Part shown: in pieces, positions 1 to 32,984 of the stretch | Position numbering within the stretch: position 1 is the first letter of the stretch | Layout: each line of letters opens with the position of its first letter | Assembly: GCA_023254905.1 (NCBI GenBank) | Contig: JALRKF010000028.1 | Location: 1 to 32,984, forward strand | Direction: 5' to 3' | Source of the DNA: Crocinitomicaceae bacterium | GTDB taxonomy: Bacteria; Bacteroidota; Bacteroidia; Flavobacteriales_D; Crocinitomicaceae | Length of the DNA stretch: 32,984 nt | Position numbers and translations under genes: made by a program | The notes under the pieces: model-generated | Database searches by the model: none | Seen by the model: the letters and a program-made list of their open reading frames with translations, nothing else | Told to the model about the DNA's origin: nothing

Positions 1-87
1 GATGAAGCCTTGGGCTCCCGAATTTTCCAAGTAGTTATCCAACCAGTCTCTAATATGATCAGCTATTAACTTAATAACCTTTATTAT
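1..87 (-). CDS. nadE: NAD(+) synthetase, N-terminal fragment (partial)
   Basis: This is the 5' end of a minus-strand gene that continues past the left edge. The visible residues, read as KVIKLIADHIRDWLDNY followed by LENSGAQGFI, match the amino-terminal helix of bacterial NadE just before its ATP-pyrophosphatase loop (SGGxDS), which lies outside the window. NadE makes NAD from deamido-NAD, ATP and an ammonia source. The frame is open back to a stop 10-12 codons upstream of the conserved helix, and no ATG, GTG or TTG occurs in the right place. Only ATA (82-87) or ATT (73-75) could start the protein at the usual length, so the start is uncertain. The gene lies 4 bases downstream of the beta-barrel gene's stop, in the same direction. 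The family call rests on about 27 residues plus proximity to gldB, so it is moderate. Confidence 0.65.
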   Translation of the reverse strand, partial: MIKVIKLIADHIRDWLDNYLENSGAQGFI

Positions 88-91
88 TTAA

Positions 92-958
92 TTAGAATAA
101 TATGGACAACTTGAACATCAACTGTCCTTGAGTCGCTGAGTTTGAGAAGTAATCCTTGTTGTAGTTCCCTGTAGATGGATCCTCAGAATTCGTGTACAAA
201 AATTCTTTTTGCTTATTCTCGTTACGAGAAGAATGTAGAGGAGTGAATCCATAGTAATAACCAATCTCAGCCACCAAACAAGTACTTCCAGTAAAGTTCC
301 ACTCTGCTCCTCCGACAAGACCAACAGCGGATTTAAAAAAGAACATCTCACCAGGAGCTTTCATTCCTTCTTTAGAAGACTCCTCAAGAGTTGCTACGAA
401 AACAGTATTCTCAGCTCCGTTAGTTGGATCCGCATCACTTGCAGAAATAAGTGCCTGGTCAGAATCAAATCCACTGTCATTGATTGTATTTGACAACAAG
501 AAGCTGTTTCTCAATCCAAATTTTCCGAAATAACGGAAGTACCCTATATAATTCGTTCTAAATAATATCATTGTTGGGATTGAAAGATAAACCGGCTTTT
601 GCTCTCTTGAAGTGAGCTGGAAGATTTGATTGTCCGTTCCATCAGCCTCCGTAAGGATCTCTTTGTCGCTGTATCTGTAATATACTTCTTGATTTCCAGC
701 TTGGTACTTTAATTTTTCGAAATCGAATTCGATTCCCGTTGTAAGTCCGATAGTCTCAGTAAAACTGAAGTTTACATTCGCACCGATCGTCAGATCAGTA
801 CCAACACCATTCGTGGCCATGTTCTCAGTTCCCATATTCTGGAAGTTCAGTCCGAGGCCTGTTACCAATCCTGCCTGAACCGATTTGTCAGCAGCAGCTT
901 GTGCAGATGCAAATCCTGCCATTGTGGAGATTACGACTAATAGAATAAGATTTTTCAT
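92..958 (-). CDS. Outer-membrane beta-barrel protein
   Basis: A 288-residue exported protein. It begins with a clear signal peptide (MKNLILLVVISTMAGFASAQ, cleavage near residue 20). The remainder alternates hydrophobic and polar residues as in porin-like barrels, with aromatic strand ends such as YFRYFGKFGLR and AEIGYYYGF, and it ends in a terminal phenylalanine (MFKLSILF), the usual BAM recognition signal. This resembles the PorT-type family of small 8-10-strand barrels common in Bacteroidota, but I cannot assign a specific role. The start is an ATG at 956-958. It is divergent from gldB with 78 bases between start codons, and nadE follows almost immediately on the same strand. Confidence 0.8.
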   Translation of the reverse strand: MKNLILLVVISTMAGFASAQAAADKSVQAGLVTGLGLNFQNMGTENMATNGVGTDLTIGANVNFSFTETIGLTTGIEFDFEKLKYQAGNQEVYYRYSDKEILTEADGTDNQIFQLTSREQKPVYLSIPTMILFRTNYIGYFRYFGKFGLRNSFLLSNTINDSGFDSDQALISASDADPTNGAENTVFVATLEESSKEGMKAPGEMFFFKSAVGLVGGAEWNFTGSTCLVAEIGYYYGFTPLHSSRNENKQKEFLYTNSEDPSTGNYNKDYFSNSATQGQLMFKLSILF

Positions 959-1005
959 AGTTCAATAGTTGTTACGGCAAAGTAGTTATTTCCCGCATGA
1001 ATACT

Positions 1006-1013
1006 TACTTTTG
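1006..1013 (+). promoter_or_regulatory. Bacteroidota-type -7 box ahead of gldB
   Basis: TACTTTTG matches the Bacteroidota sigma-A -7 consensus TAnnTTTG exactly and lies 24 bases before the gldB ATG. A clear -33 TTG at the usual spacing is not evident, so this is a motif match only. Confidence 0.4.
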
Positions 1014-1036
1014 AAGTACGAAATTAAAGAATTTAT

Positions 1037-2050
1037 ATGACTCTCAAAAGTCTTTTTTGTTCACCCGCAGTAGTACTTCTATTGTCTTCATGTTCTCATG
1101 ATCCATTAGATGTCAATGCCTCTCAGCAAGACCTTGCTTTGCAGTTTGTAAATATGGATTCTGTCCTGGTAAATTCTGATTCAACGTCATTTATAGCAAC
1201 TCACAATAACTGGAAACAAACGATGCCTGATATTTATAATTATCAGCTTGGATATTGTCTACAGCTACCACAATTATCTGCTGAGGAGACATATATTCGC
1301 ATAAAAACTTTTCGTTCTGACGATTACATAAAATCCTTAGAAAATGAGATTTCGACCATTTTCACAAGGAAAAGGCTCACTGAATTCGAAGAACAGGTAA
1401 TCGAAGGATTTAAACGATTGAAATATCATTGCCCTGATCAACAAATTCCAGAAAAAATTATCTTCTTGAATTCATTATACGCAAGTAATGTATTTTGCAC
1501 AGAGAAAGAGATTGGGGTTGGTTTGGAAAGATACCTTGGATCAAAATCAAAATCAATTGAGGCTTTGCCAGAACAAGAATTTTATGATTGGATTAAGGAA
1601 GCTATGGACGAAAAGTTTCTGGTGAGAGATATCTTTACAGGATGGATTTCCACACACTTTATGGATGAACCTAAAGGAAGTTTGATTGAGCAAATGATTC
1701 ATTGGGGGAAAATCATTTATTTGACAGAGGCGGCAATACCTGATGCATCAAAGCATCTCATAATGCGCTATGAAGAGAATGATCTCGAATGGGCAATGAA
1801 AAACGAATTTGGTTTTTGGAAATATCTTGTCAATGAAAAGCTACTTTTCAAAATAGATGAGCTGAATATTATTAATATGCTCAAAGAAGGTCCTTTTACG
1901 CCAGGTTTACCGGAGAGGGGACCCGATAGATTAGGGCAATATTTGGGTTGGCAAATGGTTAAACAATATGTGGAATCTAAGGAAGTTCCGCTTAAAGAAC
2001 TTTCAGATATACCGTACAACGATATTTTGCAGAATTACGAAATAGAATAA
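1037..2050 (+). CDS. gldB: Gliding motility lipoprotein GldB
   Basis: A 337-residue lipoprotein. The N-terminus is hydrophobic and ends in a lipobox (LLLSSC, Cys19). The C-terminal region has the GldB signature around GPDRLGQYLGWQMVKQYVES followed by KEVPLKEL, and the middle contains the family-typical segment on gelation of a membrane-bound mixed alpha fold (QMIHWGKIIYLTEAAIPD). GldB is one of the Gld proteins required for gliding in Flavobacterium johnsoniae; its biochemical role is unsettled. gldC starts one base after the gldB stop, the same pairing as in other gliding Bacteroidota. The ATG start at 1037 gives a normal lipoprotein signal. Function is inferred from family and order. Confidence 0.87.
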   Translation: MTLKSLFCSPAVVLLLSSCSHDPLDVNASQQDLALQFVNMDSVLVNSDSTSFIATHNNWKQTMPDIYNYQLGYCLQLPQLSAEETYIRIKTFRSDDYIKSLENEISTIFTRKRLTEFEEQVIEGFKRLKYHCPDQQIPEKIIFLNSLYASNVFCTEKEIGVGLERYLGSKSKSIEALPEQEFYDWIKEAMDEKFLVRDIFTGWISTHFMDEPKGSLIEQMIHWGKIIYLTEAAIPDASKHLIMRYEENDLEWAMKNEFGFWKYLVNEKLLFKIDELNIINMLKEGPFTPGLPERGPDRLGQYLGWQMVKQYVESKEVPLKELSDIPYNDILQNYEIE

Positions 2051-2051
2051 A

Positions 2052-2402
2052 ATGGCAGAAGAAAATATTACAAAAACATCAGAGATTAAAGTCCAAATTG
2101 GGTTAAATGACAATAATTTACCAATTCGAATGAAATGGACGGCAACTGACGGCAATGTTGATAATCAAGAGGCACGCGCTATGCTCCTATCATTGTGGGA
2201 TCCAAATGAGAAGAATACCATGAAAATAGATCTTTGGACGAAAGATATGTCTGTAGAAGAAATGAAACAATTTTTTCACCAAACGCTATTGACTCTGTCT
2301 GATACTTTTGAGAAGGCCACCGGTGAACATAAAATTTGTGAAGATTTGAGAGACTATTGCTATCACTTTGCAGATAAAATGGATATTCTTCCATCGGAGT
2401 AA
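2052..2402 (+). CDS. gldC: Gliding motility protein GldC
   Basis: A 116-residue soluble protein without a signal peptide. It opens with SEIKVQIGLNDNNLPIRMKW and continues with WTKDMSVEEMKQFFHQTLLT and a helical C-terminus (DLRDYCYHFADKM), the compact pattern of GldC. In F. johnsoniae GldC improves gliding but is not strictly essential. The gene sits 1 base after gldB and its stop overlaps the start of the next gene (TAATG at 2400-2404), so it is almost certainly co-translated with its neighbours. Length is as expected for the family. Confidence 0.87.
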   Translation: MAEENITKTSEIKVQIGLNDNNLPIRMKWTATDGNVDNQEARAMLLSLWDPNEKNTMKIDLWTKDMSVEEMKQFFHQTLLTLSDTFEKATGEHKICEDLRDYCYHFADKMDILPSE

Positions 2403-3196
2403 TGGTCGCTGCGGGTAATCTGAGGAAAATGAAAACGGAACTGGATGACCAGATCCGTTACCAATTGCGTCTTTCCCACGAGATTGAGATGAATCAAATC
2501 GTAGGTAAACGAATCACTTTAAATTGGTTGGGTACTATTAATTGCCAAAAGTGCAGTAAAATCACAAATAAGAGCTTTGGTGAGGGCTTTTGTTATAACT
2601 GTTTTATATCTGCTCCGGAGGCTGCTGAGTGCATATTACGACCAGAATTGTGCAGGGCTCATTTGGGAGGAGGACGCGACCCTGACTGGGAGCAGGAACA
2701 CCATAATCGTCCACATGTGGTTTATCTGGCGGCTTCAAGTGCTGTAAAAGTAGGGATTACAAGATTAGAACAGATTCCTACCAGATGGATCGATCAAGGG
2801 GCAAGCGCAGCAATTAAATTAGCAATTACACCCAATCGATATAAGGCTGGAGCTATGGAAGTAGCGCTAAAAGATGTATTCACTGACAAGACACATTGGC
2901 AAAAAATGCTGAAGAATGATATTGACCCCTTTATCGACCTTATGGAAGAGAAATGGGCATTAGAAGAGCATTTACCTTCAGATATTACCGATCAATTTAC
3001 AGAAGATGATGAGATCATAGAATTGAATTATCCAGTTCTTGAATACCCTCAAAAAGTGAAAAGCATTTCTTTCGATAAAGTTCCTAAGATTTCCGGAAAG
3101 TTAAATGGAATTAAAGGACAATATTTAATCTTCGAGGGTGGTTTGGTTCTTAACATAAGAAAACATACAGGTTATTATGTTGAAGTGGAGTATTAG
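2402..3196 (+). CDS. DUF2797 family protein
   Basis: A 264-residue protein of the DUF2797 family, of unknown function. The N-terminal third holds four cysteines in two CxxC pairs (CQKCSK near residue 49 and CYNCF near 67), which look like a zinc ribbon, followed by further Cys/His residues. The central segment VVYLAASSAVKVGITR (about residues 115-130) resembles the core of GIY-YIG/T5orf172-type domains (a YLA...KVGIT strand-turn pattern); this is my inference, and the catalytic residues of true GIY-YIG nucleases are not all apparent. The start ATG overlaps the gldC stop by one base, so it belongs to the gldBC operon. No signal peptide or membrane segment is seen. Confidence 0.7.
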   Translation: MVAAGNLRKMKTELDDQIRYQLRLSHEIEMNQIVGKRITLNWLGTINCQKCSKITNKSFGEGFCYNCFISAPEAAECILRPELCRAHLGGGRDPDWEQEHHNRPHVVYLAASSAVKVGITRLEQIPTRWIDQGASAAIKLAITPNRYKAGAMEVALKDVFTDKTHWQKMLKNDIDPFIDLMEEKWALEEHLPSDITDQFTEDDEIIELNYPVLEYPQKVKSISFDKVPKISGKLNGIKGQYLIFEGGLVLNIRKHTGYYVEVEY

Positions 3197-3222
3197 TTAG
3201 AAGGCAAATAGTAAATAGACAG

Positions 3223-3891
3223 ATGGCAAAGAATAAACTCAAGAGATTCGCTGCGGTAAAGGATTTCCCTCATTTCTATGAGCCCATAATTAATGAACCA
3301 TTTCCTTTGAAAGGAAAATGGAGACAGGATCATTTTAAGAATGACAATCCGATCGTGATTGAGCTCGGTTGCGGTAAGGGGGAATACTCTGTTGGTTTAG
3401 CAAAGCACTATCTAGAAAAAAATTTTATTGGAGTTGATATTAAGGGGTCGAGGATGTTTGTTGGAGCGGAGGAGGCGTTAGAGGGAGGAATGAATAATGT
3501 TGCTTTTCTCAGGACTCGAATTGATTTTATAACTGACTTTTTTGGGGAAGGTGAAGTAGATGAAATATGGCTCACTTTTTCAGATCCTCAACGGAAGAAA
3601 CCAAGAAAGAGATTGACGTCACCATTGTTTATTGAGCGTTACAGAAAGATACTTAAGCCGGGAGGAATCGTCCATTTGAAAACTGACAGTGATCTCCTTT
3701 TTGAGTACACAGAAGAACAGATCAACGATCATAAATATGATTGTTTGGAGCTGACCTGGGATCTGTACAGAGAGTTACCTGAAAACATCGATCCCGTGAC
3801 ACGTGAGATCTTTCATATTAAAACTCACTACGAAAAACTCTTCACAGCGAAAGGATCGGTAATTAAATACTGTAAATTTAAGATCGATTAA
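3223..3891 (+). CDS. trmB: tRNA (guanine-N7-)-methyltransferase TrmB
   Basis: A 222-residue SAM-dependent methyltransferase that makes m7G46 in the variable loop of tRNAs. The SAM-binding motif I is [16 protein letters not shown] (about residues 46-61), followed by an acidic motif ([11 protein letters not shown]). The TrmB signature [13 protein letters not shown] (about 124-136) and the later [10 protein letters not shown] are both present. Length and start (MAKNKLKRF) match the family in Bacteroidota. It is 26 bases after the DUF2797 gene, so it may be the last gene of that unit. Its 3' end overlaps clpX tail to tail, the two stop codons sharing TTAA at 3888-3891. Confidence 0.95.
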
Positions 3892-5111
3892 GCTACCTTA
3901 AGCTTCGCTAATTTCGACTTTGAGAACTGCGCTTCAGCATATGCTTTTGTTACTCGAAATTCTTTATCATCTTTTGAAGGAAGCTCAAACATGGCTTCAT
4001 TAAGAATTGCTTCACAAATGGATCTAAGTCCCCGGGCACCAAGTTTAAAATCAATAGCTTTAGCTACAACAAAGTCTAGCACTTCGGCATCGAATTTGAG
4101 ATTTACGTCATCTATTTCAAAGAGTCGAATGTATTGCTTCACCAATGCATTTTTAGGCTCGGTTAGAATGCGTTTTAAACTATCTGCACTTAGTGGCTCC
4201 AGATAGGTAAGTACTGGAAATCGACCTATCAACTCTGGGATTAATCCAAAAGACTTAATATCTGTAGGATTTACATATTTCAGTAAAGTTTCTTGATCAA
4301 TATTTTCCTCTTGAGTATTCGAAAAACCAATTGTTTGACGATTTACCCTTCCTGCAATGATCTTCTCAATACCATCAAAGGCACCTCCGCATACAAAAAG
4401 GATATTTTTCGTATCGATTTGAATCATTTTCTGTTCTGGATGTTTACGCCCCCCTTGTGGCGGTACATTTACAGTTGCACCCTCTAATAGTTTGAGCAGA
4501 GCTTGCTGAACTCCTTCTCCAGATACATCTCTAGTAATCGAAGGATTATCAGATTTACGTGCGATTTTATCAATTTCATCAATAAAAACAATGCCGCGTT
4601 GGGCCGCATTTACATTGTAATCAGCAGCTTGTAACAAACGAGACAGGATGCTTTCAACATCCTCACCTACATAACCTGCTTCAGTAAGTACAGTTGCATC
4701 TGCAATACAGAAAGGTACATTTAGCATTTTGGCGATTGTCTTGGCAAGTAACGTTTTACCTGTACCGGTTCGTCCAACAAGAATAACATTGGACTTTTCG
4801 ATTTCGATTTCGTCAGTTTTGACTTTTTGATTAAGTCTTTTATAATGATTGTAAACAGCAACAGATAGAACCTTCTTAGCATCATCTTGTCCTATGACAT
4901 AATCATCTAACTTGGCCTTGATCTCAGCGGGTTTCAGTAGATTTACCTCTTGATCAGTTTCGACGGCTTCATTGATATCTTCTTCTCGTATAATTGTGTG
5001 AGCCTGACTTACGCAGCTTTCACAAATATGACCGGTTACACCTGCAATCAATATTCCGACCTCAGACCTCGATCTGCCGCAAAACGAACAATTCACCTCC
5101 TTTTTAGCCAT
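3888..5111 (-). CDS. clpX: ATP-dependent Clp protease ATP-binding subunit ClpX
   Basis: A 407-residue AAA+ unfoldase that delivers substrates to ClpP. The N-terminal zinc-binding domain has Cys8, Cys11, Cys30 and Cys33. Walker A is GRTGTGKT at 113-120, the pore loop GYVG at 146-149 and Walker B IVFIDEID at 174-181. The RKH loop appears as GGRKHPEQ, and the sensor-2 arginine lies in GARGLRSI near the C-terminus. It follows clpP on the same strand with 65 bases between, as in most Bacteroidota, and is probably transcribed from the clpP promoter. All motifs needed for activity are present. Confidence 0.97.
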
Positions 5112-5176
5112 TTAATTTATTTGACGAAAAAGCCCTGTCCCTTTTGGTGTCGGGCAAAATCTATTACTAATTTACG

Positions 5177-5845
5177 TTATTTTTTATGTCGAATCAATAC
5201 CTCGTCGACCATTCCATAATCTCTCGCCTCTTCTGAAGTCATCCAGTAATCTCTATCAGAATCTTCAAAAACTTTATCATAAGTTTGTCCAGAATGTGTC
5301 GCGATAATATCGTACAATTCCTTTTTTAACTTCAATATTTCTCTTGCTGTGATTTCGATATCTGAGGCCTGGCCTTGTGCTCCTCCCAAAGGTTGGTGTA
5401 TCATTACACGAGAGTGCTTTAAAGCAGAGCGCTTGCCCTCTGCACCCGCGCACAATAAAACAGCTCCCATTGATGCTGCCATACCTGTACAAATTGTCGC
5501 AACATCAGGGTTGATGTAGTTCATAGTATCATAAATCCCTAACCCAGCGTAAACCGAACCTCCAGGTGAATTCAAATAAATCTGTATGTCCTTTTTAGGA
5601 TCTACAGACTCCAGAAATAAGAGTTGAGCATTTATTATATTGGCCACTTGGTCATTAATTCCTGTTCCTAAGAAGATAATTCTGTCCATCATCAAGCGCG
5701 AGAAAACATCCATTTGAGTCATATTCAATTGTCTCTCCTCGATGATGTATGGGGTCAAAGAAGAATCAATGTAATGAGCTAAATGCATGCTACTAATACC
5801 TTGGTGCTTCGTAGCAAACTTCTTAAATTCGTTATTGTCAAACAT
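5177..5845 (-). CDS. clpP: ATP-dependent Clp protease proteolytic subunit ClpP
   Basis: A 222-residue serine peptidase that forms the 14-mer proteolytic chamber docked by ClpX. The catalytic triad is visible: Ser125 in GMAASMGAVL, His150 in RVMIHQP and Asp199 in DSDRDYW, with spacing matching E. coli ClpP. The N-terminal propeptide-like extension of about 27 residues is common in Bacteroidota. In many relatives tig lies directly upstream of clpP; here a glycosyltransferase gene diverges from it instead and tig is about 20 kb away. Start ATG at 5843-5845. Confidence 0.97.
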   Translation of the reverse strand: MFDNNEFKKFATKHQGISSMHLAHYIDSSLTPYIIEERQLNMTQMDVFSRLMMDRIIFLGTGINDQVANIINAQLLFLESVDPKKDIQIYLNSPGGSVYAGLGIYDTMNYINPDVATICTGMAASMGAVLLCAGAEGKRSALKHSRVMIHQPLGGAQGQASDIEITAREILKLKKELYDIIATHSGQTYDKVFEDSDRDYWMTSEEARDYGMVDEVLIRHKK

Positions 5846-5875
5846 GTTATTGTCGGTTTACGTTTTATTCAACGT

Positions 5876-5905
5876 TAAAGATAAAAGCAAAGTTGGGATT
5901 GGCAA
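5876..5905 (-). promoter_or_regulatory. Possible clpP promoter
   Basis: On the minus strand a TTG at 5903-5905 is followed 19 bases later by TATCTTTA (5876-5883), one mismatch from the TAnnTTTG -7 box at Bacteroidota spacing. It lies about 30 bases upstream of the clpP start. This is pattern match only. Confidence 0.35.
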
Positions 5906-5940
5906 TTAAATAATATCGAAAAAACGTTAACTGAAACGCT

Positions 5941-6831
5941 TTGAATCCTTCTGAAATAAAAGGCAAAAAGATTGTTGTTTCTGTCCTAAACTGGGGTTTC
6001 GGACATCTATCTAGAACTATTGGATTAATGAGTCAACTTCAGGAGCAAGGGAACGAAATTATTTTTGCCGGAGATAAGATCCAAAGGAGTATTATCAGAC
6101 AATATTTTCCAGACATAAAGGTTCTATCAAATGAGGGCTATAGTTTCAACTTTAGAGGTAAAGGAAGGTTTGCAATTGATTTATTCCTATCACTTCCTAA
6201 ACTGATAAGGCAGTTTAACAAAGAGAAGGGTAGAGTGAAGCAAATTGTGCAAGATGAAAATCCCGACATGATTATTAGTGATCACAGATATGGATTCAGA
6301 AGTGACGTAATACCCTCTATTTTTGTTACGCATCAATTACAATTACCGATTAAATGGTATCAGAGATTCATGCAATTGTGGCACAGGCATTTAATAAATC
6401 GATTTGATAAGGTTTGGGTTATGGATACAAAAGAATCTAAATTAGCCGGCAAGCTCAGTAAGTCTAGAGGTTTTTATAATGTTCTGTATATAGGCCCCTA
6501 CTCTCGTTTTATGAGTGGTGAATTCCAAACAAATAAATATATTGAGAAAGTATTGATTGCCAGCGGACCAGATGTCTATGCCCAACAGTTGGTCGATATA
6601 TTTGCTGAACCAGGCGTTATTGTTGTTTGCGCTGAATCTATAATAACACCAGATGGAGTTAAACGTTTAAGCGGTGATTGGTTAAAACAGGATGATTTAA
6701 TCCGAAGTGCAAAAACAATTATTTCACGATCAGGTTATTCTACTATCATGGATGCATATTTTTTGGATGCCTTGTTCGAAATTATCCCTACTCCTGGACA
6801 AAGAGAGCAGGAATACTTGTCTAATCTGTAG
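5941..6831 (+). CDS. GT-B-type glycosyltransferase, short C-terminus
   Basis: A 296-residue protein of the MurG/GT28-like glycosyltransferase group. The N-terminal domain has the glycine-rich acceptor loop VLNWGFGHLSRT (residues 14-25). The C-terminal donor domain shows SRSGYSTIMD and PTPGQREQEYL, the nucleotide-sugar contact motifs. Homologues in Bacteroidota usually continue some 20 or more residues after EQEYL, while this one stops five residues later at SNL with no rescuing frame, so the final helix may be lost. The only in-frame start is TTG at 5941, because a stop lies at 5932-5934. The sugar and acceptor cannot be told. It diverges from clpP. Confidence 0.75.
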   Translation: MNPSEIKGKKIVVSVLNWGFGHLSRTIGLMSQLQEQGNEIIFAGDKIQRSIIRQYFPDIKVLSNEGYSFNFRGKGRFAIDLFLSLPKLIRQFNKEKGRVKQIVQDENPDMIISDHRYGFRSDVIPSIFVTHQLQLPIKWYQRFMQLWHRHLINRFDKVWVMDTKESKLAGKLSKSRGFYNVLYIGPYSRFMSGEFQTNKYIEKVLIASGPDVYAQQLVDIFAEPGVIVVCAESIITPDGVKRLSGDWLKQDDLIRSAKTIISRSGYSTIMDAYFLDALFEIIPTPGQREQEYLSNL

Positions 6832-6855
6832 TCTTGGATTATTTGCTTGCTAATG

Positions 6856-8781
6856 TTATGACTTTAGCACTTTTTTGCTGGTTCCATCTGAATATCTATG
6901 AATTCGAATTCCCTTATAGTTTTTATCCACTTCTTGACCCATGAGGTTATAGATACCGATTAGTTTTTTCCCTCCATCGATACGATTGTCAATAGTTACG
7001 TACTGTGTGAAAACTAACTCTGTACCGTCATGGTCTGTCTGACGTAGTCTATATATATTCAGATCATTTGCATGACGAGAATCTACGAGTTCATAATTTA
7101 ATTTTATCGAGGAATTTCCGGCAGCAGAGACAATACCAATGTTTTCCCAATCTTTGCCATCAATAGTTCTCTCAATCGAAAAGTGACTTGTTTTAAATTC
7201 ACTCTCGGTTGTCCAAAGTAGAACGTTAGAACCGTTTATTGAAATTCCCTGGAACGAAACTAGCTCAACAGGAAGTAACAATGGAAAAAAACCACAATCG
7301 TCATCACCATAAGTTGTGGCTGGCCCACCGTTTGAGTCGAAAGTGGCAAACACTCCATCATCATTTGGATACTGATCTCCATCGGTTTCATAATCAATAG
7401 TGAATGTCTCTCCCGTTGTAGTTGTTATTGATGTTTGATATGGTCTTAATGGGTTAGCAGCAGATGGGTCATTGGAAAAATTTCCGGACAAATTCCAACT
7501 AACATCAGTGGAATAAATCACATAAATTGGTCCCGAATTACAAAGTCCAGCCCAGTTTAGTGCGTCTGATGGACAAATGGCATCGTTTGCCAGAATCCAA
7601 GAGGAATTGGCGGGAATAGTTGTCCCATAGGCATCAATGAACGGATTCGAAGTTGAACATTGGTCATTCATTTCTTGCGTGGCAGAAGGATTACTAGTAA
7701 GGATATCAGTATAACTGACGAGATTTCCTGTATTTGAATAAGAAAATCCAAAATTAGTCTCATTAACTAAAATGCTGTAGTCACCAGTTGCTCCAAATAC
7801 TAATTCATTATTGCCTTCGCTACAAAATATGTTGCAAGAATTGATGATTACAGATGTCATGTGAGGTGGTTCGCACGAACTTGATTGTGTAATTGAGATG
7901 TCTGAGCCATTATCAGCTGAGCTTGTAACGGGGTCGCTAGAAACGATTCTGATGCGATAACCGGTCCCAGTTGCCATTGTGGCTGGAATTGTAAAGCTGA
8001 TAGTGCCTGAATTTGCAATAGATGTAAGACTTCCTATTTCAACGGGATTTGAAAATGACCCGGAAGCGTCTGAAAGCTCAACTGTATAGGAGTTGCTGGA
8101 ATTGAATACTCCTGTAGATGTAAAATCAATTATGCCTAAATCTGGAGATTGTGTAGAACAGTCAACGCTAAAAGAAAGTGATGATAGACTGGTTATGCTT
8201 ATCGTATTTGCTGAACCACATGGTGATATTGACTGTCCAACATTTAGTGATCCATTTGAAGATGCAGATGGACTTTGCCAGGTAAAATCCCCATAGGAAG
8301 ATCCTGTACCAGTGAGTTGTAATGATTCTGTTGTTCCTGTTGTTGATGTTTCACTTACACCGATATCTGTTGAAGTCATTCCGTTTGCAGGTCCCGAAGT
8401 TGCCGTTAAAACCCCTTCATAACTCAGGAACTGTATAACAGACGATCCACAGTCAATTAGTGCAATTCCATCCGGCGGCCCATTTTGTATCGGAGCTATT
8501 GGAAACCAGATCGTTCCATATCCGCACCCTTCGTCTGGGACGATGCCACTTAAATTTATTGTAGCATATGATGTTGATGTTCCCCCGTTATAAAGTACAA
8601 GATTGTAACATGATAAATCAGTTCCTGCAGGAGCCGCTATTTCTATTCCTTCGTTAGAATCTGTACCAGAATTATCATAATGGATTTCGTTTATCCATGG
8701 ATCCTGTCCAAAACTAATATTCCATATTAGTGTAAAAAAAAGTGCGGTGAGTAAGTAGTAAGCTTTCAATGTTTCGTTCAA
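6856..8781 (-). CDS. T9SS-exported lamin-tail-like surface protein
   Basis: A secreted protein of up to 641 residues. A signal peptide (from KAYYLLTALFF to SFGQ) is followed by a lamin-tail-like domain (WINEIHYDNSGTDSNEGIEI through GTIWFP), then Ser/Thr/Gly-rich beta-sandwich segments (about 190-300) and a second region with a lamin-tail flavour. From about residue 505 it has the linker LLPVELVSFQ and a fibronectin-like fold, ending in a sorting domain (IYNLMGQEVDKNYKGI then RYSDGTSKKVLKS) of the kind that directs export by T9SS. No catalytic residues are recognised. No ATG is available at the 5' end: TTG at 8781 or TTG at 8769 (giving MKAYYLL) are the candidate starts, and the latter fits a signal peptide better. 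Confidence 0.75.
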   Translation of the reverse strand: MNETLKAYYLLTALFFTLIWNISFGQDPWINEIHYDNSGTDSNEGIEIAAPAGTDLSCYNLVLYNGGTSTSYATINLSGIVPDEGCGYGTIWFPIAPIQNGPPDGIALIDCGSSVIQFLSYEGVLTATSGPANGMTSTDIGVSETSTTGTTESLQLTGTGSSYGDFTWQSPSASSNGSLNVGQSISPCGSANTISITSLSSLSFSVDCSTQSPDLGIIDFTSTGVFNSSNSYTVELSDASGSFSNPVEIGSLTSIANSGTISFTIPATMATGTGYRIRIVSSDPVTSSADNGSDISITQSSSCEPPHMTSVIINSCNIFCSEGNNELVFGATGDYSILVNETNFGFSYSNTGNLVSYTDILTSNPSATQEMNDQCSTSNPFIDAYGTTIPANSSWILANDAICPSDALNWAGLCNSGPIYVIYSTDVSWNLSGNFSNDPSAANPLRPYQTSITTTTGETFTIDYETDGDQYPNDDGVFATFDSNGGPATTYGDDDCGFFPLLLPVELVSFQGISINGSNVLLWTTESEFKTSHFSIERTIDGKDWENIGIVSAAGNSSIKLNYELVDSRHANDLNIYRLRQTDHDGTELVFTQYVTIDNRIDGGKKLIGIYNLMGQEVDKNYKGIRIHRYSDGTSKKVLKS

Positions 8782-9191
8782 GTGAGGGAAATCAGAGCCT
8801 CAATTGACAAGCAGCACATCTGATTGCAGTTGGAATGAAAAGAATAATCTACTTCCGTCAAGTTGATCACATATCCTTTCATAGACATGCCATTATCAAT
8901 TGAGTTCTAAGAATCGATGGTTTCAGTCGCGAGATGACTTCAAGGAGATCACCAACCCTTCTGGCCGCAAATTTAAAGTCATTTTATTGATTATCAATGA
9001 AGTTAAGCAGGCAGTTATCCACATTAATTTTCTCTTAACAAGAAGCATTTTGAGCACAAAAATAATAATCGATAATTATTGCTGTCTAATTCTAGTAAGT
9101 GCCTTATTTATAGCGATAATTTTCAAGTTTAAAGAATGGAAAAATCAAAAAAAATATGGTATTGACTGATAAGAAATTTAATCTTTTGTTA
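8782..9191. other. Gene-poor intergenic stretch with one DnaA-box 9-mer
   Basis: About 410 bases without a convincing gene, upstream of the lamin-tail protein and downstream of the OmpA/TPR gene's terminator. A TTG-initiated frame (8900-9169, 89 codons, with a hydrophobic stretch near its end) is open but resembles nothing I recognise and is probably chance. The stretch holds a perfect DnaA-box sequence at 9015-9023 and a small inverted repeat (AATAAT, spacer CGATA, ATTATT) near 9064-9080. Control sequences for the downstream minus-strand gene presumably lie here, but I see no clean promoter. Confidence 0.5.
9015..9023 (+). promoter_or_regulatory. DnaA-box consensus 9-mer
   Basis: TTATCCACA is an exact match to the bacterial DnaA-box consensus. 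It stands alone in its neighbourhood, without a cluster or a dnaA gene, so it is not evidence for an origin. Confidence 0.35.
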
Positions 9192-9222
9192 ACAAAAAAG
9201 CCCGACCAATTGGCCGGGCTTT
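9192..9222 (-). terminator. Rho-independent terminator of the OmpA/TPR lipoprotein gene
   Basis: AGCCCGACC, loop AATT, GGCCGGGCT forms a 9-pair stem with one mismatch (9199-9220). On the minus strand it is followed by a run of six T. It lies 19 bases beyond the minus-strand stop at 9241. Confidence 0.85.
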
Positions 9223-9240
9223 CAATGAATTAGAATCTAA

Positions 9241-10938
9241 TTATTTTACAATCGCTGTGAAAGATGCATCCTCGAACCACTTCAAGAATTCTCTATCTTT
9301 CGATGCTTTTGTTTTCAATGATGAGTCAATTCCAAATGACATCTTAAGGTTGCTAATTACACCTTCTGCCTTATCTTGGCGTGCTGAAGCTACAGCCTTG
9401 AGATAATAAGCGTGAGCTGACTCGTCATTTGCTGCCTCAACTGTATTGGCTCCATCTGCTGCAGAACCTGCTAACAATTGTGCTAGTCCTTTATTAAAAC
9501 ATGCTTCATTAAAACTTCCAATAGCTGCATCATAGTCACCGTTCTGGATATGAAGTATGCCTTTATTGTAGCTAACCTCAGATCCAGCGCCATTGGCTTG
9601 GTTCAAAAGCTCCATTGCTTTCACTCTATCTCCCTCAACTCCAGCTACCGCCCCAAGATTGTTCTTGGAAATTACATTATCCTCAACACCATTTGCTTTT
9701 TCAAACTTAGCCTTCGCCTCAGCAACTCTATTTAATTCATACAGTGCAGCTCCTGTGTTATTCGAAACGCGAGCATCATCATCACCGAATCGTCCTTCAG
9801 TATGCTCGTAGATTCTTAGTTTTTCATTTAAATCCTCTGAAAGTGTAGCTGTGTACATTAGTTCTTCCAAATTTAAAGTGTCTGGTTTTGATACAGATAG
9901 CGACTTTAACTCTTCGTCAGAAAAACCAATCTTGTCGTAATTCACAACGATTTCAGCACGACGTAGTGAAGGGAAAACATCTTTATCAAGTTCTTTGAAA
10001 AGCATCGCAAGGTCTTTTGCGTCGGCTTCTGCTTGGTCCGGATTTTCTTCTCTTTGGATTGTTCTAATTACTAAATCTTGATCGGCTTGCTCCATTGAAG
10101 ATGCTTTCACTGCTTTTTCAAATCCAGAGAAATCCTCTCCTGATCCTGTCAATTTATATGTTGCTTCAACTTGAGCAGTATCATTCTTAGCGTTCTTTGC
10201 CACCTTCATTGCAGCTTCCATCGCAGACTTTGCTCTGTTGTCAGACAACTCGCTGTTACTCTCAGCTCCCCCTTCTGGAGATGCATATCCAGTAATTTGA
10301 ATAGATTTAATTTCAATTCTAGGGTTTGTTTGAGCAACCACCAAGAAAGAATCTAATGCCGCTATATCAGCATCTTTCATTTCAGCTGATTTCACATTAT
10401 ATTTACCCTTATCGTAGTTAATCTGAGCGTCGAAAGTATGTTGAGTAACTCTTCTAAAGTTATCAGTTGCATATACAACCTTGAAATCTTTATTTACTAA
10501 AAGTGGGGTGATAATTGTAGCGTCAGCAATTTTTGTTCTTTCAATTTCACCTTTCTCTTTTGTTCCTTTGTAGATTTTTCCAGTCACATCTAATGAAGAA
10601 GCTTCCATTGATGGCGCATAGGCAACAATGTCCGTGTAAGTTACCGTTCCACCAGCTTTGTACTGAACAACTGAACCGTTTCCTGTAGCTTTTTCACCTT
10701 GAACTGTGATTGATTTTAAAGGAGTGTCTCCTATCATTGGCGTAATCTCTGCAGAAGCTTTTTTATTTATCCCTTTCTCTGGGAAAACTATGTCTACTTT
10801 CACAGCAACTGAATCTCCGTGCATCTCTAATGGATCGGGAGTTACCTCGTATTGTACATCTTTTAGTAACTGACATCCTGTTGTAACAGATACTGCAAGC
10901 ACTAACATTGATAATACTTTGATACTTTTCTTTCTCAT
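9241..10938 (-). CDS. OmpA-like and TPR-containing lipoprotein
   Basis: A 565-residue envelope lipoprotein with a signal peptide ending in VTTGC (lipidated Cys22). Residues about 30-150 form a beta-rich N-terminal region. An OmpA-like part follows at about 165-330 (IEIKSIQITGYASPEGGAES then LSDNRAKSAMEAA), with the peptidoglycan-binding pattern of a TGYAS strand and an NRA helix. The C-terminal half (about 350-545) has TPR-like helices, for example NNTGAALYELNRVAEAKAKF and YNKGILHIQNGDYDAAIGSF. OmpA plus TPR combinations occur in envelope and T9SS accessory proteins such as PorE, but there the OmpA domain is C-terminal, so I do not assign that name. It is a single-gene unit with its own terminator. 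Confidence 0.72.
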   Translation of the reverse strand: MRKKSIKVLSMLVLAVSVTTGCQLLKDVQYEVTPDPLEMHGDSVAVKVDIVFPEKGINKKASAEITPMIGDTPLKSITVQGEKATGNGSVVQYKAGGTVTYTDIVAYAPSMEASSLDVTGKIYKGTKEKGEIERTKIADATIITPLLVNKDFKVVYATDNFRRVTQHTFDAQINYDKGKYNVKSAEMKDADIAALDSFLVVAQTNPRIEIKSIQITGYASPEGGAESNSELSDNRAKSAMEAAMKVAKNAKNDTAQVEATYKLTGSGEDFSGFEKAVKASSMEQADQDLVIRTIQREENPDQAEADAKDLAMLFKELDKDVFPSLRRAEIVVNYDKIGFSDEELKSLSVSKPDTLNLEELMYTATLSEDLNEKLRIYEHTEGRFGDDDARVSNNTGAALYELNRVAEAKAKFEKANGVEDNVISKNNLGAVAGVEGDRVKAMELLNQANGAGSEVSYNKGILHIQNGDYDAAIGSFNEACFNKGLAQLLAGSAADGANTVEAANDESAHAYYLKAVASARQDKAEGVISNLKMSFGIDSSLKTKASKDREFLKWFEDASFTAIVK

Positions 10939-11017
10939 AATAGTTAATATACTAATTCAAATTTCAGTGCAATAATACACAAAATTTTACTAATTAAACC
11001 CAGTGCAAAAGGATTAT

Positions 11018-11530
11018 TTATTTAGAGTGTATTCGTCCAGTAATACGTTCTATATTCCGTTCACCCTTGAATTCTTTCCACATCGAACAAATTGATTTTT
11101 TGCTCACCGGATGTATGTAATTCGGAGCAATTTCATTCAATGGTTTGAGAACAAAGTTTCGATTGTTTATTTCCGGGTGAGGAATTTTAAGGAGTTCTTC
11201 AAGTATTACTTGATCATCATAAAACAAAATATCAATATCTAATGGCCTTGATTCATAGCCTTTATTCAAATCAGGCCTAGATCTGCCGCGTTTACTTTCT
11301 AATTCCTGACAGTATTCTAAAAGTTCCAAGGGCTCTAAATTTGTTTTACCGAGTAGACACAAGTTTAGGAAGTCTTGTTCTGCAATCATTTCGAATGGTG
11401 GAGTTTCATAAACGGATGATATCTTTTTTATCGTAATTACAGATTCCAAAGCATTTAGGGCACCTTGAAGGTGCTCAAATCGATCTCCAAGATTTGAACC
11501 AAGAGCCAAAATTACTATTGAATCGGCCAT
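11018..11530 (-). CDS. folK: 2-amino-4-hydroxy-6-hydroxymethyldihydropteridine pyrophosphokinase
   Basis: A 170-residue HPPK that transfers pyrophosphate from ATP to hydroxymethyl-dihydropterin in folate synthesis. The N-terminal ALGSNLGDRFEHLQGAL, the YETPPF substrate segment and the metal-binding signature SRPLDIDILFYDD (two essential aspartates) followed by IPHPEINNRNFVL are all present. The gene overlaps the end of gldD by 16 bases and is the last member of the mutY-ssb-gldE-gldD-folK run. Confidence 0.95.
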   Translation of the reverse strand: MADSIVILALGSNLGDRFEHLQGALNALESVITIKKISSVYETPPFEMIAEQDFLNLCLLGKTNLEPLELLEYCQELESKRGRSRPDLNKGYESRPLDIDILFYDDQVILEELLKIPHPEINNRNFVLKPLNEIAPNYIHPVSKKSICSMWKEFKGERNIERITGRIHSK

Positions 11531-12090
11531 TTGAATGTGGTAAGCAGAGTGTCTAGATCTCTCTTCAAATAGTCTAGAGAAGGTTTCAGAGAGTCATAAT
11601 TAGGACGGCTATTAAACAAAATCTCTGCATAAATGAATTTTTCTAAACTGTCAGTAAGATAAAATTGGAAGGGTGTCGCTACGTCTCCCTCTAATTCGAA
11701 TACTGTACCAAAAACACGATCATTTTCGCGAATGATCTTTTTGTCTCTAATATTTGTTGCTTTTACTTGATGCATTTCAACTTCATCAATGGAGTTATTG
11801 ATGTAGAATGATACAGGTTCAATCATATTTATGTATCGAAAAAATAAAGTGCCGTTAAGTTTACCAAGTTGGATTCTTCTATGGCAGTTGATTTCCTCAT
11901 TTTCAATCGGTGCTTTCTCAACTGAATAGTTAGTGTTCAATTTGAAAATATATCCACATTCATCTTTATGATCAATATATGAGGGTTCAGGCAATTCCAG
12001 GCGAAGATACGTTGGTGGCTTCGGAATCAATTGCTCCTCATCGCATGAAAATAGAATAACCAAGATCAGGAAATAAAATATTTTACGCAT
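11515..12090 (-). CDS. gldD: Gliding motility lipoprotein GldD
   Basis: A 191-residue lipoprotein with signal and lipobox MRKIFYFLILVILFSC (Cys16). Typical GldD features are the early PKPPTYLRLELPEPSY segment, a mid-region CHRRIQLGKLNGTLFFRY and the C-terminal tail FNSRPNYDSLKPSLDYL, close to family length. GldD is a core gliding lipoprotein of Bacteroidota of unknown biochemical function. It lies 14 bases downstream of gldE and overlaps folK by 16 bases, so translation is probably coupled. The pairing gldE-gldD is the order known from gliding Flavobacteria. Confidence 0.9.
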   Translation of the reverse strand: MRKIFYFLILVILFSCDEEQLIPKPPTYLRLELPEPSYIDHKDECGYIFKLNTNYSVEKAPIENEEINCHRRIQLGKLNGTLFFRYINMIEPVSFYINNSIDEVEMHQVKATNIRDKKIIRENDRVFGTVFELEGDVATPFQFYLTDSLEKFIYAEILFNSRPNYDSLKPSLDYLKRDLDTLLTTFKWPIQ

Positions 12091-12104
12091 TGTAATTCTC
12101 TAAT

Positions 12105-13439
12105 TTAGTTCGGCTGAATAATGACCTTGACCATTTTAATTCTCCGTTTATCGCTTGATTCGACAATAAATTTATACCTACCGGCTTCAATAAACTCATT
12201 GTTCATCAAAATTCTTCCAGCATTTTCAATAATAAATCCACCAATCGTGTCAGCGTTTGGTGTCTCAATTTCTAGATCCTTTTCATCAATACTCAGAACC
12301 TTGTAAAAATCTACAAGAGAGGTACGCCCTTCAAATAAATACGAATCATCATCGATCTTGGTGTAGATTATCTCATCATCGTCAAATTCATCTGTGATAT
12401 CTCCCACAATTTCCTCTAATACATCCTCTAAAGTGACTATTCCACTGGTTCCTCCATATTCATCAACGACAAAAGCGATATGAATTTTTTTGTCTTGGAA
12501 CTCTTTTAATAGATCATCGATTTTTTTATTTTCCGTCACAAAGAATGGCTTTCTGATCAATGTCAACCAGTCTGAGAAAGTATTATCATTTATGTGTGGT
12601 AAAAGATCTTTGATGAAAAGCACACCGACAATATTATCGAATGTTTCTCGGTAGATTGGTATTCTCGAATGTCCACATTCAAGAATTATTTCCATCACAT
12701 TATTGAGATCTAATGATTCTTCAATTGCGTGAACATCCACTCGAGATTTCATGATTTGACTTACTTCTGTATTCCCAAATCTTACGATTCCTTCGAGTAT
12801 TTTATGCTCTTCGTCCGTGTCGCTATCCTCTCTGGTAAGTGCTAGGGCGTGCTCAAGTTCATCAGATGAAATTTTAATTTTGCCCCTCTTCCCAATTCTT
12901 TGAATGAACCCCGTACCTTTCACCAGTCCTGCAGATATCCAAGAGACGGGTGGTATACGATTGAGGTAGTAAAGAGGTGCCCCCATGAAAACCGAGAATT
13001 TTGAGGCATTTTTTGTTGCGTAAATCTTGGGTATAACTTCACCGAACAAGAGGATGATAAGCGTAATTAGAATTACTTCAATAAGAAAATGTACTGCTTC
13101 GTTGCCATGTCTTGGATAAATATCGTTAAGAACATAACTTGAAAGTATTACTATGGCAACATTTACAAAATTATTTATCACCAGTATCGTCGCTAGTAAA
13201 CCCTTCGGCCTTTCGATCAAATAGTTAACGAAGTAGGTTTTCTTTTCTTTCTCTACTTTAAACTCCTCTTTCTCAGAGGGAGATAAAGAAAAAAAAGCTG
13301 CCTCAGAACCAGAGATAAGGCCTGAGGTTAAAAGCAATATTGCAAGCACTATTAATGAGATAATAATGCTGGGATCTGAAATTCCTGCGGTGTACGCCCA
13401 TTCTGAGGGCTCGATACTCGGAGGTTCTAATAAATTCAT
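12105..13439 (-). CDS. gldE: Gliding motility-associated membrane protein GldE (CNNM/CorC type)
   Basis: A 444-residue membrane protein of the CNNM/HlyC-CorC group. A DUF21 region with three to four membrane segments (about 25-50, 85-110 and 120-142) includes the typical SGLISGSEAAFFSLSPSE and FGEVIPKIYATKNA motifs. Two CBS-like domains follow at about 205-330 (EIILECGHSRIPIYRETFD and AFVVDEYGGTSGIVTLEDV), then a CorC_HlyC C-terminal domain (about 350-440). Members of this group have been linked to divalent-cation handling; GldE is named from its partnership with GldD. Located between ssb and gldD. Confidence 0.9.
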   Translation of the reverse strand: MNLLEPPSIEPSEWAYTAGISDPSIIISLIVLAILLLTSGLISGSEAAFFSLSPSEKEEFKVEKEKKTYFVNYLIERPKGLLATILVINNFVNVAIVILSSYVLNDIYPRHGNEAVHFLIEVILITLIILLFGEVIPKIYATKNASKFSVFMGAPLYYLNRIPPVSWISAGLVKGTGFIQRIGKRGKIKISSDELEHALALTREDSDTDEEHKILEGIVRFGNTEVSQIMKSRVDVHAIEESLDLNNVMEIILECGHSRIPIYRETFDNIVGVLFIKDLLPHINDNTFSDWLTLIRKPFFVTENKKIDDLLKEFQDKKIHIAFVVDEYGGTSGIVTLEDVLEEIVGDITDEFDDDEIIYTKIDDDSYLFEGRTSLVDFYKVLSIDEKDLEIETPNADTIGGFIIENAGRILMNNEFIEAGRYKFIVESSDKRRIKMVKVIIQPN

Positions 13440-13448
13440 AGTAGTAAA

Positions 13449-13895
13449 TTAGAACGGGAGATCGTCTTCATCCTTATTCATGATGTCATCTACCTTCGAA
13501 GGTGCATCAGGAGTTCCAGTAGAGTCGTAAGGATTTTTTTCTGTTCGAGTTTCCCTATCAGGTCTTGATAAAATCGTTAACTCGTCACCTATGACTTCCG
13601 TAGTGTATCGTGTGTTACCCTCCTTATCCTGCCAAGAGCGCTTTTTAAGTTTACCTTCAATGTAAATTTTTGTTCCCTTTCGGACATATTTTTCTACTAT
13701 TTCTGCAAGGCCCCTCCAAACTACTATATCATGCCAGTCAGTAATCTCTCTTCTTTCGCCGGTATTTTTGTCATTGTAGCTCTCGGATGTCGCTAGCGGA
13801 AAATTCGCTACCGTGGCTCCATTATCGAGATGCCTCACTTCAGGATCTTTACCCAAATTTCCAATGAGTATGACTTTATTTACGCTTCCTGCCAT
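13449..13895 (-). CDS. ssb: Single-stranded DNA-binding protein
   Basis: A 148-residue SSB. The OB-fold begins [19 protein letters not shown] and continues through [19 protein letters not shown] and [16 protein letters not shown], the hallmark of bacterial SSB. A disordered linker leads to the acidic tip DEDDLPF that recruits partner proteins. The gene is 9 bases upstream of gldE and follows mutY on the same strand. Compare the DUF3127 protein at 24223-24612, which has an identical last five residues. Confidence 0.96.
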
Positions 13896-13937
13896 TTTAA
13901 ATAGACTTTTCTTTAAATTAAAATTACAAAAATAATA

Positions 13938-14948
13938 TCAGAGATCGACATCTTCAAGGTACCTATCTATTAGTCTTGGCAATGGATATTTCTCAAGTTC
14001 ACCGTGAGGTATTTTTATCAGTTCTCTGCGTTCGAAAAGTTTTGGCAGTGCTGACATTTTATAAAAAGTAGCGTGTATCCTTCGATGACTTAAATTATGC
14101 TTTGTGCGATATTCTTGTTCGATGTAGATTTTTTTTAGTTGGCTAGGAAGCTCCATAGATTTGGTTTCCAAGAGTGGAAATTGGAACATGTTTTTCCAAA
14201 TCCCATCATGTCTTTTTTCTAAGATTAAACCATTGTCATCAGAGACCACGATAAAATGAAAAAATAGGTCTTGAATTTTTAGTTTTTTCGATTTAACGGG
14301 TCTTTCATTTATTGTTTTATTCGCAATTGCAAGACACATATTATTAACAGGACAAGCTTCACATTTAGGTCTTGATGGTTTACATATCATCGCTCCTAAT
14401 TCCATAATTGCTTGGTTGTGTTCTGCAGGGCTCGTTTTGCTTATTAATTCGTTTGCCAGAGCAGAAAATCTTTTTTGTCCTCTCGATAAATCTATCGGAT
14501 CATCAATATCAAATACTCTGCTAAGAACTCTGTAAACATTCCCGTCTACGACACCTCGCGCTTCACCAAATGCAAAACTCGAAATCGCAGCTGCGGTATA
14601 CTCACCAACACCTTTTAATTTCAATATATCATTGTAATTATCAGGAAAGACTCCGTTGAAGTCATTGACTATTTGATTCGCTGCGAAATACAAATTCCGT
14701 GCTCTTGAATAATATCCCAATCCCTGCCAGAGATTCAAAATATCTTGTTCATTTGCTTCAGCAAGCATTCTTAGATCAGGAAAACTTGAAATAAACCGAT
14801 CATAATAGGCCAAGCCCTGATCAACTTTAGTTTGTTGAAGGATTATCTCAGATAACCATATTTTGTAGGGATCTTTTGTTTTTCTCCAGGGAAGTTCTCG
14901 AGAATTTAATCTATACCAATTACGTATTTGCAGAGAAAAATCGGCCAT
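13938..14948 (-). CDS. mutY: A/G-specific adenine glycosylase MutY
   Basis: A 336-residue base-excision repair enzyme that removes adenine mispaired with 8-oxoguanine. The catalytic Glu34 sits in SEIILQQTKV, the helix-hairpin-helix is LKGVGEYTAAAI, and the catalytic Asp135 is in GVVDGNVYRV. The iron-sulphur cluster ligands are Cys189, Cys196, Cys199 and Cys205 (spacing 6-2-5). The C-terminal third has the NUDIX-like domain that reads 8-oxoG. It is the first gene of the minus-strand operon and is divergent from the HU gene, with about 100 bases between the starts. Confidence 0.96.
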   Translation of the reverse strand: MADFSLQIRNWYRLNSRELPWRKTKDPYKIWLSEIILQQTKVDQGLAYYDRFISSFPDLRMLAEANEQDILNLWQGLGYYSRARNLYFAANQIVNDFNGVFPDNYNDILKLKGVGEYTAAAISSFAFGEARGVVDGNVYRVLSRVFDIDDPIDLSRGQKRFSALANELISKTSPAEHNQAIMELGAMICKPSRPKCEACPVNNMCLAIANKTINERPVKSKKLKIQDLFFHFIVVSDDNGLILEKRHDGIWKNMFQFPLLETKSMELPSQLKKIYIEQEYRTKHNLSHRRIHATFYKMSALPKLFERRELIKIPHGELEKYPLPRLIDRYLEDVDL

Positions 14949-15006
14949 TGAAGAAAAAAAAATAAATTTATTTGGATAAAAGTAGTGCTTAAAAAAATCA
15001 TACCTC

Positions 15007-15014
15007 TAATTTTG
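15007..15014 (+). promoter_or_regulatory. Bacteroidota-type -7 box ahead of the HU/IHF gene
   Basis: TAATTTTG fits TAnnTTTG exactly, 38 bases before the ATG at 15052. No convincing -33 box is seen at the normal spacing. Confidence 0.45.
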
Positions 15015-15051
15015 CAATTCAAACTATTTAGAAACAAATAAATTTAGAACG

Positions 15052-15342
15052 ATGACAAAAGCAGATATAGTTGCGAACATTGCAGAAGACACTGGCCTTG
15101 AAAGAGTTGAGGTTTTGAAAGCAGTAGAATCTTTTATGAATTCAGTGAAAAGTTCTCTGGCGAATGGCGATAACGTTTATTTAAGAGGGTTTGGAAGTTT
15201 CATCGTTAAGGAGAGAGCCGAGAAGACAGGAAGAAATATTTCCAAGAATACTTCTATCATTATTCCCGCGCACAATGTTCCAGCTTTTAAACCTGCAAAA
15301 ACTTTTGTAGAGGAGGTTAAAACGAAGGTGGAAGTTAAATAG
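15052..15342 (+). CDS. HU/IHF-family DNA-binding protein
   Basis: A 96-residue nucleoid protein of the HU/IHF family. It starts MTKADIVANIAEDTGLERVE, continues with a helical dimer segment (VLKAVESFMNSVKSSL), the GFGSFIVKERAEKTGRN signature and the beta-arm core IPAHNVPAFKPAKTF, whose proline lies at the tip that intercalates into DNA in this family. It bends and compacts DNA as a dimer; HU and IHF cannot be separated from sequence alone. Located upstream of the small basic-protein gene and rng. Confidence 0.94.
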   Translation: MTKADIVANIAEDTGLERVEVLKAVESFMNSVKSSLANGDNVYLRGFGSFIVKERAEKTGRNISKNTSIIIPAHNVPAFKPAKTFVEEVKTKVEVK

Positions 15343-15377
15343 TTCTGAGCGAATTAGAACAAATCAAATTCGTTTAT

Positions 15378-15385
15378 TATCTTTG
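15378..15385 (+). promoter_or_regulatory. Bacteroidota-type -7 box ahead of the 30-residue basic protein
   Basis: TATCTTTG is an exact TAnnTTTG match in the 128-base gap after the HU/IHF gene, 86 bases upstream of the tiny gene. The same octamer precedes the tRNA-Leu gene in this window. Confidence 0.5.
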
Positions 15386-15470
15386 CACTCCTTTTATACA
15401 TAGGAAGTTAACTGCTTTGTGAAAAAAGGATAACAGACTGATAAAAAAGTTTAACTAAATATAAAGTATT

Positions 15471-15563
15471 ATGCCAAGTGGTAAGAAAAGAAAAAGACAT
15501 AAGATGTCTACGCACAAGCGTAAGAAGAGATTGAGAAAGAATCGTCACAAAAAGAAGAAATAA
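15471..15563 (+). CDS. 30-residue basic protein, AURKAIP1/COX24 (bS22/mS38)-like
   Basis: A very small gene, ATG at 15471 and TAA at 15561-15563, encoding 30 residues of which most are Lys, Arg or His. The core KRHKMSTHKRKKRLRKNRHK lines up with the COX24/AURKAIP1 domain (human-type core RRKMNHHKYRKLVKKTR): the KM pair, the HK pair and the spacing of basic residues agree. In that family the mitochondrial mS38 and mycobacterial bS22 members are ribosomal proteins near the decoding centre, so a ribosome-associated role is likely, by inference. It stands between the HU/IHF gene and rng, with its own promoter box upstream. It lacks a signal peptide. Confidence 0.8.
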   Translation: MPSGKKRKRHKMSTHKRKKRLRKNRHKKKK

Positions 15564-15601
15564 TCTAATCACTAAAATCGATGGTATTTTCGAATTAAGA
15601 A

Positions 15602-17188
15602 ATGATTCCGAAAATACCACACGATGAAAATCAAGCTTTTGTGGGTTTAGAATTAGTCGTAGATGCCCGAAAAAAAGGCATTTGGCTTGCATTACTCGAA
15701 GACGGAAAGCTTATTGAATTGCATGAGGAACGCGGCAAAAATGAATTTGCTGTTGGCGATATATATCTAGGGAAAGTACGAAAAGTTGTTCCTAGCCTAA
15801 ATGCCGCCTTTGTAGATGTGGGTTACGAGAAAGATGCATTTCTTCATTACCTGGATTTAGGACCTCAGTTCAATTCCCAAAATAAGTTTTCTAAGGATAC
15901 ACTTCGCGGTAAGCAAAATGTACCAGATCTCCTATATTTTAAGGGTGAAAAAGATATTCCTAAAGAGGGGAAAATTAATGATGTTATGTCTTCATCGCAA
16001 CCGATATTAGTTCAGGTTGCTAAAGAACCAATTTCATCGAAAGGACCAAGACTCTGTGCAGAGATTACTTTGGCAGGAAGATTTTTAGTGCTTGTGCCAT
16101 TTTCCAATAAGGTTTCTGTTTCGCAGAAGATAAAGGATTCAAAAGAGAAAGATCGTTTAAAGGAAATTTTGAACAGTATCAAGCCGAAAAATTTCGGAGT
16201 TATTATCAGAACGGTAGCAGCCAATAAGAAAATTGAGTTGCTCGACCAGGATTTGAAAAACCTTCTCGAGAAGTGGAAAAAAATGTATTCGAACTTAAAG
16301 GATGCAAAACCTCCAAATCGAGTTCTGGGTGAAATTGATAAAACGGCATCAATCTTGCGTGATTTATTAAATGCCGATTTCACTAACATCCACGTAAATG
16401 ATGCTGATCTCGCAGAAAATCTTAGAGATTATGTAAGCGGTATTGCTCCTGGTCGCGAGAAGATTGTCAAAAATTATGACGGAAAACTTCAAATGTTTGA
16501 GCGATTTGGGATAAATAAACAGATAAAAACTCTTTTCGGAAAGAAGGTCCCTCTTCCTAGCGGAGGTTACCTAATAATTGAGCATACTGAAGCAATGCAT
16601 GTCATTGATGTCAATAGCGGTAATCGCAAAGGTGCTGATGGCCAGGAGAGTAATGCACTTGCCACTAATATTGAAGCAGCAGAAGAAATTGCACGTGTTC
16701 TTCAATTAAGAGACATGGGAGGAATTATCTGTATCGACTTTATTGACATGCACGATAGGGCCAATAATAAGGCATTGCACGAGGCAGTGAAAAAGGCAAT
16801 GGCACGGGATCGCGCAAAGCATAATGTACTGGCTCCTTCTCGATTTGGAGTAGTAGAGATTACAAGACAACGAGTACGTCCAGAAACGGATATTAACACT
16901 TCAGAAACTTGCCCAACTTGCAATGGAACGGGTGATGTTCAGGCATCTATTCTTTTCGCAGAAGAAATTGAGTCAAACCTTGATTATCTAATGGTTGAAC
17001 GAAAAGAAAAAGAGGTAATGCTTCAAGTACATCCTTATTTAGAGTCCTATTTCAGGCGCGGTTTAATTTCAAAGCGATTTAAATGGTTTCTAAAATATAA
17101 GAAATGGATACGAGTGCAGGGAATATCGGCTTACCACCTATTACAGTATAATTTCGTTAATAAGAATCAAGAAGAAATTAAACTTTAG
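15602..17188 (+). CDS. rng: Ribonuclease G (RNase E/G family)
   Basis: A 528-residue endoribonuclease of the RNase E/G family, acting in rRNA maturation and mRNA turnover. The S1-like N-terminal part contains VGDIYLGKVRKVVPSLNAAF and VDVGYEKDAFLH. The catalytic magnesium-binding residues are Asp336 in HVIDVNSG and Asp379 in ICIDFIDM, and the zinc-link is Cys437 and Cys440 in CPTCNGTG. It lacks the long disordered RNase E scaffold, so rng is the better name. It starts 38 bases after the small basic-protein gene and is followed after 2 bases by recX. Confidence 0.93.
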   Translation: MIPKIPHDENQAFVGLELVVDARKKGIWLALLEDGKLIELHEERGKNEFAVGDIYLGKVRKVVPSLNAAFVDVGYEKDAFLHYLDLGPQFNSQNKFSKDTLRGKQNVPDLLYFKGEKDIPKEGKINDVMSSSQPILVQVAKEPISSKGPRLCAEITLAGRFLVLVPFSNKVSVSQKIKDSKEKDRLKEILNSIKPKNFGVIIRTVAANKKIELLDQDLKNLLEKWKKMYSNLKDAKPPNRVLGEIDKTASILRDLLNADFTNIHVNDADLAENLRDYVSGIAPGREKIVKNYDGKLQMFERFGINKQIKTLFGKKVPLPSGGYLIIEHTEAMHVIDVNSGNRKGADGQESNALATNIEAAEEIARVLQLRDMGGIICIDFIDMHDRANNKALHEAVKKAMARDRAKHNVLAPSRFGVVEITRQRVRPETDINTSETCPTCNGTGDVQASILFAEEIESNLDYLMVERKEKEVMLQVHPYLESYFRRGLISKRFKWFLKYKKWIRVQGISAYHLLQYNFVNKNQEEIKL

Positions 17189-17190
17189 GT

Positions 17191-17679
17191 ATGTCCTCGG
17201 AGAGAAAATACACTTTCCTTGAGGCAAAGGCAAAGCTTGAAATGCTTTGTGCAGTTCAGGAGAGATGTAGTTTTGAATTAAATCAAAAAATGAAAAGCTG
17301 GGGGATTCCCCAAAATGATCGCGATATACTTTTATCCCATCTGGTATCACAAAATTTTTTATCGGAGGAAAGGTTTGCCGAAGCTTTTATTTCAGGAAAA
17401 TTTAAGATTAAGAAATGGGGAAGAATAAAGATTATAAATGGACTTAAGCAAAAGAAAATATCAGATTATTCAATTAAAAAAGGATTGAAAACTATCGATT
17501 CTGATGTCTACTGGAATCAATTGATGCACCTTGGAGCGAACAAAGTCAAACTAATTAAGGAAGCAAAGAATGATTATCCAACCCGTGTGAAGTTATATCG
17601 ATTTTTAAACGGACGAGGATACGAGCAGTCTTTGGTTCACGAGGCTGTTGAGGAAATTCTTAATCAAATAGAATTTTGA
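17191..17679 (+). CDS. recX: Regulatory protein RecX
   Basis: A 162-residue all-helical protein of the RecX family, a modulator of RecA filaments. It shows the pattern of three RecX helical repeats: a start with EAKAKLEMLCAVQERCSFEL, the second repeat with LSHLVSQNFLSEERFAEAFI and KWGRIKIINGLKQKKI, and the third with FLNGRGYEQSLVHEAVEEI. The ATG begins 2 bases after rng, so the two are probably one unit. Its last 20 bases overlap the 3' end of the convergent LVIVD protein gene. Confidence 0.85.
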   Translation: MSSERKYTFLEAKAKLEMLCAVQERCSFELNQKMKSWGIPQNDRDILLSHLVSQNFLSEERFAEAFISGKFKIKKWGRIKIINGLKQKKISDYSIKKGLKTIDSDVYWNQLMHLGANKVKLIKEAKNDYPTRVKLYRFLNGRGYEQSLVHEAVEEILNQIEF

Positions 17680-19024
17680 TGTGCTTTAATTGTGCGTCTC
17701 CCTTCCAATCTTCGTATTCTACGATCAAAAAATAAATTCCCGGAGCGTATTTATTATCAAGTATTGTATAGGATTGATTTAGAATACTATCCTCATGTAT
17801 AAGTTGGCCATTCGAATCTATCAACCTCAAACCAATTTTAGTTGGTGAGAGGTCATTTAATTTTACAGTGATGCCATTCTTGTTCCCTGGCATTGGAAAT
17901 ACAGATATAATTTGATCATCATTTGTTGAGAATAGTTCTTCATTAAAATCGAATACGAATAAACCATACGTGCGATCTGAAACAATCAATTTTCCCGAAT
18001 TCAATAATGAATAAACTCCCCAAGCCCCTTCCATTTTGAAGTTCGAATCATCGGGAAAAGTATCGAAATGGGCAACTTCTCGGGTAACACTTTCAGAAAT
18101 ATCATATATTCTCAAGCCTTCGTTATAGTAGGCAACATAAGCGAAATTATTGGAGAGCATTATATTATGAGGAATGGAACCGTTTGAAACATTAGTTCCG
18201 AAATAGCTATCAATTGTTAGTTGGTTATTATTAACACTACAGCGCTTGATTCTTTTGCCATTTGTTTCATCAGCGAAAATGAATTCAGATCCATCGGGTT
18301 TCATCCAACCTTGATGATTATATCCTTGGTCCTGATATGCTGTAATATTCTGAAGGAATTGAGGGTTGGATGGATCCGAGAAATCATAAACTCTCAACCC
18401 ATCATCGCCACAGCTCAAATAGGCTATACCATTGCGAACATAGCAATCATGAACATAAGGAAAATTGCCTGGATCTGGCTGCCAGACCTTTACAGGATTC
18501 ACTGGATCTGACAGAGAATAAACGATTAGTTTGCGTTGCAGTTGTGACGCGAATTCATCAACAAGCGGACCACAAGAAAATAACAATGCATTCAATGTAT
18601 CAATAAATATATTATGCACATTCACGAATTCATCGTAAAGCTCATTTACCATATGCACGGAGTCTGGAAGATGAGATGCATCAATTATTTGTAAGCTGCT
18701 TGTGCCCTCATCACATACCGTGTAGACATAGTTGTTATATGTTTTAATATCGCGATGAACAACAGTGCTCGCTTGATGTAAACCGGGAACAAAATCTAAC
18801 TCGGCTAAATTTTCTTTAAGGTCAATAAAATGAATACCTTCTGTAGATCCAATAATAGCAAATTCATTATTGTCGATGGTAATACCCCAACAGTCGTTGT
18901 ATCGTACGTTAGTTGAATTGACCAATATAGAATTGTCGAACCAATGACCCAATAGTTCAATATTAAGGTTTGTTTGAGCCTTAATATTCAACGAAAGTAA
19001 TATGAAAACAAGTATTCGAAGCAA
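17660..19024 (-). CDS. Secreted LVIVD-repeat (choice-of-anchor B) protein with T9SS sorting domain
   Basis: A 454-residue exported protein. The signal peptide runs to about residue 17 (LSLNIKAQT). Residues about 30-350 hold LVIVD-type beta-propeller repeats, for example NEFAIIGSTEGIHFIDL, IAYLSCGDDGLRVYDFSDP and NFAYVAYYNEGLRIYDIS. The last 80 or so residues form a T9SS C-terminal sorting domain (VFPMPGNKNGITVKLND through APGIYFLIVEYED). The initiator is a TTG at 19022-19024, with an in-frame stop two codons upstream and no ATG near. Ligand or function is unknown. Confidence 0.78.
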   Translation of the reverse strand: MLRILVFILLSLNIKAQTNLNIELLGHWFDNSILVNSTNVRYNDCWGITIDNNEFAIIGSTEGIHFIDLKENLAELDFVPGLHQASTVVHRDIKTYNNYVYTVCDEGTSSLQIIDASHLPDSVHMVNELYDEFVNVHNIFIDTLNALLFSCGPLVDEFASQLQRKLIVYSLSDPVNPVKVWQPDPGNFPYVHDCYVRNGIAYLSCGDDGLRVYDFSDPSNPQFLQNITAYQDQGYNHQGWMKPDGSEFIFADETNGKRIKRCSVNNNQLTIDSYFGTNVSNGSIPHNIMLSNNFAYVAYYNEGLRIYDISESVTREVAHFDTFPDDSNFKMEGAWGVYSLLNSGKLIVSDRTYGLFVFDFNEELFSTNDDQIISVFPMPGNKNGITVKLNDLSPTKIGLRLIDSNGQLIHEDSILNQSYTILDNKYAPGIYFLIVEYEDWKGDAQLKHIKILFD

Positions 19025-19130
19025 TTCTCAAAAATTGTTAATGTAAATATAAAACAAAGGTTCTAAGCGTTCATTTTTTCCTTTTGATAAGCTTTATTTA
19101 TTTATTTTAGCCTCCAAATGTTTGAGTATT

Positions 19131-19844
19131 GTGTCAGACTCTTTAATAATCATACCCACATACAATGAGATTGAGAACGTTGAGAAGATGACTCGAAAGG
19201 TCATGTCACTAGAGAAAGATTTTCATATTCTTTTTGTTGATGATGGTTCACCTGATGGAACTTCTGACGTAATTAAGGAAATGATGCATGAGTTTCCAGG
19301 ACGCTTACATATTGAAGAAAGAGAGGGTAAACTTGGCTTGGGGACGGCTTATATACATGGATTTCGATGGTCCTTTAAAAATAATTACGAATATATTTTT
19401 GAGATGGATTGTGATTTTTCTCACAATCCAGAAGATTTACTCAGACTATATGCTGCTTGTGCACAGGGTGGAGCGGACGTCTCCATTGGCTCGAGATATT
19501 GTAGAGGTGGTAAAGTGAAAAACTGGCCTTTGAATCGTGTATTAATGTCTTATTTTGCCAGTGTTTATGTTCGCTTGATCTTGTGGATTAACATTAAGGA
19601 TACAACAGCTGGTTTCAAGTGTTATCGGAAGTCGGTTTTGGAGAAGATTAATTTAGACGGAGTAACCTTCAAGGGCTATGCTTTTCAAATCTGCATGAAA
19701 TATGCAGCGGTTAGGCACGGTTTCAAGATTACTGAGGTTCCAATTACTTTTGTAGATCGCCTTTATGGAGAATCTAAAATGAGTAGTGGAATTTTCAAAG
19801 AAGCATTTTTTGGTGTTTGGAAAATGCGCAAGATGAATTTATGA
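19131..19844 (+). CDS. Polyprenol-phosphate mannosyltransferase-like GT2
   Basis: A 237-residue GT2 transferase of the dolichol-phosphate mannose synthase type, moving a sugar from a nucleotide donor onto undecaprenyl (polyprenol) phosphate at the inner membrane. Visible motifs are IIIPTYNEIENVEKM, FVDDGSPDGTSDVI, the DxD-like MDCDFSHNP and GSRYCRGGKVKNWPL. A GTG at 19131 (MSDSLIIIPTYNE) matches the homologues' start; a TTG nine bases earlier is possible but less likely. The TGA stop overlaps the ATG of the dihydroorotase gene (ATGA at 19841-19844). Confidence 0.88.
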   Translation: MSDSLIIIPTYNEIENVEKMTRKVMSLEKDFHILFVDDGSPDGTSDVIKEMMHEFPGRLHIEEREGKLGLGTAYIHGFRWSFKNNYEYIFEMDCDFSHNPEDLLRLYAACAQGGADVSIGSRYCRGGKVKNWPLNRVLMSYFASVYVRLILWINIKDTTAGFKCYRKSVLEKINLDGVTFKGYAFQICMKYAAVRHGFKITEVPITFVDRLYGESKMSSGIFKEAFFGVWKMRKMNL

Positions 19845-21175
19845 CAAGTATTTTACTAAAGAATGGTGAGGTCATAAATGAAGGCAAGCGATGGATTGCC
19901 GACATTTTGATTAAGGGAGATCGCATAGCGAAAATAGATGCTTCAATTAGTACAACAAATGTTAATGAGATTATTGATCTTTCGGGCAAATTAGTACTTC
20001 CAGGTTGTATCGACGATCAGGTACATTTTCGTGAACCAGGACTCACCCACAAAGGAGATATTTACTCCGAATCACGTGCGGCAGTTGCTGGGGGGATTAC
20101 TTCATTCATGGAACAACCCAATACGAAGCCAGCCGCAATAACTATTGAGGAACTAGAGAAAAAATATAGCAGGGCGAATGAGGTATCTATCGCTAACTAC
20201 AGTTTCAATATGGGAGCGACTAATGATAACCTTGAGGAGCTAAAAAAGGTAAGCAAAAGAAATGTCGCGGGTATAAAGATTTTCATGGGGTCATCAACCG
20301 GAAATATGCTGGTAGATGCTCATAAAACATTGGATGAAATTTTTCAATTAGACCATCAGCTTATTACACATTGTGAGGATGAATCAACGATTAAAGCGAA
20401 TCTAGAAAAGGCAAAAGCTTTGTACGGTGAAGATATTCCGATTAAGATGCATCCAATAATTAGAAGCGAGGAGGCTTGTTTTTTAAGCTCATCTTTTGCA
20501 ATAGAATTGGCGAAAAAGCATGGAAGTAGATTACACGTGTTTCACTTGAGTACGTCGAAAGAAACTACATTATTTAGAAATGACATTCCTTTGCTAGAAA
20601 AGAAAATAACCTCTGAAGTCTGTGTCCATCATCTTTGGTTTGATGATAGCCAGTATGACTCGAAAGGAAGTCTGATCAAATGGAATCCAGCGGTTAAGTC
20701 TGACATGGACCGAACTGGATTGTGGAGCGCTCTCTTGGATGATCGGATTGATGTTATTGCTACGGATCATGCTCCACATGCCTTAGAAGAGAAAAGAAAT
20801 AAGTACATGTCTGCGCCATCAGGAGGACCATTGGTTCAACATGCTTTATTAGCCATGTTGGAGAAGGCTAATTTAGGAGTCATTTCGATAGAGCGCGTCG
20901 TAGAAAAAATGGCTCATGCTCCAGCTGATCTTTTCAGAGTAGTGGATAGAGGATACATTCGAGAAGGATATTTTGCTGATCTCGTTATAGTAGATCCTGA
21001 TACTAAACATACTGTTGATAAAGATTCCATACTATATAAATGTGGGTGGTCACCTTTTGAAGGGCATACCTTTAATAATTCAATTTCGAAAACATTTGTT
21101 AATGGTAACTTAGTGTTTAGTAATGGACAAATTAATGAAGGTTCCACGGGTTCCAGATTAATATTTGATCGATGA
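19841..21175 (+). CDS. pyrC: Dihydroorotase
   Basis: A 444-residue amidohydrolase closing carbamoyl-aspartate to dihydroorotate in pyrimidine synthesis. Metal and catalytic positions are visible: HFREPG with His62, carboxylated Lys146 in AGIKIFMGS, His177 in ITHCEDE, His235 in VFHLST and Asp309 in ATDHAPH. The first histidine of the usual HxH is Gln60 (DDQVHF), a substitution I believe recurs in Bacteroidota relatives. I chose ATG at 19841 rather than the upstream in-frame ATG at 19817, because the shorter form fits family length and gives the ATGA overlap with the preceding gene. Allantoinase-like relatives cannot be excluded, but the motifs favour dihydroorotase. Confidence 0.88.
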   Translation: MTSILLKNGEVINEGKRWIADILIKGDRIAKIDASISTTNVNEIIDLSGKLVLPGCIDDQVHFREPGLTHKGDIYSESRAAVAGGITSFMEQPNTKPAAITIEELEKKYSRANEVSIANYSFNMGATNDNLEELKKVSKRNVAGIKIFMGSSTGNMLVDAHKTLDEIFQLDHQLITHCEDESTIKANLEKAKALYGEDIPIKMHPIIRSEEACFLSSSFAIELAKKHGSRLHVFHLSTSKETTLFRNDIPLLEKKITSEVCVHHLWFDDSQYDSKGSLIKWNPAVKSDMDRTGLWSALLDDRIDVIATDHAPHALEEKRNKYMSAPSGGPLVQHALLAMLEKANLGVISIERVVEKMAHAPADLFRVVDRGYIREGYFADLVIVDPDTKHTVDKDSILYKCGWSPFEGHTFNNSISKTFVNGNLVFSNGQINEGSTGSRLIFDR

Positions 21176-21525
21176 GTAAACTACTAGGGATATTGTTTGT
21201 GTTTATTTTGTTCTCCTGTGCAGATGGTCTAGAAAGGCTTCCGGATGAGGGAAAGGTTATTTCCAAAGAAAAGATGATTACGGTCACCAAGGATATGATA
21301 AAATTGGAGTCCTTTGTTCAATCTAATTACAAGAATGTTGCGGAATATCATAAGGTTATGATCACTTCAGGAGATAGTATTCTGAAACAACATGGAGTTA
21401 CAAAAGATCAGTATGAGCAATCGATGGAGTACTATGGTTCACGACAGTCTGAGATGCAGGAAATATATGCAAGTATTCTTGATGACTTAAATAGAGAACT
21501 TGCCGAATATCAGCGTAAAAAATAA
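21172..21525 (+). CDS. DUF4296 lipoprotein
   Basis: A 117-residue lipoprotein: signal with lipobox FILFSC (Cys16), then an all-helical domain beginning RLPDEGKVISKEKMITVTKD, as in the DUF4296 family of Bacteroidota. Function is unknown. The ATG overlaps the dihydroorotase stop (ATGA), so it is the third gene of a unit with the GT2 enzyme and pyrC. The family call is moderate. Confidence 0.7.
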   Translation: MSKLLGILFVFILFSCADGLERLPDEGKVISKEKMITVTKDMIKLESFVQSNYKNVAEYHKVMITSGDSILKQHGVTKDQYEQSMEYYGSRQSEMQEIYASILDDLNRELAEYQRKK

Positions 21526-21592
21526 TTTCATCACTTTACTGGCAATCTCAATTTTGAAGGAATATTAGACCGCCTTTTGATTTAGGAATTGT

Positions 21593-22147
21593 TTATTTTT
21601 TTCTGTCGGGATTGTTCTTGATAAAACTCCCCCAATCAGAGGATTTTGACTTGTTATGTTCGCCAACTCCCCGAGAGTAGTGGTGACATAGAGCAACGGC
21701 CAGACCATCCGTAGCATCGAGATACTTTGGAATTTCCTTAAACTCTAACAGTTTTTGAAGCATACTAGCAACCTGTTCTTTAGATGCTTGACCACTTCCT
21801 GTAATTGCTTGCTTAATCCTTCTTGGTGTGTATTCTTCGAACGGTATATTATGACGAAGTGCTGCTGCAATCGAAACGCCCTGCGCTCTTCCTAACTTGA
21901 GCATGGATTGAACATTTTTGCCAAAAAAGGGTGCCTCAATTGCCATTTCATCTGGTTTGAACTCATTAATAATTCCATCTAACCGGTCATAAATGCGTTT
22001 TAATTTGTCTGGATGAGTTGGTAATTTTTTGAGATGTATGACACCAAAATTGATCAATGAAATTTTTTTATTTTTTACATGAATAAGTCCATATCCCAGA
22101 ACTGTTGTCCCTGGGTCTATTCCTAGAATTATCTTATCTTCAATCAT
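21593..22147 (-). CDS. ruvC: Holliday junction resolvase RuvC
   Basis: A 184-residue endonuclease that cuts Holliday junctions with RuvAB. The four acidic catalytic residues are present: Asp11 in LGIDPGT, Glu71 in MAIEAPFFGKN, Asp143 and Asp146 in LDATDGLAVALCH. The RRIKQAITGSGQASKEQV segment is also typical. The ATG faces the next gene's ATG with only 4 bases between (22148-22151), so the promoters must lie within the opposite coding regions. Confidence 0.96.
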   Translation of the reverse strand: MIEDKIILGIDPGTTVLGYGLIHVKNKKISLINFGVIHLKKLPTHPDKLKRIYDRLDGIINEFKPDEMAIEAPFFGKNVQSMLKLGRAQGVSIAAALRHNIPFEEYTPRRIKQAITGSGQASKEQVASMLQKLLEFKEIPKYLDATDGLAVALCHHYSRGVGEHNKSKSSDWGSFIKNNPDRKK

Positions 22148-22151
22148 TCGT

Positions 22152-23090
22152 ATGCAATCGGTTACTAAAGCTAAAAAAAATCAATTGAAATTATTCGGTG
22201 TTCTCAAGATCGTTGCATTTGTATTTATTCTAGCATTTCTTTTTTATCGTTTTTATTATTCCGATTCTCTAAAATGGAATAGCCCAGATTTAAGTAGCTT
22301 GTGGTCCTTATATATTGCAGTTATGTTAGTTCCTCTAAATTGGTTTCTTGAATTTACCAAATGGAATTTGACAACTCAATTAGTTAAAGAAGACATATCC
22401 AATCGTGATAAAAACAACTCCTTTTTGGCGGGGATGATAACGGGTATTTTATCGCCTAATATGATTGGAAATTTTATTGGACGGATATATTATTTCGAGC
22501 GCAAAGATAGAATCTTGATTACCCTTCTAACGCTCGTATCCAATCAGGCACAATTTATTATAACACTATTGATGGGCATATTAAGCCTTGTTTTTATTCC
22601 ATTAAAATCAAGCGGTTTTACTATGGATCTTTACAAATGGGTAGTCGTTGGATTTGTAGTTACAATTTGTTTTGTCGGGTATTTTTACTTCGAGAGAGTA
22701 TTGCAAGTTTTTACCAGGACGAAAAAGATTGGTTTAAGACTTGAGCTTATATTTTCAGAACCCACTTTCTTTAGATTGAAAATTCTTGTTTTAAGCTTTT
22801 TAAGATACCTTGTTTTTCTAATCCAATTTATTTTGATGTTGGTGACCTTTGGAGTTGATTTTGATCTCTTATTGCCCTTTAAGATAGCACAAGTGTATCT
22901 GATTTCTTCTTTGCTGCCCACATTGATGTTGGGTAAATTTGGGGTGCGTGAATCTGTCGGGATAATTATTCTTGGAAGTATTGGTATCGCTGAGCTGACC
23001 GTACTGATATCGTCTTTAAGTATTTGGCTACTTAATTTAGTTTTACCAACATTGATGGCCTTGCTCTTATTAAAAAGGAGATTGGATTGA
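22152..23090 (+). CDS. Lysylphosphatidylglycerol synthase TM-region (flippase-like) membrane protein
   Basis: A 312-residue polytopic membrane protein with about seven to eight hydrophobic segments (for example 18-38, 48-66, 122-148, 160-178, 212-236 and 280-306). The motif SPNMIGNFIGRIYYFERKD and the late LPTLMLGKFGVRES match the UPF0104/lysylphosphatidylglycerol-synthase membrane-domain family, whose members move lipids or glycolipids across membranes. The tRNA-dependent catalytic domain of MprF is absent. The next gene, a GT2 transferase, overlaps its stop by 4 bases, suggesting a shared glycolipid role (inference). Confidence 0.75.
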   Translation: MQSVTKAKKNQLKLFGVLKIVAFVFILAFLFYRFYYSDSLKWNSPDLSSLWSLYIAVMLVPLNWFLEFTKWNLTTQLVKEDISNRDKNNSFLAGMITGILSPNMIGNFIGRIYYFERKDRILITLLTLVSNQAQFIITLLMGILSLVFIPLKSSGFTMDLYKWVVVGFVVTICFVGYFYFERVLQVFTRTKKIGLRLELIFSEPTFFRLKILVLSFLRYLVFLIQFILMLVTFGVDFDLLLPFKIAQVYLISSLLPTLMLGKFGVRESVGIIILGSIGIAELTVLISSLSIWLLNLVLPTLMALLLLKRRLD

Positions 23091-24175
23091 GCATTGAGTG
23101 GATTTATATTACTTTGCATGTTACGTTTTACGGTGTCTTTTTCACTTTTGCTCTCGTGGGACTTTACAGAAAGTTAAACCCTGATTTGGGCACTGTGAGA
23201 CTCGAAGATGTTACCTTGATTGTTCCTTTTCGTGATGAGGAAAACACATTGCCTACTTTACTGAACAGCCTTCTTCAGCAAGAAAAATTGCCTACAAAGT
23301 TGCTTTTTATTGATGATCATAGTTCTGATGGAAGTAAAAGTCTCGTGAGAAATCAATTAAATCATCTAGACTTTGAACTTCTTCAATTATCCGATGATTT
23401 ATTTGGTAAAAAGAATGCAATTCAATTAGGGGTAAATCGAACAACTACAAAATACTGCCTTACACTCGACGCAGATGTTCATTTAGCAAAAAATTATTTC
23501 AGTGACCTAGAGTTACTGGAGGATACTGATATGTGGATTCTTCCTGTTAGAATGTATGGAAGATCTCTGATAGCAAAATTCGCATCAATTGATAATACAT
23601 TGTCTAATATTCTCAATAGGTCATCTTCAGTATTGTTTAGACCTGTTCTCGCAAGTGGTGCAAATTTATTGTTCAAGACTAAGAGTTATCGAGAGTTATC
23701 CAAATCAGATCATTTTAATATTCTTAGTGGTGATGATATGTTTCTTTTACGTGATTTCCGACAAGCAGGTTGCGATATTAGAATCACAGCAGACCCACGA
23801 CTTATTGCATCGACTGAAGCTCCGAACTCTATAAAGGCCTGGTTCAATCAGAGGATTCGATGGATAAGTAAGACAAGCAATGTACGAGATATCTTGCCTT
23901 TAGTATATGCTGTTATAAATTTTAGTTTGGGTGTATTCTTTTACTACACTTTCCTTTACTTAATAAGCATAGATTTTCAGTCAGGTATGTATCTTCTGCT
24001 ATTTAAGTTATTTTATGACACATTATCAATGTCTCCTCACTTTCTTTCCGAGAATAATCAAAAAGAATTAATTCTTACACCCATTTACAATCTACTTTTA
24101 CCCATTTATTCACTGATACTTGTCACGTTTAGTGCAATGTATAAGCCGAAGTGGAAGGGACGCTCCCTGAAATGA
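23087..24175 (+). CDS. Membrane-associated GT2 glycosyltransferase
   Basis: A 362-residue transferase with an N-terminal anchor (IYITLHVTFYGVFFTFALVG), a GT2 catalytic domain (VTLIVPFRDEENTL, LLFIDDHSSDGS), a DAD metal site in LTLDADVH and the processive-type QxxRW motif in NQRIRWISKT, then three C-terminal membrane segments. It resembles ceramide- or polysaccharide-type GT2 enzymes; donor and acceptor are unknown. The start is a TTG at 23087, overlapping the preceding TGA stop (TTGA), and no in-frame ATG or GTG near the start would keep the anchor intact. Confidence 0.78.
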   Translation: MSIEWIYITLHVTFYGVFFTFALVGLYRKLNPDLGTVRLEDVTLIVPFRDEENTLPTLLNSLLQQEKLPTKLLFIDDHSSDGSKSLVRNQLNHLDFELLQLSDDLFGKKNAIQLGVNRTTTKYCLTLDADVHLAKNYFSDLELLEDTDMWILPVRMYGRSLIAKFASIDNTLSNILNRSSSVLFRPVLASGANLLFKTKSYRELSKSDHFNILSGDDMFLLRDFRQAGCDIRITADPRLIASTEAPNSIKAWFNQRIRWISKTSNVRDILPLVYAVINFSLGVFFYYTFLYLISIDFQSGMYLLLFKLFYDTLSMSPHFLSENNQKELILTPIYNLLLPIYSLILVTFSAMYKPKWKGRSLK

Positions 24176-24200
24176 AAAAAGGTCTCTATTCAGAGACCTT
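24175..24200 (-). terminator. Rho-independent terminator of the DUF3127 gene
   Basis: AAGGTCTCT, loop ATTC, AGAGACCTT (24179-24200) is a perfect 9-pair stem followed on the minus strand by a run of T (24175-24180). It lies 22 bases past the stop of the minus-strand DUF3127 gene and right after the convergent GT2 stop. Confidence 0.85.
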
Positions 24201-24222
24201 CAAGAAATAAACATTTATTCAA

Positions 24223-24612
24223 TTAAAATGGAAGATCGTCTTCTTCTTCATTGCTCTCGGTAGTTGATCCAGTAGCAGGTGCAGGTTCAGAACCTAGATC
24301 CATAGGGGAGGGACCACCTTGAGGCATTCCCTGAGCAACTTTTTCAATTCTCCAGGCATCCAAAGTGTTGAAATAACGAATTTCACCTTGAGGGCTTGTC
24401 CATTCTCTTCCTCTTAAGTTAAAAGAGACTTCAACTTGCTCTCCCGGTTGTATCCCATCCAACATTCCGCATTTGTCTTGAACAGATTGAAATAGGATAT
24501 CTTGAGGATACATATTAGATGTATCTGTTACGACGAACTCTCTTTTCGCAAATTTTTCAGTTACTTGAACTGTATCGTTCACCACTTTCACCGTTCCATT
24601 AAGTTTGTACAT
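24223..24612 (-). CDS. DUF3127 protein with SSB-like acidic C-terminal tip
   Basis: A 129-residue protein of the DUF3127 family, starting MYKLNGTVKVVNDTVQVTEK at 24612; a longer frame to 24663 exists but begins inside the neighbouring gene and is unlikely. The body has the alternating strands of an OB-like fold (KREFVVTDTS, VEVSFNLRGREW and RYFNTLDAWRIEKV). A disordered Gly/Pro/Ser linker leads to a last segment EEEDDLPF, which ends in the same DDLPF as the SSB in this window. I infer a nucleic-acid-related role that uses SSB-type partners; function is not established. It is followed by a strong terminator. Confidence 0.75.
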   Translation of the reverse strand: MYKLNGTVKVVNDTVQVTEKFAKREFVVTDTSNMYPQDILFQSVQDKCGMLDGIQPGEQVEVSFNLRGREWTSPQGEIRYFNTLDAWRIEKVAQGMPQGGPSPMDLGSEPAPATGSTTESNEEEDDLPF

Positions 24613-24643
24613 AGTAATTGTTTTATTTTTTAAATATATGTAA

Positions 24644-25552
24644 TTAGCCGTTGTTAAATGCAAGAAGCGTCATCCAAGCTTCTTGAATTTTTTCTTGTTT
24701 GAGTAGTTCTGATGCTTTTTTATGAAGTTCTGTTTCTAGTAAAGCTGCATTATCCTCGAGACCTATAAATAGGTCACTCAACTCCATAAGCTTATATTCA
24801 TTCACATCTGTCTCGCTCGGGATCTCTTCAATTCCCGCTAGTTGACCGAGCTCATTTCCCGTTAAAATATTTGACTGAATAATGTCCATCGGGATATTAT
24901 CAAATCCGACTCCAATAGTCGTGATTGGCTTATTAATCTCGAACATTGAATTTTCATCAGCTCTGCAATACCAGTTGCCTCCCATTCTTGATACAAGGTC
25001 AATTTTTTTCTGATCTATCATTTGATTTTCGTCAAGAACAGCCTCATTTATATGAATCTTAACTACTTCACAAATAACCAAATTGCCGGCTCCTCCTAAC
25101 TCTCCCAATTCAACGACATCATTTACTCTACATTCAAATTGTACAGGAGATTCCCCAACCCGTCTTGGTTTAATTAGCTCAGAATCTAAGGCAGTAAATC
25201 CAGCTTTCTTAAACTCATCCACTTGTGGTTCAAAAGGAGAGCTTGCCAAGCTCATTTGATGCACCATTTTGTGCGTTACCACATTAATAACAACTTCTGG
25301 CACTTCTTTGACATTATTGTAGGTGTCCTTTGTAGCATTGGTTCTTCCGCTCCTCGCAGGGGAAAATATCATTATCGGCGGATTCGCACTGAATACATTG
25401 AAAAAACTGAATGGCGCTAGATTATGATTGCCTCGTTTATCTACAGTTGCAGCAAATGCAATTGGTCGCGGCCCGACAGCACCTAGAAGGTATCTGTGAA
25501 TTTCAGGTACAGCTAACTCTGACGGGTCTAATGTGATAATCTGATTTCGCAT
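24644..25552 (-). CDS. Flavin reductase-like (FMN-binding) protein
   Basis: A 302-residue protein with a flavin-reductase FMN-binding domain in its N-terminal two thirds: LLGAVGPRPIAFAATVD (about 24-40), LAPFSFFNVFSANPPIMIFS and KDTYNNVKEVPEVVINVV. The C-terminal 80 or so residues form a helical extension (LMELSDLFIGLEDNAALL) not needed for the fold. ATG at 25552 (MRNQIITLDPS) is preferred over the ATG at 25561. Electron partner and substrate are unknown. The gene lies upstream of the DUF3127 gene on the same strand, whose start is 31 bases beyond its stop. Confidence 0.82.
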   Translation of the reverse strand: MRNQIITLDPSELAVPEIHRYLLGAVGPRPIAFAATVDKRGNHNLAPFSFFNVFSANPPIMIFSPARSGRTNATKDTYNNVKEVPEVVINVVTHKMVHQMSLASSPFEPQVDEFKKAGFTALDSELIKPRRVGESPVQFECRVNDVVELGELGGAGNLVICEVVKIHINEAVLDENQMIDQKKIDLVSRMGGNWYCRADENSMFEINKPITTIGVGFDNIPMDIIQSNILTGNELGQLAGIEEIPSETDVNEYKLMELSDLFIGLEDNAALLETELHKKASELLKQEKIQEAWMTLLAFNNG

Positions 25553-25607
25553 ACAATACAAATTTAGGTTGATTAAATTGTATACTGCTGTAGGACAAAG
25601 CCTAATT

Positions 25608-25616
25608 TATCCACAT
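25608..25616 (+). promoter_or_regulatory. DnaA-box consensus 9-mer
   Basis: A second exact TTATCCACA, in the divergent gap between the flavin reductase gene and tRNA-Leu. It is isolated and gives no evidence for an origin by itself. Confidence 0.35.
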
Positions 25617-25709
25617 TTTATGATCTTCTTCAACAATTGGTGTAAACCGACGTAAGGAAATTTTTTGAATTTTTCATTTCTATATATTTCTTAAGTATGA
25701 AAATTAAGT

Positions 25710-25717
25710 TATCTTTG
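25710..25717 (+). promoter_or_regulatory. -7 box of the tRNA-Leu transcription unit
   Basis: TATCTTTG is an exact TAnnTTTG match, 69 bases before the tRNA. A T-rich stretch lies at the expected -33 distance but there is no clear TTG. Confidence 0.5.
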
Positions 25718-25720
25718 CCT

Positions 25721-25740
25721 CCCATTTAGAAATAAATGGG
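25721..25740 (+). other. Perfect leader hairpin upstream of tRNA-Leu
   Basis: CCCATTTA, loop GAAA, TAAATGGG forms an 8-pair perfect stem capped by a GNRA tetraloop. It lies 4 bases after the -7 box, so it would sit at the very 5' end of the transcript. No T-run follows, so it is not a terminator. Confidence 0.6.
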
Positions 25741-25785
25741 TTGAAATAAGCTCAGAATCGCAAACGAGCGAATATTAAGAGTTAG

Positions 25786-25867
25786 GCGGATGTGGTGAAA
25801 TTGGTAGACACGCTAGACTTAGGATCTAGTGCCGCAAGGTGTGTGGGTTCGACTCCCTCCATCCGCA
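25786..25867 (+). tRNA. tRNA-Leu (anticodon UAG)
   Basis: An 82-base class II tRNA. The acceptor GCGGATG pairs with CATCCGC (25860-25866), with discriminator A. The D-arm contains TGGTAGACACG, the anticodon stem is CTAGA/TCTAG around loop CTTAGGA (anticodon TAG), there is a long variable arm (TGCCGCAAGGTGTG) and the T-arm holds GGTTCGACTCC. The CCA end is not encoded. It reads CUA-type leucine codons. Confidence 0.95.
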
Positions 25868-25879
25868 CAAAAAAATAAG

Positions 25880-25909
25880 ATGGTATAAGATAGACTTATA
25901 CCATTTTTT
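25880..25909 (+). terminator. Rho-independent terminator after tRNA-Leu
   Basis: ATGGTATAAG, loop ATAGA, CTTATACCAT is a perfect 10-pair stem followed by a T-run (25904-25909). It begins 12 bases after the tRNA. The tig start codon lies only 28 bases beyond it. Confidence 0.85.
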
Positions 25910-25937
25910 GTTTTAATCAATTCAAAATTAAGTGCGC

Positions 25938-27290
25938 ATGAATGTTATTCGCGAGGATATTGACGCGTTGAACGCGTTGCTAAAAGTAGAAGTGAAACCT
26001 GAGGATTATCAGGACAAAGTGAGTAAGACACTGAATGATTACCGAAAGAAGGCAAATCTTCCAGGATTTCGACCGGGACATGTTCCTTTAGGTCTCATCA
26101 AAAAACAATATGGCCCCTCAGTGTTAGCCGATGAGCTTAATAAAGTGGTTAATCAGAGTTTACAAAAGTTTCTTTCAGAAAATCAGGTGGAAATTCTCGG
26201 AAACCCCATTCCCAAAGAGGATGAGGAGGTTAAAGGTGATTTTGCCAAACCAGAAACATTTGAGTTTACTTATCAAATTGGGTTGGTTCCAAATATCAAA
26301 GTTGCACTTTCAGCGAAAAATAAATTTGATTATGTCAAAGTGAAAGTGGATAAAAAATTAATTGATAAACAAATTGAAGACTTACGAAGACGCTACGGAA
26401 AATTAATTTCTTCAGAGGAAGTAGGTGAGTCTGATATGGTTCTAGGCCAATTTGTTGAGCTAAATGACGATGATTCTATTAAAGAAGGAGGTATCATGCA
26501 TTCATCCACCGTTTCGATGGAATTCGTAGAGGACAAAAAGGTGAAGAAGGAGCTACTCGGTAAGAGTGTTACGGATAAAATAATTGTTGATCCATTTAAG
26601 GTTAGCAAAGGGGGTGCTGATACAGCAGCCATGCTAGGAGTGAAGGAGGAAGAGCTTGAAAATATTTCAAAAAGATTCCAAATGACAATCAACGAAATTA
26701 AGTCAATGGAGCTTGCAGAATTGAATGATGAGCTTTTTGATAAGTTATTTGGTACTGGAAACGTTAAGGATGAGAAGACCCTTCGTGAACGTGTCAAGGC
26801 CGACCTCGAAGGAATGTTCATAAATGATTCGGATAAGATGTTGACGCGTGACGTTTATGATCAACTAATTGAAAAAACGGAGGTTAATCTTCCAGATGAG
26901 TTCTTAAAAAGATGGATTAAGCTCTCGAATGAAAAGCCTATAACGGAAGAACAAATAGATGCGGATTATGAGAATTATGCAAAAAGTCTGAAGTGGCAGC
27001 TCATTCAAGGGAATATTTTCAAAACGAATGATATAAAATTGGAGCAGAATGAGGTGATCGAATTTACTAAAGGGTTACTAGTAAATAATTATGCACAATA
27101 TGGTATGCCTGCGCCTGAGGACAAGGAGTTAACTGCATCTGCAATGCAGGTTCTTCAAAATAGAGATGAATCAAATCGTATCTATGATATGATGGCTGAA
27201 CAGAGATTTACGGAATTTATAAAAGATACTGTTAAACTTAATGACAAAGAGGTATCATATGACGAGTTTGTTAAACTAGCTTCAAAATAA
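25938..27290 (+). CDS. tig: Trigger factor, ribosome-associated chaperone
   Basis: A 450-residue trigger factor, the peptidyl-prolyl-isomerase-type chaperone that receives nascent chains at the ribosome exit. The N-terminal ribosome-binding domain includes the signature KKANLPGFRPGHVPLGLIKK (about 37-56). The central domain is divergent, as usual in Bacteroidota, and the long helical C-terminal domain runs from about residue 270. The preferred start is ATG at 25938 (MNVIREDIDALNALLKVEV); a GTG six bases earlier is less typical. It is separate from clpP and clpX here. Confidence 0.92.
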   Translation: MNVIREDIDALNALLKVEVKPEDYQDKVSKTLNDYRKKANLPGFRPGHVPLGLIKKQYGPSVLADELNKVVNQSLQKFLSENQVEILGNPIPKEDEEVKGDFAKPETFEFTYQIGLVPNIKVALSAKNKFDYVKVKVDKKLIDKQIEDLRRRYGKLISSEEVGESDMVLGQFVELNDDDSIKEGGIMHSSTVSMEFVEDKKVKKELLGKSVTDKIIVDPFKVSKGGADTAAMLGVKEEELENISKRFQMTINEIKSMELAELNDELFDKLFGTGNVKDEKTLRERVKADLEGMFINDSDKMLTRDVYDQLIEKTEVNLPDEFLKRWIKLSNEKPITEEQIDADYENYAKSLKWQLIQGNIFKTNDIKLEQNEVIEFTKGLLVNNYAQYGMPAPEDKELTASAMQVLQNRDESNRIYDMMAEQRFTEFIKDTVKLNDKEVSYDEFVKLASK

Positions 27291-27310
27291 ATTAAAGTTT
27301 GTTTTACTTG

Positions 27311-27339
27311 AAAAGGCTTCCGAAATGGGAGCCTTTTTC
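27311..27339 (+). terminator. Rho-independent terminator of tig
   Basis: AAAAGGCTTCC, loop GAAAT, GGGAGCCTTTT gives an 11-pair stem with one T-G wobble, followed by T. It starts 21 bases after the tig stop. The A-run at its left side lets it also serve the convergent minus-strand gene ending at 27360. Confidence 0.85.
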
Positions 27340-27359
27340 TTTATCCTCTATTGCGAGAT

Positions 27360-28187
27360 TCATTCCAATTCTCGAATGAGGTGTTTCAGCTTATCAGATT
27401 GGATCATATCCGGATTCATTTTAATTGCTTCTCTATTATTTTTACTTGTTCTGACTTGCCAAAGTGCTACAAACAAACCACTCGAATGAGCATCTTCAAT
27501 TTGTTTTTTGTTGATCTTATGCATCGAAATAGTAATTCCAAATAAATTCAAATCTGTCGCCACTTGATATCCTATTTCAAAGTTTTCAGGGTAATATAGG
27601 ATTCTGATTGATGAATCTATTTGCTTCAGCTCTTCGATCAGTTGTATACTGCTCGCTTCAATAATAACTTTATCCCACAGGTTATACTCATTAAATAGGT
27701 TTTTGATAGACCTTGCATATGTCTTCAAGTAGGAGTTAATGGAATTTGAATTTCCCGGAAAAGTTTTGCAATCGAGAGTAAGTGAATAATTTTTATTCGG
27801 TTCTAAAATATCTAGCACGTCCTCGAGCCTAATCAGTTTGTAACTATCGAATGCACTTGTGTTATATAGAACAGAACTGAGCTCTTGCCAGTTCAATTCA
27901 ATGATACGTCCAGTCCCACTCGTTCGAGAATCGAGAAACTCGTCATGGTAGAGAATAAGAACTGAATCCTTCGAAAGCTGAATATCCATCTCTGTTCCAT
28001 TTGCTCCACTTTGGAGTGCCATTTCAATTGATTCGAAAGAATTTAAAGGGAAAGAACTATTATATCCCATTCCCCCATGACCTAAAACATCTATTCTGTT
28101 ACCATTAATATTTATGATTTCGTATGCTTGCTTACCACAAGATAAGAGCAAACCAAGGGTTAGTGATATGCCAATAACTCTTTTCAT
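27360..28187 (-). CDS. Glycerophosphodiester phosphodiesterase lipoprotein
   Basis: A 275-residue lipoprotein (lipobox LLLSC, Cys17) of the GDPD TIM-barrel family, which cleaves glycerophosphodiesters to glycerol-3-phosphate and an alcohol. The active-site region reads LGHGGMGYNSSF (catalytic His), then GANGTEMDIQLSKDSVLILY and HDEFLD, giving the metal-binding Glu/Asp and the second His. The usual PENT sequence is replaced by PLNSF, so the substrate pocket may differ. No adjacent transport genes suggest a pathway. The ATG at 28185-28187 gives a standard lipoprotein signal. Confidence 0.82.
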   Translation of the reverse strand: MKRVIGISLTLGLLLSCGKQAYEIININGNRIDVLGHGGMGYNSSFPLNSFESIEMALQSGANGTEMDIQLSKDSVLILYHDEFLDSRTSGTGRIIELNWQELSSVLYNTSAFDSYKLIRLEDVLDILEPNKNYSLTLDCKTFPGNSNSINSYLKTYARSIKNLFNEYNLWDKVIIEASSIQLIEELKQIDSSIRILYYPENFEIGYQVATDLNLFGITISMHKINKKQIEDAHSSGLFVALWQVRTSKNNREAIKMNPDMIQSDKLKHLIRELE

Positions 28188-28287
28188 TTTGTTACTTGAA
28201 GTAAGGAAATTTACAATACTTTGACTTAATTCAAAAGTTAAAGCATTGGATTATTCTAAACGAGTTTCGCAATACGTCTATTCCTTT

Positions 28288-30090
28288 TTACAGGAAATTG
28301 ATATCAAATGGCATTCGCATTTGAATACCGGTGTAGTTTTCGAGTGTTTTTAGCTTATCGTAAGTTTTGAGAAGCTCTTTTGGTAATTGGGGTGAAGATT
28401 GTATAGAAATGCCTGCATTGCTTTGATTTTCTATTTCTTCAAGTAACTCCCCTAGTTTATCTTCCTTTACTGCAGGATAAAAGAGGATTTTCTTCTCTTC
28501 GATATTCGCTTCTTTTGAAGCATAATCAATTGCCTCTGTTATACCTCCCAATTCATCAACGAGACCAATCTTCTGGGCATCTCTTCCGGTCCAAACTCTC
28601 CCACGGGCGATTACCTCAACTTGTTCAGGCGATAATTTACGTCCTTTTGCTACAAGTGCTTTGAATTCTGAATATATTTCATCAACGTTATCTTGAATCA
28701 TTAACATTTCCTCATCATCAAGCTTTCGATTCGTTGTCATGACAGCATGTTTGTTAGTAGCTACTCGATCAAATGTAACTCCTAATTTATTCTCTAGCAT
28801 TTTCCCGGTGTAGGGAATCACTCCGAATACACCTATTGATCCTGTGATGGTTGTAGGTTCAGCAAAGATTTTATGCGCAGATGCAGCGACGTAATAACCT
28901 CCAGATGCAGCAACATCCCCCATTGATACAATTACTTTTTTCTTTTTGTTGGTAAGTTCCACTTCTCTCCAAATCTGATCGCTTGCCAAAGCGCTTCCTC
29001 CAGGGCTATTAACTCGGAATACTACTGTCTTTATTGTCTTATCATTTCTTACCTCCCTAAATAACTTACAAATCTCATCCGATGTCAACCCATCTCCAGA
29101 GGTAGATACTCCACCTTCAGCTAGGATAACAGCAATATTCGGATTGTTGTTTTCTGTTAAAACCTGATTCTGATAGAATTTCTTTTTCGCATATTTCGAA
29201 AACTCAGTCATTTTTAGGTCTTCAACATTCTTCTCCTGAACTTTTTCTGCTAGCATATCGAGGACTTCATCTCTGTAAATCGCCTTATCCATTAAATTTT
29301 GCTCTACAGCATCCGTAACATCGATGACAAGGGCATTTTCGGCAATACTATCTAAGAATTCCGGTGTTAAGGATCTGTCTACGGCTATATCTTCACGCAT
29401 GTCACTCCAAAGATTATCTACTAAAGTTGTCATTTGAAGACGCGATGAATCACTCATTGACTCCAGAAAATAGGGTTCTACAGCACTTTTAAAGTCGTTA
29501 TTAGAGCCTCGAATTATTTGCATTTCGACGTCCATTTTATCGAGTGTGCCTTTCAAGAACATAAGCTCTGATCCGAGTCCTAAGAATGTAACGTTTGAGT
29601 TTGGAAATCCATACAATTCATTCGCAGCTGAACTTATATAGTATTCGGTTCTTGTAACAACTTCTCCTGAGTTGTACGCTACAACAAATTTTCCAGATTT
29701 TTCAAAATCATTAATTGCGTTTCTGATCTCCCCTGCGGTTGAAAGACCACAAGAAACGTTCTCCAGCTCTAGAAAAACACCTTTGATTTTTTCATCCGCT
29801 TCAGCGGTTTTCAGACCATACAGGATCTCTGATAGTCCTATTTTTTTGCTCACCATGAAATTCATTGGATCCAGCTTGGTTTTCCCACGCTCGCCGATTT
29901 CACCATCTAATCTCATGTGAAGAATAGAGTTGTTTTTTACTGTATAAACTCCTGTTGAATCGAGGCTACCAATGATACCAAATATTACCATTAACCAAAT
30001 GAATAGTCCAAGAATAGATACAACAAGTGCAGCCAAAAAGGTGGGCCAAAAAATTCTACCGAAACTTATTTTTTTTACGGATTCTGTCAT
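28288..30090 (-). CDS. sppA: Signal peptide peptidase SppA (protease IV, long form)
   Basis: A 600-residue membrane-anchored serine/lysine peptidase of the two-repeat E. coli type, degrading remnant signal peptides. An N-terminal membrane helix is seen (FWPTFLAALVVSILGLFIW). The catalytic lysine is in NDFKSAVEP (Lys201) and the catalytic serine in DVAASGGYYVAAS (Ser396), counted from ATG at 30090. A GNS-like VNSPGGSALASDQIW strand and SGSIGVFGVIP-like segment are in the second repeat. A TTG two codons upstream is less likely as start. Upstream 206 bases are shared with the divergent carboxypeptidase gene. Confidence 0.93.
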   Translation of the reverse strand: MTESVKKISFGRIFWPTFLAALVVSILGLFIWLMVIFGIIGSLDSTGVYTVKNNSILHMRLDGEIGERGKTKLDPMNFMVSKKIGLSEILYGLKTAEADEKIKGVFLELENVSCGLSTAGEIRNAINDFEKSGKFVVAYNSGEVVTRTEYYISSAANELYGFPNSNVTFLGLGSELMFLKGTLDKMDVEMQIIRGSNNDFKSAVEPYFLESMSDSSRLQMTTLVDNLWSDMREDIAVDRSLTPEFLDSIAENALVIDVTDAVEQNLMDKAIYRDEVLDMLAEKVQEKNVEDLKMTEFSKYAKKKFYQNQVLTENNNPNIAVILAEGGVSTSGDGLTSDEICKLFREVRNDKTIKTVVFRVNSPGGSALASDQIWREVELTNKKKKVIVSMGDVAASGGYYVAASAHKIFAEPTTITGSIGVFGVIPYTGKMLENKLGVTFDRVATNKHAVMTTNRKLDDEEMLMIQDNVDEIYSEFKALVAKGRKLSPEQVEVIARGRVWTGRDAQKIGLVDELGGITEAIDYASKEANIEEKKILFYPAVKEDKLGELLEEIENQSNAGISIQSSPQLPKELLKTYDKLKTLENYTGIQMRMPFDINFL

Positions 30091-30296
30091 AATCAATGTA
30101 ATTGTTCAGGTTAAAATTAGCCACAAATCGAAGTGAAGAATTATTTTTTTTACAAATGGTTAAGTGATAATGATAAACAACTTAATTAGAGGATAAATGC
30201 ACGCAAATCAATCTCTTTACATACTCTAAAGGCATTGTTTATCTCAAAGAAACTGATTAAATTGCAAGAGCTAAACTTAAACTATTAATCCTTAGA

Positions 30297-32984
30297 ATGA
30301 AATATATACTCTCCTTAGCACTATTGTCAATTTTGGCGATAGCGAACAGTCAGACCTTAAAATACTCAAAGGTTAAGATACATACGAATAGTCAAGGATT
30401 GCAGCAGCTTGCTGAACTTGGCCTTGCGGTAGATCATGGTGAAATCAAAGCGGGTACATTTTTAATTAGTGATTTCTCAGAAGATGATATCCAGGTTATG
30501 GAACAGAATGGTTTTCAATACGACATCCTCATCGATGATGTCAAGAAATTCTACGTCAAAAGAAATGCGACCGCAACGCCTAAAAATGCAACATGTGCCA
30601 CGACAGGTTCAGGTGGATACCAAGCACCGACAGTTCCAACTAACTTTTACACGAATGCAACGTATGGTGGATTCTTGAAGTACCAGGATATGTTGGATCA
30701 ATTAGATCTGATGGCCACCGCTTACCCTAATCTAATTACTGTTAAAACGCCAATTTCTACTTACACAACCCATGAAGGTAGACCGATCTACCATGTGAAG
30801 ATCTCTAATAATGCATCATTCACAGATGATCTGACGAAGCCAAACGTACTTTACACTGCGATTCACCATGCACGTGAGCCACTAAGTATGGCACAGACCG
30901 TTTTCTACATGTGGTATCTTTTGGAGAACTATACTTCAAGTGAGGAGATCCAGTTCTTGGTGGATAACACTGAAATGTTCTTTGTTCCTTGTTTAAATCC
31001 TGACGGATATCTGAGAAATGAGTCTACTGACCCAAATGGAGGAGGGATGCACAGAAAGAACATGGCACCTGTAGGATCGAACAATCCTGGAGTAGATTTA
31101 AATAGAAACTACTCATATGGATGGGGTACAACAGGAGTAAGCTTCAATCAAAACAATGATACCTATCCAGGATCAGGACCTTTCTCAGAGCCAGAGACAC
31201 AGGCCATGCAGTGGTTGGCTGAAACGTACGGATTTGTTTCTGCGTTCAACGCACATACTTATGGAAACACATTGCTTCACCCTATAGGTACAACTTCCGC
31301 TGAATTTGCGGATCACCACGACTATTTCGCAGATCTCTGTAGCCACATGTGCATGCACAATGGATATTTCCCACAGAAAAGTTCTGGATTATATCCTGCT
31401 TCAGGTGATTCAGATGACTATCAGTACAAAGTTGATATAGGTGTAAATATGAAGGACACTATCTACGCTATGACTCCGGAAATCGGTTCAGATTTTTGGC
31501 CTGCATCATCTGAGGTGATACCATCTTGTCAAGACATGGTATTTCCAAATTTGGTTCTCAGTCACATGGCGCACAAATATTTAACAGTGACTGATTCTGA
31601 TCCCAGTTCAGTTCCTGCAACAACTGGTAACTTTAATCATAATGTGCAACGACTGGGAACAGTTGGTGGTGCTGTTACTGTTTCAATTACACCATTAACG
31701 AACATTCAATCTGTTGGAGCCCCTGTTATCTATGACCTCGATATGAGAGAATCCTCTTCAGGTACTATATCTTATGTTTTAGATCCAGCGATTTCCTTCG
31801 GAGATGAAATTAGATACGTTTTAAATACACAGTATGGGTTGTGGACTTATAGAGATACAATAACGAAAACGTTTGGTGCATTGACTCTTCAATATTTTGA
31901 AGATGGAACGAACGTATCAAATTGGATCGGTAACTGGAACATAACAACAGCAGAGTTTTATTCCCCAAGTTCATCATTTACAGATTCTCCAGGAGGGAAT
32001 TATGGAAACGATTCATTCAGAACATATGAATTTGATCAAGATATTGATCTTTCAACGGCAACAGCTGCAGCGGTAACATTCTATGCTAAATGGGATATAG
32101 AAGCCGATTATGATTATTGTCAGTTTCAAGTATCCACGAACGGAGGAGCAACTTGGACTGGTCAGTGCGGTAATTACACAGTTGAAGGCTCTAGTACTCC
32201 ATGGAATGGCAGTGTCCAACCAGATGGAGACCCAGTTTATGAGGGAATATCTGACTGGGTATTTGAGGAAATTAGTTTGAGCGATTATTTGGGTCAAACT
32301 ATTCGCGTACGTTTTGTAATGGAGGCAGATGGTGGAGTTACAGAAGACGGATTCTATTTTGACGATTTCTCGATCGCTTACAATGATGCTTCGGCACCAA
32401 CAGTGCCAACGGCAAACTTCACATTATCGGCAAGTACGGCATGTGTGGGGGATCAGATCAATTTTAGTGATATGTCCACGGGAGCTCCAGATAACTGGGT
32501 ATGGGACTTCGGTGATGGAAATAATTCCTCAGCGCAATCACCAAGCCACGCTTACACTTCAGCTGGAACATATACAGTCACGCTCACTTCTTCAAATATA
32601 GCAGGAAGTGATACGTTTTCCCAGAGTTTAACTATTGGATCGCCAACATTTAGCTCACAATCAATTACCATTTGTCAAGGTGAGACTGTTACAGTGGGAA
32701 ATTCGTCGTACACCAGTGGGGGAACTTATACTGATGTTCTTCCAAATGGCACAGGGTGTGATAGTACGATAACAACAACAATCACTGTTAATCCATTACC
32801 AACCGTTTCTTTATCAGTCGCACAGGATACGTTGTGTAACTACAATGATCCAATTCAACTTGCTGGCTCGCCATCAGGTGGTAGTTATTCGGGTTTTGGA
32901 ATGACTGGGGATACATTCGATCCTGGAGCCTCAGGAAATGGCACACATATTATAACTTACAGTTACACGGATGCTTCAACAGGA
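30297..32984 (+). CDS. Secreted M14 zinc carboxypeptidase with MAM-like and PKD domains (partial)
   Basis: The gene starts with ATG at 30297 and stays open for 896 codons to the right edge, so the C-terminus is missing. A signal peptide (LSLALLSILAIANSQ) is followed by an N-terminal propeptide-like region and an M14 catalytic domain (about 135-430). Zinc ligands are His191 and Glu194 in IHHAREPLS and His320 in FNAHTYG; the catalytic base is Glu395 in TPEIGSD. A jelly-roll/MAM-like domain follows at about 540-695 (NGGATWTGQC, ending YFDDFSI), then a PKD domain at about 703-770 (WDFGDGNNSS) and further repeats of Bacteroidota surface proteins (ITICQGETVTV). A T9SS sorting domain is expected past the edge but cannot be seen. 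Confidence 0.88.
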   Translation, partial: MKYILSLALLSILAIANSQTLKYSKVKIHTNSQGLQQLAELGLAVDHGEIKAGTFLISDFSEDDIQVMEQNGFQYDILIDDVKKFYVKRNATATPKNATCATTGSGGYQAPTVPTNFYTNATYGGFLKYQDMLDQLDLMATAYPNLITVKTPISTYTTHEGRPIYHVKISNNASFTDDLTKPNVLYTAIHHAREPLSMAQTVFYMWYLLENYTSSEEIQFLVDNTEMFFVPCLNPDGYLRNESTDPNGGGMHRKNMAPVGSNNPGVDLNRNYSYGWGTTGVSFNQNNDTYPGSGPFSEPETQAMQWLAETYGFVSAFNAHTYGNTLLHPIGTTSAEFADHHDYFADLCSHMCMHNGYFPQKSSGLYPASGDSDDYQYKVDIGVNMKDTIYAMTPEIGSDFWPASSEVIPSCQDMVFPNLVLSHMAHKYLTVTDSDPSSVPATTGNFNHNVQRLGTVGGAVTVSITPLTNIQSVGAPVIYDLDMRESSSGTISYVLDPAISFGDEIRYVLNTQYGLWTYRDTITKTFGALTLQYFEDGTNVSNWIGNWNITTAEFYSPSSSFTDSPGGNYGNDSFRTYEFDQDIDLSTATAAAVTFYAKWDIEADYDYCQFQVSTNGGATWTGQCGNYTVEGSSTPWNGSVQPDGDPVYEGISDWVFEEISLSDYLGQTIRVRFVMEADGGVTEDGFYFDDFSIAYNDASAPTVPTANFTLSASTACVGDQINFSDMSTGAPDNWVWDFGDGNNSSAQSPSHAYTSAGTYTVTLTSSNIAGSDTFSQSLTIGSPTFSSQSITICQGETVTVGNSSYTSGGTYTDVLPNGTGCDSTITTTITVNPLPTVSLSVAQDTLCNYNDPIQLAGSPSGGSYSGFGMTGDTFDPGASGNGTHIITYSYTDASTG

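Follow-up and report, generated by a model that had tools for sequence, protein, structure and literature searches.

DUF3127 as a probable second chromosomal SSB of Bacteroidota: a protein with a predicted SSB-type OB fold and an SSB-type acidic tip

The acidic C-terminal tip of the single-stranded DNA-binding protein (SSB) is regarded as a hub of bacterial genome maintenance, and SSB-interacting proteins include RecO, PriA, RecG, RecQ, RecJ and others. Second SSBs of the SsbB type are PF00436 paralogues, and PriB, which has no tip, acts in the primosome. In typical SSB-tip pockets the last phenylalanine is buried, its carboxylate is held and the acidic residues are contacted (PMC10164576). 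E. coli dies when the tip is deleted (PMC10164576), and B. subtilis survives on a tipless SSB alone, with defects (PMC3000357).

The DUF3127 family (PF11325) can be compared with each of these proteins. It shares a predicted OB topology, a linker and a D-D-[LI]-P-F tip with the bacterial SSBs of the Pfam family PF00436, such as E. coli SSB, B. subtilis SsbA and the Salinibacter ruber SSB (5odn), but differs from them in matching no PF00436 model, in an identity of 8-22% in the structural matches listed and in conserved motifs of its own, R-E-[WYF] and [WY]-[YF]. As with the SsbB-type SSBs of B. subtilis and S. pneumoniae, it would be a second SSB in one cell; those proteins are expressed in competence, and a C-terminal truncation of S. 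pneumoniae SsbB has been used in one study, whereas DUF3127 is a separate family, and 102 of the 105 genomes examined in its class possess it. With PriB it has an SSB-like OB fold in common (Z 12.1) and is distinguished by its linker and tip.

The closest described relatives are phage proteins. The phage proteins of PHROG 4932 (from Flavobacterium, Cellulophaga and Nonlabens phages) belong to the same PF11325 family as the protein studied here; their genes lie in recombination or replication clusters, whereas our gene is chromosomal and outside such clusters. The SSB of Pantoea phage AAS23 has been given both SSB-type (PRK09010) and DUF3127 domain assignments (PMC8004638). A sequence-only reading of this DNA had called the family uncharacterised, which is not wholly so: members are annotated, though no more than that, as 'single strand DNA binding protein' in PHROG 4932 and in several phage records of RefSeq, whose notes cite PF11325. 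The SSB idea is therefore not wholly new for DUF3127, since the phage members already carry it. A 2014 study that includes the F. psychrophilum SSB makes no mention of DUF3127 in the portion consulted (PMC3991886), and a search of titles and the beginnings of abstracts, outside which most subscription journals and all preprints lay, returned no paper on chromosomal DUF3127 as an SSB or on loss of the SSB tip in these bacteria. What is new here is that many genomes of one bacterial family, f5, have only tipless ordinary SSBs or none that could be matched, while DUF3127 stays.

The protein and its predicted fold

The window, that is, the whole stretch of 32,984 nucleotides that was analysed, contains a DUF3127 gene at 24223..24612 on the minus strand, whose translation is 129 aa long. 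The ATG at 24612 is likely its start because homologues begin at the same position; the mechanical open reading frame opens earlier, at a TTG. PF11325 matches residues 4-90 with an E-value of 1.1e-25 (90.1 bits against a curated cut-off of 27), and the PHROG 4932 profile matches residues 2-129 along its entire length (positions 1-117 of 117; E 3.9e-34). The SSB model PF00436 gave no match, PF11325 being the sole model reported at E-values up to 10, and the protein is therefore not filed under PF00436.

Three parts can be recognized in the protein, all encoded on the minus strand. Residues 1-91 (24340..24612) form a predicted OB-fold body. Residues 92-121 (24250..24339) form a linker of about 30 residues rich in Pro, Gly, Ser and Thr, which differs among aligned homologues and has low pLDDT in the model, so that the earlier description of a low-complexity linker similar to that of SSB is a fair one. 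Residues 122-129 (24226..24249) form the acidic tip EEEDDLPF. The likeness of this end to that of the SSB encoded in the same window, also pointed out in the sequence-only reading, is borne out by both translations: the canonical SSB (PF00436; 13449..13895, minus strand; 148 aa) ends in DEDDLPF.

When the genome of the window (2,266,073 bases, 83% complete) was scanned for DNA encoding [DE][DE]-[LIVMF]-P-F followed by a stop, exactly two occurrences were found, at the DUF3127 gene and at the ssb gene, and a reversed control of the pattern gave none in the same genome. The SSB-like end of DUF3127 is thus not due to chance. Three further PF00436 proteins of 103-116 aa are encoded in tandem in this genome (C105:10496-11473; L138-L140); all of them are tipless, with at most some 15 residues beyond the OB domain, and the tip is therefore not an automatic companion of the fold. 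On one side of this tandem lies a gene of the FdhD/NarQ family (PF02634). In another genome (G033) a second SSB (L175) ends in GDLPY, its last residue being Tyr and not Phe, and a tipped SSB is present in the same genome.

The sequence-only reading had described the body as OB-like and had proposed structure prediction as a check. An AlphaFold2 model, built from 18 DUF3127 sequences only, agreed with it: pLDDT block means were 84-95 over residues 1-90, the order of elements was b-b-b-a-b-b, and the body of the window protein is accordingly predicted to take an SSB-type OB fold. All of the best 50 PDB matches returned by Foldseek for this model were SSBs (E 7e-6 to 8e-5); the lack of other OB families among these 50 was not counted as evidence. 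VIA placed the Salinibacter ruber SSB (5odn) at Z 12.7 over 92 residues with a deviation of 2.2 A, and PriB structures followed close behind. A lower-confidence model of the other large DUF3127 clade, built from 17 sequences, likewise had an SSB at the head of its matches; the E-values were weaker there, and PriB and MCM OB domains appeared on the same list.

With the tips removed, a profile comparison of 157 DUF3127 bodies with 43 SSB bodies (7 of 49 long tipped SSBs being omitted as divergent-looking) gave an E-value of 2e-4 with a probability of only 47% over 50 columns, against 0.26 for the reversed control, and an hmmsearch with the DUF3127 family profile found no match among PDB sequences at an E-value of 10. 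A phmmer match to a PDB entry at 2.6e-7, to a three-repeat chain of PsaD (Photosystem I subunit II), was rejected as chance, as its score summed several stretches of which the best alone had an E-value of 1.3. Five DUF3127 columns are aromatic in every sequence. The window SSB has aromatic residues at Y40, W54, W60 and W88; one of the five columns aligns to W88 (156 of 156), and the column aligned to W60 is aromatic in 110 of 157 proteins and is Val in the window protein. Positions 40 and 54 lie outside the aligned stretch, and the alignment holds the window SSB rather than that of E. coli, in which the base-stacking residues are W40, W54, F60 and W88 (PMC3991886).

Conservation of the tip and distribution of the family

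Alignment of DUF3127 C-termini, which had been suggested as a further check, revealed a conserved tip. All 31 whole-genome loci, including that of the window, end in PF, as do all 79 readable named loci, the 80th running off its contig. When pooled, the first copies of distinct chromosomal proteins end in PF in 157 of 157 cases, with D, D and L at positions -5, -4 and -3 in 140, 136 and 142 of them, respectively. This set excludes duplicates, seven proteins of f5 (all seven of which end in PF) and a tipless second copy in G401, the only second copy in the tip counts; with that 90-aa protein included, 157 of 158 distinct chromosomal proteins end in Pro-Phe. The conservation is not circular, because the homologues were found by their bodies and not by their tips.

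Ordinary SSBs were less uniform. Set side by side in 46 genomes, DUF3127 was tipped in all 46, against 56 of 91 PF00436 proteins (93 were listed, two of which were not fetched). At least one PF-ended PF00436 protein was present in 45 of these genomes, the exception being G325, a member of f5. By eye, no clear match was seen between the tips of DUF3127 and SSB within genomes (one genome pairs DHDVPF with DDDLPF). In the reverse comparison, all 20 SSBs read from genomes without DUF3127 were tipped, a sample chosen among the best-scoring matches and so favouring canonical SSBs.

PF11325 was matched in 218 of 392 genomes of the phylum. In the class of the window only three of the 105 genomes gave no match, and 99 of the 102 positive genomes had a single match (count from the listing); in the rest of the phylum DUF3127 was matched in 116 of 287 genomes, with no match in 171. 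Among 14 control genomes only Bacteroides ihuae had it. From 581 loci found, 80 named ones were retained, and these bear Bacteroidota titles except for one metagenome-assembled genome labelled Sphingomonadales. A PF00436 protein was found in 389 of the 392 genomes of the phylum.

DUF3127 was also found in 107 phage records, 103 of which are named after Bacteroidota genera. In phage P12024S it lies in a cluster with ERF, a YqaJ exonuclease and a primase, other phage clusters have RecT, NinG, ERF or primase neighbours, and three further phage loci are less telling in context. The tip is less constant here: 10 of 13 phage members end in PF, and the three that do not (L035, L392 and L394) are that of P12024S, which ends in DADPLF, and those of 1/32 and Freya_1, which stop after the OB body. 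One of two plasmid members is without the PF end. The DUF3127 gene of Tenacibaculum phage Gundel_1 (L385) is annotated 'DUF3134', probably a mislabel.

Ordinary SSBs in family f5

Family f5, which may be Weeksellaceae, is mixed, and many of its genomes depart from the pattern of two tipped proteins. In 48 of its 100 genomes no tipped PF00436 protein was found, 42 having tipless ones only and six having none; at least 18 keep a tipped one, and 34 were incompletely read. The six without a match at an E-value of 0.001, the only threshold used for them, are G393, G401, G402, G404, G416 and G464, with completeness of 93-99%, and PF00436 was thus matched in 94 of 100. Exactly one PF00436 protein was found in 44 genomes, and the PF end was missing in 42 of these (36 of 38 and 6 of 6). 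Two or more matches were found in 50, of which 22 were read by best match (14 with PF, 8 without), two in full and 26 not at all; the genomes seen to keep a PF-ended protein are those 14 together with G392, G413, G095 and G277.

The 42 tipless single proteins comprise 34 of 104-120 aa and eight longer ones, all of the genus g191 (L308, L310, L314, L354, L360, L365, L367 and L371). The latter end in DLSF, HSEF, QHDF, QNDF and the like; to judge from these letters they look like decayed tips, and the decay is possibly still in progress. A stretch similar to the SSB of f5 (71% over 77 residues) occurs on an Elizabethkingia plasmid.

DUF3127 was present in every one of the 80 f5 genomes that were searched, and 73 of them gave a single match; the search covered the list of 100 up to its last 20 entries together with the SSB-less G464, and all six genomes without PF00436 were among the 80. 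In two samples, 34 of 35 and 8 of 8 of these DUF3127 proteins end in PF. In G308, which is a single contig and 99% complete, ends of the form [DE][DE]-[LIVMF]-P-F occur only on DUF3127 and on the replicative helicase DnaB. A DnaB tip of DDDDDFPF or DDDEDFPF was seen in the four f5 genomes, of eight, whose DnaB was read (G012, G210, G277 and G308; L244, L246, L255 and L256); the identification as DnaB is based on PF03796 and PF00772 in L244 of G012, and the protein of G308 was named by its counterpart in G012.

The place from which ssb is missing can be located by synteny. In the window, positions 11515-17188 hold the order RNase G - HU - mutY - ssb - gldE - gldD. Here mutY (13938..14948; HhH-GPD and NUDIX_4 domains) is the upstream neighbour of ssb and served as anchor, and gldE (12105..13439; TIGR03520, E 2.6e-149) and gldD (11515..12090; TIGR03512, E 1.1e-47; also placed by tblastn synteny) come after ssb, all three on the minus strand and named by likeness. 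The order from RNase G to gldE is kept in 5 of 5 genomes of f6 read, with ssb adjoining gldE. Within 1.5 kb after mutY no ssb was found in any of the eight f5 genomes read, and gldD follows mutY in five of them, ssb and gldE having gone from between. G041, which belongs to the same family as the window, has its mutY and its ssb on separate contigs.

The retention of the DUF3127 tip where many ordinary SSBs of f5 have lost theirs is the strongest evidence for reading DUF3127 as a second SSB. In f5 genomes with a tipless SSB or none, DUF3127 is probably the main or the only chromosomal SSB-type partner hub. We go further, with little better than even confidence, in suggesting that DUF3127 displaced the ordinary SSB in f5, being the only SSB where PF00436 is absent and the sole carrier of the hub where the SSB is tipless; a takeover of the hub role in much of the family is favoured to the same modest degree. 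Since B. subtilis is viable with a tipless SSB, the f5 genomes suggest such a takeover and do not prove it. If the displacement is true, a 'domain of unknown function' has there taken the place of a replication protein that is among the most constant in bacteria. Part of f5 appears to have shifted its hub from the ordinary SSB to DUF3127, so that nature itself offers a test of which functions of SSB depend on a tip carried by the protein that coats the DNA, and the prediction follows that DUF3127 is essential where the SSB is tipless or absent.

DUF3127 as a probable second SSB, and other readings

Taking together the sequence, predicted fold, tip, presence and phage context, we consider it likely that Bacteroidota have in DUF3127 a second chromosomal SSB, mostly present as a single copy and bearing the same tip. 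The second SSB-like protein proposed from the letters alone thus gains support from the SSB-type fold of the model and from the conserved tip. The OB-fold body (residues 1-91) would coat single-stranded DNA, the flexible linker would allow the tail to move, and the Asp-Asp-Leu-Pro-Phe tip may dock in the SSB-recognition pockets of SSB-interacting proteins; the end of DUF3127 supplies the Phe, the carboxylate and the acidic residues contacted in such pockets. In most genomes it would act alongside a tipped ordinary SSB. Several observations speak against this reading: the protein does not match PF00436, its family profile finds no PDB sequence, the profile match to SSB is of low probability, the window protein has Val at the position aligned to W60, some phage, plasmid and second chromosomal copies are tipless, f5 is mixed, and many genomes of the phylum outside the class give no DUF3127 match. 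Much of one phylum appears to have two tipped chromosomal proteins, one of which has been concealed by its DUF label, and a family that nearly every genome of the class possesses would receive a name.

A specialised auxiliary role is the alternative that survives best, and we rate it as possible, at clearly lower probability. Like SsbB of competent Firmicutes or the SSBs of phages, DUF3127 would then coat single-stranded DNA in only one pathway (recombination, DNA uptake or phage-like replication), and the ordinary SSB, tipped or not, would do the work at the fork. The near-universal presence of PF00436 in the phylum, the recombination clusters around the phage copies and the sufficiency of a tipless SSB for the life of B. 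subtilis (PMC3000357) are in agreement with it. However, DUF3127 is nearly always present in the class, mostly as a single match, and in f5 it is more constant (80/80) than PF00436 (94/100), which is the behaviour of a core gene; moreover, no competence or recombination neighbour recurs among 91 chromosomal loci.

A second alternative, which we think unlikely, is that DUF3127 is not a separate SSB and forms mixed oligomers with tipless SSBs, to which it lends its tips. The same genomes do often have PF00436 paralogues without a tip, a good number of them 104-120 aa long, but the six f5 genomes with DUF3127 and no PF00436 match speak against it, as DUF3127 should therefore manage alone there. 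Still less probable is an SSB-fold protein for another ligand (RNA, a protein, or a PriB-like part of the primosome) with a tip serving recruitment only: PriB structures almost equal SSB as matches to the model, but PriB-type proteins are tipless where the DUF3127 tip is conserved, and one phage has its copy flanked by exonuclease and primase genes, the expected place of an SSB. Short acidic protein tails are common, but that the tip is convergent, functionless acid-rich low complexity is scarcely credible given a Pro-Phe end in every first copy beside a freely varying linker and exactly two such ends in the window genome.

The chromosomal neighbourhoods of DUF3127 weigh against the second-SSB reading rather than for it. 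They were compared at 91 of 99 loci, the remaining eight having been dropped because the DUF3127 open reading frame was missed in calling. Even the most widely shared neighbour family is present at 11 of the 91 at most, and no conserved DNA-repair neighbourhood was found among them. Genomic context was therefore set aside as a functional clue, there being no neighbour common across lineages, and the two associations that were seen were judged to be lineage-level synteny only. The first is a flavin-reductase cluster one or two open reading frames upstream of DUF3127 in six of the 91 loci (the window, G041 and four of f6), represented in the window by a flavin-reductase-like gene just upstream (24644..25561, minus strand; PF01613, E 5.6e-19). 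The second is aat (PF03588), which is the next gene downstream in five of the 91 loci (four of f6, one of f5) and is absent from that place in the window. Nine further loci of f5 were read, and aat comes after DUF3127 in seven of them, four being from the six SSB-less genomes and three from the three others; in those four SSB-less genomes DUF3127 is therefore orthologous to the chromosomal gene and does not stem from a phage.
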